Part shown: positions 1 to 64,000 of the stretch, one piece after another
How positions within the stretch are numbered: position 1 is the stretch's first letter
Layout: every line of letters starts with the position of its first letter
NCBI GenBank assembly: GCA_024102795.1
Contig: JAGFJK010000421.1
Coordinates: 1 to 64,000, forward strand
Reading direction: 5' to 3'
Length of the DNA: 64,000 nucleotides
Source of the DNA: Pirellulaceae bacterium
GTDB taxonomy: Bacteria; Planctomycetota; Planctomycetia; Pirellulales; Pirellulaceae
Notes under the pieces: generated by a model
Seen by the model: the letters and a program-made list of their open reading frames with translations, nothing else
Database searches by the model: none
Told to the model about the DNA's origin: nothing
Position numbers and translations under genes: made by a program

Positions 1-219
1 GCTCCGCCAACAGAAAAACCCGATTGAGGACAATCGGGCTACTCTGATGGTGGAGCGATTGTCCCCAATCGCTCTTGGCCCCGCCCAGCACCGTTGCCAA
101 TGTTGGCTGTTGGCTCCGCCAACAAAAGAAGCCCGATTGAGGACAATCGGGCTACTCTGATGGTGGAGCGATTGTCCCCAATCGCTCTTGCAATCGCTTC
201 TGGCGATTGTCCCCAATCG
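1..219. repeat. Dispersed inverted-repeat elements of the 'gattggggacaatcg' family
   Basis: At least two near-identical units sit here: a unit reading cccgattgaggacaatcggg followed by a spacer and then gcgattgtccccaatcgc. Each half is an imperfect palindrome (cgatt/aatcg arms), so single-stranded copies could fold into hairpins. The same sequence recurs at about 41930-42010. No gene is visible before the DUF1559 stop codon at 220. Confidence 0.6.
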
Positions 220-1254
220 TTATCGGATGCTGCTCAGGTCCACCGGCACGCCGTCCATCATGTTGCCCAGCGCCTGGTAGGTCGGCATGTCAATGATTTC
301 GGGCACGAACGAAACTCGACCGTCGGCAAAGGCGAAATTCGCGCCGCCCGGATGGCGGCTCATGAAGGAGTAGTTGTTATTCCAGTCGCCCCAGCAGCTC
401 ATCAGGTCGGCGTTTTTGTTGCCCGTGTTGGTGCATACGGCGTTGGGATTCAGCGGCACGGCGGTCGTGGCGGTGGTACCGTTGAACCACCACCACAGCG
501 TATGCGTGCAGTAACGCGGAATTGCCTCGCCGGCCAGGAACGTGTTGCTGGTGCCATCGACCGCCTGCACGTCGGCGATCTTGGTCTGGCTGACGACGGG
601 CGTCGAACCTCGGAAGAAAATGCCGTTGCCTCGGTCCAGGCCGTTATTCGAATTGCCAAAGGGCGTCACGATCCAGGGCAGCGCGCTGCCGTTGGCCGCG
701 AACGCGCCCCAGGCCCAGTTGCTGCCGGCACAGCCCTTGTAGTTGGTCACGCCGTACTCGACCGCCTGGCCGTTGATCGTACCGGGCATGTTCGCTCGGC
801 TGCCCATCAGCCCATTATGGGTGTCGCTGGGGCAAATATAGCCCGGAATAACCTGGGTGTAGACCCAACCGTTGGTCGGCGTGACCGTGTTGCCAACGCC
901 CGTGACGCCGCCGTAACGCGGGTCGGTCGCCAGGCCGTAGTTGAAGTCGATCTTATCGTACAGCGGCTGCTGTTCCATGAATGGCAGAATCTGCACCATC
1001 CAGCTTGTGGACGGATTGTCGTAGGTGTTGCCGCCCCAGGTGCCGTAATTCAGGGGAAACTTGTGGTACGTGTCGTGATAGTTGTGGCAGGCCAGGGCAA
1101 TCTGCTTGAGATTGTTGGTGCACTGCATCCGCCGAGCCGCCTCGCGGGCGGCCTGGACGGCCGGCAGCAACAGAGCCACCAGGATGCCGATGATGGCGAT
1201 CACCACCAGCAATTCCACCAGCGTAAAGCCTCGTCTTCGCTTGTTCCCAATCAT
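220..1254 (-). CDS. DUF1559 domain protein with type IV pilin-like N-terminus
   Basis: A 344-residue member of the large planctomycete DUF1559 family. The N-terminus has the prepilin-type cleavage/methylation motif (RRGFTLVELLVVIAIIGIL) followed by the hydrophobic helix and the conserved AVQAAREAARRMQCTNNLKQ stretch. The C-terminus has the family's H-x9-DG signature (SRHPGGANFAFADGRVSFVP). These proteins are thought to be exported pseudopilin-like surface proteins, but their role is unknown. The ATG at 1254 is chosen because it lies just before the pilin motif and is preceded by a purine-rich gaggtgg; the frame stays open further upstream into repeat sequence. It is nearly identical to the DUF1559 gene at 2561-3595, with a lipoprotein gene between them. 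Confidence 0.9.
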   Translation of the reverse strand: MIGNKRRRGFTLVELLVVIAIIGILVALLLPAVQAAREAARRMQCTNNLKQIALACHNYHDTYHKFPLNYGTWGGNTYDNPSTSWMVQILPFMEQQPLYDKIDFNYGLATDPRYGGVTGVGNTVTPTNGWVYTQVIPGYICPSDTHNGLMGSRANMPGTINGQAVEYGVTNYKGCAGSNWAWGAFAANGSALPWIVTPFGNSNNGLDRGNGIFFRGSTPVVSQTKIADVQAVDGTSNTFLAGEAIPRYCTHTLWWWFNGTTATTAVPLNPNAVCTNTGNKNADLMSCWGDWNNNYSFMSRHPGGANFAFADGRVSFVPEIIDMPTYQALGNMMDGVPVDLSSIR

Positions 1255-1915
1255 AAGTTCCACCTCAACATGAAAAGACAGATAAATGCATGAATTCCGC
1301 GCACGACCAAAGCTGTCGCCGCGCAGGACGAACCGCTGCTCGCAGCCGGCAAACAGCCACGCGCATAAATGACGCGAGCCCGGCAAGCAAACCTTGCGGG
1401 CGCACAGAGTCCCTATCTGGGTTACCGAGATCCTGCCGGGACTTCCACCGGCCGGCGAGACATTAGGGTGGTGGGAACAGCAGCAATGTCGCCTTTCGCT
1501 CCGCGAAAGTAGCGCCCGCGGAAGGCGGATGATCACTCTGCGCAATCCCTTCTGGCTCCCTCCCCGCTTCGAGATCGTGCAGCTTATAAGGCGTTGAATT
1601 CTGGGTGTTTACGGCCGTCTTGCGCCGCTCCAGGGGGACAGTGGATCGCCGTATACGTAGCATGGGCTTCCAGCCCGTGATTCTGGGCGTGACGGTGATT
1701 TCGAGATCTCTGAAGCGCCGCCGATGTTCCACCAGGCGTGTTGTGCTACGCCTGCGGCGAACAGACGGCATTTCCCCCATCCTGCCGAATCGACCCCAGA
1801 GGTCAATGGTGTAGATGCAAGCCAAGACCTGGGCGCACGCTACTTTCGCGGAGCGAAAGGCGACTATGGCGCTACTTTCGCGGAGGGAAAGGCGACGATG
1901 GCGCGACTATCGGCC
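1255..1915. repeat. Repeat-rich intergenic region
   Basis: No convincing gene in about 660 bases. It holds one copy of the palindrome gcctttcgctccgcgaaagtagc near 1488-1514 and two inverted copies near 1839-1895 (the second has gagg for gagc). A partial copy of another dispersed element (ctccccgcttcgagatcgtgcagcttataagg) lies near 1550-1592 and recurs near 23190-23330 and 40845-41000. The short ORFs here are translations of these repeats. Confidence 0.6.
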
Positions 1916-2350
1916 TTAGTCCTTCAGCTCGAAGGTCGCCTGGTTGGGCTTGCCCCGCTCGACCGTCAGCTTCATGTCCGACATCTGCGTGGACATGTAC
2001 TTGGCCGGGAAACCCAGATTCTGAGAGCCGGTTTCCGCATACGCGTCACCGCTTTCGATCGACTCGGTCACCTGCGAGGGCTTGGAAAGCGTCAGAATAT
2101 ACTCGCCAGGCACCACGCCATCGTTGGGTTTGAATGTGGTCAACCCGGTTACCTTCCCCTGAGCGTCTGTGCGACCCACGGCGGGGCGGGAACCCTCGGA
2201 GTTGAACGTAACCAGCATGTCCGACACCGGTTGGCCGTTGTAGGTGATCGTGACGTCGACTCGGGCGGTCGCCGGACGATTGTTGCAACCGGCGGACAAC
2301 AGGCAAACGCTCAGTACCAGGCAGGTGAAGATGGCGAATGTACGGTTCAT
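1916..2350 (-). CDS. Small lipoprotein with transthyretin/carboxypeptidase-regulatory-like domain
   Basis: A 144-residue protein starting MNRTFAIFTCLVLSVCLLSAGC, a lipoprotein signal peptide with lipobox LSAGC. The rest is a single beta-rich domain (ARVDVTITYNGQPVSDMLVTF ... GRTDAQGKVTGLTT ... GEYILTL), the pattern of the carboxypeptidase-regulatory/transthyretin-like fold often found beside DUF1559 genes in planctomycetes. It is probably anchored in a membrane facing the periplasm. The ATG at 2350 is chosen because the signal peptide begins there; the frame extends upstream without a better start. The flanking DUF1559 gene on the same strand suggests a DUF1559/lipoprotein pair. Specific function unknown. 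Confidence 0.8.
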   Translation of the reverse strand: MNRTFAIFTCLVLSVCLLSAGCNNRPATARVDVTITYNGQPVSDMLVTFNSEGSRPAVGRTDAQGKVTGLTTFKPNDGVVPGEYILTLSKPSQVTESIESGDAYAETGSQNLGFPAKYMSTQMSDMKLTVERGKPNQATFELKD

Positions 2351-2436
2351 AATAGTCACTTCGATGAAGGGGAAAGGATGTGCGGCTAGTTCGTTCAGTT
2401 TCTTCGTCGAGTGCCCCTGCGGCAAGACCGGGGAAC

Positions 2437-2474
2437 AAAAAAACTGGCGAGCGGCCAGTGGTCGCTCGCCAGTC
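2437..2474 (-). terminator. Rho-independent terminator of the DUF1559 gene at 2561-3595
   Basis: Perfect 11-bp inverted repeat, arms 2444-2454 and 2464-2474 with a 9-nt loop. On the minus strand it is followed directly by seven T (the A run at 2438-2444). It lies about 90 bases beyond the stop codon of the upstream minus-strand gene. Confidence 0.85.
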
Positions 2475-2560
2475 TGCAGTTCAGCTCGAGTATTCAGGCA
2501 GCACCGGTCTGAGACCCGTCATTGACAGACCGCAGGCCTGCCACCAACGGGACTGGCAGG

Positions 2561-3595
2561 CTACTTGATGCTGCTCAGGTCCACGGGCACGCCATCCATC
2601 ATATTGCCCATCGCCTGATAGGTGCGGATGTCGACGATTTCCGGCACGAAGGTCACCCGGCCATCGGCAAAGGCGAAGTTCGCTCCGCCCGGATGCCGGC
2701 TCATGAACGAGTAGTTGTTCGGCCAGTCGCCCCAGCAGCTCATCAGGTCGGCGTTCTTGTTGCCCGTGTTCGTGCAAACGGCATTCGCGTTCAGGGGCAC
2801 CGCCGTGGTGGCCGTGACGCCGTTGAACCACCACCAGTGCGTATGAGTGCAGTAGCGGGGGATCGCTTCGCCCGCCAGGAACGTGTTGCTGGTGCCGTCG
2901 ACCGCCTGCACGTCGGCGATCTTCGTCTGGCTGACGACGGGCGTCGAACCGCGGAAGAAAATGCCGTTGCCACGGTCGAGGCCGTTGTTGGAGTTGCCAA
3001 ACGGAGTGACCGTCCAGGGCAAGACACCGCCATTGGCGGCAAACGCACCCCAGGCCCAGTTGCTGCCCGCGCAGCCCTTGTAATTCGTCACACCATATTC
3101 CACCGCCTGGCCGTTAATCGAACCGGGCATGTTCGCTCGGCTGCCCATCTTGCCGTTGTGCGTGTCGCTGGGGCAGATGTAACCCGGCAGCGGCTGAGTG
3201 TACACCCAACCGTTCGTGGGCATCACCGTGTTGCCGACGCCCGTGACGCCGCCGTAGCGCGGGTCCGTGGTCAGGCCGTAGCGGAAGTCGATCTTGTCAT
3301 ACAGCGGCTGCTGTTCCATGAACGGCAGGATCTGCACCAACCAGCTCGTCGACGGATTGTCGTACGTGTTGCCGCCCCAGGTACCATAGTTCAGCGGAAA
3401 CTTGTGGTACGTGTCGTGGTAGTTGTGGGCCGCCAACGCAATCTGCTTCAAGTTGTTCGTGCATTGCATGCGGCGAGCCGCTTCGCGGGCGGCCTGGACC
3501 GCCGGCAGCAGCAACGCCACCAGGATGCCAATGATGGCGATGACCACCAACAGTTCGACGAGCGTAAACGCTCGCCTGCGAACGCTGTGAGACAT
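2561..3595 (-). CDS. DUF1559 domain protein with type IV pilin-like N-terminus (tandem paralogue)
   Basis: A 344-residue paralogue of the gene at 220-1254, the same length and alignable end to end without gaps as far as can be read. It starts MSHSVRRRAFTLVELLVVIA, so only the first few residues before the prepilin motif differ clearly. The interior and the C-terminal H-x9-DG motif (SRHPGGANFAFADGRVTFVP) are almost unchanged. A clear terminator follows at 2437-2474, so it is transcribed separately from the lipoprotein gene downstream. Divergent from the TPR gene at 3957. The near identity suggests recent duplication or gene conversion. Confidence 0.9.
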   Translation of the reverse strand: MSHSVRRRAFTLVELLVVIAIIGILVALLLPAVQAAREAARRMQCTNNLKQIALAAHNYHDTYHKFPLNYGTWGGNTYDNPSTSWLVQILPFMEQQPLYDKIDFRYGLTTDPRYGGVTGVGNTVMPTNGWVYTQPLPGYICPSDTHNGKMGSRANMPGSINGQAVEYGVTNYKGCAGSNWAWGAFAANGGVLPWTVTPFGNSNNGLDRGNGIFFRGSTPVVSQTKIADVQAVDGTSNTFLAGEAIPRYCTHTHWWWFNGVTATTAVPLNANAVCTNTGNKNADLMSCWGDWPNNYSFMSRHPGGANFAFADGRVTFVPEIVDIRTYQAMGNMMDGVPVDLSSIK

Positions 3596-3956
3596 AAACG
3601 ACCCCCGAACTAGAGAAGGAAAAGAGAAGGATCAAGAACGAATCTGCGAATTCCGCACAAGAATGACGGAAATCCACTGTGCAGTTTGGTGATCCCAAGC
3701 CCGGTCGTCAAGTCAAATCGCGCGCTTTCCCCGGCAGAATCGGCCCGCCGCGCGCATCGACCGGGCAGTTTCAATCCCAAATAGCCGCTTAACAATACCC
3801 ATAAGTATGGTTTCTGGAGGCTGGAGCACATGCGGCGGGCCACCATGGTCCGGCCCGTGACAGCCGAGATCCAATCGCGGCCAGCGCCCCCAGTGCCGGG
3901 ATACTGGTAAATTGCAGGTGGCGATTCTCCTCGCAAGGTCATGGCCGGCAAAGCAC
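3596..3956. other. Divergent intergenic region
   Basis: About 360 bases between the divergently read DUF1559 and TPR genes. Promoters for both should lie here, but no clear -35/-10 pair, repeat or RNA structure was recognised. Overlapping minus-strand ORFs are arginine- and proline-rich and look like shadows. Confidence 0.4.
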
Positions 3957-5279
3957 ATGAAGCGACGACAGAAACGAATCCGTCCCGCCCGCACAACGCA
4001 GCGACCACGACCACGGCAGGGGCCCGGGCCCGTACCCGGCCGCTGGCGAAAGCGGTTCGTGCTGGGCAGCGGTCTGATCGTGCTGGTCGCGGCCCTCTGC
4101 CTGGCTGGCCCCGCCTGGCAGCAGCACCGGCTGCAGCAGGCCCGGAACTGCCTGGAGAATCGCCAGTTGGCACAAGCCCGCCAGTGGCTCGACGCCGCAC
4201 TGCACCGCGACCCGGACAGCGGCGAAGCACTGCTCTTGCTGGCTCGGCTCGAACGGCGCGAGGGCCGTCTGTCCAACGCTCGCGACTACCTGCAGCGGGC
4301 CTGGAAGGCCGGGGTGTCGCCGGCACGGCTCGAACGCCAGCAATGGCTGGCTCTGGCACAGGCCGGCCAGTTGGACGAGGCAGAGCCGCACCTGAACGAG
4401 CTGCTCAGCGACCCGCAGGGGGAGGCGGCCGAGATCTGCGAAGCGTTTCTGAACGGCTATCTGCGAGCCTACCGGTTCGACGACGCGCTTCGCCTGCTGG
4501 ACGCCTGGCAGGCCGACTTTCCCGCCGACCCACAGCCCCGGATATATCGCGGCATGGTGTTCGAACACCTGATGATGACCGGTAAGGCCATCGAGGAGTA
4601 CGAGGCGGCGTGCCGGCTGGACCCGGCGCGCCTGGAGGCTCACCTGCGGCTGGCGGACCAGCTTGCCGCGTTGCTCCGCGACGAACAGGCGCTTGCCCAC
4701 TACCAGATCTGCCTGGACGCGGACCCTCGGCACCCGGAAGCCCGGCTGGGCTACGCCTCCTGCCTGTTGAAGCAAGGGCAGGTCGAGCAGCCGGAGCAGA
4801 TATTTCGCCAGGTCCTGGCCGACAACCCCGGCAACCGGCGGGCGCGAGCTGGTCTGGCCCAACTAACCATGTCGGCCGGCAAGTACGACGAGGCGGTGGC
4901 CGTCCTGCAAGAACTGGTCGCGGAGCAACCGACCGACCGGGCCTGGCGGTACCAACTGGCCACCGCACTCCAGACCAGTGGCCGCGCGGACGAGGCGCGC
5001 CCGCATTTCGAATTTGTGACCGCGGCCAACCAGGCGATGGCACGAGCTCAGGGGCTGTTGGAACAACTGCGCACCGAACCCGCTCGCGTGGACCTGCGGT
5101 TCGACGTGGGCAGCACGCTGCTGCAGTACGGATCGGCCAGCGAGGGCGTGGCGTGGCTGCAGAGTGTCCTGCAGTTGGAGCCGGATCATCGTGCCGCGCA
5201 CGAAGCGCTGGCCGCCCACTACGAATCGCAAGACCAGCCGGAACTGGCGGCGCGGCACCGCCGCCAGGCGGGGTCGTAG
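3957..5279 (+). CDS. Membrane-anchored TPR repeat protein
   Basis: A 440-residue protein with a very basic N-terminus (MKRRQKRIRPAR...), then one hydrophobic segment at about residues 34-52 (FVLGSGLIVLVAALCLAG), then tandem tetratricopeptide repeats to the C-terminus. The TPR spacing is visible in repeated A-x8-P pairs such as ALHRDPDSGEALLLLARLE and ALAHYQICLDADPRHPEARL. It is predicted to be anchored in the inner membrane with a soluble protein-binding TPR domain. The start is the ATG at 3957, just before the basic stretch; an upstream in-frame start at 3912 would add 15 less typical residues. It precedes the CRTAC1-like gene by under 100 bases on the same strand, a pairing common in planctomycetes. 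Partners unknown. Confidence 0.8.
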   Translation: MKRRQKRIRPARTTQRPRPRQGPGPVPGRWRKRFVLGSGLIVLVAALCLAGPAWQQHRLQQARNCLENRQLAQARQWLDAALHRDPDSGEALLLLARLERREGRLSNARDYLQRAWKAGVSPARLERQQWLALAQAGQLDEAEPHLNELLSDPQGEAAEICEAFLNGYLRAYRFDDALRLLDAWQADFPADPQPRIYRGMVFEHLMMTGKAIEEYEAACRLDPARLEAHLRLADQLAALLRDEQALAHYQICLDADPRHPEARLGYASCLLKQGQVEQPEQIFRQVLADNPGNRRARAGLAQLTMSAGKYDEAVAVLQELVAEQPTDRAWRYQLATALQTSGRADEARPHFEFVTAANQAMARAQGLLEQLRTEPARVDLRFDVGSTLLQYGSASEGVAWLQSVLQLEPDHRAAHEALAAHYESQDQPELAARHRRQAGS

Positions 5280-5361
5280 AGCACGTCGAATCACGTCAAA
5301 ATCACGCCACATGGCGGAGCTCTCATTTTCTGGAGTCTGGATCTTGCCGACTGGTGCACCC

Positions 5362-7146
5362 ATGGCAGGCTTGGACGCTGGACGAGTCGTCGATGCCTCT
5401 CCGTCCGACAGGCCGGGGGTCCGGCACCGCCGCTGGTCGCAGGCGGTCCGAATGATTTGCATCCTGGCGCTGGCGATCGCGTGTTCGACCGGCTGCCAGC
5501 GATCACCGCGAGATAATGGCTTCGAACCGGCGGAGCCGTCGCGTTCCGCGACCAACGAAACACGTGGGACGGCGATCCGTTTGCAGGACGTTTCCTCGGA
5601 GTGGGGACTGGATTGGACCTACCGCAACGGCGAGGAGTCCGGTCATGCGTCCATCCTGGAATCGATCGGTGGCGGCGCCGCCTGGCTGGACTATGACGGC
5701 GATGGCCAACCCGACGCATTGCTCAGCGGCGGCGGTCATTATGGTCCGGGGCCCCAAGTTCGGGGACTCCCGCCGGCACTCTGGCGCCAATCGGCTGGCA
5801 GACTGCACGACGCGTCGCGGTCCGCCGGTCTGCTGGACAACACGTACCACTACAATCATGGGATCGCCGTTGCCGACTACGACGAGGATGGGTTCCCCGA
5901 CGTGCTGATCACCGGGTACGGCGGCCTGACGCTGCTGCACAACGAGGGTGACGGAACTTTTCGAGAGGTCACCACCAGCGCCGGTCTGCTCGACCCAAGC
6001 TGGAGCTGCGGAGCGGCCTGGGGCGACTTGAACGGCGACGGGTGCCTGGACCTGTTTGTCGTGCACTATGTGGACTGGTCCTTTCAGAATCACCCCATCT
6101 GGCCGGGGCCTCAGCCTGGCCAGCGCGAAATCTGTCCACCTCGTTCGTTCCTGGGACTGACCGACCGCTGTTGGCTCAGCGACCAGTCCGGCGGATTCCT
6201 GGACCATACGCCGGACGCCGGGCTGGAGCCCGAAGGCAAGGGGCTGGGCGTGTTCCTGGCGGACGTGGATCTGGACGGCGACCTCGATGCGTACGTGGCC
6301 AACGACGGCGTGCCGAACTTTCTGTATCGCAACGACGGCCAGGGACACCTGGTCAACATCGCGCTGTCCAGCGGGGTGAGCATGGGCGAGTTGGGCAACG
6401 CCGATGGCAGCATGGGAGTCGACCTGGGCGACTTCGACAACGACGGCCTGCCCGATATCTGGGTGGCCAACTATCAGAACGAGGCGTTCGCGCTGTACCG
6501 CAATCTGGGCCTGGACCTGTTCCGCCACGAAAGCCGAGTGCTGGGGATCGCCGGTCTGGGCGGGTTAAACGTCGGCTGGGGAACCGGATTCATGGACCTG
6601 GATCTGGACGGCGATGAGGACCTGTTCGCCAACAACGGACACGTCATGCGCTACCCGCTCGAAGCGCCCGTGCGCCAGAAACCGCTGGTGCTGGAAAACG
6701 ACAGCGGCCAGCGGTTCGTCAACGTGGCGTCCCAGGCCGGTTCCTACACCAGCTCGCCCCAGATGGCTCGCGGCCTGGCCGCCGGCGACCCGGACCACGA
6801 TGGCGACGTGGATCTGCTGATCGTGCACACGAACGAACCCGCCGCGCTGCTCCGCAACGAAACCCCAACCGGCCACCATTGGCTGACCATTCGCCTGGTC
6901 GGCACCCGCGGGCCGCGCGAGGCGATCGGAGCCCGCGTTCGCCTGAAAACCGCTGGCCGTACGCAATACCGGCAGCGCAAGGGAGGAGGCAGCTTCGCCT
7001 CGACCAGCGACCCCCGGCTGATGTTCGGGTTGGGCGACGAGCAGTTGGTCGAGCAGCTCGAGATCATCTGGCCCGCCGGGCACGTGCAGTTACTGAAGAA
7101 CCTGCCCGCCGACCAGCATCTGACCTTGATTGAACCAGGCACGTAG
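5362..7146 (+). CDS. CRTAC1-family FG-GAP/VCBS repeat lipoprotein with ASPIC/UnbV domain
   Basis: About 594 residues. After a basic n-region comes a lipoprotein signal (MICILALAIACSTGC). Seven calcium-binding FG-GAP/VCBS-type loops follow, for example DYDGDGQPD, DYDEDGFPD, DLNGDGCLD, DFDNDGLPD and DLDLDGDED, consistent with a seven-bladed beta-propeller. The C-terminal ~90 residues (GHHWLTIRLVGTRGPREAIGA through VEQLEIIWPAGHVQ) match the ASPIC/UnbV domain of CRTAC1-like proteins. Likely exported and calcium-binding; the biochemical role of the family in bacteria is unclear. The start is uncertain: ATG at 5311, 5362 or 5452 all keep the signal peptide. It follows the TPR gene on the same strand, suggesting joint transcription. 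Confidence 0.85.
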   Translation: MAGLDAGRVVDASPSDRPGVRHRRWSQAVRMICILALAIACSTGCQRSPRDNGFEPAEPSRSATNETRGTAIRLQDVSSEWGLDWTYRNGEESGHASILESIGGGAAWLDYDGDGQPDALLSGGGHYGPGPQVRGLPPALWRQSAGRLHDASRSAGLLDNTYHYNHGIAVADYDEDGFPDVLITGYGGLTLLHNEGDGTFREVTTSAGLLDPSWSCGAAWGDLNGDGCLDLFVVHYVDWSFQNHPIWPGPQPGQREICPPRSFLGLTDRCWLSDQSGGFLDHTPDAGLEPEGKGLGVFLADVDLDGDLDAYVANDGVPNFLYRNDGQGHLVNIALSSGVSMGELGNADGSMGVDLGDFDNDGLPDIWVANYQNEAFALYRNLGLDLFRHESRVLGIAGLGGLNVGWGTGFMDLDLDGDEDLFANNGHVMRYPLEAPVRQKPLVLENDSGQRFVNVASQAGSYTSSPQMARGLAAGDPDHDGDVDLLIVHTNEPAALLRNETPTGHHWLTIRLVGTRGPREAIGARVRLKTAGRTQYRQRKGGGSFASTSDPRLMFGLGDEQLVEQLEIIWPAGHVQLLKNLPADQHLTLIEPGT

Positions 7147-7227
7147 GGCGGGGCTTCGACTCGTTTGTCTGGTAGGCCGGAGGCACTTCACCACCGGTGT
7201 CGTGGGACGATCGTGCAAGCCGCCAGC

Positions 7228-7281
7228 CGGAAATTGCAAATTGCAAATTGCAAATTGCAAATTGCAAATTGCAAATTGACT
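7228..7281. repeat. Tandem 7-bp repeat (caaattg)n
   Basis: About six copies in a row of aattgca/caaattg in the gap between two convergent genes. Shorter stretches of the same sequence occur at about 23037-23056 and 40770-40800, always intergenic. A length-variable microsatellite is the simplest reading. Confidence 0.85.
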
Positions 7282-7298
7282 GCTGACAAGCCGCCCGC

Positions 7299-8921
7299 CT
7301 ACTGCGGCGCCGGCTGGCCGAGATTCTCCCAGACGGTCAGCCACTGCGGGTCTTGCGGCGGTTGGCTGCCGTAGCTTCCCGTGGCCAGGTCCAAGTCGCC
7401 ATCGCCGTCGAAATCGCCCAGTTCGAGCGCCATGTGGCCATGGGGCGACTGTTCCAGCGCATGCCGCACGAATTGGCCGGGTGAATGCTGTTCCAGCCAG
7501 ATCAGCGAGTCAAACCGTCGCTCCGGTGGCAAGTCGTGGATCATGGTCCGGGGAATGTAGGAGCAAGCGGCGATGTCCAGGTCGCCATCGCCGTCCAGGT
7601 CGCCGGCGAGCGCCCGGTACGCGCCGGGCAGCTTGACCAATTCGTGATCCTGGAACTTCAAGTCGCCAAGGTTCTCCAGCCAGTGCACGGCGTGCGACGG
7701 CTTGACGAAATAGCTGTCCAGCGTGTCGCCGTTGGTATACAGGATGTCCAGGTCGCCATCACCGTCCAGGTCGACCATCTGAATGCCGCTGGAGCCCATC
7801 GCCGGTTCGTGGCCGGTGTAAAGTCGGATCTTTTCAAAACCGCCTGCGGCTTGATTCAGGAACAGATCGATCACTTCGTGTTCCTGACTCACCAGACCGA
7901 CGAAGTCGGGCCGCTGATCGTGGTTCAAGTCGCACACCGGCACGTGGATCACGCCGTGCCTGGGGTCGATCGCTTCGGGGCGGAACCTCGGTACGGCGTC
8001 CACTGGTAGTTGGCCCCACAGCATCTGCAGTCGCCCGGTTTTCCGCCAGCCGAATTCGGCGACGATCAGGTCCAGCAGCCCGTCCGCGTTGAAGTCGGCA
8101 ACCTGGATGTCGGCGACGCGTCCGAGCTGATCGGCCAGGACCACTTGTTGCCATCCATCGCCGCTGTCTTCGGAGTCGCCCGCCTTGGCGTCGCCGGTGG
8201 TGGGCCGCAGCCAGACAACTCGACCACGCTGGTGGTCCTCCGGCTGATAACTGCCCAGATCGGCCACCAGGTAGTCCGTCACCCCGTCCCGATCCAGGTC
8301 GACGGGGGTGATGTGCGCCGGATGCGGGATCTCGGCCAGCCGGGTCAGCTCCGGCCGATCGCACAGCCGGCTCGCTTGCAGCACAACAGCCGCCCGCATG
8401 TCGCAGACCAGCAGCTCGCCGGCACGCCCGTCGCTGGCCGGTTGCCAGTGCAGGTGGGAAACGGCCGGAAAGTCGCCGCCCGTGAAAGGCACGGGCCGGG
8501 GGCGGAAGGCCAACGGTCCGGGCTGGACCGGTTCCGGGTCGGGCACGTCGAGCGATTCGGGGGCCTGGGCCCGATACCACGCCACCACCTCGTTCATCGG
8601 CGGCGGCTGCAAATCGTGGCGGCCCGATTCCCGATAGAAATTGAAGCCCTGCTCGACCTCGGCGTGCCAGGCATGGCGGGGAAACGAATCGGGCGGAGGA
8701 AAGGCGTGGCAATCGCCGCAGAACGCGGTCACTCGAGGCCGTAAGCCTTCGATGTCGACGCTGTCCGAGAGTTCCTGCGGCGGCGCGATTCCAGACGGCC
8801 CGTCCGGGCGACCGCACGCAGTCATTCCCATCAGCATTCCACAACCGCACGCCAGAATAACCCCGGCGACCGCCGACTTCCGGTTGGACACGCCTGCTGC
8901 CTCGCTGCCCGAGAACACCAC
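7299..8921 (-). CDS. FG-GAP repeat lipoprotein with a CxxCH haem-binding motif
   Basis: A 540-residue protein. The N-terminus is a lipoprotein signal (VAGVILACGCGMLMGMTAC). At residues 68-72 is CGDCH, a c-type haem attachment motif, followed by FPPPDSFPRHAWHAEVEQG. The rest holds at least six FG-GAP-like calcium loops (DLDRDGVTD, DFNADGLLD, DLNHDQRPD, DLDGDGDLD twice, DFDGDGDLD), predicted to form a beta-propeller. It therefore looks like an exported haem-bearing propeller protein, though haem attachment is inferred only from the motif. The start appears to be GTG at 8921, four bases after the stop of the EF-hand gene upstream, so the two are probably cotranscribed. It converges on the CRTAC1-like gene. 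Confidence 0.8.
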   Translation of the reverse strand: MVFSGSEAAGVSNRKSAVAGVILACGCGMLMGMTACGRPDGPSGIAPPQELSDSVDIEGLRPRVTAFCGDCHAFPPPDSFPRHAWHAEVEQGFNFYRESGRHDLQPPPMNEVVAWYRAQAPESLDVPDPEPVQPGPLAFRPRPVPFTGGDFPAVSHLHWQPASDGRAGELLVCDMRAAVVLQASRLCDRPELTRLAEIPHPAHITPVDLDRDGVTDYLVADLGSYQPEDHQRGRVVWLRPTTGDAKAGDSEDSGDGWQQVVLADQLGRVADIQVADFNADGLLDLIVAEFGWRKTGRLQMLWGQLPVDAVPRFRPEAIDPRHGVIHVPVCDLNHDQRPDFVGLVSQEHEVIDLFLNQAAGGFEKIRLYTGHEPAMGSSGIQMVDLDGDGDLDILYTNGDTLDSYFVKPSHAVHWLENLGDLKFQDHELVKLPGAYRALAGDLDGDGDLDIAACSYIPRTMIHDLPPERRFDSLIWLEQHSPGQFVRHALEQSPHGHMALELGDFDGDGDLDLATGSYGSQPPQDPQWLTVWENLGQPAPQ

Positions 8922-8925
8922 CGCG

Positions 8926-10842
8926 CTAACGCTTGCTCATCGCCTGCGCCAGCTCGGTGGGAGTGATCTTGCCGTCCTGGTCCGCGTCGGCATGGCTGTA
9001 GTCCTGCGACATCTTGGACCACTCGGACTGGACCAGCACCCCGTCGCCATCCTCGTCGTATCGCCGGATATAGGACACAGCGTAACGGATGTAGCGCTCA
9101 TCAGGGCTCTCGCCGCCGGTGCTTGCGCTGGTGCTGACCGCGGACGTCGGCGCCGAGGATGAACTGGATGAACTGGTCGAGCCGGAAGAGCTGGTCGAGC
9201 CGGACCCCGACGCGGCCGGCACGCTTGCGGCCGCGACAACGGTGGAGGGTGGACTGCCACGCACGGCCCCGCGCTGCGTGGCCGTCATACACTCCAGCGG
9301 ATGGATAATGCCATCGCCGTTGAGATCGAATTGCCCGAAGTCCGCCACGTCGGCGGCACTCCAGGACGCTTTGAACTCGTGCATCGCCAACTGCCCATCG
9401 GCGTTGGCATCCAGGCTCTTAAACCATTCCGGGATGTCGCTGGGCAACCGATCGATGGCCGAAGCCACATCATAGGCCACGTGGTCCTTGGCCGACTTGC
9501 CCACGATGCGGAGGCTGCTGCCGGGCGATGCGCTGTCATTACCTCGGTCGGATCCATCCCGGCTGTCGTCCCCTCGTGACCGATCACGATCTCCATCGCC
9601 ACCACCGAACCAGCGACCGCGATCACCTTCACCAAAACGGCCCCGGTCGCCACCGAACCCCGGTCCACCGCCAAAGCCAGGTCCGCCACCGAAGCTGGGC
9701 CCGCCACCGAAGCTGGGCCCACCACCGAAGCTGGGCCCACCGCCGAAGCTGGGCCCACCGCCTCGGTCGCCACCCCCTCGATCACTGCCGCCCCGGTCGC
9801 CCCGGTCGCCCCCGCCACCCCGGTCGCTGTTGCCGCTCAGGTAGCGTTCCTTGAGCCAATCGGTGATTTCACTGCGGCTGATCCGACCGTTACGATTCTT
9901 GTCGGCCGCCGAAGGATCCGAGCGAAAACTGCTCCACTCGTCCCGTTCGAACTCTCCATTGCGGTTGCGATCGTAGCGCTCGTATACACTCCGCAGCAGC
10001 GCGTCCAAACGCGGGTCGCCGCTGGAGGCGGTGGAAGACGACGAGCTGCCGCTGGAACGGCTGGAAGACGAGCTGGACCCGGAGGAGGAACGCGAGCTGG
10101 AACTGGTCGATGAGGTCCGGCCGCCGGAAGATGAAGAACTCGAATCGCCCCCTTCACGCTCCACGCGCCGCATGGCGTAGCGGAGTGCCAGTTCGGTCCG
10201 CGACAACTTGCCATCGCCGTTGCGATCCTGCCTCGTCGGGTCGTCCCGCCAACGGCCGCGCGAGATTTCCTCCTTGTCCAGAAAACCGTCCTTGTTCCCG
10301 TCGTTGCGGGCCAGTGACTGATCCGCCTCGCGATAGTCGGCCTCGGTAATCTTGACCGCAAACTGCTCGGCGCCCGAGCCGAATCCGGGTATCGGCGCGA
10401 ATTCCTCCACCACGCCAAACCCTGGCACCAACGGCTCGATCGCCGCACTGGCCCCCGAACCACCTGAGGAGCGAGAATCGCGGCCGCCTGAATCCCGATC
10501 CCGATCCCGATCCCGGCTGCCGCCCGAATCGTCCCGGCGCATCCGCTCAAACGCCTCGTTGATGCGGCTCAGAGGAATCGGCCGATTCAGATCCATTCCC
10601 GGCACCCGCTCGGCCATCCGCTCCAGAAAGAAACGAGCCCTCCCCTGCATCTCGTCCGGCTCCAGTACACCGTTGCCGTTGGCGTCCATGCGGCTGATGA
10701 AACCGCTCGGGTCGAAGCCGCCGCCAGGAGGCCCGCCAAAGGAAGGACCCTGGGCCAGGAGTTGGGAAGTGGCCAGACTGCAGGCCAGACCCATCAGGCA
10801 ACCCGCGGCCAGCGACCGCACACCAATCTGGGGGTCGAACAT
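8926..10842 (-). CDS. Secreted multi-EF-hand protein with glycine-rich repeat
   Basis: A 638-residue exported protein beginning MFDPQIGVRSLAAGCLMGLACSLA with a signal peptide ending near LLAQG. It carries nine EF-hand-like loops, including DANGNGVLEPDE, DGNKDGFLDKEE, DRNGDGKLSRTE, DRNRNGEFERDE, DKNRNGRISRSE, DANADGQLAMHE, DLNGDGIIHPLE, DEDGDGVLVQSE and DADQDGKITPTE. Between them lie a serine-rich tract (about residues 230-270) and a low-complexity Gly/Asp/Arg region with about six GGGPSFGG-type repeats. It probably binds many Ca ions outside the cytoplasm. The ATG at 10842 fits the signal peptide; the frame is open upstream. Four bases separate it from the FG-GAP lipoprotein gene. Similar EF-hand proteins are common in planctomycetes but have no assigned function. 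Confidence 0.85.
   Translation of the reverse strand: MFDPQIGVRSLAAGCLMGLACSLATSQLLAQGPSFGGPPGGGFDPSGFISRMDANGNGVLEPDEMQGRARFFLERMAERVPGMDLNRPIPLSRINEAFERMRRDDSGGSRDRDRDRDSGGRDSRSSGGSGASAAIEPLVPGFGVVEEFAPIPGFGSGAEQFAVKITEADYREADQSLARNDGNKDGFLDKEEISRGRWRDDPTRQDRNGDGKLSRTELALRYAMRRVEREGGDSSSSSSGGRTSSTSSSSRSSSGSSSSSSRSSGSSSSSTASSGDPRLDALLRSVYERYDRNRNGEFERDEWSSFRSDPSAADKNRNGRISRSEITDWLKERYLSGNSDRGGGGDRGDRGGSDRGGGDRGGGPSFGGGPSFGGGPSFGGGPSFGGGPGFGGGPGFGGDRGRFGEGDRGRWFGGGDGDRDRSRGDDSRDGSDRGNDSASPGSSLRIVGKSAKDHVAYDVASAIDRLPSDIPEWFKSLDANADGQLAMHEFKASWSAADVADFGQFDLNGDGIIHPLECMTATQRGAVRGSPPSTVVAAASVPAASGSGSTSSSGSTSSSSSSSAPTSAVSTSASTGGESPDERYIRYAVSYIRRYDEDGDGVLVQSEWSKMSQDYSHADADQDGKITPTELAQAMSKR
9654..9768. 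repeat. In-frame short tandem repeat encoding GGGPSFGG/GGGPGFGG units
   Basis: Tandem 18-bp units with the core agctgggcccaccaccga inside the EF-hand gene. They encode about six Gly-Pro-Ser-Phe-Gly-Gly blocks. The units differ by one or two bases, so copy number probably varies by slippage. Confidence 0.75.
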
Positions 10843-11119
10843 GACGATTTTCCCGTGCGAAGGTGACAGCGGGACGTGACGCCGGACAAGCCAGCTTCCG
10901 CCACTCCTCTGGCAGTATGGACGATTCTTGCTCGGCAGGCCAGTATTCTTTTCCGCACTTGGCCCGCGGAACGGCCCAGAAACCGCCGATGCCGTGTTCA
11001 ACCCGGCACGCGGCCGCCAGTTCCGGCCAGAGCCCCGCATCCGCCGGGCCGTCGCCTCGGGACGGGGCTGGGACCCGTTCTTGCTGACCGCCGGGGTTCC
11101 AGCTAGCGTCCAGCGGACC

Positions 11120-11575
11120 CTACTTCTGGCGGTATTCCTTCAGGTAGCCCTGAAACAACACCAGATGCTCCTCCTCGTCGGCCAGCAGGCGGACGCACAG
11201 GTCCTGAGTGACGTAGTCGTCACCCTCGGTCGCCCGGATGATCTTCCGATACTGAGCGATCGCTCCTTGTTCGGCCTCGATCACGGCTTCGATCACACCG
11301 GTCACGTCGGTCGATTCGGCTGGCGGTTGCCGCTGCCCGCCGAGTTTCACGTTCATCGAACCGGGCACCCGCCCGCCGAGCTGCTTGATGCGCTGTCCGA
11401 GCTGCTGGGCGTGCAGCAGTTCCTCGGTGACGTCGGCGGCCAGCGACTTCTTGATCTCCTCGGCCCGCACGCCATCCAGATTGATGCTGTTGGCCAGATA
11501 GTTCATGATGGTCTCCAGCTCCATGCTGTAAGACTCCGTAAGCAACTGGACGACTTCCTCGCGTGTGGCTGCCAT
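11120..11575 (-). CDS. Ferritin-like (bacterioferritin/DPS-like) four-helix protein
   Basis: A 151-residue protein starting MAATREEVVQLLTESYSMEL. Helix-borne carboxylate/histidine patterns suit a ferritin-like di-iron fold: E-x2-T-I-M-N-Y in helix 1, ADVTEELLHAQQLGQRI in helix 2, EAVIEAEQGAIAQYRKII in helix 3 and RLLADEEEHLVLFQGYL in helix 4 (EEEH is the typical E-x2-H pattern). It may store iron or detoxify peroxide in the cytoplasm. The ATG at 11575 matches the family N-terminus; the longer frame upstream has no plausible homology. It stands alone between minus- and plus-strand neighbours. Confidence 0.8.
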   Translation of the reverse strand: MAATREEVVQLLTESYSMELETIMNYLANSINLDGVRAEEIKKSLAADVTEELLHAQQLGQRIKQLGGRVPGSMNVKLGGQRQPPAESTDVTGVIEAVIEAEQGAIAQYRKIIRATEGDDYVTQDLCVRLLADEEEHLVLFQGYLKEYRQK

Positions 11576-11800
11576 AGTGACGATCCTTTCAAGCGAATAT
11601 CCGGGCGGGCCATTCTCCCACTTGAAGGGCGGAACAACCGCACCGGGGGAAGGTGGCACGATACGATTTGACGGGCGAACCAGCCGCGGCTGGCATGCCC
11701 TGAGATCGTAGGCCATGGGACCGGCCGCGACAAGCTCCGAGCAGGCCTGGGAAGCTCGTATCCCGTGATTGAGGCGTGACTTACCGACGGACCAATCGCC

Positions 11801-12967
11801 ATGGAGCTACTCCCCCAGTTCCTGTTTGCTGCCTGCCAGCGAGGCGCCGAGGGAGCGCTCAAGGCCGAACTGGCCCGGCGGCACCCCGAACTGCGGCTGG
11901 CCTTCTCCAGGCCTGGCTTTCTCACGCTCAAGCGGCCCGACGACTGGTCCGGCGGAGCTGACTTTCAGTTGCAGTCCGTGTTCGCCCGCTGTTCCGGCTA
12001 CTGCCTGGCCCGGGCCGAGGGGGCCCGGGTCGAGGAGCTGGCCGAGGCGTTCTGGGCGCGGGTCGGCGATCTGGCATTCAGCCGCCTGCACGTCTGGCAA
12101 CGCGATGCGGCGTTACCGGGCGAAGGCGGTTTTGAACCGGGCGTCAGCCGGCTGGCCGACGAGATTGGCCAACTGCTGGTGCGGACCCGCCCCAGGCTCG
12201 GCGAGGGCCCCCGGGCGGCGAACTTGCGGGCGGCGAACCTGCGAGCCAGGCCGGGGCAACGGGTGCTGGATTGCATCGTGGTCGAACCGGATCAGTGGTG
12301 GATCGGCTGGCACGTGGCCCGTTCCGTCCCCAGTTGCTGGCCGGGCGGGGTGCCGTCGGCGGCTGGCAAGGAGGCGCCAATCAGCCGGGCTTATCACAAG
12401 ATGCACGAGGCGCTGGCCTGGTCGCGTCTGCCGCTGGCCGCGGGCCAAAGGTGCGTCGAAATCGGCAGCGCGCCGGGCGGATCCTGCGAGGCACTGCTGG
12501 AACAAGGCCTGGAGGTGATCGGGATCGACCCGGCCGAAATGGACCCTCGCCTGCTGGCGCACCCCAACTTTCGCCACGTCCGGGCCCGGGCCGCGGACCT
12601 GAAGCGGCGCGAGTTCCAGAACGTGCAGTGGCTGATGGCCGACAGCAATGTGGCGCCCCAGCACACGCTGGACACGGTCGAAGCGATCGTAACGCATCGG
12701 CGAGTGCATATTCGCGGACTGCTGCTGACGCTGAAGCTGCCCGACTGGCGGCTGGCCGACCAATTGGACGCGTACCTGGAACGAGTGCGGAGCTGGGGGT
12801 ATCGCTACGTGCGCGCCCGCCAACTGGCGTTCAATCGCCAGGAAGTCTGCGTGCTGGCCCTGCGGCGGCCGAGCCTGCGGCGGGTGCGCGTCCTGAAAGC
12901 TACTCACCGGCTCCCAGGACCACCGGAACCTCCACTTGCCGGCCATCTCGAACAACCGTCACCTTGA
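11801..12967 (+). CDS. RlmM-like SAM-dependent rRNA 2'-O-methyltransferase
   Basis: A 388-residue protein. The first ~170 residues resemble the THUMP-like N-terminal region of RlmM (FAACQRGAEGALKAELARR ... FSRPGFLTLK), and the C-terminal half is an FtsJ-type Rossmann methyltransferase with SAM-binding motif CVEIGSAPGGSCEALLEQG and GIDPAEMDP. The later WLMADSN and LLTLKLPDW stretches fit the catalytic K-D-K-E layout of FtsJ enzymes. E. coli RlmM methylates C2498 of 23S rRNA; that substrate is only inferred here. The start is the ATG at 11801. Its last 68 bases overlap the 3' end of the HtrA-like gene on the other strand. Confidence 0.75.
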   Translation: MELLPQFLFAACQRGAEGALKAELARRHPELRLAFSRPGFLTLKRPDDWSGGADFQLQSVFARCSGYCLARAEGARVEELAEAFWARVGDLAFSRLHVWQRDAALPGEGGFEPGVSRLADEIGQLLVRTRPRLGEGPRAANLRAANLRARPGQRVLDCIVVEPDQWWIGWHVARSVPSCWPGGVPSAAGKEAPISRAYHKMHEALAWSRLPLAAGQRCVEIGSAPGGSCEALLEQGLEVIGIDPAEMDPRLLAHPNFRHVRARAADLKRREFQNVQWLMADSNVAPQHTLDTVEAIVTHRRVHIRGLLLTLKLPDWRLADQLDAYLERVRSWGYRYVRARQLAFNRQEVCVLALRRPSLRRVRVLKATHRLPGPPEPPLAGHLEQPSP

Positions 12968-14036
12968 TCGTCTCGCCAGGCTGCTTGTGCTCGACCACTT
13001 CCAGCAGGTCGTCGGCCGACTTGATCCGCTGACCGTCCAGGGCAACCAGCAAGTCGGCCTGGCTATGGTCGATGTAGATCTCCTCCTGCACGAAGGGCCC
13101 CCGGCGGTTGGTTTGCCGCACGACCCGAAAGCCCTGTAGGCCAGCTCTTTCCGCCGGTCCGCCGGGCGACAGCGTGGCGATCACCAGCCCCTGGTCCGTC
13201 TGGTAAACCCGCGTGATCCCCAGGTCGGCCCGGATGACGCGGCCGTTCTGCAACAGTTGCGGCACGACGCGCTTGATGGTGTTCACCGGGATCGCGAACC
13301 CCACGCCCGTGTTCTCGCCCGTGCTGCTGGCGATCGCTGTGTTCATCCCGATCAGTCGCCCGCGGCTGTCCAGTAGCGGGCCGCCGGAGTTGCCGCGATT
13401 CAAGGCGGCGTCGATCTGGATGATCGACTTCATGGTCCGCCGGCTGCGGGACGGCAACGTGCGGTTCAGGCTGGAAATGATCCCCACGGTCAATGTCCGT
13501 TCCAGGCCAAACGGATTGCCGATGGCGTAAATTTTCTGGCCGACCCGCAGGCGGCTGGAGTCGCCCTGGACGACCGGATGCAGCATCTCCAGCGGCGCGT
13601 CGATGCGGAGCACCGCGATGTCGTTGGCCGGGTCCTGCCCGACCACGCCCGCGGAAAACGCCTGGCCGTTGTACAACAGCACGCGGATCTCCCGGGCTCC
13701 CTCCACCACGTGGTAGTTGGTCAGAATGTGGCCCTGAGCGTCCAGGATCGACCCGGACCCCGAACCCAGGCTGGGAGCTTCCAGGAAGAACATCGCATCC
13801 GGCCGGGCACTCTGCGTCGTGATGTGCACGACGCTGCGATTGACCTGCTCGTACACCGAGATGTTGATCCGCTCCTCGGCAGTGAACTCCGTCTGGGCGG
13901 CCACGCCGCCAGCGCTGGCGGCAGGCCGCGGATCGTCGGCCACGGCGGGCGAATCGGTTCCGCCGCGCACGAAGAGGACCGCTAGAGTCGCCGCGAACAG
14001 GGCCGAGATCAAGCAAGGCAGCAGGCAGTTTTTCAT
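12900..14036 (-). CDS. HtrA/DegP-type serine protease with one PDZ domain
   Basis: A 378-residue trypsin-like protease. An N-terminal hydrophobic segment (MKNCLLPCLISALFAATLAVLF) acts as signal peptide or anchor. The catalytic triad is visible as H109 (LTNYHVVEGA), D139 (ANDIAVLRID) and S217 (GNSGGPLLD). One C-terminal PDZ domain follows from about residue 280 (LVIATLSPGGPAERAGL ... DLLVALDGQRIKS). Likely a periplasmic quality-control protease, short like DegS or HhoA rather than DegP with two PDZ domains. The ATG at 14036 directly precedes the signal sequence. The 3' end overlaps the convergent methyltransferase gene by 68 bases. Confidence 0.9.
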   Translation of the reverse strand: MKNCLLPCLISALFAATLAVLFVRGGTDSPAVADDPRPAASAGGVAAQTEFTAEERINISVYEQVNRSVVHITTQSARPDAMFFLEAPSLGSGSGSILDAQGHILTNYHVVEGAREIRVLLYNGQAFSAGVVGQDPANDIAVLRIDAPLEMLHPVVQGDSSRLRVGQKIYAIGNPFGLERTLTVGIISSLNRTLPSRSRRTMKSIIQIDAALNRGNSGGPLLDSRGRLIGMNTAIASSTGENTGVGFAIPVNTIKRVVPQLLQNGRVIRADLGITRVYQTDQGLVIATLSPGGPAERAGLQGFRVVRQTNRRGPFVQEEIYIDHSQADLLVALDGQRIKSADDLLEVVEHKQPGETIKVTVVRDGRQVEVPVVLGAGE

Positions 14037-14132
14037 GGCTTTGTTCTCCCGCGAGTTACGTCAGCCTCTCTGGCGAGCTGGAAAAAAGGCCCGGATCGCC
14101 CCCATCTTCCCCCCGGCCAACCGTGGACCGCT

Positions 14133-16037
14133 TCAAAATGGCCAGACCCACGGGATCAGCACCAGGGAGGTCGCTGTGACCACCATCGCCAAGGGCAAAC
14201 CGCACCGCACGTAGTCCAGCGGCCGATAGCCGCCCGGCCCCATGACCATCAGATTCGATTGATAACCGATCGGGGTCATGAACGGCAGCGATGCCGACAG
14301 CGCGATGGCCATGATGAAGGGCCGCGGATTGTATCCCCCCTCCCAAGCCACTTCAATGGCGAAGGGGATCAACATGGCGGCCACTGCATTGTTGGTAATC
14401 ATCTCGGTAAACGCCATCCCCAACAGATAGATCACAATCAGCAGCAGATACGGTCGATCCCCGACTTGCGCCACCAGCGAGGTGGCAATCGCCCGGGCCG
14501 CTCCGCTTTGAGTCAAGGCGACTCCCAGCCCCAGCGCCGCCGCAATTGTCACCAGCGTCTGCAGGTCCAGCGCCTGCCGGGCATCGGCCACCCGCACGCA
14601 GCGGGTCGCGACCATCAGCACGGCCACGGCCAGAGCCGCGATCGCCGGCGACGCCCAGCCCCCCAGAGTCTGCTCCCAGCAACTGCTGGCGACCAACCAG
14701 AGGATCAGGCCCCCGGCCAAGGCGGCCGCCAGCCACAGCTTGTCGTGCCTCCGGGGTGCGGTTCCCTCCACCGGACTGACCAGGTAGAAGTCGCGGCTGT
14801 TGCGGAAGTTACTGACAAATTCGTCCCGCGTCTGCAACAGCAGCGTATCGCCGGGCTCCAGCCGGATGTTGCCGATCTTGTTGGTCAGCCGCACGCCGTT
14901 ACGATGCACGGCCACCACCGCCGCGTTGTAAAGCTGCCGGAAGTTTCCGTCCCGGACCGTGTTGCCAATCAGCGGCGAGGTGCGCGAGAGCACCACTTCG
15001 GTCAAGTGCCGCTGCTGCCGGTGCCGCGGATGAAACTCGTACGTCATGTCGGCCGCCGGAACCAGGCCCGGGATTTTTTCCAGGTCCACAATCGTGCTCA
15101 CCACACCCGTGAACACCAGGCGATCGCCGCTGTGAATCACGTCGTGAGGCGTGACCGGAGTCAGAATGTCCCCCTCCCGATCAATCTCGATCAGGAACAG
15201 GCCCGGCAGTTGCCGCAGGCCAGCCCGCTCCACCGTGCTGCCAATCAGCGGACATTCGGGCTGCACCAGCATCTCCACCAGGTACTCGCGACGCTGCTCA
15301 CCCAACTGCTCGACGATGTCCGTCCGATCCGGCAAGAGACGGTAGCCAAACACCAGCAGGAACGTCGCTCCGGCCAGCGCACAGGGCAGCCCGACCGCAC
15401 CCAGTTCGAACAGACTCATGGGTGCCACGTCGAGGGCGAACGCGGCCGCTCGCGCCGCCTGCTCGGCAGACGACTCGCCCCCCGCCGCCAGCTCTTGCGC
15501 CTCCGCCAGCCGCTGCTGCTGCGTGTCCCGCAGAATGCCGTTCACCACCAAGGTCGTGCTGGTCCCGATCAACGTGCAAACGCCGCCCAGAATCGTCAAA
15601 TAGCTGAGCGGAATCAGCAACTTGGAGGGCGAAACCTGCCGCCGGCGGCACCAGTCCACAACCACCGGCATCATCATCGCCACCAACGCCGTGTTCAACA
15701 GAAACGCCGACGACGCCACCAACACCGGGGCCAGCCGCAGCAAGGCGCCATGCGCCGAGTGAGCCGTGCCCAGCAGCCGACTGCCAACCCAGTCCAGAAC
15801 GCCAGCCGATCGCAGACCGGCCGCCACCATCAGCAGACCGGCCACGGTTAACATGGCCGGGTTGGAGAATCCGGACAATGCCTGCTGAGGCGTGACGACG
15901 CCCGTCAGAGCCAACACCACCAGCCCCGAGACAAACAGCAAATCGGTCGGCACCCCCCGGCGAACCTGCAAGGCCACGAAGATCAGCAGGGTAACTGCCA
16001 CCGCCAGCCAGGGGTGAAGAAACTGTGGAATTTCCAT
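14133..16037 (-). CDS. SLC13-family (DASS) transporter with two RCK_C domains
   Basis: A 634-residue membrane protein. N-terminal helices (WLAVAVTLLIFVALQ, LLFVSGLVVLALTGVV) lead into the SLC13 core (LSGFSNPAMLTVAGLLMVAAGL; SPSKLLIPLSYLTILGGVCTLIGTS). In the middle, about residues 200-390, two TrkA-C/RCK_C-type regulatory domains can be seen (LVEMLVQPECPLIGSTVERAGL and LTEVVLSRTSPLIGNTVRDG). The C-terminal half repeats the transporter fold (ALGLGVALTQSGAARAIA; FTEMITNNAVAAMLIPFA; PFMTPIGYQSNLMVMGPGGY). Probable Na-coupled anion uptake (dicarboxylate or sulfate); substrate unknown. ATG at 16037 is preferred; a TTG at 16055 is the alternative. Confidence 0.85.
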   Translation of the reverse strand: MEIPQFLHPWLAVAVTLLIFVALQVRRGVPTDLLFVSGLVVLALTGVVTPQQALSGFSNPAMLTVAGLLMVAAGLRSAGVLDWVGSRLLGTAHSAHGALLRLAPVLVASSAFLLNTALVAMMMPVVVDWCRRRQVSPSKLLIPLSYLTILGGVCTLIGTSTTLVVNGILRDTQQQRLAEAQELAAGGESSAEQAARAAAFALDVAPMSLFELGAVGLPCALAGATFLLVFGYRLLPDRTDIVEQLGEQRREYLVEMLVQPECPLIGSTVERAGLRQLPGLFLIEIDREGDILTPVTPHDVIHSGDRLVFTGVVSTIVDLEKIPGLVPAADMTYEFHPRHRQQRHLTEVVLSRTSPLIGNTVRDGNFRQLYNAAVVAVHRNGVRLTNKIGNIRLEPGDTLLLQTRDEFVSNFRNSRDFYLVSPVEGTAPRRHDKLWLAAALAGGLILWLVASSCWEQTLGGWASPAIAALAVAVLMVATRCVRVADARQALDLQTLVTIAAALGLGVALTQSGAARAIATSLVAQVGDRPYLLLIVIYLLGMAFTEMITNNAVAAMLIPFAIEVAWEGGYNPRPFIMAIALSASLPFMTPIGYQSNLMVMGPGGYRPLDYVRCGLPLAMVVTATSLVLIPWVWPF

Positions 16038-16431
16038 AACACCATCTTGTCTCAAGAGTTAACACAACATAACTAAGTTGATTCTTTTAGTGATATATCT
16101 GCCCCAATATAAAATCGGCACGGGGCGGCTGCAAGGGCGGAATCGAAAGCTTGCAATCCGCATCGCTGTCATCCGTGTCACGGTTCGACTGTTCGGCACG
16201 ATTTGACTGTTTTGACTGAACGATCGAATTCCCCCGCCTTGCTCATGGAGCGTAAAGTAAACGCCGATTGCCTAATGCCCCCAAAACACAGGCTCCGATA
16301 CCAAACATCGACAAAGACTAATACGTCACGCGCTGCACCTGCCTCACCAACCCCCCCCGCAGCGCGTCCCACCCGGTGGCCGGACCCCACCCAATCATCG
16401 CGATACCGTACCGTCAGGAGGATGTACTGAA
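16038..16431. other. AT-richer divergent intergenic region
   Basis: About 390 bases between divergent genes. Positions 16056-16120 are notably AT-rich compared with the rest of the window (taactaagttgattctttta, atatatctg, aatataaaat) and are the likely promoter zone for one or both genes, though no convincing -35/-10 pair was fixed. Direct repeats of tttgactg occur near 16202-16219. A strong ribosome binding site, caggaggatgt, precedes the ATG at 16432. Confidence 0.4.
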
Positions 16432-18513
16432 ATGAGTCGCCCCAGTTTCGCCCTCACCGTCTTGCTCGCGTCCCTTGCGGGATCCCTGCTCATGGCGGGA
16501 ACCGCGCGCAGTCAAATTGGCCTGTACACCTGGGAGCTCGCCGCCAGCCACGCTCGGGCGTCGGCGGCCGGCGAGTTGTACGCCTACGAGGAAGACCTGC
16601 AAGGTCACCCGGAACAGCAGCCGGACCCCGTGACCCGTCCCAGTGAAGAATTCGAAGAGTTCCAATGTCCCTACATGCAGGAGGCATACAACCAGTATTG
16701 CCCTTACGACTACAACGCGACGGATCACCACGATTCGCCGGCCCAGTACTGCCCCTATTCGGGCCGCTGCTTCGTGCATGAGTACACTTGGCAGGACTCC
16801 GACACGACCGCCGAGACTGGCGAGACTAGCGAGACTGGCGACGATGCCGTCGCGCAGGCCGGCGAAGCCAGCGACCAGGAACTGATCGCCGAATCGGCCA
16901 GCGTCGAAGCCGACGCCCAGGTGCCTTCGTCCGAGGATCTGATGTCGCATTACGACGCCGTCTACGACGAAGCGGTGTACGGCGCGTCTCCGGCGGCGGA
17001 GGACGTCGCGCAGTCCGACACGGGCAGCCAGACGGCCAATGACTACGACTACGAGAGCTACAAGTACGACCCGTACGACTACGAGTACGACTACGACTAC
17101 GAAACGGAGTACGGCTACGAGTACGACGGGTACCAGGCCGAGAGTTCCGCCGGCAACGATGCTCCGGCGGCCACCGAGCAGCCGCTGGCCGAGAATCCGG
17201 CCGAGGAAGCGACGGCCGACGTGACCACGGACGAGACGACTGTCGAGACAACGGACGAGACGGAAACGTACGACCCGTATGCCTACGACTACGAGTACGA
17301 CTACGAGTACGACTACGGCTACGGCTACGGCTACGGCTACGAGGACGACGGTTACCAGGCCGAGAATTCCGCCGGAAACGATGCTCCGGCGGCCATCGAG
17401 GAACCGCTGGCCGAGCAGCCGGCCGAGGAAGCGACGGCCGACGTGACCACGGAAGACGTGACCACGGACGAGACGACTGTCGAGACGACGGACGAGACGG
17501 AGACGTACGATCCGTATGCCTACGACTACAATTACGAGTACGACTACGGCTACGAGTACGACGGTTACCAGGCCGAGAATTCCGCTGGCAACGATGCTCC
17601 GGCGGCCACCGAGAAGCCGCTGGCCGAGAAGCCGGCCGAGGAAGGAACGGACGACGTGACCACGGAAGGCGTGATCACGGACGAGACGACTGTTGAGACA
17701 ACGGACGAGACGGAACCGTACGATCCGTATGCGTATGACTACGAGTACGACTACGAAGCCGATTACAGCTACGAAAACGATGGCACGAACGCCTCGACCG
17801 GCGATTCCGCGGCCAGCGAGCCGGCTCAGGCGGCGGAGATCGTGCCGGCGATCGAGGCGTCGTCCGGCGAAGGGACTTCGGCCGACGAGTCCGAATACCG
17901 CTACAGCGACGAGTACGAGTACAGCGACGAATATGGGTACGAGTACGAGTACGGTGACGAGTACGGCCAGGGATCGGCGGACGACCGTGATCCGTACCGC
18001 CTGGCCGATGAGCTGTTCGAACCGGCCACGACTGAGCAGCCGGCCAGCTCCGATGTGACCGGCGAAGATCGGCAAGTGGAGGCGGAGGAAGCTGAAGATG
18101 CCGGGTTGAGTCCGGCCGAGGCGTACGAGCGGTGGTACGGAGACTACGGTTACACCGACGGCTACGACGACTACGGCTACGAACCCCACAACCCGGAGGA
18201 CACCTCGTCCCCGTCGCTCGACCTGGCCGAGTTCTTCCAGGCGGCACGCCAGGCGGTGGTCGCCGTCGTGGAGCAGGTGGAACGGATCGTCTGGGACATG
18301 CAATACGAAATGGACCTGCTGCTCTGCGAGACCGGACTGGAGCGGGCCTGGTACGACGCCGTGCATGGCCAGACGGCGGTCGAGACTGAGACGGCTGAGA
18401 CGGCTGACACGGGCTCGGCTGCGACAGAGACCGCCGAGCCGCCAGTGGACCAGTGCCGACAGCCAGAGGAAGCATACCCCTGGTATGAGTGTGAGTGCTG
18501 GTACAACGACTAG
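16432..18513 (+). CDS. Secreted acidic tyrosine-rich repeat protein
   Basis: A 693-residue protein not assigned to any family I know. A Sec signal peptide (MSRPSFALTVLLASLAGSLL...ARS) starts at an ATG with a strong aggagga site. The mature protein is extremely acidic and rich in Tyr. Three to four units of roughly 70-75 residues (17040-17800) alternate a Tyr-Asp/Glu block (YDYEYDYEYDYGYGYGYGYE) with an Ala/Glu/Thr spacer (GYQAENSAGNDAPAA ... TTVETTDETE). The N-terminal 110 residues contain several cysteines (QCPYMQEAYNQYCPYDY). The C-terminus has a short amphipathic helix (LAEFFQAARQAVVAVVEQVER) and a Cys pair (WYECECWYND). Calcium or metal binding, adhesion or a matrix role is only a guess. 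A terminator follows at 18615. Confidence 0.75.
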   Translation: MSRPSFALTVLLASLAGSLLMAGTARSQIGLYTWELAASHARASAAGELYAYEEDLQGHPEQQPDPVTRPSEEFEEFQCPYMQEAYNQYCPYDYNATDHHDSPAQYCPYSGRCFVHEYTWQDSDTTAETGETSETGDDAVAQAGEASDQELIAESASVEADAQVPSSEDLMSHYDAVYDEAVYGASPAAEDVAQSDTGSQTANDYDYESYKYDPYDYEYDYDYETEYGYEYDGYQAESSAGNDAPAATEQPLAENPAEEATADVTTDETTVETTDETETYDPYAYDYEYDYEYDYGYGYGYGYEDDGYQAENSAGNDAPAAIEEPLAEQPAEEATADVTTEDVTTDETTVETTDETETYDPYAYDYNYEYDYGYEYDGYQAENSAGNDAPAATEKPLAEKPAEEGTDDVTTEGVITDETTVETTDETEPYDPYAYDYEYDYEADYSYENDGTNASTGDSAASEPAQAAEIVPAIEASSGEGTSADESEYRYSDEYEYSDEYGYEYEYGDEYGQGSADDRDPYRLADELFEPATTEQPASSDVTGEDRQVEAEEAEDAGLSPAEAYERWYGDYGYTDGYDDYGYEPHNPEDTSSPSLDLAEFFQAARQAVVAVVEQVERIVWDMQYEMDLLLCETGLERAWYDAVHGQTAVETETAETADTGSAATETAEPPVDQCRQPEEAYPWYECECWYND
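17040..17800 (+). repeat. Tandem coding repeats of about 210-225 bp in the tyrosine-rich protein
   Basis: Recurring anchors ggttaccaggccgagaattccg begin near 17128, 17353 and 17563, about 225 and 210 bases apart. Within each unit, the tacgactacgagtacgac block varies in length. A fourth, shortened block lies near 17720-17790. The units share base-level identity, so they look recently expanded. Confidence 0.75.
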
Positions 18514-18850
18514 GTCACGAACCCGCCTCGCAAGAGGTGGTTTTGACCGCGGTCGGCTCGCCGGCTGGCACGAGTTGCGATCCGGCACGAGTTGCGATCC
18601 ACGGTGTCTTCATCGGCAGCCCACTCCATCCTGGGGGTGGGCTGCCTTATTTCTTGTCCTGTCCAAGCCACCAAACCAGTTGCCACGGAACATTTTGCCG
18701 AATTCTGGTAGCATCGGGCGACAGTCGGAAATAGAATTAGGGCTGGTGCGTCATCGCGCGCCGTCAACAAGGGCAAGGCAGAGCTTTTCTCGGAACCGGA
18801 ACGGGGAGGAGCTCTTGAAGTATTCACATCTCTGCTGGGAGCCGTTGATC
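18514..18850. other. Intergenic region before the giant VWA protein
   Basis: About 340 bases. It contains a direct repeat of ggcacgagttgcgatcc near 18567-18600, the terminator at 18615, and AT-richer sequence around 18715-18760. Promoter elements were not fixed with confidence. Confidence 0.4.
18615..18655 (+). terminator. Probable rho-independent terminator of the tyrosine-rich protein gene
   Basis: Inverted repeat ggcagcccac (18615-18624) / gtgggctgcc (18637-18646), extendable by three further pairs, followed on the plus strand by the T-rich ttatttctt. It lies about 100 bases after the stop codon at 18513. Confidence 0.75.
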
Positions 18851-21800
18851 ATGTTGTTCCAACGCAGTCAGTTTTCACTGGCCGTGTCACCACTGGTGTT
18901 GCTGTGCTGCGCGGCCTGCGTCGCGGCCGAGCCACCTGCCGCTGCCCGCATGGTGACGTTTGATCATGCCACCGGAGACATTTACTTTGCCCTGAGTTTG
19001 ACTCCGACCGGCGACGTGCCTGCCGAGCGGGACAGCGACGTGGTCGTGCTGTTCGACACTTCGGCCAGTCAGATCGGCGTGTACCGCGAGGATGGCCTGG
19101 CGGTGCTGACCGAGCTGTTGAAGCACCTGGGCGGCGAGGATCGGGTCAAACTCCTGGCGGTCGATCTGACGGTCGTCGAATTGACATCCGATTTCGTGTC
19201 GCCGCGCGGCGAGCCGATGCAGGCGGCACTGGAGCGGTTGCGGCAACGGGTACCGCTGGGTTCGACCGACCTGGTGTCGGCGCTGAACCAGGCGCTGGAC
19301 AGCTTCGGTTCGACCGAGCGCCCCAAGTCGGTCGTCTACATCGGCGACGGGGTGAGCCGGGCGAACCTGTTTCAGCCGGCGGAACTGACGGCTCTGGCCG
19401 AGCGTTGCCGGGTGGAGCAGTGCGACCTGTCGAGTTTTGCCATTGGGCCGCACCGCGACCTGCACTTGTTGGCGGCGTTGGCCAATCATACGGGCGGACA
19501 ACTGCTGGTTGACGGCGAGAGCCTGGGGGCTCAGCAGGCCGGGCTAGCGCTGGCTCGAGCCAGCCGCGGCACCGTGCTCTGGCCGGCCGGCAACCAATTG
19601 AGCGAGTCGATTGTGGAATTGTTGCCTCAAACCGTGCCGCCGCTGCGCGTGGACCGCGACACGATTGTGCTGGGCCGTTTGCGGGACCGTGCGACCCAGG
19701 CGTTGTCGCTGGAAGTGCGGGCCGAGGGCCAATCGCGGACGCTCCAGTGGACGGCGTCGCCGGAGGCCAGCAGCGAGGTGCACAGCTATTTGCCGCGATT
19801 GGTCGAGACAGCTCGGCGCGACGGCGGTGCGACGCTGCCCACGGTCGGCTCGGACGGGCTGCGCGAAGCGGCTCGCGTGGTGGCGGTCAACAGCCAGCAA
19901 CTGACTCAGCTCGGCACGCAGGCACTCCGCAGCGGCGACGCGCAAGGGGCGGCCAGCGTGGCGGAAGCGGCTTTGAAGCGGGATCCGGTCAATCCGCACG
20001 CCCTGTTCTTGCGCGACGCGGCCCGCAAGGCCCGGCAGCAGGCCGGCGACGCCGAGCCGGAGTTGAAACTGAAATCCGGTGCGTTCAAACCGGCGGCCTT
20101 CCGGCGCGGCGGCAGCCACCGCTCAAGTCCCTTCCAGTTCGTGCAGTTCCAGGAGCCGTTGCCTCCGACGGCGCCAACTCCCCCGCCGGCCGGCAACTTC
20201 CAGGAAGCTCCCGATGGGCGTTTCCTGGACATGATCGAGAATGACCGCCGGGTCAAGGCCGGTCTGGTCGAAGCCGAGGTGGAGCGAGGGTTGATCGAGG
20301 CCCGGCGGAAGATGACCGAAAGTCCCGAAGGGGCCCGGCAGGATCTGAAGGTCTTGTTGGAGAGCGTCGAGCAGACGCCGGAGTTGAACGCCGACATGCG
20401 GTCGGAGCTGCGCAGCCGGCTGGAATCGGCCATTCAGGAAGCGGGACGCCAGGAGACGATCTTTGCCGCTCGCCGCGCGGAAGCCGAGGAAAACCGGATC
20501 ATCGCCTTGGAAGCCCAGCGGCTGGTGGAGGACGTGGCTCGCGACCGCCAGCGCATCAAGCAACTGATGGACCGCTTCAACGCCTTGATGAGCGAGTCGG
20601 CCTACAACCAGGCAGAAGAGATCGCCATGCAGGTGCGGGGCCTGGATCCCCAGAACGTGACCGCCGAGGCGGCCTCGTGGAACGCCCGCTTTGCGTTCAA
20701 CGTCACGGAGATGAAGCGGCTGCGGGAATTGCGGCACAAGAACTTCGCCGACGCCCTGTACACGGTCGAGCAGGCGGCTATCCCGTTCCCCGATGAACCG
20801 CCGATCGTCTACCCCGACGCCGAAGTCTGGCGCGAGTTGACGCTCCGCCGTAAGAAGTACGCTTCGGTGGATCTTTCGACCACCAGCCCGGCCGAAGAGA
20901 AGATCTTCTCCGCGCTTGACGAGCCGACCGTGCTGCAGTTCAACGACCAGCCGTTGTCGGACGTCGTGGAGTTCCTGAAAGACTACCACAAGATCAACAT
21001 CATCATCGACAACAAGGCACTGGACGACGTCGGTCTGGGCAGCGACACGCCCGTGACGCAGGACCTGAGCGGCATCTCGCTGCGTTCCGGCCTGCGGCTG
21101 CTGTTGAAGGAACTGGATTTGACTTACGTCGTCAAAGACGAAGTGCTCAAGATCACCACGCCGGAGGAAGCCGAGAGCGATCTGGTGACCAAGGTGTATC
21201 CGGTCGGCGACCTGGTGCTGCCCATCTCGGGAGCCAATGTCAATCCGTTCCAACTGGGCGGCGGCATCGGTGGCGGTGGCGGCTTCGGTGGTGGCGGCGG
21301 ATTGGGTGGCGGCGGCCTGGGTGGCGGCGGTTTCGGCGGTGGTGGCCTCGGCGGCGGTGGCGGCGGCTTCGGCGGTGGTGGCGGGATCTTCGCCGTGGAA
21401 GATGACCTGTCGCTGGGCGTCAAGAAGCAGCCCGCGGCGCCGGTCGCGGAGCAACCGGCCGCAACGGCACAACCGGCCGATCAAACGCCGATCGAACTGG
21501 AAGCGTCAGCCGGCGCCGACTCGGCCGCACGCTGGAGCAACTATTTCGCCGGACTGCAATTGGAGAACGATCAGCAGCGGCTGGCTCATGCTCGCCGTGT
21601 GCGGGAAACGGTGCGCCAACTGACGCGCTCCGCCGAACGGCTGCTGGAACGGGGCGAGCAGGACGCCAGCCAGGCGAAGTTCGCCGAATTGATCAACCTG
21701 GTGCAGGCCGCGCTGCGGCACGGGCATCCGCAACCCTGGATGTACGAGGCCCTGGCCCTGGCTCTGCACGCCACGCACGCTCCCGATGAAGAGATCGAAC

Positions 21801-22942
21801 GGGCCATGATGTCGGCCGTCGATTTCAGCGACAACGACGAAATGGTGCTGCTGGCCGCCAACCAGATGTCGCGGATGGGACTGGAGCGGCGAGCGTTGCA
21901 GTTGTACCGGCAACTGGGTGACGCCTACCCGTTCCGGCCGGAGCCGTTCATCCAAGCGTTGGACGCCGCCCAGCGGCTGAACGATCTCGAAGGCAAGAAG
22001 TGGGCCTGCGTCGGCCTGTTGCGCCAAGCCTGGCCGCGCGATCAGCGGCAGGTGGAAACGCGAGCGGTGCACGTGGCCAAGCTGACGCTGGACGAGTTGC
22101 GGGCAGCGGGGCGGACGGAAGAGGCTCAGCGGTTCGAGTCGGAGTTGGACCAGGCGCTGGTGCGCGACTGCGTGGTCACTGTCCGCTGGACCGGAGACGC
22201 GGATATCGACCTGCTGGTGGAGGAGCCCACCGGCACGCTCTGCTCCATCCGCAACGCGCGGACCACGTCGGGCGGCGTGCTGCTCGGCGATTCCTTCTCG
22301 CGGCCCGGCGGTGAAACGATCCATGGATACTCGGAGACCTACGTCTGCCCGCAAGGATTCAGCGGCGAGTACCGCCTGTTGCTCCGCCGCGTGTGGGGCA
22401 AGGTCACGGCGGGAAAAGTGACCGTGGATATCCACACCACGAACTCGGATCGGCCGCATATCCGGCAGCAGATTGACTTGAATGACAAGAACGCGGTCGT
22501 CATTTTCGACGTGAAGTCGGGCCGCCGCAGCGATCCGCTGGAAGACCACCAGGTCGCCAATATCGCTCAGGCGCAGCAGGCCGCGAGCCGGGCCATTCTG
22601 GCTCAGCAACTGAACCAGTTCGAGGGTTCGGGATCGGCCGCCGAATACTTCGCCGACAACCAGCAAGCTCGCGGCGACGGTCGGTTTGTCGATCCGCGGC
22701 TGCGCAACCGCCGTCCGCGGGCCGGGGCCGGTTTCCAGCCGGTCATCACGACCTTGCCCGAAGGCGCCAACATGACCGCCACGGCGGTTATCTCGGCCGA
22801 CCGCCGCTACGTGCGGATCACGGCGATTCCGTTCTTCTCCGGCGTCGGCGATGTCTCGACTTTCAACTTCGCCACAGGCGCCGTCGGGAACGGCCTGCCG
22901 GGCGACGACGATGACGACGACGACGACAACAACAACAACTGA
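18851..22942 (+). CDS. Giant exported VWA / secretin-like (STN) / DUF2135 protein
   Basis: A 1363-residue protein. A signal peptide (MLFQRSQFSLAVSPLVLLCC...VAA) is followed by a von Willebrand A domain at about residues 45-200 with a MIDAS-like DTSAS and YIGDGVSRA. Then come helical and TPR-like stretches and a charged coiled coil (about 460-640). At about 690-790 is a secretin N-domain-like segment (VLQFNDQPLSDVVEFLKDYHKINI ... LRLLLKELDLTYVVKDEVLKIT). A glycine tract (GGGGFGGGGGLGGGG, about 800-850) and another TPR-like part follow. The DUF2135-like domain at about 1100-1225 reads CVVTVRWTGDADIDLLVEEPTG. The end is poly-Asp then poly-Asn. The frame is open far upstream, but only the ATG at 18851 gives a signal peptide. 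Function unknown; probably a periplasmic or surface scaffold. Confidence 0.85.
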   Translation: MLFQRSQFSLAVSPLVLLCCAACVAAEPPAAARMVTFDHATGDIYFALSLTPTGDVPAERDSDVVVLFDTSASQIGVYREDGLAVLTELLKHLGGEDRVKLLAVDLTVVELTSDFVSPRGEPMQAALERLRQRVPLGSTDLVSALNQALDSFGSTERPKSVVYIGDGVSRANLFQPAELTALAERCRVEQCDLSSFAIGPHRDLHLLAALANHTGGQLLVDGESLGAQQAGLALARASRGTVLWPAGNQLSESIVELLPQTVPPLRVDRDTIVLGRLRDRATQALSLEVRAEGQSRTLQWTASPEASSEVHSYLPRLVETARRDGGATLPTVGSDGLREAARVVAVNSQQLTQLGTQALRSGDAQGAASVAEAALKRDPVNPHALFLRDAARKARQQAGDAEPELKLKSGAFKPAAFRRGGSHRSSPFQFVQFQEPLPPTAPTPPPAGNFQEAPDGRFLDMIENDRRVKAGLVEAEVERGLIEARRKMTESPEGARQDLKVLLESVEQTPELNADMRSELRSRLESAIQEAGRQETIFAARRAEAEENRIIALEAQRLVEDVARDRQRIKQLMDRFNALMSESAYNQAEEIAMQVRGLDPQNVTAEAASWNARFAFNVTEMKRLRELRHKNFADALYTVEQAAIPFPDEPPIVYPDAEVWRELTLRRKKYASVDLSTTSPAEEKIFSALDEPTVLQFNDQPLSDVVEFLKDYHKINIIIDNKALDDVGLGSDTPVTQDLSGISLRSGLRLLLKELDLTYVVKDEVLKITTPEEAESDLVTKVYPVGDLVLPISGANVNPFQLGGGIGGGGGFGGGGGLGGGGLGGGGFGGGGLGGGGGGFGGGGGIFAVEDDLSLGVKKQPAAPVAEQPAATAQPADQTPIELEASAGADSAARWSNYFAGLQLENDQQRLAHARRVRETVRQLTRSAERLLERGEQDASQAKFAELINLVQAALRHGHPQPWMYEALALALHATHAPDEEIERAMMSAVDFSDNDEMVLLAANQMSRMGLERRALQLYRQLGDAYPFRPEPFIQALDAAQRLNDLEGKKWACVGLLRQAWPRDQRQVETRAVHVAKLTLDELRAAGRTEEAQRFESELDQALVRDCVVTVRWTGDADIDLLVEEPTGTLCSIRNARTTSGGVLLGDSFSRPGGETIHGYSETYVCPQGFSGEYRLLLRRVWGKVTAGKVTVDIHTTNSDRPHIRQQIDLNDKNAVVIFDVKSGRRSDPLEDHQVANIAQAQQAASRAILAQQLNQFEGSGSAAEYFADNQQARGDGRFVDPRLRNRRPRAGAGFQPVITTLPEGANMTATAVISADRRYVRITAIPFFSGVGDVSTFNFATGAVGNGLPGDDDDDDDDNNNN

Positions 22943-22968
22943 CCCTTCACAGTGACACCGATCGGATC

Positions 22969-22999
22969 AGGGCCGAGTGGCAGCTTGCCACTCGGCCCT
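22969..22999 (+). terminator. Perfect 14-bp stem-loop terminator after the VWA protein gene
   Basis: Arms 22969-22982 (agggccgagtggca) and 22986-22999 (tgccactcggccct) with a 3-base loop, 27 bases after the stop codon. The tail (ggtcgttgtcagttgtc) is only moderately T-rich, so termination efficiency is uncertain. Confidence 0.7.
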
Positions 23000-23369
23000 G
23001 GTCGTTGTCAGTTGTCAATTATCAGTCGTCAATCGTCAATTTGCAATTTGCAATCTCCGATTAGCGTTCACCCTTGGGCGCTGCAACACAATACCTCACG
23101 GACTTTGAGATCTTCTTCACTCGCCATCGGGCTCCATCGCAGTATACCGCTCGCCTTGAAACGCTGTGCGTCGGATGTTCGAGCTGGTGCAGCTTATACG
23201 GTGTTTTGCCGAGGGAATTTGACGCGACAAACGAGGGAAGCTTGCTGCGGCCTCTGCTTCCGCGAGCTCTCCCCTTTGAAATCCCTCTGGCTCTCGCTCC
23301 GCTTCGAGATCGTGCAGCTTTTAAGCTATTCTCCATCACTATGTTTACGGCAAATTGCCATGATTCCTG

Positions 23370-23404
23370 TTCGAATCCCGCCGGCTTGCCCGGCGGGATT
23401 CGAA
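23370..23404 (-). terminator. 15-bp perfect stem-loop downstream of tsaD
   Basis: Arms ttcgaatcccgccgg (23370-23384) and ccggcgggattcgaa (23390-23404) with a 5-base loop. It lies about 57 bases past the tsaD stop codon and could terminate the ctp-tsaD transcript. No T-run follows, so it could instead be a dispersed palindrome. Confidence 0.5.
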
Positions 23405-23460
23405 GTGGGGAAGCGCGGTAGTGCGACTTAACACGATGTCGTCAGACGACAGTTCGCACG

Positions 23461-24486
23461 CTACTTGTGCCGCACCAGGCCCGGGACGGCGTCCAGGTCC
23501 AGAGGGTCGCTGTGGCCGGCCAGCAGGCACTGGATGGCGATTCCGCCCATCACGGCGTTGTCGGTGCAGAGCGCCGGGGGCGCGATGTGCAGGGTGATGC
23601 CGGCAGCCGTCGTTTCCGCCTCCAGGCGTTGGCGAAACCGCCGGTTCGCGGCCACTCCACCGCCGACGCACACGGTCCGCAGCCCGGTCCGCTCCACGGC
23701 CAGCAGCGTCTTGCTGACCAGACAATCGACCACCGCCTCCTGAAAACTGGCCGCCAGGTCGGCCACTTCCTGGGGTTCGAGCGTCACCTGCGAGAAGTCG
23801 GGTTTGCCGACGCCCGCGATCTTGTACCGCACGGCCGTTTTCAGACCGCTGAAACTGAAGTCCAGCCGCTCTCGGTCGTGCAGAAACGAACGGGGAAAGG
23901 CATGTGCGGCCGGGTTGCCCTGCTCGGCCACCTTCGACAACGCCGGGCCGCCGGGAAATGGCAGGCCCAGCATGCTGGCCACCTTGTCGAACGCCTCGCC
24001 CGCCGCGTCGTCGATTGTGCCGCCCAGGTAATGAAACTCGAACGCGCTCTCGCACCGGTACAGGCTGCTGTGGCCGCCGCTGACGATCAGCCCCACGCAG
24101 GGGAACACGTCGCGCCCGGCGGCCATCCGGCAGGCAAAGATGTGCGCGTGGAGATGGTTGACGCCGAGCAGCGGTTTGCCCGTGGCCAGGCACAGCGTCT
24201 TGGCCGCCATCAGGCCCACCAGCAGCGAGCCGGCCAGACCCGGCGTGTAGGCGACCGCGATCCCGTCCAGCTCGTCCAGCCGCAGCCCGGCCCGCCGCAG
24301 CGCCTCGTCAATCACCGGCAGGATGCGTTCCAGGTGCGCTCGAGCGGCGATTTCGGGTACCACGCCGTGAAACCGCCGGTGCAGTTCGTCCTGGGAGGCG
24401 ACGACGGACGAGCGGACTTCGAGCGTGTCGCTGATGACCGCGGCCGCCGTTTCGTCACACGTGGTCTCGATTGCCAGGATATTCAT
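23461..24486 (-). CDS. tsaD: tRNA N6-adenosine threonylcarbamoyltransferase TsaD
   Basis: A 341-residue enzyme that transfers the threonylcarbamoyl group to A37 of ANN-decoding tRNAs, in complex with TsaB and TsaE. Family landmarks are all visible: MNILAIETTCDETAAAVI at the N-terminus, HGVVPEIAARAHLE, the metal-binding HLHAHIFAC, IVSGGHSSLYRC and the C-terminal CTDNAVMGGIA. Length is typical. The ATG at 24486 overlaps the stop of the ctp gene by 4 bases (ATGA), so translation is probably coupled. Confidence 0.95.
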   Translation of the reverse strand: MNILAIETTCDETAAAVISDTLEVRSSVVASQDELHRRFHGVVPEIAARAHLERILPVIDEALRRAGLRLDELDGIAVAYTPGLAGSLLVGLMAAKTLCLATGKPLLGVNHLHAHIFACRMAAGRDVFPCVGLIVSGGHSSLYRCESAFEFHYLGGTIDDAAGEAFDKVASMLGLPFPGGPALSKVAEQGNPAAHAFPRSFLHDRERLDFSFSGLKTAVRYKIAGVGKPDFSQVTLEPQEVADLAASFQEAVVDCLVSKTLLAVERTGLRTVCVGGGVAANRRFRQRLEAETTAAGITLHIAPPALCTDNAVMGGIAIQCLLAGHSDPLDLDAVPGLVRHK

Positions 24487-25997
24487 TTCCCGGCTTCCGG
24501 CGCGGCGGCTTCCGGCGCCGGTCCCTCACCAAGCTGCTGGCGGAGGTACTCCAGAGCCTTCTCCAACTGGCGATCGACCGGCCGCCCCGTTTCGGGCGCC
24601 GCCGGCAATTCCGCCTCGCCCGTCGGCTTCTCACTCGTCGGCTTCTCACTCGTCGGCTTCTCGCTTGCAGGCTTCTCGCTTGCAGGCTTCTCGCCCTCGG
24701 CCGCGGCGGGGCGGCGGCGGATCAATTCCCGCTCGCGCCGCGCCTGCTCGATGGCCCGCGCTTCCTCGTCGCTGAGCGAGATCTCATAACCTTCGTTGGG
24801 CCGCACGCCCCACTCGTCCTGCTCGTCGTCGCCCTCGTGCCGGTGAATGTTGGCGCCGTTGGGGCGGAGGTAGGTGGCCGTGGTCAGCTTCAGCGCGCTA
24901 CGGCCGTCCTCCAGTTCGACCACATTCTGCACGCTGCCCTTGCCCCAGCTCCGCTGGCCAACCACGATCGCCCGCTGATGGTCCTGCAGGCAGGCGGAGA
25001 CAATCTCGCTGGCGCTGGCGCTGAAATGATTGATCAGCACGGCCATCGGGAAGTCGCCCTCCGTGCCCGGCTCGTGCGCCTCCCAGGTTCGCTTGGGTGA
25101 ACTGCGTCCCTCGGTCGACACAATCCGGCCGCTGTCGATGAACAAGTCGCAAACCTCGATCGCCGACGTCAGCAGGCCGCCTGGGTTGTAGCGCAGGTCG
25201 AGCACCAGGGCCCGCATGCCTTGCTGTTTCAGCTCCGCCAGCGCCGCCTTCAACTCCTCGGCCGTGTGGCGGCCGAACGTCAGAATGCGAATCAGCCCGA
25301 TCTTCGCCTCGTCGTCATACATGAACTGCCAGGTATCGTCGTCCCGGCGATGGTCTCCCAGCACGGTCTGCACGCGGATCACGTCCCGCCGCAGCTTGAC
25401 GGATCGCGGCTGCTTGTCCTGGGGACTTTGAATCTTCAGCGAAACCTCCGTGCCAATCTTGCCTTTCATCAGCTTGACCGCGTCGTCAATGGTGATCCCC
25501 CGGGCGCTCTGGCCCTCGATCTCCGTGATCACGTCGCCGGCCATCAACCCGGCCGCGTAGGCGGGTGTACCGTAGATCGGGCTGATGATCTCCAGGTTCT
25601 CGCCCTGCTGGCGCACCTGGATGCCCACGCCGCCGAATTCGCTCTCCACTCCGGTGCGAAAACGGTCGATCTGAGCGGGCGGGATGTAGTCCGAATAGGG
25701 ATCGAGCTCCGAGAGCATCCCCCGCAGCGCGGCCTCCATCAATCGCCGCCGATCCACCTGGCGGACATAATTGCGATCGACCTGGTCCAGGGCATCGACG
25801 AACACCTTCAGCAGTTCAAAGTATTCGTCTCCCGCAGGGCTGGTCGGAGACCCGTCTTCCTCGTCTCCCGCGGGGCGGGCCTGAGACCCGTCTTGCTTGG
25901 GTTGCCCCGTCGCGGGTTCCTGTCCCCAGGCCAGGCCCACGGTTCCCCAGGCCAGGCAGAAGCAGACAACGATCCGGCCCAGCACGTGCATTTTCAT
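24483..25997 (-). CDS. S41 family C-terminal processing protease (CtpA-like)
   Basis: A 504-residue exported protease. Signal peptide MKMHVLGRIVVCFCLAWG...AWG; then a helical region (FVDALDQVDRNYVRQVDRRRL); a PDZ domain (GVGIQVRQQGENLEIISPIYG ... AYAAGLMAGDVITEIEGQSARG); then the peptidase core. The catalytic Ser lies in FSASASEIVSACLQDH and the general-base Lys in RSWGKGSVQNVVEL. Two stretches look slippage- or repeat-derived: a duplicated SPAGDE-type block just after the signal peptide, and EKPASEKPASEKPTSEKPT near the C-terminus. The ATG at 25997 precedes the signal peptide; the upstream frame is unlikely coding. It overlaps tsaD by 4 bases and is divergent from lhgO. Confidence 0.9.
   Translation of the reverse strand: MKMHVLGRIVVCFCLAWGTVGLAWGQEPATGQPKQDGSQARPAGDEEDGSPTSPAGDEYFELLKVFVDALDQVDRNYVRQVDRRRLMEAALRGMLSELDPYSDYIPPAQIDRFRTGVESEFGGVGIQVRQQGENLEIISPIYGTPAYAAGLMAGDVITEIEGQSARGITIDDAVKLMKGKIGTEVSLKIQSPQDKQPRSVKLRRDVIRVQTVLGDHRRDDDTWQFMYDDEAKIGLIRILTFGRHTAEELKAALAELKQQGMRALVLDLRYNPGGLLTSAIEVCDLFIDSGRIVSTEGRSSPKRTWEAHEPGTEGDFPMAVLINHFSASASEIVSACLQDHQRAIVVGQRSWGKGSVQNVVELEDGRSALKLTTATYLRPNGANIHRHEGDDEQDEWGVRPNEGYEISLSDEEARAIEQARRERELIRRRPAAAEGEKPASEKPASEKPTSEKPTSEKPTGEAELPAAPETGRPVDRQLEKALEYLRQQLGEGPAPEAAAPEAGK
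24626..24690. repeat. 15-bp tandem repeat in ctp encoding (SEKPx)n
   Basis: Five consecutive 15-bp units (ctcgtcggcttctcg or cttgcaggcttctcg on the plus strand) that encode the PASEKPASEKPTSEKP linker of the protease. They come in two sequence variants, two or three copies each, so the array expanded by slippage after a point change. Confidence 0.8.
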
Positions 25998-26194
25998 CGG
26001 CGGGACGCTCCTCAAGACCCAACTCGTACCCGAAGGCGGCCTCGCCCAAGGCGCGACAAAGCGTCGTAAGACAAAAAAACCGCCCGACTTACGTCGATTA
26101 TAGGTGAGTCGCGCCAAGGCGACAACCGCCAGCCGTGGACCCGTCCTTGTCAGGCGGCCACGGTCGCCGACAATAACGACCACGGAGTATCCTG

Positions 26195-27409
26195 ATGGAC
26201 GCCAACATTGCCGTGATCGGAGGCGGAATCGTGGGGCTGGCGACGGCCTACCGCCTGGGGCAGCGATATCCGCATTATCGCGTGCTGGTGCTGGAGAAAG
26301 AGTCGCAGGTGGGTGCCCACCAATCGGGGCACAATTCGGGCGTTCTGCATTCGGGCATCTATTACCGGCCCGGTTCGCTCAAGGCGCTCAACTGCCGCCA
26401 AGGAAAGCTGGCGATGGAGGCCTTTTGCAAGGACGAGGGGATTCCGTATGAAGTCTGCGGCAAGGTGATCGTGGCGGTGACGGACGAGGAGCTGCCGCTG
26501 CTGGAACGGATCTACGAGCGCGGGCAGCAGAACGGGGTGCGCTGCGAACTGATTCCCGCCGAGAGGCTGGCGGAGCTGGAGCCGCACGCGGCCGGAGTGC
26601 GGGCGATCCATGTGCCGGAAGCTGGCATTGTGGACTATCGGCAGGTCTGCATCCGCCTGGCGCAGCACGTCAAGCTGCGCGGCGGCGACGTGCTGACGGG
26701 CGCGCGAGTGGAGCGCGTCGTGCGAGGGACAAATCAGGTTGAGCTGGTCACGGCCGAGCGGACCTACGTGGCCGGCTGGGTCGTGAACTGCGCGGGGCTG
26801 CATTGCGACCGGATGATGGCCGCGGCCGGCCAGCCGCCCGAAACGCGGATCGTGCCGTTTCGGGGCGAGTATTACGAATTGCAGCCACAGGCCCGGCATC
26901 TCTGCCGCAACCTGATTTATCCGGTCCCGAATCCGGCGTTTCCGTTCCTGGGAGTCCACTTCACGCGGATGGTGGATGGATCGATCGAGTGCGGTCCGAA
27001 CGCGGTGCTGGCGTTTGCCCGCGAAGGCTACCGCAAAACGGACTTCAACCTGCGCGACCTGGCCGAATCGCTGGGTTACGTCGGCTTCCGGCGGCTGGCG
27101 TTCAAGTACTGGCGAACCGGCCTGGGCGAGATGTGGCGGTCGTACAACAAGGCGGCGTTCGTGCACGCGCTGCAGCGGCTCGTGCCGGACGTTCGCGGTG
27201 CGGATCTGGTTCCGGCGCGAGCGGGCGTGCGGGCTCAAGCGATTCGTCCCGACGGCGAGATGGTGGACGATTTCCTGATTCAGGCCACGGACCGCATCAT
27301 CCACGTCGAAAGCGCTCCGTCGCCCGCCGCCACGTCGTCGCTGAACATCGGCCAACTGGTGGTCGATGCGCTGGCTCCGCAACTGGATGGCCAGGCCGCC
27401 GAAAAGTAG
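26195..27409 (+). CDS. lhgO: L-2-hydroxyglutarate oxidase/dehydrogenase
   Basis: A 404-residue FAD-dependent oxidoreductase of the DAO fold. The dinucleotide-binding motif is IAVIGGGIVGLATAYRLGQR, followed by family signatures VGAHQSGHNSGVLHSGIYY and ALNCRQGKLAMEAFCKDEGI. It oxidises L-2-hydroxyglutarate to 2-oxoglutarate, passing electrons to the membrane quinone pool in E. coli. ATG at 26195. It lies upstream of, and on the same strand as, the glcDEF-like genes but is separated by about 270 bases of palindromic repeats, so it may form its own transcript. Confidence 0.9.
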   Translation: MDANIAVIGGGIVGLATAYRLGQRYPHYRVLVLEKESQVGAHQSGHNSGVLHSGIYYRPGSLKALNCRQGKLAMEAFCKDEGIPYEVCGKVIVAVTDEELPLLERIYERGQQNGVRCELIPAERLAELEPHAAGVRAIHVPEAGIVDYRQVCIRLAQHVKLRGGDVLTGARVERVVRGTNQVELVTAERTYVAGWVVNCAGLHCDRMMAAAGQPPETRIVPFRGEYYELQPQARHLCRNLIYPVPNPAFPFLGVHFTRMVDGSIECGPNAVLAFAREGYRKTDFNLRDLAESLGYVGFRRLAFKYWRTGLGEMWRSYNKAAFVHALQRLVPDVRGADLVPARAGVRAQAIRPDGEMVDDFLIQATDRIIHVESAPSPAATSSLNIGQLVVDALAPQLDGQAAEK

Positions 27410-27683
27410 CCCTTCGCTTCCATAGTAGCCTTTCGCTCCGCGAAAGTAGCTGGCGTCGCGCGCGAGCACGGCGTTGGAGTTGGCCTCTTGGGAGCGGCCA
27501 CGCTACTTTCGCGGAGCGAAAGGCGACTATGGCGCTACTTTCGCGGAGCGAAAGGCGACCATGCCGCTACTTTCGCGAAGCCAATGGCGACAATCGGCCG
27601 TCTGGCCAGCGGAGTTCAGGCGTTTATAATCAAGGGCGTTGAGTCCGCCTGGCGAGCCTGCCCACCCGAACTGTGCTTTTCTC
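27410..27683. repeat. Cluster of four dispersed palindromic elements
   Basis: Copies of gcctttcgctccgcgaaagtagc or its reverse complement occur near 27428, 27503, 27534 and 27564; the last is degenerate (ttcgcgaagccaatggc). Core arms CTTTCGC and GCGAAAG surround a TCC loop. This is the whole of the gap between lhgO and glcD. Confidence 0.75.
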
Positions 27684-29123
27684 ATGGCCCCTGCGATTTC
27701 CCCCCGGCTCGTCGAACAGTTCCGCCGCATCGTGGGCGTGGAGAACGTCCTGTCCGCTCATTCGGACCTGCTGGTGTACGAGTGCGACGGGTTCGTGATC
27801 GAGAAGAACTGTCCGGACGTGGTAGTGTTTCCGCGGACGACCGGTCAGGTGTCGGAAGTGGTCAAGGCATGCCGGGTGGCGGGGGTGCCATTCCTGCCAC
27901 GGGGCGCGGGGACCAGTCTGGCCGGCGGCTGCCTGCCGGTCGGAGGCGGCGTGATGATTGTCCTGACGCGAATGCGGGACATCCTGGAGATCAACATCCG
28001 CGACCGCTACGCCGTGGTGCAACCCGGTGTGGTCAACGTCTGGCTGACCCAGGCGCTCCGGGGCAGCGGCTATCATTACGCGCCGGATCCGTCGAGCCAG
28101 GGGGCCTGCACCATCGGCGGCAACGTGGCCACGAATTCGGGCGGCCCGCACACGCTGAAGTACGGTGTGACGGTCAATCACGTGCTGGGCGTGGAAGCGG
28201 TCCTGGCGGACGGGCGGATCGAGCAGTTTGGCGGACCGGCGGAGGACAGTCCGGGCCTGGACCTGGTCGGTGCCCTGGTCGGCAGCGAAGGCACGCTGGC
28301 GATTGTGACCAAAGTCTGGGTGCGGCTGACGCGCGATCCTCAGGGTTACCGGACCATGCTGGGCGTGTTCGAATCGGTCGACGACGCCACCAGCGCGATC
28401 AGCGAGATCATCGGAGCGGGCATTGTCCCGGCGGCGCTGGAGATGCTGGATCACGGCATCCTGGAGGCGCTGGAGGCGGCCTTTCAGTTCGGCTTTCCGC
28501 TGGATGCCCAGGCCATCCTGCTGATCGAGGTCGATGGCCTGGAGGCTGGACTGGACGCGCAGCGGGAGCGGATCGTCGAACTGTGCGGCAAGTGCGGTGC
28601 CCGCGAGGTGCGGAGGGCCGACAGCCCGGCGGAGCGGCAGAAGCTGTGGAAGTGCCGCAAGCAGGCGTTCGGCGCCATCGGCCGGCTGAGTCCCAGTTAT
28701 TGCACTCAGGACGGCGTCGTCCCGCGGACCAAACTGCCCCACATCCTGCGGCGAATCACCGAAATCGGCCGCAAGTACGAACTGCGGATCGTCAACGTGT
28801 TTCACGCCGGCGACGGCAATATCCATCCGATTCTGCTGTTCGACGAACGCGACCAGCAGCAGACGCGGCGCGTGCTGGAGGCCAGCGGCGAGATCCTGGA
28901 CGAGTGCCTGGCGTGCGGAGGCAGCGTGACGGGCGAGCACGGGATTGGCGTCGAAAAGATCCACTTCATGCAGAAGATGTTCACGCCCGACGACCTGCGG
29001 GCGATGGCCAATCTGCGCGATGCGTTCAACCCGGACAACGTCCTCAGTCCCGATAAGATGCTGCCCACCGCCGGCGGCTGCGGAATGGAGCAGAAGCATC
29101 CCGGCCGGCGGGCCGCCTTGTAA
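27684..29123 (+). CDS. glcD: FAD-linked glycolate/D-2-hydroxyacid oxidase subunit GlcD
   Basis: A 479-residue flavoprotein of the GlcD/D-lactate dehydrogenase type. The FAD-binding PCMH domain is recognisable by VVVFPRTTGQVSEVVKAC, PFLPRGAGTSLAGGCLPVGG and ATNSGGPHTLKYGVT. The C-terminal oxidase cap ends with the typical HAGDGNIHPILLFDERD and GSVTGEHGIGVEKIHFM. It should oxidise glycolate or a related 2-hydroxyacid together with the GlcE- and GlcF-like proteins encoded downstream. ATG at 27684 is preferred to an upstream TTG. It is followed by the glcE-like gene after about 110 bases. Confidence 0.9.
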   Translation: MAPAISPRLVEQFRRIVGVENVLSAHSDLLVYECDGFVIEKNCPDVVVFPRTTGQVSEVVKACRVAGVPFLPRGAGTSLAGGCLPVGGGVMIVLTRMRDILEINIRDRYAVVQPGVVNVWLTQALRGSGYHYAPDPSSQGACTIGGNVATNSGGPHTLKYGVTVNHVLGVEAVLADGRIEQFGGPAEDSPGLDLVGALVGSEGTLAIVTKVWVRLTRDPQGYRTMLGVFESVDDATSAISEIIGAGIVPAALEMLDHGILEALEAAFQFGFPLDAQAILLIEVDGLEAGLDAQRERIVELCGKCGAREVRRADSPAERQKLWKCRKQAFGAIGRLSPSYCTQDGVVPRTKLPHILRRITEIGRKYELRIVNVFHAGDGNIHPILLFDERDQQQTRRVLEASGEILDECLACGGSVTGEHGIGVEKIHFMQKMFTPDDLRAMANLRDAFNPDNVLSPDKMLPTAGGCGMEQKHPGRRAAL

Positions 29124-29233
29124 CGATTCGCCGCTCGCGGCGAGCGGCAAGGCCTTGGCCCGCCGGACCATGCCGGCAAACTCCCGTCGGATCACACCCC
29201 CTGGAACCTGGTTGCATTGCACCTGGAATTGCC

Positions 29234-30481
29234 GTGAACAGCACGCTCGCTGCTTTGCCCCTGACGCGGACTTGCCAGCCGTCCAGCCTGGACGAAGTCG
29301 CCGCGTTGATTGCCGAGGCGTCCAGTCGTCAGACGGCCGTCTATCCCTTGGGTGGCGACACCAGTCTGGACTACGGCTTGCCGGCCAAGGTCGAGGGCTG
29401 GGGATTGTCGCTGGCCGGCATGCGGCGGATTGTCGATTACCCGGCCCGCGACATGACGGTAACGGTCGAGGCGGGAATGACGATGACCGAACTGGCCGAG
29501 CTGCTGGCGGGCGAGGGCCAGCAATTGCCGATCGACGTGCCGCATCCCGATCAGGCGACGATCGGCGGCGTGGTGGCCACGGCCTTCAACGGGCCCCGCC
29601 GCTACGGGCTGGGGTCGATCCGCGACCACGTGATCGGGATCCAGGCCGTGGATGGCCGTGGCATGCCGTTCAAGGGCGGCGGGCGGGTGGTCAAGAACGT
29701 CGCGGGTTACGACTTCTGCAAACTGCTGACCGGTTCGCTGGGCACCCTGGGCGTGATCACGCAGATGACTTTCAAGCTCCGCCCGCTGCCGCAGCAGTGG
29801 GCCGTGTTGAGCACGACCGTCGCCGACTGGGACCAAGCCGAGCGGCAACTGGCCGCGCTGGTGGAGTCGCCGTTGGCGCCCAGTGCGATCGAACTGCTGA
29901 GCGGACCTGCGTGGCACGGCCATGCGGCGCTGCCCGCGGGCATGTCCGGCGACGATTCCATCGGCCTGGCGGTCTTTCTGGAAGGGACGACGGCCGAAGT
30001 GGCTTGGATGCGGGACGAACTGCAGAGGCGCTGGCGAAGCGACGGGTTGACGCGCCCCGTGCTGCTGGAGGGAGACCACGCTCGCAATGCCCTGCGGGAC
30101 ATGGCGGAGTTTCCCGCGGGCGATGCGCCGCTGGTCCTGCGCGGCAGCGTGGTCCCCAGTTACACGACCCGCTTGATGGCTCGGGCCCGCGAACTCTTTC
30201 CGGGCGTCTCGCTGCTGGCACATGCCGGCAGCGGCACGGTGCTGATGCGGCTGGCCCAGTTTCCCGCCGAGGGTTTGTCGCGGACCGTCGTCGCTCGCCT
30301 GCAGAGCCTGGCGGCCGCCGGGCACGGGCATGTCAGCGTGCTCTCGAATCCCGCGGCCGCCGAGATGACTCACCAGTGCGTGTGGGGCGGCATCGACGTG
30401 CCTTTCGACGTGATGACCGCCGTCAAACGCCAGTTCGATCCCCACAACCTGCTGAACCCTGGCCGCTTTGTGTACCTATGA
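29234..30481 (+). CDS. glcE: FAD-binding glycolate oxidase subunit GlcE
   Basis: A 415-residue protein with a single FAD-binding PCMH domain: VYPLGGDTSLDYG, MTVTVEAGMTMTELAELLAGEG, ATIGGVVATAFNGPRRYGLGS and GRVVKNVAGYDFCKLLTGSLG. It ends FDPHNLLNPGRFVYL, a typical end for this family. Together with GlcD and GlcF it forms the glycolate oxidase complex. The start is GTG at 29234. Its stop codon overlaps the glcF start (ATGA at 30478-30481), indicating translational coupling. Confidence 0.85.
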   Translation: MNSTLAALPLTRTCQPSSLDEVAALIAEASSRQTAVYPLGGDTSLDYGLPAKVEGWGLSLAGMRRIVDYPARDMTVTVEAGMTMTELAELLAGEGQQLPIDVPHPDQATIGGVVATAFNGPRRYGLGSIRDHVIGIQAVDGRGMPFKGGGRVVKNVAGYDFCKLLTGSLGTLGVITQMTFKLRPLPQQWAVLSTTVADWDQAERQLAALVESPLAPSAIELLSGPAWHGHAALPAGMSGDDSIGLAVFLEGTTAEVAWMRDELQRRWRSDGLTRPVLLEGDHARNALRDMAEFPAGDAPLVLRGSVVPSYTTRLMARARELFPGVSLLAHAGSGTVLMRLAQFPAEGLSRTVVARLQSLAAAGHGHVSVLSNPAAAEMTHQCVWGGIDVPFDVMTAVKRQFDPHNLLNPGRFVYL

Positions 30482-31878
30482 ATGACGATCCCGCCAGCGG
30501 CCCCGCCGCCAACGCCACCGACACCGCCGCGCCAAACACCGCGCCCAGCAAGGCGCCGGACACGCATTTCGCGCCGACCAGCCAGCCGCGTTCCAATCCC
30601 GGCGCCGGCATCGCGTATGGCCTGTTCCTGGACTGCGTGCACTGTGGCCTGTGCACGGCGTCCTGCCCGACGTACGTCGAGCTGGGCAACGAGAACGACA
30701 GTCCGCGAGGCCGGATCTACCTGATGCGGGCCGTGACCGATGGGCGTCTGGAGCTGAACGAGCAGGTGCGCGGCCACCTGGAATTGTGCCTGGATTGCCG
30801 AGCGTGCGAGACGGCGTGCCCGTCCGGAGTGCAGTACGGCAAGTTGATCGAACCGTTCCGTCTGGCGATGGAGCAGACGACGGCCGGGCCGCCCAAGTCG
30901 AGCGACTGGTTCCACCGCTATCTGCTGTTCGGCCTGTTCCCCTACCCGCAGCGGATGGCTCGCGCCCTGATTCCGGCTCGGATCGCTCAGCGCCTGGGAC
31001 TGGACCGGCTGCTGATCGGCACGGGACTCTGGAAACTGCTGCCCCAACGCCTGGGACGCATGGCGACGCTGCTGCCGCCGCTGGATCGTGCACAGCCGCA
31101 ACTGCCCGAACAGTTGCCAGCCAAGGGGCCTCGGCGAGCGCGGGTGGCCCTGTTCACCGGTTGCGTGGGCGACGCCGTGTTTCGTTCCACGAACTGGGCC
31201 ACCGCCCGCGTGCTGCAGGAAAACGGCTGCGAGGTGCTGATTCCCCGCAACCAGGCGTGCTGCGGGGCGATTCACTTCCACGCCGGCAGCGGCGAACCCG
31301 CTCGCGGGCTGGCCGACCAGAACGTGGCCGCGCTGAACGCCAGCGACGTGGACGCCGTGATCGTCAACGTCGCGGGGTGCGGAGCGATGCTCAAGGACTA
31401 CGGCCACCACTGGCAGGACCAGGGGACCGCCGCGCGGGCTGGCTTGGCTGCCAAAGTGAGAGACGTGAGCGAGTTTCTGGATGCGCTGGGACTGGTGCCG
31501 CCACCGGGCGAGATCCCCTACACGGCAACCTACCACGACGCCTGCCACCTGAATCACGCTCAGCGGGTGCGCGAGCAGCCGCGGCGCCTGCTCGCTCAGA
31601 TTCCCGGCCTGCGGCTGCGCGAGCTGGCCGAGTCGGACTTGTGCTGCGGCGCGGCCGGTAGCTACAACCTGACGCAGCCCGAAATGGCCGACCGGCTGGG
31701 GCAGCGCAAGCTGCGCAACATTCTCGACACGGGCGCCCAACTGGCGATCACCGCCAACGCCGGCTGCCTGATGCAAATCGCCCGCGAAGCCCGGCTGCAG
31801 GGCCAGGTGCTGAAGGTGGTCCATCCCATGGATCTGCTCGACCTGAGCTACCGTCGCCAACCGCTACGGTTCCCCTAG
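30478..31878 (+). CDS. glcF: Glycolate oxidase iron-sulfur subunit GlcF
   Basis: A 466-residue protein. After an Ala/Pro/Thr-rich leader of about 40 residues come two 4Fe-4S ferredoxin motifs, CVHCGLCTASCPTY and CLDCRACETACPSG. The C-terminal half has two CCG domains (LFTGCVGDAVFR ... RNQACCGAIHFHAG; TYHDACHLNHAQ ... DLCCGAAGSYNL). This is the electron-transfer subunit of the GlcDEF complex, at the membrane face. The ATG at 30478 overlaps the glcE stop. The frame is open upstream to 28945 within glcD and glcE, but that part is a shadow. The low-complexity leader is longer than usual for GlcF. Confidence 0.9.
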   Translation: MNDDPASGPAANATDTAAPNTAPSKAPDTHFAPTSQPRSNPGAGIAYGLFLDCVHCGLCTASCPTYVELGNENDSPRGRIYLMRAVTDGRLELNEQVRGHLELCLDCRACETACPSGVQYGKLIEPFRLAMEQTTAGPPKSSDWFHRYLLFGLFPYPQRMARALIPARIAQRLGLDRLLIGTGLWKLLPQRLGRMATLLPPLDRAQPQLPEQLPAKGPRRARVALFTGCVGDAVFRSTNWATARVLQENGCEVLIPRNQACCGAIHFHAGSGEPARGLADQNVAALNASDVDAVIVNVAGCGAMLKDYGHHWQDQGTAARAGLAAKVRDVSEFLDALGLVPPPGEIPYTATYHDACHLNHAQRVREQPRRLLAQIPGLRLRELAESDLCCGAAGSYNLTQPEMADRLGQRKLRNILDTGAQLAITANAGCLMQIAREARLQGQVLKVVHPMDLLDLSYRRQPLRFP

Positions 31879-32018
31879 GAGATGTCTACCTGGAAGCGCG
31901 GGATCCGGAACCGATGAAAGGCAAGCGGTGAGTCGTTGGCGTGGGTTTCCCATCGGGTCGATTCCGTTTACAGTCAGAGCGACCGTCGTGTGCCCTGGTG
32001 CAACTGCGGAAGGTTGAG

Positions 32019-33140
32019 ATGCGCATGAATGCTCCCGATTCCACCAGCTCGCCGCGAGCGACGGTCGAAACACTGCGCTGGGTTGGCGGCAACGACGGCC
32101 ACCTGGTGCTGATCGACCAGACGCGTTTGCCGCGGGAACTGCACTACCTGGAATGCCGCGACGTCGAGACCGTCTGGGAGGCGATCCGGCAGTTGCGCGT
32201 GCGGGGCGCTCCGGCCATCGGCATCGCGGCCGCTTACGGAGTCTGCCTGGGCATGCAGCGGTGCGACGGAGCGGACCGGGCGGCTTGCGAGCGACGGCTG
32301 GGGGAAGTCGCCGATTACCTGGCCGGCAGCCGGCCCACGGCGGTCAACCTGTTCTGGGCGCTGGACCGCATGCGGGCGAGGGCTCGCGGCCTGGGTGATG
32401 CGACAGTCGGCCAGTGGCAGTCGGTCCTGCTGGAGGAAGCCCGCCGGATTCACGACGAAGATCGGGCGATGTGCCACGCGATTGGCCGCCACGGCGCGGA
32501 ACTGCTGGCCGACGGCGCCGGGGTGCTGACGCATTGCAACGCGGGCGGGCTGGCAACGGCCGAATACGGGACCGCCCTGTCGATGTTCTTCACCGCCCAG
32601 GACCAGGGCAAGCGGCTGCACGTGTTTGTCGACGAAACCCGTCCGCTGCTGCAAGGCGCTCGACTGACCGCCTGGGAGCTGCGCGAGCGCGGCATTCCAG
32701 CCACCTTGATCTGCGATTCCATGGCAGCGCAGGTGATGCGCGAGGGGCGGGTGCAGGCGGTCGTGACCGGCGCCGACCGGATCGCGGCCAATGGCGACAC
32801 GGCCAACAAGATCGGCACCTACGGGCTGGCTGTGCTGGCCGAGGCGCATGGGATTCCGTTCTACGTGGCCGCGCCGCGCAGCACGTTTGACAGGCAACTG
32901 GCCAGCGGCGACGGGATTCCGATCGAACTGCGCGACCCGGCCGAAATCACCCACGGCTTCGGGCGGGAAACGGCGCCGCCAGGGATCGACGTCTACAATC
33001 CGGCCTTCGACGTCACGCCCGCCCGCCTGATCTCGGCCATCGTCACCGACGTGGGGCTCATCCGCCCTGTGCGGCGAGAGACGATTGCCGAGGTGCTGGG
33101 CGAGGAAACGGGAAGAGGCGCGATTACCCGCGGCGGCTGA
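32019..33140 (+). CDS. mtnA: S-methyl-5-thioribose-1-phosphate isomerase
   Basis: A 373-residue enzyme of the methionine salvage pathway that converts 5-methylthioribose 1-phosphate to the ribulose form. It belongs to the eIF2B-related isomerase family: RVRGAPAIGIAAAYGVCLG, the catalytic-Cys motif THCNAGGLATAEYGTAL, DETRPLLQGARLTAWEL with the catalytic Asp region, and VTGADRIAANGDTANKIGTY. The end (NPAFDVTPARLISAIVTDVG) is typical. ATG at 32019 or 32025 are equally possible. Its 3' end overlaps the convergent RraA-like gene by 17 bases. No other methionine salvage gene is visible in the window. Confidence 0.92.
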   Translation: MRMNAPDSTSSPRATVETLRWVGGNDGHLVLIDQTRLPRELHYLECRDVETVWEAIRQLRVRGAPAIGIAAAYGVCLGMQRCDGADRAACERRLGEVADYLAGSRPTAVNLFWALDRMRARARGLGDATVGQWQSVLLEEARRIHDEDRAMCHAIGRHGAELLADGAGVLTHCNAGGLATAEYGTALSMFFTAQDQGKRLHVFVDETRPLLQGARLTAWELRERGIPATLICDSMAAQVMREGRVQAVVTGADRIAANGDTANKIGTYGLAVLAEAHGIPFYVAAPRSTFDRQLASGDGIPIELRDPAEITHGFGRETAPPGIDVYNPAFDVTPARLISAIVTDVGLIRPVRRETIAEVLGEETGRGAITRGG

Positions 33141-33852
33141 GCTGCTGCTGCAGCTTGCGGGCCACCTCCTGGAACTCGGCCCGCAGTTCGGCGAACCGGG
33201 CCAGCGACTTCGCGCCAGGCGCCTTGACGTAATCCAGCATCAACTCCTCGGCCGCCACGAACTGGCCCGCCACGTCGGCCACTTCCGTGGCAATCGCCAC
33301 CGGGATGTTGGTCACTCCGTTGGCGTCCCCATGCAACAGGTCACCCTGGTTGACCATCAGGCCGCCGACGCGCACCGGCAAGCCCAGGTGCAGCATGTGG
33401 CAGTAGCCGTGGGAGCAGATGGTCGAACCGGTGAAGACGGGATACCTCAGCTCGCGGACCTGGTTCAAGTCGCGGCCGCCGCCATTGGTCACCAGACCCA
33501 CCGATCCGAATGCCTGGTAGGTCGAACACATCACCTCGCCAAACACGGCGGCCACGGGCGGATCGTCCAGGTCCTGGAACACGACGACCGCCGGGCCCGG
33601 CAACTGGGTGAACTGCTCCAGTTGCCGCTGGATGCTGCCGTAGGCGTCGCCCCCGGCCGGGGGCGCGTCCGAGCGGAACGCGGCCGTGCAGGCGAAACCG
33701 ACCATCGGCGGCAGCAGCGGATCGTTGCTCCGCACGCGATGGTCCATGTAACCTTGATTCCGGGGCCGGATGTCGAACAGCTCGATCACGTTGCAGATCG
33801 TCGGGGTGTCGAACTGGGCCAGCTTGCGCAGCGTTTCCGCGGTAATGCTCAT
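33124..33852 (-). CDS. RraA-like / 4-hydroxy-4-methyl-2-oxoglutarate aldolase family protein
   Basis: A 242-residue protein starting MSITAETLRKLAQFDTPTIC, with NVIELFDIRP and a central substrate-binding segment (AFGSVGLVTNGGGRDLNQVREL) resembling the GxxxDGxxRD motif of RraA and HMG aldolases; NGGGRD replaces the usual DG-x-R-D form. VGGLMVNQGDLLHGDANGV matches the family's metal-site region (GDxxxxDxxGV, here GDANGV). The role could be aldolase-like or regulatory. ATG at 33852; a longer upstream frame is not supported. It lies between mtnA (convergent) and glnA (same strand). Confidence 0.75.
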   Translation of the reverse strand: MSITAETLRKLAQFDTPTICNVIELFDIRPRNQGYMDHRVRSNDPLLPPMVGFACTAAFRSDAPPAGGDAYGSIQRQLEQFTQLPGPAVVVFQDLDDPPVAAVFGEVMCSTYQAFGSVGLVTNGGGRDLNQVRELRYPVFTGSTICSHGYCHMLHLGLPVRVGGLMVNQGDLLHGDANGVTNIPVAIATEVADVAGQFVAAEELMLDYVKAPGAKSLARFAELRAEFQEVARKLQQQLSRRG

Positions 33853-33926
33853 GGCGTTGGAAATGGTTGGCAGCGAGGTGGGAAGGAAAGGCTGGCGTCG
33901 CGACACCGGGCCGCCACGCCGGAAAC

Positions 33927-33962
33927 AAAAACAGCCGGACTGGCACACAGTACCAGTCCGGC
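33927..33962 (-). terminator. Rho-independent terminator of glnA
   Basis: 10-bp inverted repeat with arms 33934-33943 (gccggactgg) and 33953-33962 (ccagtccggc) and a 9-base loop. On the minus strand a run of T follows (five A at 33927-33931 on the plus strand). It begins about 33 bases after the glnA stop codon. Confidence 0.85.
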
Positions 33963-33995
33963 CGCGATTGCTCAACCAGTCGTCTCGCCGGACAA

Positions 33996-35408
33996 CTAGA
34001 TGTCGTAGTACATGCAGAATTCCCATGGATGAGGCCGCAGGCGCATTGGATCGACCTCGTTCTTCCGCTTGTACTCGATCCAGGTCTCGATCACGTCGGC
34101 CGTGAACACGTCGCCCCGCAGGAGGAATTCGTGGTTCTTCTCCAGGGCGCTGAGGGCCTCGTCCAGCGAGCCGGGCGTCTTGGGCACCACGGCCGCCTCT
34201 TCCGGCGGCAGGTCGTAGATGTCCTTGTCCAGCGGCGCGCCCGGGTCGATCTTGTTCTGGATGCCGTCGATCACGCCCATCAGGATCGCCGCGAACGCCA
34301 GGTACGGATTGCAGCTCGGGTCCGGGCAGCGGAATTCGACCCGCTTCGACTTCGGACTGGGGCTGTACATCGGGATCCGGCAGGAGGCCGAGCGGTTACG
34401 CTGCGAGTAGGCCAGGTTCACCGGCGCCTCGAAGCCCGGCACCAGCCGCTTGTAGCTGTTGGTCGTGGGGTTGGAGAACGCCAGGATCGACGGCGCGTGC
34501 TTGAGCAGACCGCCGATGGCGTTCAGCGCCATCTCGCTCATCCCGGCGTAGCCGCTCCCGGCAAACAGCGGCTCGCCGTCCTTCCACAGCGAGACGTGCG
34601 TATGCATGCCCGACCCGTTGTCGCTGAACAGCGGCTTGGGCATGAAGGTCACCGTCTTGCCCCGCTTGCGGGCCACATTCTTGATGATGTACTTGTACAT
34701 CAGCATCATGTCGGCCATCTTCACCATCTCGTTGAACCGCAGGTCGATCTCCGCCTGCCCCGCCGTGCTCACCTCGTGGTGCTGGCACTCCACGTCCATG
34801 CCGCAATCGATCATCGTCTGCATCATCTCGTTGCGGATGTCCATCATCTGGTCCGCCGGCGGGACCGGGAAGTAACCTTCCTTGTGGCGGATCTTGTTGC
34901 CCAGGTTCGGACGTTCGTCGCGGCCCCGGTTCCACTCGCCCTCGATGCTGTCCAGGTAGTAGAAGCCGTACTGGGCCCGTTGATCGAACCGCACGTCGTC
35001 GAAGATGAAAAATTCGGCCTCCGGCCCGAAGAAGGCCGTGTCGGCAATCCCCGTGCTCCGCAGGTAATTCACCGCCTTCCGTGCCACGTTGCGCGGATCC
35101 CGGCTGTAGTCCTCGCGGGTGATCGGGTCCTGGATGTTGCAGATCATGACCAGCGTCGGCAGCTCCGTGAACGGATCCAGGAACGCCGTGTCCGGCTGCG
35201 GCACGATCAGCATGTCGCTCTCGTTGATCGCCTGCCAGCCTCGAATGCTCGAACCGTCGAACCCCAGGCCGTCCTCGAACACGTCCTCGGTCAAATGCTT
35301 GACCGGAATCGTGGTGTGCTGCCAGAGCCCCGGAAAATCCATGAACCGCAGGTCGACCGCCTTGACCGCCTTCTCCCGACACAAAGCCAATACTTCTTTT
35401 GGAGTCAC
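33996..35408 (-). CDS. glnA: Type I glutamine synthetase
   Basis: A 470-residue enzyme that makes glutamine from glutamate and ammonia. Visible: N-terminal beta-grasp domain ending [21 protein letters not shown]; the catalytic domain with [45 protein letters not shown] and [22 protein letters not shown]; and the adenylylation loop [12 protein letters not shown] with its Tyr conserved, so control by adenylylation is possible. GTG at 35408, preceded by ggggag, gives the standard GSI length; TTG at 35426 is the alternative. A terminator follows at 33927, and a promoter is proposed at 35779-35806. Confidence 0.95.
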
Positions 35409-35778
35409 TTCGTCTCCCCTTTCCAAGAACCAGAAATACCCAGAAGGATGTTGGGCTTACCATCTGCGAACGGACACTCAAGCAACAGGCCGGCAACCCG
35501 GCTGAGAAACCCTGCGACCTGGCTGGTCCGCGAGGTGCGCTGCGCACCCCGCCGCCAGATCGCCAGGCGGGGGTCCGGCCACGACCGGTCCGCCGGTCGG
35601 ATTTCGCACTGCTCCGGGGGACCGCCGGGCCCCGGAGGATTCCGCACCCCACGAGTTACCGAGCCGCTGCCTGGACGGCTCGGATCCTGCTGCCACTCCG
35701 CTCGCCCTGACGACTGCTGCGCCGTCAAGACGCGCGGCCTAAAGCAACTTCAGCGCCGGTCCCCGTGCACAGGCCTGT
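35409..35778 (-). other. Long GC-rich leader region upstream of glnA
   Basis: About 370 bases with no convincing gene. It contains several short inverted repeats, among them ggtgcgctgcgcacc (near 35537) and gagccgctgcctggacggctc (near 35662). If the promoter at 35779 is right, this is a structured 5' untranslated region. I did not recognise a known riboswitch or nitrogen-responsive RNA in it. Confidence 0.4.
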
Positions 35779-35806
35779 GTTATAGCGCGTAATCGTTTAT
35801 TTACAA
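35779..35806 (-). promoter_or_regulatory. Proposed sigma70-type promoter of glnA with adjacent palindrome
   Basis: On the minus strand TTGTAA (35806-35801) and TATAAC (35784-35779) are 16 bases apart, in an AT-rich patch of an otherwise GC-rich region. A perfect 12-bp palindrome, cacaggcctgtg (35768-35779), abuts the -10 box and would lie near the transcription start; it may be an operator. This predicts a glnA leader of about 360 nt. Planctomycete promoters are poorly defined, so this is tentative. Confidence 0.4.
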
Positions 35807-35916
35807 TCGATTTGCGTAAAATTCTTCGGAATTGCACCCGCCTTCCCACCTCTCGCAATCTGCCTGTTTAGCAAGCGACAAATGCCTCAAAAGTGAGCAT
35901 GCCTCGCTCAGCGGCG

Positions 35917-38808
35917 TTACTGGCCCGGTGCCTCGACCCGCTCGCGCGCCTCTGGCGACTGGCGCCGGCAAAGCAAGGCCAGGAACGCCGGCACCAGCAC
36001 GGTGCGCACAAACAGCGTGTCAATCAGTACTCCCAGGGCCAGGGCAAACCCCATCTCCACAATCCCCCGCAAAGACCCCGCGGACGAGGGGATGAAGCGT
36101 TCGAGTGCCGGGAACCAGTCGCTCAGCAGCCGGACCCAGGTGCCGCTGGTCATCGACAGGAACGTACCGGCCATGATCAGGCCGCAACTGGTAATAATGC
36201 CGCCCGTCTGAATCACCGCTCGCCGCAGCCCCTCCAGCGGACCATGCAGGACCTGCTCCTCGAACACCCGCGTCGCCAGGTAAACGTTGTAGTCCTGCCC
36301 AACGGCCACCAGGATCACAAACAGAAACAGGGGCACTTTCCAGTCCAGCCCCGCGAACTGCTCGCCATACGTCCAGCCGAAGAACAGATCCGTGGCACCG
36401 ATCGTCACGTAGAAGCTGAGCAGCACCGTGGCGATCATGTACAGGCTGATCAGCGGCCGGCGGAGGATCACCAGCAGCACGCCCAGCACGGCCAACACCA
36501 CCAGGACCTCAATCCGCAGGTTGTCCGACTGCGTGACGGCCCGCAGGTCGCGCAGTCCGGCGGTCGTGCCGGCGTACGAGAAACGAGCGCCGTTCCAGAA
36601 CGACTGGGGATCACCCGTCAATTCGCGCAGTCGCTGGTCAACCAACCGCAGCGTGCCGATGGCATCCAGCGAAAACGGGTCCTGCTCCAGAATCAGTTCC
36701 AGCCGCGTGACGCTGCCGTCAAGCTGCGGCTGGTGGCTGACGAACGCCGATTTCGTGCGCCAGTGGGCTTTCAACAGGCGCAGCCGTCGTCCGCGTTCGC
36801 TGAGCAGCCCCGGCTTCTCACCCGGTTCGTACTCGCCCAACGGGTCCGCCAGGCTTCGTACGGCCCGCACGCCCGGCAGGTGCAGCGCATCGGACAACTG
36901 CCGCAGGTCGTGACTGACCTGTTGCGAGTCGAGGGCCGGGCCGGGCCGGTACAAGAGCACGGTCACCGGTCCCGTTTCCCCGACTGGAAAATGGGCCTGC
37001 AGCAAACGGGCTCCCTGCTTGCTGGGACGGTCGTCGGCCAGGGAATTGAGGAAGTCGTAGCTGACTCGGCTGGGCCCCACAACGCCGGGCCAGGGCGTGA
37101 AGTGCCAGAAGCCGCGCCAGGCCAGCGGCAGCAGCAACAGCACTCCCAGCACCAGCGTCAGGCCGGGCCGCGCCAAGACGACCCGCGCCACGCCGTCCCA
37201 GAAGCGATCCGCCACACGTCTTGGCGAGCGGCCGGCGGCAGCCGGTTGTTTCTCGGCCCAGTCTGGCGAGCGGCCGGCGTCAGCCGGCTGTTTCTTAGTT
37301 CGCCCTGGCGAACTGCCGGCGTCAGCCCGCTGTTTCCCCGTGCGGCTCGGCCAAAACACGGTCAGCCCCAGGCCCTGCAGCAGGGCCGGCGTCAACGTGA
37401 TGCAGGTCAGCAGCGTGACGGCCAGGCAAAGGCCGATCACCGGGCCGCTGTAACGGAACTTGCCGAAATCGGCGAAGTACATCGTCGCCAGGCCCAGGAT
37501 GGTGGTCAGTGCGCTGGCGGCCAGGGCGTCGCCCACCCCCGTCAACGCTCGCACCAGCGCCGCCGACCTCTCGCCCCCCTTTTCCAGTTCCTCGCGGTAC
37601 CGGGCGATCAGGAACAGGCAGTAATCCGTGCCGGCGCCGAACAGAATCACGACCACAAAGATCTTCGTGGTCGTGAATACCTTGAGTTCCCACCAGCCGA
37701 AGCCGGGCAACTGGTCGAACCGGGTGAGCCAGGCCACCAGGCTGGTGGAGATCAGCAGCGCGGTCACGATCGTCAACAGCGGCACGGCAATCAGCAGCGG
37801 CGAGCGATAGATGGCGACCAGGATCAGCAGCACCAGCACCACGGACCAAAGCTCCGTGTTGCGGATGCTTTCGGCCGCTGCCCGCAGCATGTCTCCGCCC
37901 ACGGCGGCCGAACCCGAAATGCCAATCCGCAGTCCCGGCCGAACTCCCGGCGGGATCTGGTCCCGCACCGCCTTCAATTCCTGCTCCACCCGCTGCAGCA
38001 CGCGGATGTTGTCGGTCGCCATGAACTCGTTGGACAGGTGCAGGACGATCAGCCTGGCGGCCTGATCCGCGCTGGTCAAGTGCTCACCGAACAGCGGATC
38101 CCGCCAGGTCCAGACATCCAGGATCGGTAAACTCGGCGCATCGGCCGGCAGCACCTCGGAACTCGCTTCCGCCAGGCCGGGATCCAGCAGGGCCGCGCGC
38201 TGGCGTTCCTCCTGGGCCAGCGCGTCATCGCCGCTCAGTTCGGCCAGCAGAGCCCGGTTGTGCCAGGCCGCGGCCAGGCGTGGCGGCGGTTGCTCCCGCA
38301 CCACTCGGCCCGTCTCTTCGGCCTCCCGCCGCAGCGACTCCCAATGCTCGGCGACCGCTTCGTCCAGTCGCACCGCCTCGTCCAACGCCTCGGCCGCGAC
38401 TTGTGCCGCCTGCTCCCGCCGCGCCTCCCGCAACGGATCCGCCGGCCCCTCGTCGGGCAGCGGAAGCGCTAGCTGCCGTGCCTGGCTCAGGTTGGCCGCT
38501 CCGGCCAGGTTCTGAAAGCGACGAGCCAGATCGTGGGCCACGCTCAAATCGGCCAGATCCAGTTTGCCGTCGTCGCGGGCCACCACCACCACCATCTGGC
38601 TACGGGCCCGATTATCCGGAAACGCGGCGGTCAGCAGCTTTTGGCCCACCACGCTGGGCATCGCCGCCGGCAGATACTCCAGGTCGCCGTCGTGAGCGAT
38701 TTCGTCCCAGCGGGGCGCGGTTCCGCGGAGCACCAGCAGCAGGCCCAACCAGCACAGAATGGTCAGCAGCCAGTGACGCGTAACAAAATTTCCCAGTCGC
38801 CCGAACAT
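35917..38808 (-). CDS. MMPL/RND-superfamily membrane transporter
   Basis: A 963-residue membrane protein with the MMPL layout of two six-helix bundles, each with a large extracytoplasmic loop. A first helix (MFGRLGNFVTRHWLLTILCWLGLLLVL) is followed by loop 1 (residues 30-290), then TM clusters (LWSVVLVLLILVAIYR, TKIFVVVILFGAGTDYCLFLIARYREEL) and a second bundle (PLFLFVILVAVGQDYNVYLATRV). The GAGTDYCLFLIAR and VGQDYNVYL segments are the conserved TM4/TM10-type motifs with the Asp-Tyr pair. It is probably a proton-driven exporter of a lipid or hydrophobic compound. Between the two halves lies an odd hydrophilic insert (about residues 495-545) made of three SPxxxxKQPADAGR-type repeats. ATG at 38808. 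Confidence 0.9.
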   Translation of the reverse strand: MFGRLGNFVTRHWLLTILCWLGLLLVLRGTAPRWDEIAHDGDLEYLPAAMPSVVGQKLLTAAFPDNRARSQMVVVVARDDGKLDLADLSVAHDLARRFQNLAGAANLSQARQLALPLPDEGPADPLREARREQAAQVAAEALDEAVRLDEAVAEHWESLRREAEETGRVVREQPPPRLAAAWHNRALLAELSGDDALAQEERQRAALLDPGLAEASSEVLPADAPSLPILDVWTWRDPLFGEHLTSADQAARLIVLHLSNEFMATDNIRVLQRVEQELKAVRDQIPPGVRPGLRIGISGSAAVGGDMLRAAAESIRNTELWSVVLVLLILVAIYRSPLLIAVPLLTIVTALLISTSLVAWLTRFDQLPGFGWWELKVFTTTKIFVVVILFGAGTDYCLFLIARYREELEKGGERSAALVRALTGVGDALAASALTTILGLATMYFADFGKFRYSGPVIGLCLAVTLLTCITLTPALLQGLGLTVFWPSRTGKQRADAGSSPGRTKKQPADAGRSPDWAEKQPAAAGRSPRRVADRFWDGVARVVLARPGLTLVLGVLLLLPLAWRGFWHFTPWPGVVGPSRVSYDFLNSLADDRPSKQGARLLQAHFPVGETGPVTVLLYRPGPALDSQQVSHDLRQLSDALHLPGVRAVRSLADPLGEYEPGEKPGLLSERGRRLRLLKAHWRTKSAFVSHQPQLDGSVTRLELILEQDPFSLDAIGTLRLVDQRLRELTGDPQSFWNGARFSYAGTTAGLRDLRAVTQSDNLRIEVLVVLAVLGVLLVILRRPLISLYMIATVLLSFYVTIGATDLFFGWTYGEQFAGLDWKVPLFLFVILVAVGQDYNVYLATRVFEEQVLHGPLEGLRRAVIQTGGIITSCGLIMAGTFLSMTSGTWVRLLSDWFPALERFIPSSAGSLRGIVEMGFALALGVLIDTLFVRTVLVPAFLALLCRRQSPEARERVEAPGQ
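37210..37345. repeat. In-frame tandem dispersed-type repeat inside the MMPL gene
   Basis: Three tandem imperfect units of about 45 bases with the inverted core ggcgagcggccggcgtcagccggctgtttc. They encode the KKQPADAGRSPDWAEKQPAAAGRSP insert. The sequence has the style of intergenic repeats in this genome and adds about 45 residues between the two transporter halves. Confidence 0.7.
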
Positions 38809-38974
38809 GCCGCCCGCCGTCGCCGTTTGCCGCCCGTCGTCCGCCCCCCGATGCGGGCGTTAATATGACGCGCGGCCGCGCGGGCGTCGAGTGGCCGCAT
38901 TCCGCGGCCGGAGGCAAACCGGCCGAGGGGCCTGGGGCTGAGGAAAATGCCGGAGAATCGGTGTCGCGGCTCAG

Positions 38975-39061
38975 CGGATGGGCTGGGATTCGAACCCAGG
39001 GACGCCTTTCGACGTCAGCAGTTTTCAAGACTGCCGCCTTCGTCCACTCGGCCACCCATCC
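38975..39061 (-). tRNA. tRNA-Ser (anticodon UGA)
   Basis: 87-nt cloverleaf. Acceptor arms GGATGGG (39061-39055) and CCCATCC (38982-38976) pair fully, with discriminator G at 38975, as expected for tRNA-Ser. The anticodon loop is CTTGAAA within the stem AGT...ACT/GCAG...CTGC, giving UGA. A long variable arm (GACGTCGAAAGGCGTC) marks a class II tRNA, and the T-loop is GGTTCGAATCC. The CCA end is not encoded. Confidence 0.95.
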
Positions 39062-39225
39062 GGACATCCAGGTCACCGAGTCAGCTTACCAAAACCGCTG
39101 GACGGCGCGCGACGGCGCGATGGCATTTGGATGGTTTTACCCGGATGGTTCTCCGCGGCGGCCGGCGGCGGCCCGCTGCTGCGCGAATCGCCGCTGAGGG
39201 ATTCCGAACTGTCCGGCTGCCGGCT

Positions 39226-40527
39226 CTAGCGGGCGAAAACCAGTCCGATGTTGAAGCCGTGGTAGACGGTGTCGGACGAATGATCCAGGCGAGCGGGCCC
39301 CAGGAACAAGCTGGGCAGACTGGTTTCGAAGTTCTGGTCGGCCAGCGCGAGACCCGTCACCCAGAGTGCCTGGTAGCCGACGCGCAGAGTCAGTGAGGGG
39401 CGGAACTGGTAGTTCAATACGACCGACGTCTCGCCGATGAACGACGTGGTGTCTTCGTCCCGTCCGCCTGCCAGGACATCGCCAGCGAGTTCCGCCAATG
39501 TGTTCTGGCCGGCCGAATTGTGGGCCACCGCGCCCTTGATCTCCCAGTCCAGCCAATACCAGGGCGTGAGCAGCCACTGTCCGAGCAGGCCGAGCTGGAT
39601 GCCGATCAGGTCGTTCGACGTCTCGACATTCATCTGGTTGGTCAACCCGCTGTCGAATGCCGTCAGATAACCAAACGACTCGTTGATGTTCATGTAGCGG
39701 ACGCCCAGCAAGGCGGACGCTTCGAAGTGGCCCGGCGGCACCAGCAACCGGTGCCGTAAGTTCAGCTCGGCATTGGTCAGCCGCGACGTGTACTCGATGA
39801 CCGCTGTGTCGTTGAAGTCCACCGCCGGGTCCGCCGGATTGCCAAAGCCGGTGAACGGCGAGAACAGATTGCCCGTCCCGTCCAGGTCGTTCGGGTCCTG
39901 GTTGTTCACGCTGGCCAGGTCGCTCCAGGTGTACGAACCAAAGTACGATCCTTCCAACCGCACGTGGTCGTTCCACTGCACTCCCACCAGCGCCCGCACG
40001 CCGCTTTGAAAGTCGGCGTTAAAGCCGGCCGTGCTGAGCACGATGTTGTCGGGGTCCGGCCCCAGCGAGGCAAACGGCAGGGTCCGGTCCGAGTCGCGGA
40101 ACAAGGCCAGGTACTCCGCCGAAACATACCAGCGCGGCAGGTTGCCGCCATACACCGGCCGGTAGTAGCCCGGCAGGTACTGGTTCAACTGCGGGCAGTT
40201 GTCCCGCCAGTGACTGTCCGGGCCGATCCAGTAAAGCCCCGGAGCGTACAGGCCGCTGCCCGGCCCCGTCGGCTCCGTGCCCCAGGTCCCGCCACCGCGC
40301 AGCCAACCACCCTCGTCCCAACATCGGCCCGTGCCACAGGCAGCACGCCCCGTGCCACAGGCGGCACACGGCTCCCCGTGGCCCACCGCCTGCGTATTGC
40401 ACGAATCGCAACCGGCATCCCAAGGCTGCTGCGCTTCGAGCCGCGCGGCAACCGCCGTCAAGCAGCACCACACGGCCAGCAGTCGCCATACGCCGCCCGG
40501 TGCCGGAAGACTTCTGCCTAGTTGCAT
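39226..40527 (-). CDS. BBP7-type outer membrane beta-barrel protein
   Basis: A 433-residue exported protein. After the signal peptide (WRLLAVWCCLTAVAARLEA) comes a short Cys-rich part (CDSCNTQ, CAACGTGRAACGTGRC) and then a barrel-like region. It has the planctomycete BBP7 landmarks: RWYVSAEYLALFRDSD, TAGFNADFQSGVRALVGVQWN, LEGSYFGSYTW, NAELNLRHR, LLGVRYMNINESFGY and NYQFRPSLTLRVGYQALWVTGLALA, ending in a beta-strand with terminal VFAR. ATG at 40527 is chosen because ggggagg lies 8 bases upstream; the open frame extends a further 39 codons. Predicted outer membrane location; role unknown. Confidence 0.85.
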   Translation of the reverse strand: MQLGRSLPAPGGVWRLLAVWCCLTAVAARLEAQQPWDAGCDSCNTQAVGHGEPCAACGTGRAACGTGRCWDEGGWLRGGGTWGTEPTGPGSGLYAPGLYWIGPDSHWRDNCPQLNQYLPGYYRPVYGGNLPRWYVSAEYLALFRDSDRTLPFASLGPDPDNIVLSTAGFNADFQSGVRALVGVQWNDHVRLEGSYFGSYTWSDLASVNNQDPNDLDGTGNLFSPFTGFGNPADPAVDFNDTAVIEYTSRLTNAELNLRHRLLVPPGHFEASALLGVRYMNINESFGYLTAFDSGLTNQMNVETSNDLIGIQLGLLGQWLLTPWYWLDWEIKGAVAHNSAGQNTLAELAGDVLAGGRDEDTTSFIGETSVVLNYQFRPSLTLRVGYQALWVTGLALADQNFETSLPSLFLGPARLDHSSDTVYHGFNIGLVFAR

Positions 40528-41135
40528 CGCCAAACCTCCCCAAGCGGCCGACATACCTCGTACGATTGTTCCAGGTCCGAGGAACCGTAGATATTGTTCG
40601 GCTCGATCAATCATTGCCATCATGCGAAGTGATGCCGTCCGCATCGCCGCTACAATGGACAGAAAGCCCGCATATTACCCAGTTGAACATTCCAGGTATC
40701 AGACTCGGGTCGTCCAGGCAAAGTCAGATGGAGGACCAGGGGCGGGGAGCTGACGTGTAGGTGGTGGGAATTGCAGATTGCAGATTGCAAATTGCAAATT
40801 GCGGATTGGTAGCTGGCACCTGCCCGCTGTCCCCTGAGAGATCGTGCGGCTATTAAGTTGTCTTGCCGCGGAGATTTGGCGTTACAATCGAGGGAAACTT
40901 CGACGGCCTGGGCTTCGGCGAGCGTTCCCCATGATATCCCTCTGGCCCCCTCGCTGGCTTCCGGGGAGGGTTGGGGAGGGGCCTGCGGGTTTTAAGCGGG
41001 GCCATTGACCTCTGGGGTCGATTTGGCAGGCCGAATCGCATAAGATGTTTCATCGCTTACACTTCTGGTCATGTATGAACACGAGGTGGCCCCGTCCAAC
41101 CACTTACCACTGACCACTGACTCGAGGTCGCCGAC
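40528..41135. repeat. Repeat-rich intergenic region
   Basis: About 600 bases between divergent genes. Near 40770-40800 is gcagattgcagattgcaaattgcaaattgcgg, the 7-bp repeat family. From about 40845 to 41000 is a copy of the element seen at 23190-23340 (gagatcgtgcggctattaag, gagatttggcgttacaatcgaggg, catgatatccctctggcccc), ending in a ggggagggttggggagggg hairpin-like tail. No gene is evident. Confidence 0.55.
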
Positions 41136-41918
41136 GTGTCGCATTTGAAAATCGGGATCCAGTTGGCCAGCCTCAGGCAGCCTCTGAAGCAGGCGTTGCA
41201 GACTGCCGCCCGCCTGGGAGCTCGCGGAGTGGAAATCGATGCCCGAACGCAACTCCGGCCGGGCGAGCTCACGCACACGGGCCTGCGGCAGTTTCGCAAA
41301 CTGTTGGAGGATTTGAACTTGCGGGTCTGCGCGATCGGTTTTCCGACCCGCCGCGGCTACAACGTCCGGGAGGATCTGGATCAGCGGGTCGAAGCGACTC
41401 GGCAGGCCATGAAACTGGCCTTTGACCTGGGTGCTTCGGTCGTGGTCAACTCCGTGGGCCGCATTCCCTCCGAGGCGACGGGGCTGGAATGGGATCTGCT
41501 GGTCCAGGTGCTCTCGGATCTGGGCAGGTACGGGCAACGGGTCGGTGCCTGGCTGGCGGCGGAAACAGACGCCGACGACCCGGCGGACCTGGCCCGGTTG
41601 ATCGCCGCCCTGCCGGAAGGTTCGTTGGGCGTCAACCTGGACCCTGGCAACCTGATCATTCACGGCCATTCGGCACGCGCGGCCGTGGACTGCCTGGGCA
41701 CGCACATCATGCACGTGCATGCCAAGGACGGAGTCCGCGACTTGGCCCGAGGCCGGGGGATCGAGGTTCCGCTCGGACGCGGCTCGGTCGACTTTCCCGA
41801 ATTGGCGGGCAAACTGGAAGAGCATCAATACGGGGGTTATTTTACGGTGGAGCGGCAGAACGCCGACGACCCGGTGAGGGAAATCGGTCTGGCCGTGGAG
41901 TATCTTAGTCACCTGTGA
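41136..41918 (+). CDS. Sugar phosphate isomerase/epimerase-type TIM barrel protein
   Basis: A 260-residue protein of the xylose-isomerase-like AP endonuclease-2 superfamily. Landmarks: KIGIQLASLRQPLKQAL at the start, ARLGARGVEIDAR (first metal-ligand Glu), GVNLDPGNLIIHGHS, HIMHVHAKDGV (metal-binding HVHAKD) and GGYFTVERQ near the end. It likely uses a divalent metal to isomerise or epimerise a sugar or related ketose; substrate unknown. The start is GTG at 41136; no ATG in frame suits the conserved N-terminus. It is followed by repeats and a small secreted protein. Confidence 0.85.
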   Translation: MSHLKIGIQLASLRQPLKQALQTAARLGARGVEIDARTQLRPGELTHTGLRQFRKLLEDLNLRVCAIGFPTRRGYNVREDLDQRVEATRQAMKLAFDLGASVVVNSVGRIPSEATGLEWDLLVQVLSDLGRYGQRVGAWLAAETDADDPADLARLIAALPEGSLGVNLDPGNLIIHGHSARAAVDCLGTHIMHVHAKDGVRDLARGRGIEVPLGRGSVDFPELAGKLEEHQYGGYFTVERQNADDPVREIGLAVEYLSHL

Positions 41919-41929
41919 GCTGGCCGGAG

Positions 41930-42015
41930 CACCGAGCGATTGGGGACAATCGCTCCACCAAGATGAGCGATTGGGGACAATCGTTCTACCAAGGAGAGTG
42001 ATTGGGGATCATCGG
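41930..42015. repeat. Dispersed 'gattggggacaatcg' repeats
   Basis: Three diverging copies (gagcgattggggacaatcgctccaccaag, gagcgattggggacaatcgttctaccaag, gagtgattggggatcatcggtctgccaag) in tandem, each about 29 bases. They are the same family as at 1-219. Confidence 0.75.
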
Positions 42016-42065
42016 TCTGCCAAGACGAGTTGCGGTCACGTTCAATCCAAACGGGAGAATTCCTT

Positions 42066-42581
42066 ATGAGTCGGCATGGCATCTGGTGGTTGAGTCTGGC
42101 GTGGAGCGTGTTGTTGCCCGGATTGTTGCTGGCTCAGCAACCGGCCGCGGGCCAGCCCGAGGCGGGCGCGAAAGCGGAACAGCCGGATCAGGCGACACTG
42201 TTCAAACAGCTAGAGGAGACACTCAGCGGCGCGAACCTGGTGGGCCACTTCACGGTGCTCGGCAAGGAGGGTCCGCCGCGCAGCGAGCAGTACACGATTC
42301 AAAGCGCCCGCAAGATCCCGGATCGGGGCGACTACTGGCTGATTACGGCCCGGATCAAGTATGGCGACAAGGACGTTACAGTGCCCATGCCGCTGGAAAT
42401 CAAGTGGGCCGGCGACACGCCGATGATTACGCTGACGAACTTCGAGATACCCGGGCTCGGCACGTTCAGTTCGCGAGTTGTAATCCACGACGGCAAGTAT
42501 GCCGGCACCTGGACGCACGGCGATGTCGGCGGGCATTTGTTCGGCACGATCGAAAAAGCCAAGGCCGAACCGTCGCGCTAA
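42066..42581 (+). CDS. Small secreted hypothetical protein
   Basis: A 171-residue protein with signal peptide MSRHGIWWLSLAWSVLLPGLLLA and an Ala/Gln/Gly-rich linker, then a compact domain of about 120 residues: FKQLEETLSGANLVGHFTVLG, YWLITARIKYGDKDVTVPMPLEIKW and HDGKYAGTWTHGDVGGHLFG. The predicted beta-strand content and hydrophobic pattern suggest a small barrel. I recognise it only as a type of hypothetical protein common in planctomycetes, with no assigned function. ATG at 42066, preceded by cgggagaa. It is the last conserved gene before the accessory region. Confidence 0.75.
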   Translation: MSRHGIWWLSLAWSVLLPGLLLAQQPAAGQPEAGAKAEQPDQATLFKQLEETLSGANLVGHFTVLGKEGPPRSEQYTIQSARKIPDRGDYWLITARIKYGDKDVTVPMPLEIKWAGDTPMITLTNFEIPGLGTFSSRVVIHDGKYAGTWTHGDVGGHLFGTIEKAKAEPSR

Positions 42582-42624
42582 GGCAGAACGTTGCTCGAAG
42601 CCGAGAACCAAGCGCGCCACCGCC

Positions 42625-42895
42625 ATCGTCGCCTTTCGCTCCGCGAAAGTAGCGGAATCCTCGCTACGGGCTCCGTCATAGTTGCCTTTCGCTCCGCGAA
42701 AGTAGCGGAATCCTCGCTACGGGCTCCGTCATAGTCGCCTTTCGCTCCGCGAAAGTAGCGGAATCTTCGCTGCTGACTCCGTCATAGTCGCCTTTCGCTC
42801 CGCGAAAGTAGCGGAATTCCTCGCTACGGGCTCCGTCATAGTCGCCTTTCGCTCCGCGAAAGTAGCGGAATCCTCGCTACGGGCTCCGCGATAAT
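42625..42895. repeat. Five-copy tandem array of a 53-bp unit containing the palindromic element
   Basis: Units begin gcctttcgctccgcgaaagtagcgg at 42631, 42684, 42737, 42790 and 42844: period 53, the last step 54 because of one extra t. Each unit holds the palindrome plus the linker aatcctcgctacgggctccgtcatagtc. Copies differ at only a few bases, which indicates recent amplification. There are no unique spacers, so it is not a CRISPR array. Confidence 0.9.
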
Positions 42896-42963
42896 AGTGG
42901 CACCACGCAATCTCTGCCAGGAAGCAAACACGGTCGACCGCCGGGATTCCAGCCAGACTATCG

Positions 42964-43548
42964 GTGGACACCTCGCGAATATGCCCCCGCCAGGGGCCGC
43001 GAGCGACAGCGCTGCCAATCGGGGAACTGACCGGGGTAGCGATCCTGGAGCCAGGCAACGCGGACATACGGCAAAAGCTCGTGATCAATGGTCTAGTGAT
43101 GAGCGACTTTGTGCTCGTCCCCGTCAAGCCAGACCAAATCTCCCTGGAGGCCTTGCCGGACTCCTTCGACCTCGTACAGTATGCTCAAAGTATCAATGGT
43201 CAGGAGCGGCGGTCAATTGTCGGGATCGTTCGCAACATGACCTATCGACGCACCCAGCAGTACAGGGCGAAGTTCCCGACGATAGCGAACGCATCCGCTT
43301 CTGGCGAATTACCGCCGATGTTCGATAACTTTCTTGCGAACCACCCGGCATTGTCAACAGCGACGTACGGGACCCAGGAATTTGGAACCCTGAAGCAACG
43401 ATTCACCACCGACTATGACTCCGTGCGGAAGGTTGCTCTGGAATTGGAACAGCGGTGCAATGCCTACCAGTTTCCGGCGAAGCAACGGCGGTCGAGCTAC
43501 GGACAGGTCTTCCGGCGCGTGCTGGATGCACTTGCGGCAAATTGCTGA
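42964..43548 (+). pseudogene. Truncated ParA-like ATPase C-terminal fragment
   Basis: An open frame of 194 residues whose internal part (SDFVLVPVKPDQISLEALPDSF ... QERRSIVGIVRNMTYRRTQQY) resembles the C-terminal half of ParA/MinD-type ATPases, where ADxVLIPVQPDxxSLxGL and LGILxTMxDRRT are typical. The N-terminal Walker A part is absent: upstream sequence runs straight into the 53-bp repeat array. The codons before residue ~40 look unlike a natural protein, so the true junction is probably near 43000. The only start codon is a GTG. I read it as a remnant left by rearrangement, though a divergent small intact gene cannot be excluded. Confidence 0.5.
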
Positions 43549-43585
43549 ACCCCCGGCCGGTTGAATTCTCGGTGTCTGACCTTTC

Positions 43586-44704
43586 TTAGACGAAGCCAAG
43601 CGACGGGCCAGGGAGCAAGCCCTGGCGGACGTGAAGCGGCAGAACCGCCTGAGCGTATGGGGCGCTGTGTTCAATCTCCGGGAGATCGTCCCCGCCGGGT
43701 CGCTGGCGGACAATTACCTGGAAGCGGCCGAGGAAGCGGTGGCGGCCGCTCAGTTGCAGGGCCAGTTAAGCGTTGTGAATGGACTGACAAACATCCTGGT
43801 GGAGGGCTTCAACACATCCATGGTTGTGATGATGGGAATTCCCACCACCGCACTCACCAACCTGGTCAACACGGCGGCGGGCGAGGCGGTACTGCCGACG
43901 GAGTTCCCGCAGATTCCAGTCATCGACTACTCGCAGGACGTCTTCGTCCACGAGGATCCGTATTGGCATGGCTGGAGCTTATGGTGCGCCGGGACGGGAA
44001 TCACGATGCTGCTGCCTGGCGGGATCGCCAAGCAAGCCGGGCCTGCCTTGAAGGGCTCCTCGATCGGGCGCATGTTGACAGGGGTCTCCAAGGCCCTGAG
44101 CGGCGCGGTGGAAGCCGTCGTGAGCCAGGCCAAGAGCCTGACGCCCAAGTCGCTGGGGAAAGTCAGGCTGCCAAGGTCCATGGCCAAGCCCACTCCGGTG
44201 GCGGAGGCGATTGCGGGAGCGCCGGCGGGTGTTGCCCCAATCAGTGAAGTGGTTCTTCAATCAGCGCGCCGACAAGCATGGCGAAGCTCTTTTGGCGAAC
44301 CGTCTGCAGGCCTTGGACAGCTTGTTCGCGATCTTCCCAAAGGGCATCAAGCGTGACGTGATCTAGCTCGGATGATCCGAGAGATTAGGGCCAGCGGCGG
44401 TGACGTTTCAAACAAGGGTTTAACGGGCGGTACATTCGCACAGTTTTCGGGCTTTGGTGGCAGCCGCACAGCGCTCTTCCGATATCAACCGTCAAAGCTT
44501 CGTATCGTTGACCTGTTCGAGGAACAAGTCCACTGGCAGCAAATCCGCACTGGCCAACACCTGCGAAACTACGGCTCACAAAACATGGTTGAAGTCTTGG
44601 AGATTCTGGCGAAGCAAAGAGTTCTCCAGCACCCAGAGCTGACACCAGTCCTGCGGATGGAATGGCTAGATGGCATGGCCCGCGTTCGCGGCGGGAACTA
44701 TTGA
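43586..44704 (+). pseudogene. Decayed polymorphic-toxin-like gene (C-terminal part, two frameshifts)
   Basis: Three pieces in two frames read as one protein. Piece 1 (43586-44236) is DEAKRRAREQALADVKRQ ... LTNILVEGFNTSMVVMMGIP ... ITMLLPGGIAKQAG ... LTGVSKALSGAVEAV. The frame then shifts in the cccc run at 44235-44238. Piece 2 (to 44351) is SVKWFFNQRADKHGEALLANRL ... FAIFPKGIK. A tandem 5-bp duplication, cgtga-cgtga (44352-44361), breaks it; removing one copy joins it to piece 3, RDLARMIREIRASGGDVSN ... LFEEQVHWQQIRTGQ ... VLQHPELTP. The pre-toxin-like hydrophobic middle and the compact C-terminal domain followed by a small gene match the polymorphic toxin layout. The N-terminus is missing. 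DLFEEQVHWQQ resembles an HExxH-type zincin helix with the first His replaced. Confidence 0.55.
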
Positions 44705-44721
44705 CGCCAAGGAATTGAGAC

Positions 44722-45318
44722 ATGAAAGCTGTTTTCGTTTGTAACCTCCACTACTTTCGTCGCGTCGACGCATCAATTGCGACCGTCCTTGAGTTAGGAG
44801 ATCTGTTGTCATGCGGTGATGTACTTGCGGACGTTGTTACGGGGCAAGAGTTCGTGGTAAGTGAACGTGGCTTCCCGCCAACTCGTTCTCCAGAAACATC
44901 GTGTCGATTACGCTGGTCGCGTGAAGTTTCCGCTACATTCGAGGGCAGATGTAGAGCGTGCGAAGGGCGACTTCTGTTCGCGGGCGACGTGAGCGGATTG
45001 CGATGCATTGTTGTCAAGGGGCAGATTAAGGAAAAGAATGAGCCGCTTCCGATCGAAACACCGATCATCGGTGCCGTACGGTTTGAGGCCTACGATTGTC
45101 CGGCAATTCTCAAGATTAATGAAGCATTGCAGGCCGAGTTGGTCGTCCTCGCAAGAATTGAAACGGTCATCGAGTGCGGATCGCTGGAGTATATTTGTGT
45201 CAGCCCGGATCGCACGACGATTGAAGTCAATTTGATAGTCGCAGCAGTCGATGGTGCGGCCAGAGTTGGCAGAATTCTTGAATGGCATGAAGCGGATGCG
45301 CCAGTCGTAATGAGCTAG
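44722..45318 (+). CDS. Hypothetical protein, candidate immunity protein
   Basis: A 198-residue protein of unknown family (MKAVFVCNLHYFRRVDASIA...). It looks soluble and beta-rich (GDVLADVVTGQEFVV, LRCIVVKGQIKEKNEPL, VNLIVAAVDGAARVGRIL) with four or five cysteines, two in a CRACEGRLLF motif. It starts 17 bases after the decayed toxin-like ORF, with aaggaa upstream of the ATG. In polymorphic toxin loci the gene directly after the toxin C-terminus normally encodes its immunity protein, which is the basis for the suggestion. Its base composition is more AT-rich than the window, unlike the core genes. An overlapping minus-strand frame is less convincing. Confidence 0.6.
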   Translation: MKAVFVCNLHYFRRVDASIATVLELGDLLSCGDVLADVVTGQEFVVSERGFPPTRSPETSCRLRWSREVSATFEGRCRACEGRLLFAGDVSGLRCIVVKGQIKEKNEPLPIETPIIGAVRFEAYDCPAILKINEALQAELVVLARIETVIECGSLEYICVSPDRTTIEVNLIVAAVDGAARVGRILEWHEADAPVVMS

Positions 45319-45853
45319 AGTCATCGGCTGACCGGCTGACCAACCGCCGCTGATGGCGAGAAGGTACGCGAAGTCGCGAACCGCCACAACAAAGTGAGTT
45401 GGCCCATTGGGCCCTTCGTCGGGTTGCCGCTGATCGTGGGACAGGCCGTTTCGCGGCCAACCGTCCACCCATCACCAGCACCGATGAGCGTGACGCGGGT
45501 ACTTCCCCCGAAAGATGGGCGAACTGGAGTCCGTGGGCACCGTGACTGAAACCCACCGCTGGCCTTGGCGTCAGGCTCTGGTCCCTGCAAGTCTCGCACT
45601 CTCAGCCTCGAAAGCGTTGCCTTCGGCGTTCCCTTGCAACCTCCTTCAAAATTTCCGCCAAGCGTTGACTCGCGCTTCCCACCGAAACGGTCTCGAACTC
45701 GCCAACCCGTTGCCTTGACACGACTTCCGCGATTTGCTAAGAAGAGGGTTGCGTTTGGGGAGCTTTTCACTTGTGCAGTGCTCCAACTGGCTCCACCAAT
45801 TGACGCCGAGAGTTTCGGCTCTCGGCGTCTTGCGTTTAGACCAAGATTCCGCA
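45319..45853. other. Intergenic remnant region with a stem-loop
   Basis: About 535 bases without a clear gene. Overlapping short frames on both strands lack starts and family motifs. It may hold further decayed accessory sequence. A perfect 11-bp stem-loop lies at 45802-45829, just before the antitoxin gene. Confidence 0.4.
45802..45829. terminator. Perfect 11-bp stem-loop upstream of the toxin-antitoxin pair
   Basis: Arms gacgccgagag (45802-45812) and ctctcggcgtc (45819-45829) with loop tttcgg, followed by ttgcgttt. It could terminate upstream transcription or act as an operator for the antitoxin, whose ATG is 25 bases downstream. Confidence 0.5.
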
Positions 45854-46084
45854 ATGTCCACCATTACGATTCAAGAGGCTCGGGTCAACCTGGTTGAGGT
45901 CATTCACCGCCTGTCGCCGGGCGAGGAAGTGGTCATCACGGAAAACGACCAGCCCGTGGCGAAACTGGTGGCGACGCAGCGCCCGCCACGCAAGATTCCC
46001 AAACTCGGGACGCAGCGCGGATCGGTCTTATCTATGGAGCATTTCGACGACCCGCTCGACGACTTCAAGGAGTACACGGGGTGA
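45854..46084 (+). CDS. Phd/YefM-type antitoxin
   Basis: A 76-residue protein: STITIQEARVNLVEVIHRLSPGEEVVITENDQPVAKLVATQ is the typical Phd/YefM N-terminal DNA-binding fold. The C-terminal part (PKLGTQRGSVLSMEHFDDPLDDFKEYTG) is the toxin-binding tail (GSVLSMEHFDDPLDDFK is common in antitoxins paired with PIN toxins). It neutralises the toxin and likely autorepresses the operon. ATG at 45854. Its stop codon overlaps the GTG start of the toxin gene. Confidence 0.9.
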   Translation: MSTITIQEARVNLVEVIHRLSPGEEVVITENDQPVAKLVATQRPPRKIPKLGTQRGSVLSMEHFDDPLDDFKEYTG

Positions 46085-46470
46085 AGTTCCTGGTCGACGC
46101 GCATACGCTGCTCTGGAGCCAGGACGATACCACGCGGCTATCCGCGGTGGCAACCACGACGTTGACGGACCCCGCGCACGACCGACTCGTAAGCATCGCC
46201 ACAGTCTGGGAAATCTGGATCAAAGTCGCGATTGGGAAGTTGGGTCTTTCGAAGCCGTTCCGAGTGTGGATGGATACGGCCATCACCGACTTGGCGGCGA
46301 CCGTGCTGCCGATCACTTTGGATCACGTCGAGAGGCAAACGCAGTTGGAGTTTCACCACCGTGATCCGTTTGACCGCTTGCTGATCGCACAATCGCTGGC
46401 CGAGGACATTCCACTCATCAGCAGCGACGCTCGGTTCGACTCCTACGACGTGAAACGCATCTGGGATTGA
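46081..46470 (+). CDS. VapC-type PIN-domain ribonuclease toxin
   Basis: A 129-residue PIN-domain protein. The acidic metal-binding residues are in place: D6 (FLVDAHTLLW), E44 (TVWEIWIK), D95 and D98 (HHRDPFDRLLIAQ) and D116 (ISSDARFD). The WEIWIKVAIGKL and HHRDPFDRLLIAQ motifs are typical of this subfamily. It should cut tRNA or rRNA when free of the antitoxin. GTG at 46081 overlaps the antitoxin stop (GTGA). The pair appears intact and sits at the end of the accessory island. Confidence 0.92.
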   Translation: MKFLVDAHTLLWSQDDTTRLSAVATTTLTDPAHDRLVSIATVWEIWIKVAIGKLGLSKPFRVWMDTAITDLAATVLPITLDHVERQTQLEFHHRDPFDRLLIAQSLAEDIPLISSDARFDSYDVKRIWD

Positions 46471-46661
46471 TCGATTTGTTGTCCGACGACCGCTCGGCCG
46501 AACCATTCGTCAAAGTTGTCCACCGCCGCAGTCCAGCGGTCGGGGTCCAGCCCGTAGATCCTCAAGTGTTGCACCAGCGCCGACGGGTCCGACTCCGGTG
46601 CCGCTTGTGCCGCCACGGTCTGTGCTACCACCCACAGCAAAATCCGCACGTACTCGCTCAT
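46443..46661 (-). CDS. Small hypothetical protein with N-terminal hydrophobic segment
   Basis: A 72-residue frame (MSEYVRILLWVVAQTVAAQA...DPSALVQHLRIYGLDPDRWTAAVDNFDEWF). The N-terminus looks like a signal or membrane segment. The composition is not the arginine/glycine-rich pattern of shadow frames. Its ATG overlaps the stop of the preceding minus-strand ORF by 4 bases, and its end overlaps the vapC 3' end by 28 bases. No family recognised. Confidence 0.45.
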   Translation of the reverse strand: MSEYVRILLWVVAQTVAAQAAPESDPSALVQHLRIYGLDPDRWTAAVDNFDEWFGRAVVGQQIDQSQMRFTS

Positions 46662-47026
46662 CGGCTGTCCAGAATCGGATTATCCGACGCTCGACGACGA
46701 CGCCTCCCGTCAGGAAACAGCCGCCGATAACGGGCGTAGCTGGGCGCGCTGGACGGCTGTGCGTCCGCGCCCGACGGGCCGGCGTCCGCGCCGGACGAGA
46801 CCGTGTCCGCGGGAGGAATCGCGTCGCTGGTCGCGTCGTATTGACGGCTGCCAGCAGTCTCGTTGGTCCCAGTGGCGGAGCAGGACGAAAGGGACACCGG
46901 CGGCTCATCCGATGTTGCAACACCGGCAGCGACTGAGGCACAAACTTCGACCCGCTCGGAGTCCACACGCGGCGAATCCCGCAGCGCAGCTTCGGACTGG
47001 CCGTTCCATCCACGCGCCCCCCCCAT
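46658..47026 (-). CDS. Hypothetical protein, Ser/Ala/Asp-rich
   Basis: A 122-residue frame starting about 60 bases downstream of the rsmE stop on the same strand, rich in Ser, Ala and Asp (TVSSGADAGPSGADAQ), with a basic tail (RRLFPDGRRRRRASD). It overlaps the next small ORF by 4 bases (ATGA), which favours a real operon rsmE - this - 46443..46661. No recognised domain; it could be partly disordered. Support is only organisational. Confidence 0.4.
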   Translation of the reverse strand: MGGARGWNGQSEAALRDSPRVDSERVEVCASVAAGVATSDEPPVSLSSCSATGTNETAGSRQYDATSDAIPPADTVSSGADAGPSGADAQPSSAPSYARYRRLFPDGRRRRRASDNPILDSR

Positions 47027-47087
47027 CCCGCCTCGGCCCTTCCAGTTGCCGCTGGCCCGGCCGAAATGGTTGACGTTGGACAGTAGC

Positions 47088-47783
47088 TTAGCGGCAGACC
47101 AGCAGCGTGGTCAGCGCGACGGCGGCCGTTTCGACGCGCAGGATTCGCGGCCCGAGGCCTACTTGGCGCCACCCGAACTGGCCAGCCAGCTCGACCTCCT
47201 CGTCCGCCCAGCCGCCTTCGGGCCCGATGGCCAGATGGACGCTGGCGAACGTCTCGGTGCCGGGTGGCGGCTGCCCGCCGGGGTGGCTGAACCACCGCTC
47301 GGCCGTCGCCGGCGCGTCTGCCAGGTAGTCCGCCAGATCGGCGGGCCGAGCGACCTCCATCAGACGGTTGCGACCGCACTGCTTGGACGCTTCCACGACC
47401 GCTCGCCGCAGCCTCTCCAGGGCCGACTCCACCGGCTGGGCCACGCCGCGGCGGGTGCGCAGCGGGACGAGCCGCGCGGCGCCAAGTTCCACGACCTTTT
47501 CGACCAGCCACCGCTGGCGATCACCCTTGGGCAAGGCCACGCCCAGCGTCACGGACACCAGCGACTCGCGGTCGACTGCTCGACGCTCCAGGACCTCCAG
47601 CCGGACGCCGCTCCTCCGCAGCTCGACGATCCGCGCCACGAACTCGCTGCCGCTGCCATCGAACAACACGACCTGGTCGCCCGCCGACAGGCGCAGCACC
47701 TGAGCCAGGTGCCGCGCTTCGTCGCCGGCAAGCTGCACGCTGGTCAACTGGATTGGGCTGTTGACGAAGAACCGGTGCGTCAT
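47088..47783 (-). CDS. rsmE: 16S rRNA (uracil(1498)-N3)-methyltransferase
   Basis: A 231-residue SPOUT-class methyltransferase that modifies U1498 of 16S rRNA with SAM. N-terminal PUA-like part (MTHRFFVN ... DEARHLAQVLRLSAGDQVVLFDGSG), then the SPOUT domain with LGVALPKGDRQRWLVEKVVELGA, ASKQCGRNRL, the conserved LAIGPEGGWADEEVELA and the knot end LGPRILRVETAAVAL. Length is typical. ATG at 47783. Two small ORFs follow in the same direction. Confidence 0.93.
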   Translation of the reverse strand: MTHRFFVNSPIQLTSVQLAGDEARHLAQVLRLSAGDQVVLFDGSGSEFVARIVELRRSGVRLEVLERRAVDRESLVSVTLGVALPKGDRQRWLVEKVVELGAARLVPLRTRRGVAQPVESALERLRRAVVEASKQCGRNRLMEVARPADLADYLADAPATAERWFSHPGGQPPPGTETFASVHLAIGPEGGWADEEVELAGQFGWRQVGLGPRILRVETAAVALTTLLVCR

Positions 47784-47876
47784 GGCAAATTGCCGGCGGC
47801 GCCTGTCCGCCGTTCACTCCCTGCCCGCTGTTCACTCCCAACCTAACGGGTCCACGCCCAACGGGTCCACCATCGC

Positions 47877-48830
47877 CTAGAACGTGATTCGCAAGCCGCT
47901 GACCAGACCCTGGATCTGGACCGTGCCCACGTCGTAGTAATCATAGCCACAAAACAGTTCGTAGCGTTGCACCTGGATGCCGCCGGTGAATCGGCCGTGA
48001 AAGTACGTCGCTCGACCCAGCCGGCCCAGATCCAGTTCGGCCGAAAAAACCAGCGGTCGGACCGGATACCAGTCGCCGCCGTAGGTGAAGTTGATGCCCA
48101 GATCTTGTTTGTGTTCGTCGGCCAGACAGTTGATTCCCACGCCGGCTCGCAGTTGCCAGTGGGGGCTTTGGGCGAAGCGAAACAGCACGTTCGCGTCGCC
48201 CGTCCAAAGCTGGTCGGACTCGCCAGCCGGCAGGTCTTCGCGCCGCCGGCGCAGTTCGGCGTCCAGGCCCCAGCGCGGCGTGGTTTCCCACAGTACGTGG
48301 CCGCCCCAGCTCGACAGGCCCGACAGGTCGTCCATGTAGTCGCCGCGCACGCGCAGGTTCCAGGGTCGCGGCTGGCCGGACAGCCAGGGGTCGATCAGCA
48401 GCGATCCGGGCACTTCGGGTTCGTACGGATAGGCCGGGAAGTACGCCAGCCGGTCGTAGTCGTCCTCCAGCAGCCGAACTGGCCCCCAGAACGGCGAGGT
48501 CACTGTGGCCGCGCCGAACCAGACGGCCGGGGCCAGAAACGGGGTCAACAGGGCACCCCAGAAGTCGTCCTGGTCGTCCTCGCAGTCGTCGTCAAAGGCA
48601 CTGTGGTCGCGTCGCTGCCGGCGCTTGCGGGGCGACGACTCGGCGGGCGGTTCGTCGGGCTCATCGGCGGCCCGAACGGTCTCTCGCAGTTCGACCAGCG
48701 TCTGCTGAGCGGGGCAAGGTGCGACCGAGCTCAGCAGAATCCCCGCAAATACCGCGGCCGGCAGCAGCAGCGACTGCGAGCGGAAAGACGCTGGAGCGCA
48801 TGGGAACCTGGCATGCAGTGTCTTGGTCAT
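47877..48830 (-). CDS. Secreted hypothetical protein, possibly outer membrane barrel
   Basis: A 317-residue exported protein. Signal peptide (SLLLPAAVFAGILLSSVAPCPA), then a charged linker (PRKRRQRRDHSAFDDDCEDDQDD). The C-terminal ~170 residues alternate short strands with aromatic ends (LRVRGDYMDDLSGLSSWGGHVL, WQLRAGVGINCLAD, INFTYGGDWYPV, LVFSAELDLGRLG, YELFCGYDYYDVG) and end in an LRITF terminal strand typical of outer membrane barrels. No named family recognised. ATG at 48830 is chosen; GTG at 48851 is possible. It lies about 90 bases upstream of rsmE on the same strand. Confidence 0.7.
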   Translation of the reverse strand: MTKTLHARFPCAPASFRSQSLLLPAAVFAGILLSSVAPCPAQQTLVELRETVRAADEPDEPPAESSPRKRRQRRDHSAFDDDCEDDQDDFWGALLTPFLAPAVWFGAATVTSPFWGPVRLLEDDYDRLAYFPAYPYEPEVPGSLLIDPWLSGQPRPWNLRVRGDYMDDLSGLSSWGGHVLWETTPRWGLDAELRRRREDLPAGESDQLWTGDANVLFRFAQSPHWQLRAGVGINCLADEHKQDLGINFTYGGDWYPVRPLVFSAELDLGRLGRATYFHGRFTGGIQVQRYELFCGYDYYDVGTVQIQGLVSGLRITF

Positions 48831-49247
48831 CCATGTCCTCGCAAAGCACACGAAGCCGGGAAGCCCGTGAGAAGTGGTGCCGGAACGTTTATCGACCAGC
48901 TCAACCGCCTAAGGCCATCGGGGGCAAGATATTACGCCGTCGCGGGCGGCCTGTCCAGAGCGGTCGCCGGGAGGGGAACTTCGCTGATTTGGCCATTTTG
49001 AACGCAAGGTCGCCTTTCGCTCCGCGAAACTAGCGGATAGTCGCGCTTCGTAATCGCCTTTCGCTCCGCGAAAGTAGCGCGAGCAGCCGGGGCTACTCCG
49101 CCAATGGAAGCCTGTTTTTGGGCGCCAGCGCTACTTTCGCGGAGCGAAAGGCGACTATGGCGACTGTGGCCGGTTGATCTGGCTTCAACGGGAAAATTGA
49201 ATAGAATGGGTGGTTTTCCGGTCTTTGACAGCGGCGAGGGAGTTCGG
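48831..49247. repeat. Intergenic region with three palindromic elements
   Basis: About 415 bases between divergent genes. Copies of the gcctttcgctccgcgaaagtagc element lie near 49009 (variant gcgaaacta), 49052 and, inverted, 49131. The remaining sequence is presumably promoter DNA for the two divergent genes; no clear boxes were fixed. Confidence 0.6.
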
Positions 49248-49874
49248 ATGCAGGTCAAAACGCGCGTACCCACCGACGACGGGGCGATCGAGGTGGACCT
49301 GCGAAATCCGACGGTTGCCGCTTTGTGGGCTTGGCTCTGGCCCGGCGCCGGCCACCTGTATCAGCGCCGTTACGCCAAGGGCATTCTGTTCATGATCTGT
49401 ATCCTGGGCACGTATTTCTTTGGATTGGCCTTGAGCGGCGGGCATGCGGTCTATGCGTCCTGGACCAAGACCGACAAGCGTTGGAAGTATATTTTCCAGG
49501 TTGGCGTCGGCCTGCCCGCTTTGCCGGCTTTGGTCCAGAACCAGCTTGTGATGAACGGGAAGGAGCCGCTGCTGGGCGGCGTCATGGCTCCGCCCAGGCA
49601 GCCGGTGCGTCCGGACGACCGCGACCAGTTGGCTCAGTGGCACGAGCGGTATCATTCGCTGTTCGAGCTGGGCGAGTTGTATACGATGGTCGCCGGCCTG
49701 TTGAACGTGCTGGCCATTTATGACGCGCTGGTGGGCCCGGCCGTGCCGGACGAGAAATCCGAGCGGCAGCCGGCGGCGGACGACAAGCGGCGGAAGAAGA
49801 AGCGAGGCGAGCCCGAGACGGGCGACCTGGCGGCGGCCGATGAGGATGCCGGCGGGCTCCAGAATGGTGGCTGA
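49248..49874 (+). CDS. DUF6677-like membrane protein
   Basis: A 208-residue integral membrane protein. Near the N-terminus is the landmark LWAWLWPGAGHLYQRRYAKGILFMICILGTYFFGLAL, followed by a helix (IFQVGVGLPALPALV) and another near residue 155 (GELYTMVAGLLNVLAIYDALVG). The C-terminus is charged (KRRKKKRGEPETG). The WPGAGHxYQRRYAKG pattern is what I associate with the planctomycete DUF6677 family; function unknown. ATG at 49248 is preceded by gcgaggga; an in-frame ATG at 49206 is an alternative. First gene of a run of five same-strand genes. Confidence 0.7.
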   Translation: MQVKTRVPTDDGAIEVDLRNPTVAALWAWLWPGAGHLYQRRYAKGILFMICILGTYFFGLALSGGHAVYASWTKTDKRWKYIFQVGVGLPALPALVQNQLVMNGKEPLLGGVMAPPRQPVRPDDRDQLAQWHERYHSLFELGELYTMVAGLLNVLAIYDALVGPAVPDEKSERQPAADDKRRKKKRGEPETGDLAAADEDAGGLQNGG

Positions 49875-49905
49875 CCCGCGCGGCCGGCAGAGGAGACAGA
49901 GTGTG

Positions 49906-50127
49906 ATGATTTCCGCTATCCTGATGATCGTGCCTCTCGCCGGCTTGCTGCACAATCGGCTCTGGTATGCCCTGCCGCTGATTGTGGCGATCAGCCTGGT
50001 GTACGGCGCGACTCGGCACGAACTGATCGGTCCCATCTTGCATCAAGCCTTCCGCTCGGCGACCTGGATTCTGGGTTTCATGGCCCTGATCTTCGCCGTG
50101 CTGTACCTGATCTCCTGGTCGCTTTGA
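49906..50127 (+). CDS. Small two-helix membrane protein
   Basis: A 73-residue protein, MISAILMIVPLAGLLHNRLWYALPLIVAISLVYGATRHE..., with two or three hydrophobic helices (residues 3-15, 20-35, 52-71) and a short loop containing GPILHQAFRSAT. An aggaga site sits upstream of the ATG at 49906. It lies 31 bases after the previous gene and adjoins the next. Probably an inner membrane component of the same operon. No family assignment. Confidence 0.65.
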   Translation: MISAILMIVPLAGLLHNRLWYALPLIVAISLVYGATRHELIGPILHQAFRSATWILGFMALIFAVLYLISWSL

Positions 50128-50141
50128 GCCACCCCGCGACG

Positions 50142-52262
50142 ATGAACGCCTGCCCTGATCGCCGCCGGGTCCATGCCTGGCTGGACTCGCCGAGCCGGAA
50201 GACGACGCCGCGGGTGTCGGCGCGCGCCCGGATGGAAACCGCCAGGCTGCTGGCCGGGCTGGTGCTGCTTGCCGGACTGTGCCTGGCGGTCGCCACCCCG
50301 GCGGCCGCTCAGCAGGCCGCCCAGCCGCGGGTGCCAGCGGCCGACTTTCCGCGACTGGACGCGGTGTGGCCCGCGGCCTGCCGTGACTTCGACGCTCGGC
50401 GCGCGCAGCAGTTGGCTGGGCTGGCCGAACAACTGGAAGTCTGGTGCGCGGAGCGCGTCTGGGATCGCCAGCGGCCGGACGAGGAGCGGATTCTGGCGGT
50501 CGTCGGGCAACTGATCGCCGCTCACCAGCACGTGGACCGGCTTCTGGACGAAGCGCTGGGCCTGCGAGGCGGTTTCGTGGAACTGCCGGACGAGGAGCGG
50601 CGCGAGGCGTTGCGGCGGTACCTGGAGTTCACGTCGCGGGTGATCGACTTGTCGGGCCGCCTGCGGTATCTGATGCGCGACGCGATTGATACGGCGGCGT
50701 TTGACCTGGATGGTTCGCCGCGCGGCTTGTCCCGGTTGCTGGACCTGTTGAGTGAACAGCGGGTGTCGATCGGGGCGGCGGTGATGACCTACGTGCTGTT
50801 CGACCCGCCGCCCGGCAGCGGTTTTCAGCCGTACCCCCGGGAGATCAAGGTCAAGGCGCTGCAACTGATCGCCCGCACGCAGCAGGTGGACGCCCTGCCG
50901 CAACTGGCCGAGTTTGTCCAGCAGCCGGAAACGCCGACGGACCTGGCGATCGCGGCTGCCGAAGTCATCCGCCGTGTGGGTCTGCCGCAGGAGCCGATTC
51001 CCGGCCAGGATCCCACGCTGCCCGAACCGGCGATCACGGCTCGGCAGCTAAAACAGGTGCTGGACCAGCGGGATCCGGCGGGCCTGTCCGCGGAACTGCG
51101 GCGGTATCACCAGGAGCTGCTGGTGTGGCTTGGCGGCCGCATCCGGCGGGGAGTGACCGAGGACGAGCTGCGGATCGGCAAGTTTCGCGTGCGGGCCGGC
51201 GATTGGCTGCTGATGCGCAACCCATCTCCCTACAACCTGTTCACCGACTTGTCGCCGGGCCTGTTCACTCACGTGGGAGTCGTGGCGGTGCGCACGCACG
51301 CCGACGGCATCCGGCGGTTTGTGATCGTGGACCTGCCCGAACGGGGCGATCACATTCCGGAGACCAACGTCGACTTGTACCTGCTGCGAACGCTGCACTA
51401 CTTCTTCCTGCGGCACGAGGATCCCGAAGTATGCGCCGCGCTGGGCACGGCCGCGGACAAGCTGGCCGGCAACGAATCGGTGTTCGACCTGACGTTCCGC
51501 ACCGACCGCGTGACCGCCGTGCGGGATCGGCCGCTGGATGACATGCGGGTGCACACGTACTGCGCCGGCTTTCTGCTGCTGTGCGCTCAGCAGACCCAGG
51601 CGCCGCGAGAGCAGTTTTTTCCGATCGAGGAGTTCCCGGCGGGCGAGCGATGCGCGGAGAATCTGCGGAAGCTGGGTCTGTCGCTCGGAGAGAACTTCGT
51701 CTCACCGACCGGGGCCCTGTTTTCGCCCCATCTGCAACTGGTGGGACGGCGCGAGCCGATGTACAGTCCGGACCGCGAGATCAAGGAGGCGATCTACGAT
51801 TATTTCGCCCAGTCGATGATCGAGAAGCAGGTCGCTCCGTCTCCCGATGCGGCCCAAGCGCTGCGGCAGAAGGTGGCCGAACTCTCGCGGCTCAGCAGTT
51901 GGCTGGCCAAGGCGCTGGCCAGGCTGCACAATGTGAGCGAGCATATGGACCTGGCCAGCGCCGCCAAGGCGGCCGCGGCGGTCGAGACGCTGGACGAGAT
52001 TGCCGACGACGCGGCCCGGCAGTTCCTCGAAGCCCGCGAGGCGCTGCTGGCCGGACCGCTCGACCAGTTGCCGCCCGAAGAGAACACGGCCGAGCTGCGC
52101 GAGCGGATCGGCAAGTATCGCCAGTTGCATGCCGAACTGTACCGCCGGCTGCTGAATCCCGGCCTGAGCCCGCGGCAGTTGCGGCTGGCGCTGGTCGAGC
52201 ACTATAGCGACTGGGGACGCCGGCGCATCGACAACCGCTTCTTCCCGGCCACCGCGCCATGA
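50142..52262 (+). CDS. Exported YiiX/YebB-like NlpC/P60 (permuted papain-like) hydrolase
   Basis: A 706-residue protein with a signal peptide (METARLLAGLVLLAGLCLAVATPAAAQQ). The N-terminal 300 residues are helical and unassigned. The central part has the YiiX-type permuted papain pattern: RAGDWLLMRNPSPY, the His in FTHVGVV (about residue 377) and the Cys in HTYCAGFLLLC (about 474). A helical C-terminal region follows (LARLHNVSEHMDLA). It probably cleaves a peptide or amide bond outside the cytoplasm; substrate unknown. ATG at 50142 was chosen; TTG at 50124 (overlapping the previous stop) or ATG at 50232 (directly at the signal peptide) are possible. Its stop overlaps trkA by 4 bases. Confidence 0.75.
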   Translation: MNACPDRRRVHAWLDSPSRKTTPRVSARARMETARLLAGLVLLAGLCLAVATPAAAQQAAQPRVPAADFPRLDAVWPAACRDFDARRAQQLAGLAEQLEVWCAERVWDRQRPDEERILAVVGQLIAAHQHVDRLLDEALGLRGGFVELPDEERREALRRYLEFTSRVIDLSGRLRYLMRDAIDTAAFDLDGSPRGLSRLLDLLSEQRVSIGAAVMTYVLFDPPPGSGFQPYPREIKVKALQLIARTQQVDALPQLAEFVQQPETPTDLAIAAAEVIRRVGLPQEPIPGQDPTLPEPAITARQLKQVLDQRDPAGLSAELRRYHQELLVWLGGRIRRGVTEDELRIGKFRVRAGDWLLMRNPSPYNLFTDLSPGLFTHVGVVAVRTHADGIRRFVIVDLPERGDHIPETNVDLYLLRTLHYFFLRHEDPEVCAALGTAADKLAGNESVFDLTFRTDRVTAVRDRPLDDMRVHTYCAGFLLLCAQQTQAPREQFFPIEEFPAGERCAENLRKLGLSLGENFVSPTGALFSPHLQLVGRREPMYSPDREIKEAIYDYFAQSMIEKQVAPSPDAAQALRQKVAELSRLSSWLAKALARLHNVSEHMDLASAAKAAAAVETLDEIADDAARQFLEAREALLAGPLDQLPPEENTAELRERIGKYRQLHAELYRRLLNPGLSPRQLRLALVEHYSDWGRRRIDNRFFPATAP

Positions 52263-53608
52263 GAATTGTAACCTTGGGAGCGGGGACGGTCGGCACCTGG
52301 ATCGCCGACTTGCTGTGCCAGCACGGCCATAGCGTGACCGTCGTGGACGTGAATCCGGAACACGTGCGGCGGATCTACAACGAGCTGGACGTGAAGGCGA
52401 TCACCGGCTCGGCCTCGCAGTCCAGCATCCTGTTTCAGGCGGACGTGCTGGGGTGCGACATCTGCCTGGCGGTGACCGGCAACGATGAAGTGAACATCGT
52501 GGCGGCCAGCATGGCCCGGGCCATGGGCGCTCGCCGGACCATCGCCCGCGTCTACGCTCCCGTGTTCCGCGACCTGAGCACGTTCGATTACCAGCGGCAC
52601 TTCCGCATCGACCGCCTGCTGAGCCTGGAGCATCTGTCGGCGACGGAACTGGCCCGCAACATCCGCAATCCGGGCTCGGTGGTGGTCGAGCAGTTCGCGC
52701 GCGGCCAGTTGGAAGTGCAGGAAGTCCTGGTCTCGCAGAAGACGGCCGCCTTGAACGTCCCGCTGAAGGAACTGCGGTTGCCGCGCGGCGTGCGGGTCGG
52801 ATCGATCCATCGTGGCGGGCGGATGTGGATTGCCGGCGCGGACGACTGCGTCGAACTGCAAGATCGGATCACGCTGATCGGCCGGCATGAGGACGTGGAC
52901 CAGGTCAAGGACAAGTTCCAGAAGGAACCCGGTCCGAAGCAGGGCGTGGTGATCGCGGGCGGCGGCGAAACGGGCTTTCACCTGGCCCGGACGCTGGAAG
53001 GCGAGCGGTTCAACGTGCTGCTGATGGAAGAAAACAAGGAGCGGTGCGAGTTCCTGGCGAACCACCTCCGCAAGACGACCGTGGTCCAGTGCGACGCCAC
53101 GCTGCGGAGCGTGCTGGAAGAGGAGCGGGTGGGCACCGCCGACGTGTTCGTGGCCTGCACGGGGGACGACGAGAACAACATCATGGCCGGCGTCGAGGCC
53201 CGCGAAATCGGCGCCCAGCGGATCATGGCGATCGTGGGCCGACCCGACTACGCGGGCGTGGTGGGCAAACTGGGCATCGACGTGGCGGTCAGCGAGCGGG
53301 ACGTGATGGCCCGGCAGGTGCTCGGCTTTCTCAACTCGGGACCGGTCATCTCCCGCACCGCGCTGCCCGGCGGCAACATCGAAGTGCTGGAGTTCGAGGT
53401 GCTGGAGCACGCGCGGGTCACGGAACATGTGCTGGCCAAATTGCAGTTGCCCACGCAGTGCCTGATCACGGCCGTGATCCGCGAAGGCTTCGTCCGCGTG
53501 CCGGGCGCCGACGACCGCCTGCACGCCGGCGATACGGTCGTGGCCCTGGTCGAGCAGTCGGTGACGGATGCGGCCCTGGCGATGTTTCAAGTCGATGGTC
53601 GCCGCTGA
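52259..53608 (+). CDS. trkA: Trk system potassium transport peripheral protein TrkA
   Basis: A 449-residue cytoplasmic regulator of TrkH with two RCK modules. The first has the NAD-binding motif MRIVTLGAGTVGTWIADLL and VTVVDVNPEHVRRI; the second GVVIAGGGETGFHLARTLEG and VLLMEENKERCEFL. Each is followed by a TrkA_C domain (for example ISRTALPGGNIEVLEFEVLE ... HAGDTVVALVEQ). It binds nucleotide and gates potassium uptake. ATG at 52259 overlaps the hydrolase stop (ATGA). trkH starts 15 bases after its stop. Confidence 0.95.
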   Translation: MRIVTLGAGTVGTWIADLLCQHGHSVTVVDVNPEHVRRIYNELDVKAITGSASQSSILFQADVLGCDICLAVTGNDEVNIVAASMARAMGARRTIARVYAPVFRDLSTFDYQRHFRIDRLLSLEHLSATELARNIRNPGSVVVEQFARGQLEVQEVLVSQKTAALNVPLKELRLPRGVRVGSIHRGGRMWIAGADDCVELQDRITLIGRHEDVDQVKDKFQKEPGPKQGVVIAGGGETGFHLARTLEGERFNVLLMEENKERCEFLANHLRKTTVVQCDATLRSVLEEERVGTADVFVACTGDDENNIMAGVEAREIGAQRIMAIVGRPDYAGVVGKLGIDVAVSERDVMARQVLGFLNSGPVISRTALPGGNIEVLEFEVLEHARVTEHVLAKLQLPTQCLITAVIREGFVRVPGADDRLHAGDTVVALVEQSVTDAALAMFQVDGRR

Positions 53609-53623
53609 GAACGGACGGGGCGC

Positions 53624-55504
53624 ATGAACTACCGGCTGCTGTGCCGCCTGCTGGGCATCGTGACGCTGCTGATCGGCCTGACGATGCTGTTCAGCCTGCC
53701 CTGGGCGCACCCCGCGCTGGGACAGCGCGGCCTGGATGTTCCGCAGCAGTTCGAGCAGCAGTTCGAGACGCGCGGATTCGTGGCCCTGCTGGCCAGCGTG
53801 GCGCTGTCCGGCGCGGTGGGAGGCCTCCTGCTGCGGCTGGGGCGGGGAACCACCGGCCGCCTGTTCCGCAAGGAAGCGATGGCCGTCGTGGGGTTGAGCT
53901 GGGTTGTGGCCACGGTCATCGGCGCGCTGCCGTTCTACCTGAGCGGCACGTATCGCGGGGCTTCGGTCCGCATGCTGGCCGGCAGCGATCAGCCGCAACT
54001 GTTCGACTTCCGCGGCCTGGGCTGGCAACACTGGATCGAGAAGCCGGCACTCTCCGACCCACAGCTCCAGGTGCTCCGCCATCTGCTCGCCGCCGGCGCC
54101 CGGGGACTCGACGAGCCCGCACTGGTGCGGGCGACCAGCCTGCCGGACGCGGCGTCCATTGTGAAGGAGCTGGTCGAGCTGGATCGGGACTGGGCCGGAG
54201 TGTTGATCCTGCCCGGGGGCGAACGGGCGCCGCCGGATCGCGCGGGCAACTTCCGCATCCGCTGGATCCGGATGGGAATAGTCGATTCGCTGTTCGAATC
54301 CCAGTCGGGCTTCAGCACGACCGGGGCCACCGTGATTTCGGACCTGGAAGACCCGGTGCTGGTGCCGCATTGCATCCTGTTCTGGCGCAGCAGCACGCAC
54401 TTCCTGGGCGGGCTGGGCATCATTGTGCTGTTCGTCGTGATCCTCGGCCAAGGCTCGGCCGGCAAGGCCCTGATGCGGGCCGAGATGCCGGGCCCCACCA
54501 AGGAAGGCGCCACCGCCCGCATGCAGCACACCGCCTGGATCTTCGCCGCCATCTACTGCGCCCTGAACCTGATCCTGGCCGTGATCCTCTGGCTGCTCAA
54601 GCTGTCCCCGTTCGACGCGCTGTGCCACGCCTTCGGCACGATGGCCACCGGCGGCTTCAGCACCTACAACGCCAGCCTGGGCCACTTCCGCAGCCCCGCC
54701 ATCGATATGGTCGTGCTGGTGTTCATGGTGCTGGCCGGTTCGAACTTCAGCCTGCTGTACCTGGCGCTACGAGGGCAGCCCGGCAAGCTGCTGGCCGATA
54801 TCGAATGGCGAACGTACATGGCCGTGATCCTGGGAACCACCGCCCTGGTGGTCGTGTTCGGCCTCTGGACTGGCGACTTCGCGCCCCGTTCGCAACCGCT
54901 CTGGCAACAGACGCTCAGCGCCATCCGTTACGGCATGTTCCAGGTCGTGTCGATCATCACCACGACCGGCTACGGTACCCATGATTTCGACCGCTGGAAC
55001 AGCTTCGGCCGCGGCGCGCTGTTCCTGCTGATGTTCGTCGGCGGCTGCGCGGGCAGCACGGGCGGCGGGATGAAGGTGATCCGCCACATCCTGTTCCTGA
55101 AGATCCTGCGGCTGGAGATCGAACATGCCTACCATCCGTCCGTGGTCCGCCCGGTGCGGCTGGGAGGCCGGCCGGTCGAGGATGCGGAATTGCGGCGGAG
55201 TATCCTGGTCTACTTCGGCCTGATCCTGGCGATTTTCGTCTTCAGTTGGATGTTCATCGTGGCGGTCGAACCGGACGTCACCTGGGGCACGACCATCGAA
55301 CATAAGTTGATCGACAGCGCCACCGGCGTGGCGGCCACGCTGAACAACATTGGTCCCGGCCTGGGCACCGTCGGAGCCACGCAGAACTACGGCCATTTCA
55401 GCCCGCTGACCAAACTGCTGTTCGTGTGGCTGATGATGATCGGCCGGTTGGAAATCTTCGCCATCCTGGTCTTGTTCTCCGTCCATTTCTGGCGATCGAG
55501 GTAA
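53624..55504 (+). CDS. trkH: Trk potassium transporter membrane subunit TrkH with an extra domain
   Basis: A 626-residue potassium channel-like transporter. The four P-loop filter segments are visible: SGFSTTGATV, FGTMATGGFS (variant), TTTGYGTHDF and the final VAATLNNIGPGLGTVGA. Transmembrane helices include LGIVTLLIGLTMLFSLPWA, AVVGLSWVVATVIGALPFYLSG and RGALFLLMFVGGCAGSTGGGMKVIRH. The last is the hallmark CAGSTGGGxKxIR motif. About 110 residues (about residues 108-215) sit between GALPFYLSG and the first filter helix, where most TrkH have only a short linker. Start at ATG 53624, 15 bases after trkA. It is the end of the operon. Confidence 0.9.
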   Translation: MNYRLLCRLLGIVTLLIGLTMLFSLPWAHPALGQRGLDVPQQFEQQFETRGFVALLASVALSGAVGGLLLRLGRGTTGRLFRKEAMAVVGLSWVVATVIGALPFYLSGTYRGASVRMLAGSDQPQLFDFRGLGWQHWIEKPALSDPQLQVLRHLLAAGARGLDEPALVRATSLPDAASIVKELVELDRDWAGVLILPGGERAPPDRAGNFRIRWIRMGIVDSLFESQSGFSTTGATVISDLEDPVLVPHCILFWRSSTHFLGGLGIIVLFVVILGQGSAGKALMRAEMPGPTKEGATARMQHTAWIFAAIYCALNLILAVILWLLKLSPFDALCHAFGTMATGGFSTYNASLGHFRSPAIDMVVLVFMVLAGSNFSLLYLALRGQPGKLLADIEWRTYMAVILGTTALVVVFGLWTGDFAPRSQPLWQQTLSAIRYGMFQVVSIITTTGYGTHDFDRWNSFGRGALFLLMFVGGCAGSTGGGMKVIRHILFLKILRLEIEHAYHPSVVRPVRLGGRPVEDAELRRSILVYFGLILAIFVFSWMFIVAVEPDVTWGTTIEHKLIDSATGVAATLNNIGPGLGTVGATQNYGHFSPLTKLLFVWLMMIGRLEIFAILVLFSVHFWRSR

Positions 55505-55699
55505 ACGGGCGGAGGGCGGATGGCGGAGGCAGCCGAGACGGCTTTCTGGCCGAGCTTCCCCCCGCATTTCCACTTGTCGCCGCGGTTTGCCGAGTTTCTC
55601 TTGCCGGCGAGTGCCGGTTTCTGCTATGAGGCCTCGCGGCGTCAGTCCCCAGGTGCGTTTCGCTTGTGGCTGCCCAGTTTGTGCTAATCCGAAAGTACG

Positions 55700-56815
55700 T
55701 TGGGTACTCCAGCAACGATGAGCTTTTGGGCATCCAAGCGGGTGACGAGAACCCAAGCGAACCGTTCCCACGGGCGACTTGGAAACATTCGAACCCTGCT
55801 GGCTCCCTCCCCGCTGCGGGCATCGCGAATTGAATCACTTCCGGCTCCCTCCCCGCTTCGGGGAGGGCTGGGGAGGGGCTCTTGGAAACGGCGAGTACAA
55901 CACTCCAACCAACCGTGCGCCACTCAATGCAGGCTGTTACCGCTGCGCGAGGCACTTTGCGTGCTTGTCTGCGTTCTCGCGTCCCTGGCGGCCGGCTGCG
56001 CCACGCTGCAGAAGCAGCCGGAGGCCAAGCCCCCGACGGCGGGTCTGGTGGAACCGCTCAAGCTGCAGCCTTCCAACCAGCGGAATTGGGAACCGAGCCT
56101 GGCGTTGCTGCCGCGGGCCGAATTGTCCAGCGACCAGGCGACGGTGCGAAACATCCGGCGATTCACTTATCTGGGCGAGCACGACTATGTGATGGACTAT
56201 TACGACCGCACGTTCGACTTGAACGAACTGGAATCGCTGGATTTCATTGTCGTGCCGTTCAAGAGTTCGCCCAGTCTGGCGCATACGATGCTCAGCTTCG
56301 GCTGGCGGGACGGCGAGCACCTGGTGGTGTCGGTCGAGGTGCGGCTGGAGGAAGGCCAGGAGTATTCGACCTTGCTGGGCGCGCTGCATCAGTTCGAGCT
56401 GACGTATGTGGTGGGGCACGAACGCGACTTGATCCTGCTGCGGACGGATCAGCGGGACGTGGACGTGTACCTGTATCGGACGCGGGCCACGCCGGAGCAG
56501 ACGCGGGCCCTGTTTGTCGACGTCATGCGGAGGGTCAACAAGCTGGAGCGGGAACCGGAGTTTTATGATACGCTGAACAACAACTGCACGACGAACATCG
56601 TCAGGCACATCAACGCGGTGTTCCCCGGCCGGATTCCCTGGGACATCCGCTGGGTGCTGCCTGGATACTCGGATCGCCTGGCGTACGACCTGGGCCTGCT
56701 GGATACAAGCCTGCCGTTTGAGGAATGCCGGCGGCAGGCGAGGATCAACGAGCGGGCGAAGGAGTCTCGCCGCGACCCGGAATTCTCCGCTCGGATTCGC
56801 AAGCGCGCCCCATGA
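55700..56815 (+). CDS. DUF4105 domain lipoprotein
   Basis: The confident part begins near 55925: a lipoprotein-like signal (LCVLVCVLASLAAGCATL) followed by a DUF4105-type domain with NWEPSLALLPRAEL, YVMDYYDRTFDLNELESLDF, LAHTMLSFGW and YDTLNNNCTTNIVRHINAVFP; the NCTTN with its Cys is a family hallmark. About 75-85 residues upstream are translated from repeat DNA (APSPLRASRIE ... PSPLRGGLGRG), so the true start is unclear: ATG at 55700 or 55721, or an alternative codon nearer the signal. The stop codon overlaps the next gene's ATG (ATGA at 56812-56815), so the pair is coupled. Periplasmic; role unknown. Confidence 0.75.
   Translation: MGTPATMSFWASKRVTRTQANRSHGRLGNIRTLLAPSPLRASRIESLPAPSPLRGGLGRGSWKRRVQHSNQPCATQCRLLPLREALCVLVCVLASLAAGCATLQKQPEAKPPTAGLVEPLKLQPSNQRNWEPSLALLPRAELSSDQATVRNIRRFTYLGEHDYVMDYYDRTFDLNELESLDFIVVPFKSSPSLAHTMLSFGWRDGEHLVVSVEVRLEEGQEYSTLLGALHQFELTYVVGHERDLILLRTDQRDVDVYLYRTRATPEQTRALFVDVMRRVNKLEREPEFYDTLNNNCTTNIVRHINAVFPGRIPWDIRWVLPGYSDRLAYDLGLLDTSLPFEECRRQARINERAKESRRDPEFSARIRKRAP
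55796..55882. repeat. GC-rich stem-loop repeat (ctccccgcttcggggag)
   Basis: Two tandem copies of ggctccctccccgct(g/t)cggg..., the second forming a perfect 7-bp hairpin ctccccg-ctt-cggggag. The same motif appears truncated at about 1553 and as cttccggggagggttggggagggg at about 40960. It lies inside the annotated N-terminus of the DUF4105 frame. Confidence 0.6.
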
Positions 56816-57786
56816 CGATCCTGGTAACTGGAGGGACCGGTTTGCTGGGCAACAACCTGGTCCGGCTGTTGCTGGAGCGCGGCGAGCGGGTGCGGGTGCT
56901 GGTGCGCGACGGGGCGGATCCCCGGCCGATGGAAGGACTGGACGTCGAGCTGGTGGCGGGCGACGTGCGGGATGAGTCCGCCGTGCGACGAGCGTGCCAG
57001 GGGGCCAGCTCGGTGATCCACGCCGCCGCCGACGTGCGGATCGGCTGGACTCGAATCGACCAACAGCGGGCCGTGAACGTGGAGGGGACCCGGCAGGTGG
57101 GCGAGGCGGCGCGAGCGGCGGGCTTGCGGCTGGTTTACGTCTCGACGGTGGACACGCTGGGCCTGGCCACGGCCGACCGGTGGGCCGACGAGCAGACGCC
57201 GCCGGGCGGCAAGGTGCCCTGCGGCTATGTGTGCACGAAGCAGGAAGCCGAGCGGGTGCTGCTGGACTGCGTCGCGCGGGGACTCGACGGCGTGGTGGTA
57301 CATCCCGGCTTTATGCTCGGCCCCTGGGACTGGAAGCCGTCTTCGGGCCGGATGTTCCTGGAGGTGGCCCGGCGATTCACGCCGGTCGCACCCAGTGGCG
57401 GCTGCAGCGTCTGCGATGTGCGCGACGTGGCCGCGGGAGTGCTGTCGGCACTGGCCCAAGGGCGCTGCGGCCGGAGCTATATCCTGGGCGGAGCGAACAT
57501 CAGCTACTTCGAACTGTGGACGCGGATCGCCGGCGTGGCCGGCAGCCGGCCGCCGCGGCTGCGGGCGGGCCCCGTGATGCGTTGGGTGGCCGGAACGTTC
57601 GGCGATGCCTGGACTCGAATTTCCGGGCGGGAATCCGACGTCAATTCGGCGGCCGTGGCTTCGTCCAGCCAGTTGCATTATTACAGCAGCGCGCGGGCGG
57701 CCGACGAACTGGATTATCGCAACCGCCCCCTGGACGAAACGCTGCAGGAAGCGTGGCAGTGGTTTCAAGCCCACGGGTACGCTTAA
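56812..57786 (+). CDS. NAD-dependent epimerase/dehydratase (extended SDR)
   Basis: A 324-residue extended short-chain dehydrogenase. The nucleotide-binding motif is TILVTGGTGLLGNNLVRLLL; HAAADVRIGW and VNVEGTRQV follow; the catalytic pair is in GYVCTKQEAERVLL (YxxxK) after VYVSTVDTLG. It resembles HpnA/dihydroflavonol-reductase-like epimerases that act on sugar nucleotides or terpenoid-linked sugars. Substrate not determinable. ATG at 56812 overlaps the DUF4105 stop; upstream in-frame starts lie inside that gene. Confidence 0.85.
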   Translation: MTILVTGGTGLLGNNLVRLLLERGERVRVLVRDGADPRPMEGLDVELVAGDVRDESAVRRACQGASSVIHAAADVRIGWTRIDQQRAVNVEGTRQVGEAARAAGLRLVYVSTVDTLGLATADRWADEQTPPGGKVPCGYVCTKQEAERVLLDCVARGLDGVVVHPGFMLGPWDWKPSSGRMFLEVARRFTPVAPSGGCSVCDVRDVAAGVLSALAQGRCGRSYILGGANISYFELWTRIAGVAGSRPPRLRAGPVMRWVAGTFGDAWTRISGRESDVNSAAVASSSQLHYYSSARAADELDYRNRPLDETLQEAWQWFQAHGYA

Positions 57787-57856
57787 GACCCGGCAACCGT
57801 TCTTCGCCGGATCGCGGCGCGAGTCAGCTCCCGCATCGGCTGCCCCTTGACTCCGA

Positions 57857-58699
57857 CTACGCACTCCACAACTGGCTGCCGCCGTCGACGCGCAGCACCT
57901 GGCCCGTGACGAAGTCGCCCAAGGGACCCGCGAAGAATTCGACCACGCGCGCCACTTCGTCCACCAGGCCGACCCGTTCCAACGTGCCGGCCGTGACCAG
58001 GCGGTCGGGATCCACGTGCCGAGTGCCCAGAAAGCGGCCGGTGCGGGTCTCGCCAGGCGCGATGCTGTTGACCGTGATGTTGTACGGGCGGAGCTGCCCG
58101 GCCAGGCTGCGAGTGTAAGCCACGACGCCCGCCTTGGCGGTCGCGTAGATCGCGCCTTGGGAACTGCCGACGAAGGCCGCGATCGAGCTGATCGTCACAA
58201 TCCGACCCGTGCGCCGCGGCATCATCCGCTGCGCCGCCTGCTGGCAGACCAGGATCGTGCTGAGCAGATTGCGGTCCAGCACGGCGCGGACGTCGATCTC
58301 CTGAATGCCCACCGCGTCGTTGGGGTTGGGCTTACCGCCGGCCGCCGCGATGTCGCCGCCGGCGTTGTGCACCAGAATGTCGAGCGGACCAAGTTCGTCG
58401 CACACGGTCGCCACGACGTGCCGCACCTGGTCCGGCTGAGTCAGGTCGCCCAGCACCCGCACGGTCCGCACGCCGGCCGCCTGGCCGATCTGCCGGGCGG
58501 TGTCGGTCAGCGTCGTTCCCTCGCCATACTCGGCCGGCCCCCCTTCGCGCATGCCATGCACGCCGATCGCGCAGCCCAGCCCCGCCAGGTGTTCGGCAAA
58601 CGCCCGGCCCAACCCCCGACCAGCGCCGGTCACCAGTGCCACTCGGCCTTCCAGCAGGCGTCCCGCCTGGTTTTCCGGCGGACGTGTTGCCGCGCTCAT
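57857..58699 (-). CDS. FabG-like short-chain dehydrogenase/reductase
   Basis: A 280-residue classical SDR. NAD(P)-binding motif VALVTGAGRGLGRAFAEHLA, NNAG-type motif HNAGGD, catalytic Ser in IVTISSIAAFVGSS and YxxxK in YATAKAGVVAYTRSLAGQL; the family end FVTGQVLRVDGGSQLW. It reduces a keto group, perhaps in lipid or secondary metabolism. ATG at 58699 overlaps the citrate synthase stop by 4 bases (ATGA), so the two genes are coupled. Note the end is close to, and convergent with, the epimerase gene (about 70 bases). Confidence 0.88.
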   Translation of the reverse strand: MSAATRPPENQAGRLLEGRVALVTGAGRGLGRAFAEHLAGLGCAIGVHGMREGGPAEYGEGTTLTDTARQIGQAAGVRTVRVLGDLTQPDQVRHVVATVCDELGPLDILVHNAGGDIAAAGGKPNPNDAVGIQEIDVRAVLDRNLLSTILVCQQAAQRMMPRRTGRIVTISSIAAFVGSSQGAIYATAKAGVVAYTRSLAGQLRPYNITVNSIAPGETRTGRFLGTRHVDPDRLVTAGTLERVGLVDEVARVVEFFAGPLGDFVTGQVLRVDGGSQLWSA

Positions 58700-60030
58700 G
58701 CTCCGCTCCCCGTGGAACCCGCCACGCGCTGGTCCATCGGTACATAATGCCGCTCGGTCGGCCCCGTGTAGATCTGCCGCGGGCGAGCGATGCGGGCCGT
58801 GGGATCGCGGGACAGCTCGTACCAGTGAGCGATCCAGCCGGGAATCCGTCCGATGGCGAACATCACGGTGAACATGTTCAGCGGCAGACCGATCGCCCGC
58901 AGGATGATGCCCGAATAAAAGTCGACGTTCGGGTACAGCTTCCGCTCCACGAAATACTCGTCTGTCAAGGCAATCTCGGCCAGCTCGCGGGCAATGTCCA
59001 ACAACGGATCGCTCGTCCCCAGCTCGTCCAGCAGCTCGCCGCACGTCTTTTCCAGGATCTGAGCCCGCGGGTCGAAGTTCTTGTACACGCGGTGCCCGAA
59101 GCCCATCAACAGGAATTGCTTGCGCTTGGCCTTCTCGACAATCGACTTGACCGACTCGCCCCCCTCGCGGATCCTCTCCAGCATCTCGATCACCGCCATG
59201 TTCGCCCCGCCGTGCAGCGGCCCCCACAGCGCGCAAACGCCGGAGGCGACCGAGGCGAACACGTTGGCGCCCGAAGAACCGACCATCCGGACGGTGGAGG
59301 TCGAACAGTTCTGTTCGTGATCGGCGTGCAAAATCAAGAACTGCCGCAGGGCCTTGACCACCGCCGGCGGCGCGTCGTAGCGGGCGTGGGGGTTGCTGAA
59401 CATCATGTGCAGGAAATTGCTGCAATAGCTCAGCTTCGGGTCCGGGTACATCATCGGCTTGCCGTACGTCATGCGGTAACTGAACGCCGCCATCGTCCGC
59501 ACCTTGCTGACCAGGATCGCGCAGGCCCGGCGAAACTGCTCGTCGTTGATCCTCGTCTCCAGCAATTCGGGATAGTAGCAACCACAGGCATTGATCACGG
59601 CCGACAGCATGGCCATCGGGTGCCCATTGGCCGGGAAGCCCTCGAAGTGATGCCGCATCCCCTCGTGCAGCAACTCGTAGTCCGATAGCAAGCGCCGGAA
59701 CGACGCCAACTGCTCGGCCGTCGGCAGCTCGCCCCAGATCAACAGCCAGGCAACCTCCACGAACGTGCTGTGGTTGGCCAGCTCCTCGATCGGGTAGCCC
59801 CGGTAGCGGAGGATGCCCTTCTCGCCGTCGATGAACGTGATGCCGCTTTCGCAGGCCCCCGTGTTGCTGAAGCCGCTGTCCAGCGTGATGCAGCCCGTGT
59901 CGCTCCGCAACGACGTGATGTCGATCGCCTGTTCCCGCTCGGTGCCCTCCACCAACGGCAGCGACACCTCGTGCGACGGCAGCTTGAGCAAAGCCGTGCT
60001 GACCACCCCCTCTTTGACCTGCGTCGGCAT
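58696..60030 (-). CDS. gltA: Citrate synthase
   Basis: A 444-residue type II citrate synthase (oxaloacetate + acetyl-CoA to citrate). Landmarks: LDSGFSNTGACESGITFIDG, ILRYRGYPIEELA, ILHADHEQNCSTSTVRMVGSS (active-site His), WGPLHGGANMAVIEML and GFGHRVYKNFDPRA (His and Arg), ending with WIAHWYELSRDPTARIARPRQ. Length is typical. ATG at 60030. It is followed directly by the FabG-like gene with a 4-base overlap, an unusual partner for a TCA-cycle enzyme. Confidence 0.95.
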   Translation of the reverse strand: MPTQVKEGVVSTALLKLPSHEVSLPLVEGTEREQAIDITSLRSDTGCITLDSGFSNTGACESGITFIDGEKGILRYRGYPIEELANHSTFVEVAWLLIWGELPTAEQLASFRRLLSDYELLHEGMRHHFEGFPANGHPMAMLSAVINACGCYYPELLETRINDEQFRRACAILVSKVRTMAAFSYRMTYGKPMMYPDPKLSYCSNFLHMMFSNPHARYDAPPAVVKALRQFLILHADHEQNCSTSTVRMVGSSGANVFASVASGVCALWGPLHGGANMAVIEMLERIREGGESVKSIVEKAKRKQFLLMGFGHRVYKNFDPRAQILEKTCGELLDELGTSDPLLDIARELAEIALTDEYFVERKLYPNVDFYSGIILRAIGLPLNMFTVMFAIGRIPGWIAHWYELSRDPTARIARPRQIYTGPTERHYVPMDQRVAGSTGSGA

Positions 60031-60246
60031 GACACGTCTCCCCGGCGTCGTGAATTCCGTCTGGCTGCATCCTCAGAGTAACCCCAACGGTAACAACTCG
60101 CGCCGCGAATTGCCACAGCCCAGGCCAGACTGGGGAGCCGCGGGTGCGCTTTTAGGGGCGACGGGGGGCTTGCAACCCGCAGAGTCAGAACAGCTTCCGG
60201 CGTGGGGCCCGGTAGTCCACCGGAACCCCCACTCGGCGGAGCCGCG

Positions 60247-60810
60247 TCAGGCCTGCCGATACGCTTCGCGCAACCAGCCGATCAACTGATCGTCCACGTC
60301 GGCTGGCTGTGCCACGCGCACCCGGTGAGTGACCATCGCGTTGAAACTGCCGCTGGCTTCCAGCCGCCCCTGCGGCTGGATCCCCTTGAGGTTGATGCCG
60401 ACGTCGATCCGGGTCTTGGTGGAGGGCTGCACCAGGGCAAACTGCTTGCTGCGGCGCAGGCTGACGTAGGTTTTCTTGGGCGAGATCTCCACGTCGGCGC
60501 CCAACTCCCGCACCGCCGCGATCAGCGCGTCGTAGATCGGCTTCAGTCCCGCCTTGTCGCCCGCGTACTGGCTGCCCACCAGATCCGGCTCGGCGTCCGC
60601 CGGCGCTTGCGCGTCCAGGTACTTGTGAGCGATCAGGTTCGCGTAGCCGTGAGTCACGCCGTGCTCGGCCTTCAAATACTTGACCAGTTCGCCGTGCTTG
60701 GACTTGCCGGCTTGCCGAGCCACCTGCAGCCACTGGGCCAACGTCCGGCCCGTCTTCTCCGGCAGGTTGTCGATCATCGTAGCCAAGGCGTCGTCGGGTG
60801 ATTTGGCCAT
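60247..60810 (-). CDS. DUF4287 and DUF5655 domain protein
   Basis: A 187-residue protein with two parts: an N-terminal DUF4287-like helix-rich segment (ATMIDNLPEKTGRTLAQWLQVAR ... KHGELVKYLKAEHGVTHGYANLIAH) and a C-terminal DUF5655-like alpha/beta domain (LGADVEISPKKTYVSLRRSKQFALV ... TRIDVGINLKG). These domains are found together in many bacteria with unknown function. Cytoplasmic. ATG at 60810. Its 3' region is followed by about 200 bases before citrate synthase on the same strand. Confidence 0.85.
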   Translation of the reverse strand: MAKSPDDALATMIDNLPEKTGRTLAQWLQVARQAGKSKHGELVKYLKAEHGVTHGYANLIAHKYLDAQAPADAEPDLVGSQYAGDKAGLKPIYDALIAAVRELGADVEISPKKTYVSLRRSKQFALVQPSTKTRIDVGINLKGIQPQGRLEASGSFNAMVTHRVRVAQPADVDDQLIGWLREAYRQA

Positions 60811-60942
60811 CAGCGGGTTCCTGGTGAAAACGGGTCGGTATGAGACGGAGATGACGGAATCGAGGGACGAGTCGAAGGTCCGTGTTTCCGCGGGACGGTT
60901 CCCAGACCCGGCCTGCCTGACGGACGCGCGGCCCGCCGCCTG

Positions 60943-61491
60943 TTATTCGATGCGTTTGTCCAACGGCCAGTGGACGCTCAGACACTTCCTGGGTGTCAGA
61001 AACGCGGTCAGACCGTTCATGAACATGATCATCCGCGCCTTGAAGGGGGGCTTGCCGGTCTCCAGCATCGCCTTCAAGGTCTGCACGATGATTTCGCCTC
61101 CCTGTCCCATGTACTTCTCGGTCTTCGTTCCGACCGGCACCTCTTCGGACGTCAAGGTCAGCTCGGTGCCGCCGCCCACCTCCTTCAGCTCGTAGGTCAC
61201 CTTGCAGATCGGATCGTCGAGGTTGGTGAACTTGAACGTGTGCGCGTACCGGTAAGGCGGATTGAACTCCAGCACTTCCCCCACCACGCCCGTGTACTTG
61301 CCGTCGGGCGAACGCATGCGGATCGGCGCGCCGGGAGCCAGCCGCGTCGTGTGCAGCACCGAGCCGAAGAAGAACGGCAGCACCACGTCCGACTGGGTCA
61401 GTTGCCGCCAGACCTGCTTGATCGGCGCGTTGATCGTCACTCGAAACATCTGCGTGGTCGTGGTGGTCCTAGGGACCGCGGTGTCACTCAC
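60943..61491 (-). CDS. SRPBCC/AHSA1-family domain protein
   Basis: A 182-residue START/SRPBCC fold protein: FRVTINAPIKQVWRQLTQSD at the start, PFFFGSVLHTTRLAPGAPIRM, YTGVVGEVLEFNPPYRYAHTF and the closing helix IIVQTLKAMLETG. AHSA1-type proteins bind hydrophobic ligands. The start is GTG at 61491, overlapping the stop of the ArsR gene by 8 bases; ArsR-SRPBCC pairs of this kind are frequent, so the regulator probably controls both. C-terminal extension (PRKCLSVHWPLDKRIE) is short and unassigned. Confidence 0.85.
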   Translation of the reverse strand: MSDTAVPRTTTTTQMFRVTINAPIKQVWRQLTQSDVVLPFFFGSVLHTTRLAPGAPIRMRSPDGKYTGVVGEVLEFNPPYRYAHTFKFTNLDDPICKVTYELKEVGGGTELTLTSEEVPVGTKTEKYMGQGGEIIVQTLKAMLETGKPPFKARMIMFMNGLTAFLTPRKCLSVHWPLDKRIE

Positions 61492-61831
61492 GGTTGGCTC
61501 GCTTGTTGACAGGTTGTTCGATTTGAAACTTCAGGTCCGTGACCTGGCTGGCCCAGAACTGGCTGTACTCGGTCGTCCAGCGATCGTAGATCAACTGAAT
61601 TGGCACCGCGTTGAAGTACAGTTGCCGGCTCCGGCCCGCCTTGCGCGAAATCACCAGGTCCGCCTCCTCCAGCACCCGCAAATGCTTCATCACGGCAATC
61701 CGGCTGCTGTCGAAGTACTTGCAGACGTCATTCACGTTGCAGCCGGGCATGCCGCGAATCAAGTCCAGCATCCGCCGCCGCCCGGCGTGCGCCAGCGCTT
61801 GAAATACGGCGTCCATCTCGGCGTCATTCAT
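61484..61831 (-). CDS. ArsR-family winged-helix regulator
   Basis: A 115-residue DNA-binding protein: MNDAEMDAVFQALAHAGRRRMLDLIRG at the N-terminus, the HTH CKYFDSSRIAVMKHLRVLEEADLV and wing ISRKAGRSRQLYFN. There is no obvious metal-binding CxC motif, so the inducer is probably not arsenic or a similar metal. Overlaps the SRPBCC gene by 8 bases. A possible operator lies just upstream of its start codon. Confidence 0.9.
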   Translation of the reverse strand: MNDAEMDAVFQALAHAGRRRMLDLIRGMPGCNVNDVCKYFDSSRIAVMKHLRVLEEADLVISRKAGRSRQLYFNAVPIQLIYDRWTTEYSQFWASQVTDLKFQIEQPVNKRANRE

Positions 61832-61847
61832 GTAACAAACAGGTTAC
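61832..61847. promoter_or_regulatory. Candidate operator for the ArsR-type regulator
   Basis: Inverted repeat gtaac-N6-gttac (61832-61847) directly abutting the regulator's start codon (ATG at 61831-61829). Such short dyads at the start are typical ArsR-family autorepression sites. Assigned only by position and symmetry. Confidence 0.4.
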
Positions 61848-61992
61848 CTATTTGCGAGCGGTTGTCAAGCGGAAAAAACACGACTCGGGGGGACGCCAGC
61901 GGAGTGGTCGCGAGGCCCGGGAAGGGGCACCTTTGCGGCACGCCCGGTGCCCCTACCAGCGCGATCCGCCACCTGGGACCGGGCCAGGAATG

Positions 61993-62949
61993 CTACGGCT
62001 TTCCCGCCCGCCCTTTGCCCGTTCCGCCGCCCACGCCGAACAGGTCATCTCGCGCGGCCCGGCGGATGGCGACGACCGCCGGATGCTTCAGCCGCCGCTC
62101 GACCGAGATCGCATAGAAACGTTCCTTGACTTGATCGAGACTGCCCACAAGCTGCACGCCATATTGCCGGCAGACCTCGCCCGTGATCGCCGCCGGTGCC
62201 ACGAACAGGCCCTGGCCCGCCTGGCCGAACACCTTGAGCAGCGCGCTGTCCTCGAACTCGTGCACCACCTGGGGGCGGATCCCCGTTTCGTCAAACCACT
62301 GTTCGAGCGTCCGGCGCAGCGTGGTATTCTGCGTCGGCAACAGCAGGGGAGCGGCCTGCAGCGAGCCGGGAAAGCCGGGCCCGTACCGGGCCGCCAGCTC
62401 CGGCGTTCCGAACACGCAGATCGAGCATTCGCCCAGCAAGTGGTTGAACGCCCGCACGTGGCTCACGGCGGCCAGCGGCGCGTCGGCCAGCACGACGTCC
62501 AAGCGGTGCTGAGCCAGTTCCGACAGCAGTTGATCCAGCTTCCCCTCGTACGACACCAACTGCACCCGCTCGCCAAACTCCAGGGCCGGTTTCAGCAGGC
62601 GGTACACGACCAGTTTGGGCAGCACGTCGGGCACACCCACGGTCAACCGCAGCGTCCAGGGGGACGGCTGCCCCTGGACAGCGTCCTTCAGCTCGCGGCC
62701 CAGAGTGAAAATCTCGTCCGCGTAGCGGTAGACCAACTGCCCCGTTTCGGTCAGCACCAGGGACCGGCCCGCCCGCTCGAACAGCTCGGTCCCCAAGGCC
62801 TTCTCCAGTTTGCGGATCTGGCTGCTGAGCGTCGGCTGGGCCAGGTGCAACTGTTCCGCGGCCCGGGTGATCCCCCCTTCGCGGGCCACCATCCAGAAGT
62901 ACAACAGATGATGGTAATTCAGCCAGTCCACGCGGGCCCCGCCAGGCAT
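61993..62949 (-). CDS. LysR-family regulator, NhaR-like
   Basis: A 318-residue protein. The N-terminal HTH (LNYHHLLYFWMVAREGGITRAAEQLHLAQPTLSSQIRKLE) is the version seen in NhaR. The effector domain includes LRLTVGVPDVLPKLVVYRLL, LLPTQNTTLRRTLEQWFDETG and GQGLFVAPAAITGEV. NhaR activates the Na/H antiporter gene nhaA in E. coli, but no antiporter is adjacent here. ATG at 62949 is preferred over TTG at 62961. It is divergent from the HPF-like gene. Confidence 0.85.
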   Translation of the reverse strand: MPGGARVDWLNYHHLLYFWMVAREGGITRAAEQLHLAQPTLSSQIRKLEKALGTELFERAGRSLVLTETGQLVYRYADEIFTLGRELKDAVQGQPSPWTLRLTVGVPDVLPKLVVYRLLKPALEFGERVQLVSYEGKLDQLLSELAQHRLDVVLADAPLAAVSHVRAFNHLLGECSICVFGTPELAARYGPGFPGSLQAAPLLLPTQNTTLRRTLEQWFDETGIRPQVVHEFEDSALLKVFGQAGQGLFVAPAAITGEVCRQYGVQLVGSLDQVKERFYAISVERRLKHPAVVAIRRAARDDLFGVGGGTGKGRAGKP

Positions 62950-63099
62950 AGATTTTTTCAATGCTTCACAGCTTAAAATTCTATTTGTCTCATCGGGCCC
63001 GTCAAGCCAATACTATAGGCTGAAGGCGGCGATCCGATTGCCCGCCAGACGTTCCTCCGACTCACCACCCCACACACCGAAGGACATTGAGGAGCAATC

Positions 63100-63471
63100 G
63101 TGCGCGTGCGTGTCGAGCAACGGGGCTGCCTGTTAGACGGTTCGGGCCGGGATGAGCTCGAGAACCGACTGCATTTCGCGCTGGCCCGGTTCGCATCCCG
63201 CGTCGAGCGGGTGTCGGTCAAGGTGACGCAGACGCCCGGCGTCCGCGGGCAACTGGAAACGACTTGCCGGATCGTGGTCAAGCTGCGGCGGGCCGCCGAG
63301 GTCAGGATCGCGCAGCAGGATGCGGACCCGAGGGTCTGTGTGGCTCGAGCGGCCGAGCGGGCTGGTCGAGCGGTTCAGCGGGCCATCGACCTGCACGCCT
63401 ACAACACGCGCTTGAACCGCGGCGCTAACCAACCCTCAACTGCCCCTCCCCAACTGACAACTGAAAACTGA
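63100..63471 (+). CDS. HPF/RaiA-like ribosome-associated protein
   Basis: A 123-residue protein of the short HPF/RaiA type: alternate basic strand and helix (MRVRVEQRGCLLDGSGRDELENRLHFALARFASRVERVSVKV), TTCRIVVKLRRAAEVRIAQQDADPRVCVARAAERAGRAVQRAID. In E. coli such proteins bind the 30S subunit and inhibit or hibernate ribosomes. Start GTG at 63100, preceded by gaggag. The C-terminal tail (NQPSTAPPQLTTEN) is translated from repeat-like sequence. Confidence 0.75.
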   Translation: MRVRVEQRGCLLDGSGRDELENRLHFALARFASRVERVSVKVTQTPGVRGQLETTCRIVVKLRRAAEVRIAQQDADPRVCVARAAERAGRAVQRAIDLHAYNTRLNRGANQPSTAPPQLTTEN

Positions 63472-63486
63472 CAACTGAAAACTCCC

Positions 63487-64000
63487 ATGGATCAGGCCCT
63501 CCGAGTTCTCGAATTGTTTTCCACAGGGGCCGACGTGCCCTTCGACCGCATCCTGGCCTCGCGCGCGCTGGGAGAAGCGCAGCGCGCCATTCCGGGCGAC
63601 GACTGCCAGGCCTGGTCGCAGCGGCTGGTGGAGGTCGGCGAGAGTTTGAATCTGCGCGTGCGGTCGATCGAGTGCACCTGGCGGCAAGCCCTGGCGTTCG
63701 CTCAGCAATCGATTCCGATTGCCACCTGCATCCGGGACGCGCGGGACGAGCTGCAATGGGTGCTGATCAGCGAGGTCCGCCGGGGGCGACTGCGCGTCAC
63801 GACCAGCGACTCCAGCCCGTCGCACGGGGCGCAGACGCCCATCCCCCGCGGGACCGGCGATCAATGGATGTCTCAGCGGCGGCTGCGGCGCCTGTTGGGA
63901 TTGAACGGCGAGAGCGACCAGCGGCGGTGGATCATCGGCCAGGCCGCGCTGGGCTGCGAATCGGCGTCTCATCACGACCAGCCGCACCAGGAGGGAGCGG
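63487..64000 (+). CDS. Partial CDS running off the window end
   Basis: An ATG at 63487 opens a frame with no stop through base 64000 (171 codons). It encodes MDQALRVLELFSTGADVPF... DDCQAWSQRLVEVGESLNLRV ... CTWRQALAFAQQSIPIATCI ... LRVTTSDSSPSHGAQTPI. The codon pattern and amino acid composition are protein-like, and it is soluble-looking. The C-terminus lies outside the window, and no family is recognised from this part. The ATG is preceded by a tandem tgacaactgaaaac stretch, so no clear ribosome site is seen. Confidence 0.55.
   Translation, partial: MDQALRVLELFSTGADVPFDRILASRALGEAQRAIPGDDCQAWSQRLVEVGESLNLRVRSIECTWRQALAFAQQSIPIATCIRDARDELQWVLISEVRRGRLRVTTSDSSPSHGAQTPIPRGTGDQWMSQRRLRRLLGLNGESDQRRWIIGQAALGCESASHHDQPHQEGA

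Follow-up and report, generated by a model that had tools for sequence, protein, structure and literature searches.

An unannotated, fast-changing family of secreted proteins in Pirellulales, some of them with acidic tyrosine-rich repeats

Introduction

A 64,000-nucleotide stretch of DNA from a Pirellulaceae bacterium (contig JAGFJK010000421.1, positions 1 to 64,000; hereafter, the window) contains an open reading frame (ORF) in whose predicted product tyrosine alternates with aspartate and glutamate over long blocks. Does such an ORF encode a real protein, does that protein have relatives, and which of its parts are kept among them? Our results place it in an unannotated, fast-changing new protein family, and they suggest that the eye-catching repeats are not what defines this family.

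Results

The coordinates of the ORF and its surroundings are collected in Table 1. The window protein contains 14.9% Glu, 11.0% Asp and 11.5% Tyr, with only 17 Lys and Arg residues together; its net charge is -162 and its pI about 4. A preliminary description, made from the sequence alone, had noted a clear signal peptide, a strong ribosome site and cysteine clusters on both sides of the repeats, and all of these are borne out. The Shine-Dalgarno site is CAGGAGGA, and a strong site also lies ahead of most homologues' ORFs; the signal peptide is predicted to be cut between ARS and Q; and four cysteines precede the repeats (residues 79, 90, 107 and 113) while four follow them (632, 675, 687 and 689). 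The C79-P80 pair is aligned with Cys-Pro in most homologues. The C-terminus reads CECWYND, i.e., it has no terminal Arg.

Table 1. Features of the repeat-protein locus, in window coordinates
Feature	Position	Strand	Basis or remark
CitMHS/TrkA-C transporter gene, divergent neighbour	14133-16055	-	Pfam match
Shine-Dalgarno site CAGGAGGA	16415-16422	+	upstream of ATG at 16432
ORF of secreted acidic Tyr-rich protein	16432-18513	+	693 aa; homologues, dN/dS
Signal peptide MSRPSFALTVLLASLAGSLLMAGTARS	16432-16512	+	predicted +1 residue Gln; sequence, likeness to homologues
N-terminal Cys cluster	16666-16770	+	C79, C90, C107, C113; CPY..YCPY motifs
Single-copy motif YDAVYDEAVYG, residues 174-184	16951-16983	+	regular expression, DNA pattern search
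Three complete repeat units (68, 79, 71 aa)	17065-17718	+	YDPYAYDYEYDY.. block, then Ala/Glu/Thr spacer
Fourth, incomplete unit	17719-17772	+	first ~18 residues kept, Tyr-rich start
Second Tyr-Glu/Asp-rich block, distinct from the repeat unit	about 17893-17967	+	sequence
Predicted C-terminal helical hairpin, residues 598-667	18223-18432	+	AlphaFold2
C-terminal Cys cluster	18454-18498	+	C675, C687, C689
Terminator-like hairpin between repeat-protein and VWA genes	18615-18646	+	stem of 13 pairs
Secreted VWA protein, 1363 residues, intact DTSAS MIDAS motif	18851-22942	+	downstream neighbour

The repeats are real, although the units, first described as near identical and 70 to 75 residues long, are better called closely related: the three complete copies, which begin at nt 17065, 17269 and 17506, range from 68 to 79 residues and share 88-91% of their DNA pairwise, with a dN/dS by codon of 0.31-0.39 from unit to unit. 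Tandem Repeats Finder (TRF) reports a 213-bp period at 17086-17756 (score 748), and the fourth copy has 59-61% identity to the complete units across its full length. In the 8.56-Mb genome, a DNA pattern that encodes Y[D/E]Y[D/E]Y[D/E]Y has six matches, all within this ORF, and its reversed control has none; hence, the repeats exceed chance. With AlphaFold2 and an alignment of 15 sequences, the mean pLDDT was 46.8, confidence being limited to the signal helix and the C-terminal helices (about 85-89 at residues 601-640 and 62-67 at 641-660 of the predicted hairpin), and the rest of the mature protein lying mostly below 50. The low pLDDT fits disorder, but as it comes from repeats and a shallow alignment, it is weak evidence for it.

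The claim that no known family resembles this protein stands: there was no match in Pfam (E <= 0.1), NCBIfam or PDB sequences, and a literature search found no paper on such a protein. Nine other proteins encoded in the same position gave Pfam matches at chance level only. A tblastn-confirmed search of genome contigs with the whole protein returned nothing, probably because of its low complexity. As whole-protein searches yielded few relatives, we read the DNA upstream of the neighbouring VWA gene in about 100 genomes; this slot holds a gene for a secreted protein in many genera. About 24 secreted family members were found in Pirellulales, mostly between a divergent CitMHS gene and the VWA gene, a count that hinges on thresholds of our own choosing and includes several members from fragmented metagenome assemblies. 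Scored against the signal peptide of the window protein (BLOSUM62), those of 13 positional homologues reached 48-91, whereas 79 controls taken from the same loci averaged 21.8 (sd 5.7) and peaked at 41. An eleven-member profile matched in 15 of 198 genomes of the taxonomic family, always at the slot bar one weak, short match, and among 297 genomes from the order a second profile gave ten matches, eight of them from the same taxonomic family. Four members (L249, L257, L260 and L239) were added from titled genome records and by motif and profile scans. One of these, L257, a true new member, was recovered blind by a C-terminal profile (E = 1e-5), which also matched a ParB-like ORF (E = 5e-4), so that this profile alone is weak evidence. 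Profile comparison of mature sequences, without the signal peptide, by hhalign gave no link between the Tyr-rich group and the remaining slot proteins (those of genera g65, g19, g78 and others), which we therefore do not claim as homologues.

Two other readings were rejected. YD-encoding DNA in 35 of 198 relatives suggested a widespread protein, but 27 of the 30 loci read were hexamer microsatellites, non-coding or in short ORFs. Nor does the signal peptide serve as a sorting tag for several proteins of its own genome, where one gene only has it. As separate observations, the slot in g65 and g78 is occupied by other unannotated secreted proteins with conserved motifs of their own (LDPYGYxEYN; YWQYYxDCDRW), the loci being L090, L092, L103-L106 and L110, and L083, L093, L095, L096, L100, L101 and L132; many related genomes (L139, L142-L157 and others) carry non-coding hexamer microsatellites of the (TACGAG)n type, some beside other six-base repeats.

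What the members share lies outside the repeats. A single-copy motif, YDxxYDxAVYG (regular expression [YHC]DxxYDx[AEIV][VM]; best form YDPxYDxAVYG), was present in 16 of 22 homologues and in 18 of 24 members of the full set. Because the expression was written after the first members had been seen, the counts on those are not independent, and the same bias affects the shuffle P values, while the matches in L239 and in genus g15 are independent. None of 26 other slot proteins has the motif; a single one of 375 background ORFs does, and it turned out to be a homologue. A DNA pattern for the motif, run over 198 genomes, matched the slot in five, gave four other, unrelated matches, and located bona fide Tyr-rich members at a different locus in two g15 genomes, where the gene adjoins a sulfatase-like gene and the VWA and CitMHS genes are absent. 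The C-terminal residue is Arg in 16 of 24 members and Asp in 5. The predicted +1 residue is Gln in 16 of 24, versus 17 of 95 control exported ORFs picked by simple rules. As read from these sequences, the family constants are the signal peptide, YDxxYDxAVYG and a C-terminal segment, predicted to be helical, with Arg as its last residue in most members. The repeat units, on which the preliminary description laid its emphasis, are the least conserved part; the ends and the single motif define the family.

The middle of the protein varies widely, with 0.7 to 12% Tyr and 10 to 30% Asp plus Glu. Net charge runs from -164 to +8, and 18 of 24 members are at -44 or lower. Most homologues have a pI of about 4; L081, L097 and L239 are close to neutral or basic and have hardly any Tyr or surplus of acidic residues. 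The Cys count runs from 1 to 14, which makes a fixed disulfide scheme unlikely. The close pair L255/L260 is identical over the first 30 residues, near-identical over the last 20, and different in the short tandem repeats of the middle; dN/dS rises from 0.05 over the first 31 codons to 0.30 in the middle and falls to 0.11 over the last 31. Elsewhere, dN/dS was 0.19-0.28 within genus g70, 0.26 for the two Tyr-rich g15 members, which have diverged little (dS 0.12), and 0.16 for L249/L257 with dS near saturation. With ratios of 0.16-0.29, the members are kept by purifying selection. With homologues found and such selection on them, the ORF is not the simple-sequence artefact that the preliminary description had named as a possible refutation, and, judged by selection, it encodes a real protein. 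In a tree of the neighbouring VWA proteins, the four Tyr-richest slot members represented (window, G019, G032 and G008) do not group, and the deep branches are unresolved; the Tyr-rich form has thus probably been gained or lost several times, the tree being silent on which.

An HtrA-type protease gene lies on the minus strand upstream, along with the CitMHS/TrkA-C transporter gene. Downstream, the VWA protein has relatives in all 60 genomes searched, and its DTSAS MIDAS motif is invariant across seven aligned proteins. It also contains a Gly-rich stretch and a C-terminal Asp/Asn run, and outside the VWA domain no Pfam model scored above cut-off. About 340 nt separate the repeat-protein and VWA genes; the terminator-like hairpin between them is a weak finding, with one seen against 1.8 expected in shuffles. 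Elsewhere in the window, a dispersed palindromic repeat, CTTTCGCGGAGCGAAAGGCGAC, is present in 14 copies at up to 2 mismatches against 0 expected (1488-1509, 1843-1896, 27425-27559, 42628-42862 and 49009-49155), partly in tandem arrays of 32 or 53 bp.

Discussion

We put at about one in two the probability that the window protein is a polyanionic protein of the surface or matrix, secreted and disordered, that owes its specificity to its ends and motif. Export, disorder and the helices are predicted. A largely disordered and strongly polyanionic protein of this kind would act beyond the inner membrane, with the cell surface or its matrix as the likeliest site. Specific contacts may be made by the constant parts, i.e., the processed N-terminus with its Cys-Pro pairs, the YDxxYDxAVYG motif as a putative binding site, and the amphipathic C-terminal helices, perhaps with disulfides. 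The Tyr-Asp/Glu repeats could then serve as a tunable, charged aromatic brush that lineages enlarge by tandem duplication. As members with almost no Tyr or acid excess exist, such a brush cannot be the family's only function. Tyrosine modification, metal binding and adhesion, proposed early as roles of the Tyr-rich protein, are guesses.

Several other explanations have to be weighed, not all of which are mutually exclusive. It is possible, though unlikely, that tyrosines beside Asp or Glu are sulfated, oxidised or cross-linked after export, yielding a heparin-like or adhesive polymer; this would be one form of the polyanionic surface or matrix protein, with which it overlaps. The alternation of Tyr with Asp/Glu recalls the extensions, prone to sulfation, that vertebrate class II/III SLRPs carry (PMC7310474), the Tyr-rich form is scattered here too, a predicted N-terminal Gln is enriched, and bacterial tyrosine sulfation has a precedent in RaxX/RaxST (PMC6637879). 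However, no modifying enzyme is tied to the locus, and low-Tyr homologues occur.

Two further explanations seem to us less probable again, and about equally so. In one, the Asp/Glu-rich disordered segments hold Ca2+ or other metals, perhaps as a cross-linked gel or a sink. The charge and pI of the window protein, and the pI of most homologues, speak for this; yet there is no defined metal-binding motif, three homologues (L081, L097 and L239) are near neutral or basic, and the tyrosines are left unexplained. In the other, the repeats are functionless: TACGAS, a hexamer prone to slippage, has multiplied in the middle of an exported protein, where this is tolerated. The non-coding (TACGAG)n microsatellites of related genomes show that a mutational source exists, and repeat content varies freely across homologues. 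Against such drift, codons are mixed inside the ORF, dN/dS between units is 0.31-0.39, the acidic Tyr-rich composition recurs on scattered branches, and all matches to the Y[D/E]Y[D/E]Y[D/E]Y pattern in the protein's own genome lie within the ORF. Least probable is that the protein serves the adjacent VWA protein as ligand or client and completes its MIDAS Mg2+ site with an acidic side chain, as in integrin I domains, since the adjacency of the two genes in many genera and the invariant DTSAS are offset by a conserved block that also includes CitMHS and often HtrA genes (so that adjacency may be passive), by the g15 gene lying away from the VWA gene, by several genomes with a VWA gene and no recognised secreted neighbour, and by the spacing and possible terminator between the genes.

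Planctomycete envelopes abound in lineage-specific proteins, and the secreted, probably polyanionic protein described here belongs to a defined family with a short conserved motif. The family offers a natural experiment, in which some versions of one exported protein have acidic Tyr-rich repeats and others lack them. Should the tyrosines prove to be modified, the question of extracellular tyrosine chemistry in bacteria would also arise.

Among known systems, Rhs/YD-repeat proteins have only the letters YD in common with the window protein; the YD units of Rhs proteins follow another consensus and form a beta shell, and RHS/YD repeat models in Pfam and NCBIfam gave no match. Nor does the window protein have a Pfam match to the YTV domain, which we take to be PF07639. 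Planctomycete YTV-domain Cys-rich cell-wall proteins (PMC8567305) are, like the window protein, secreted, planctomycete-restricted and Cys-containing, but the cysteines of our family are few and variable and its tyrosines lie in acidic repeats. Planctomycete surface proteins with the signal motif PF07595 (PMC8567305) share with the family a lineage-specific conserved signal sequence, whereas that of the window protein is confined to one gene in its genome; Pfam gave no PF07595 match at its N-terminus, a motif so short that hmmscan could miss it. The closest functional likeness that we found in the literature is with class II/III SLRPs such as fibromodulin and osteoadherin, whose sulfation-prone acidic Tyr-rich extensions have several origins and an N-terminal Gln (PMC7310474). 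Secretion, Tyr interspersed with Asp/Glu, repeated independent origin and the N-terminal Gln are shared. The window protein differs in being bacterial and much longer, in its tandem units, and in having no leucine-rich repeats (Pfam, NCBIfam, PDB sequences), and it is not known to be sulfated. It is a doubtful proposition that, in a bacterial family, long Tyr-Asp/Glu repeats have arisen time and again to form an extracellular polyanion modified after translation (by sulfation or cross-linking), anchored by constant ends and one short binding motif and convergent with sulfotyrosine-rich matrix proteins; the likeness to SLRP extensions is one of analogy, not homology.
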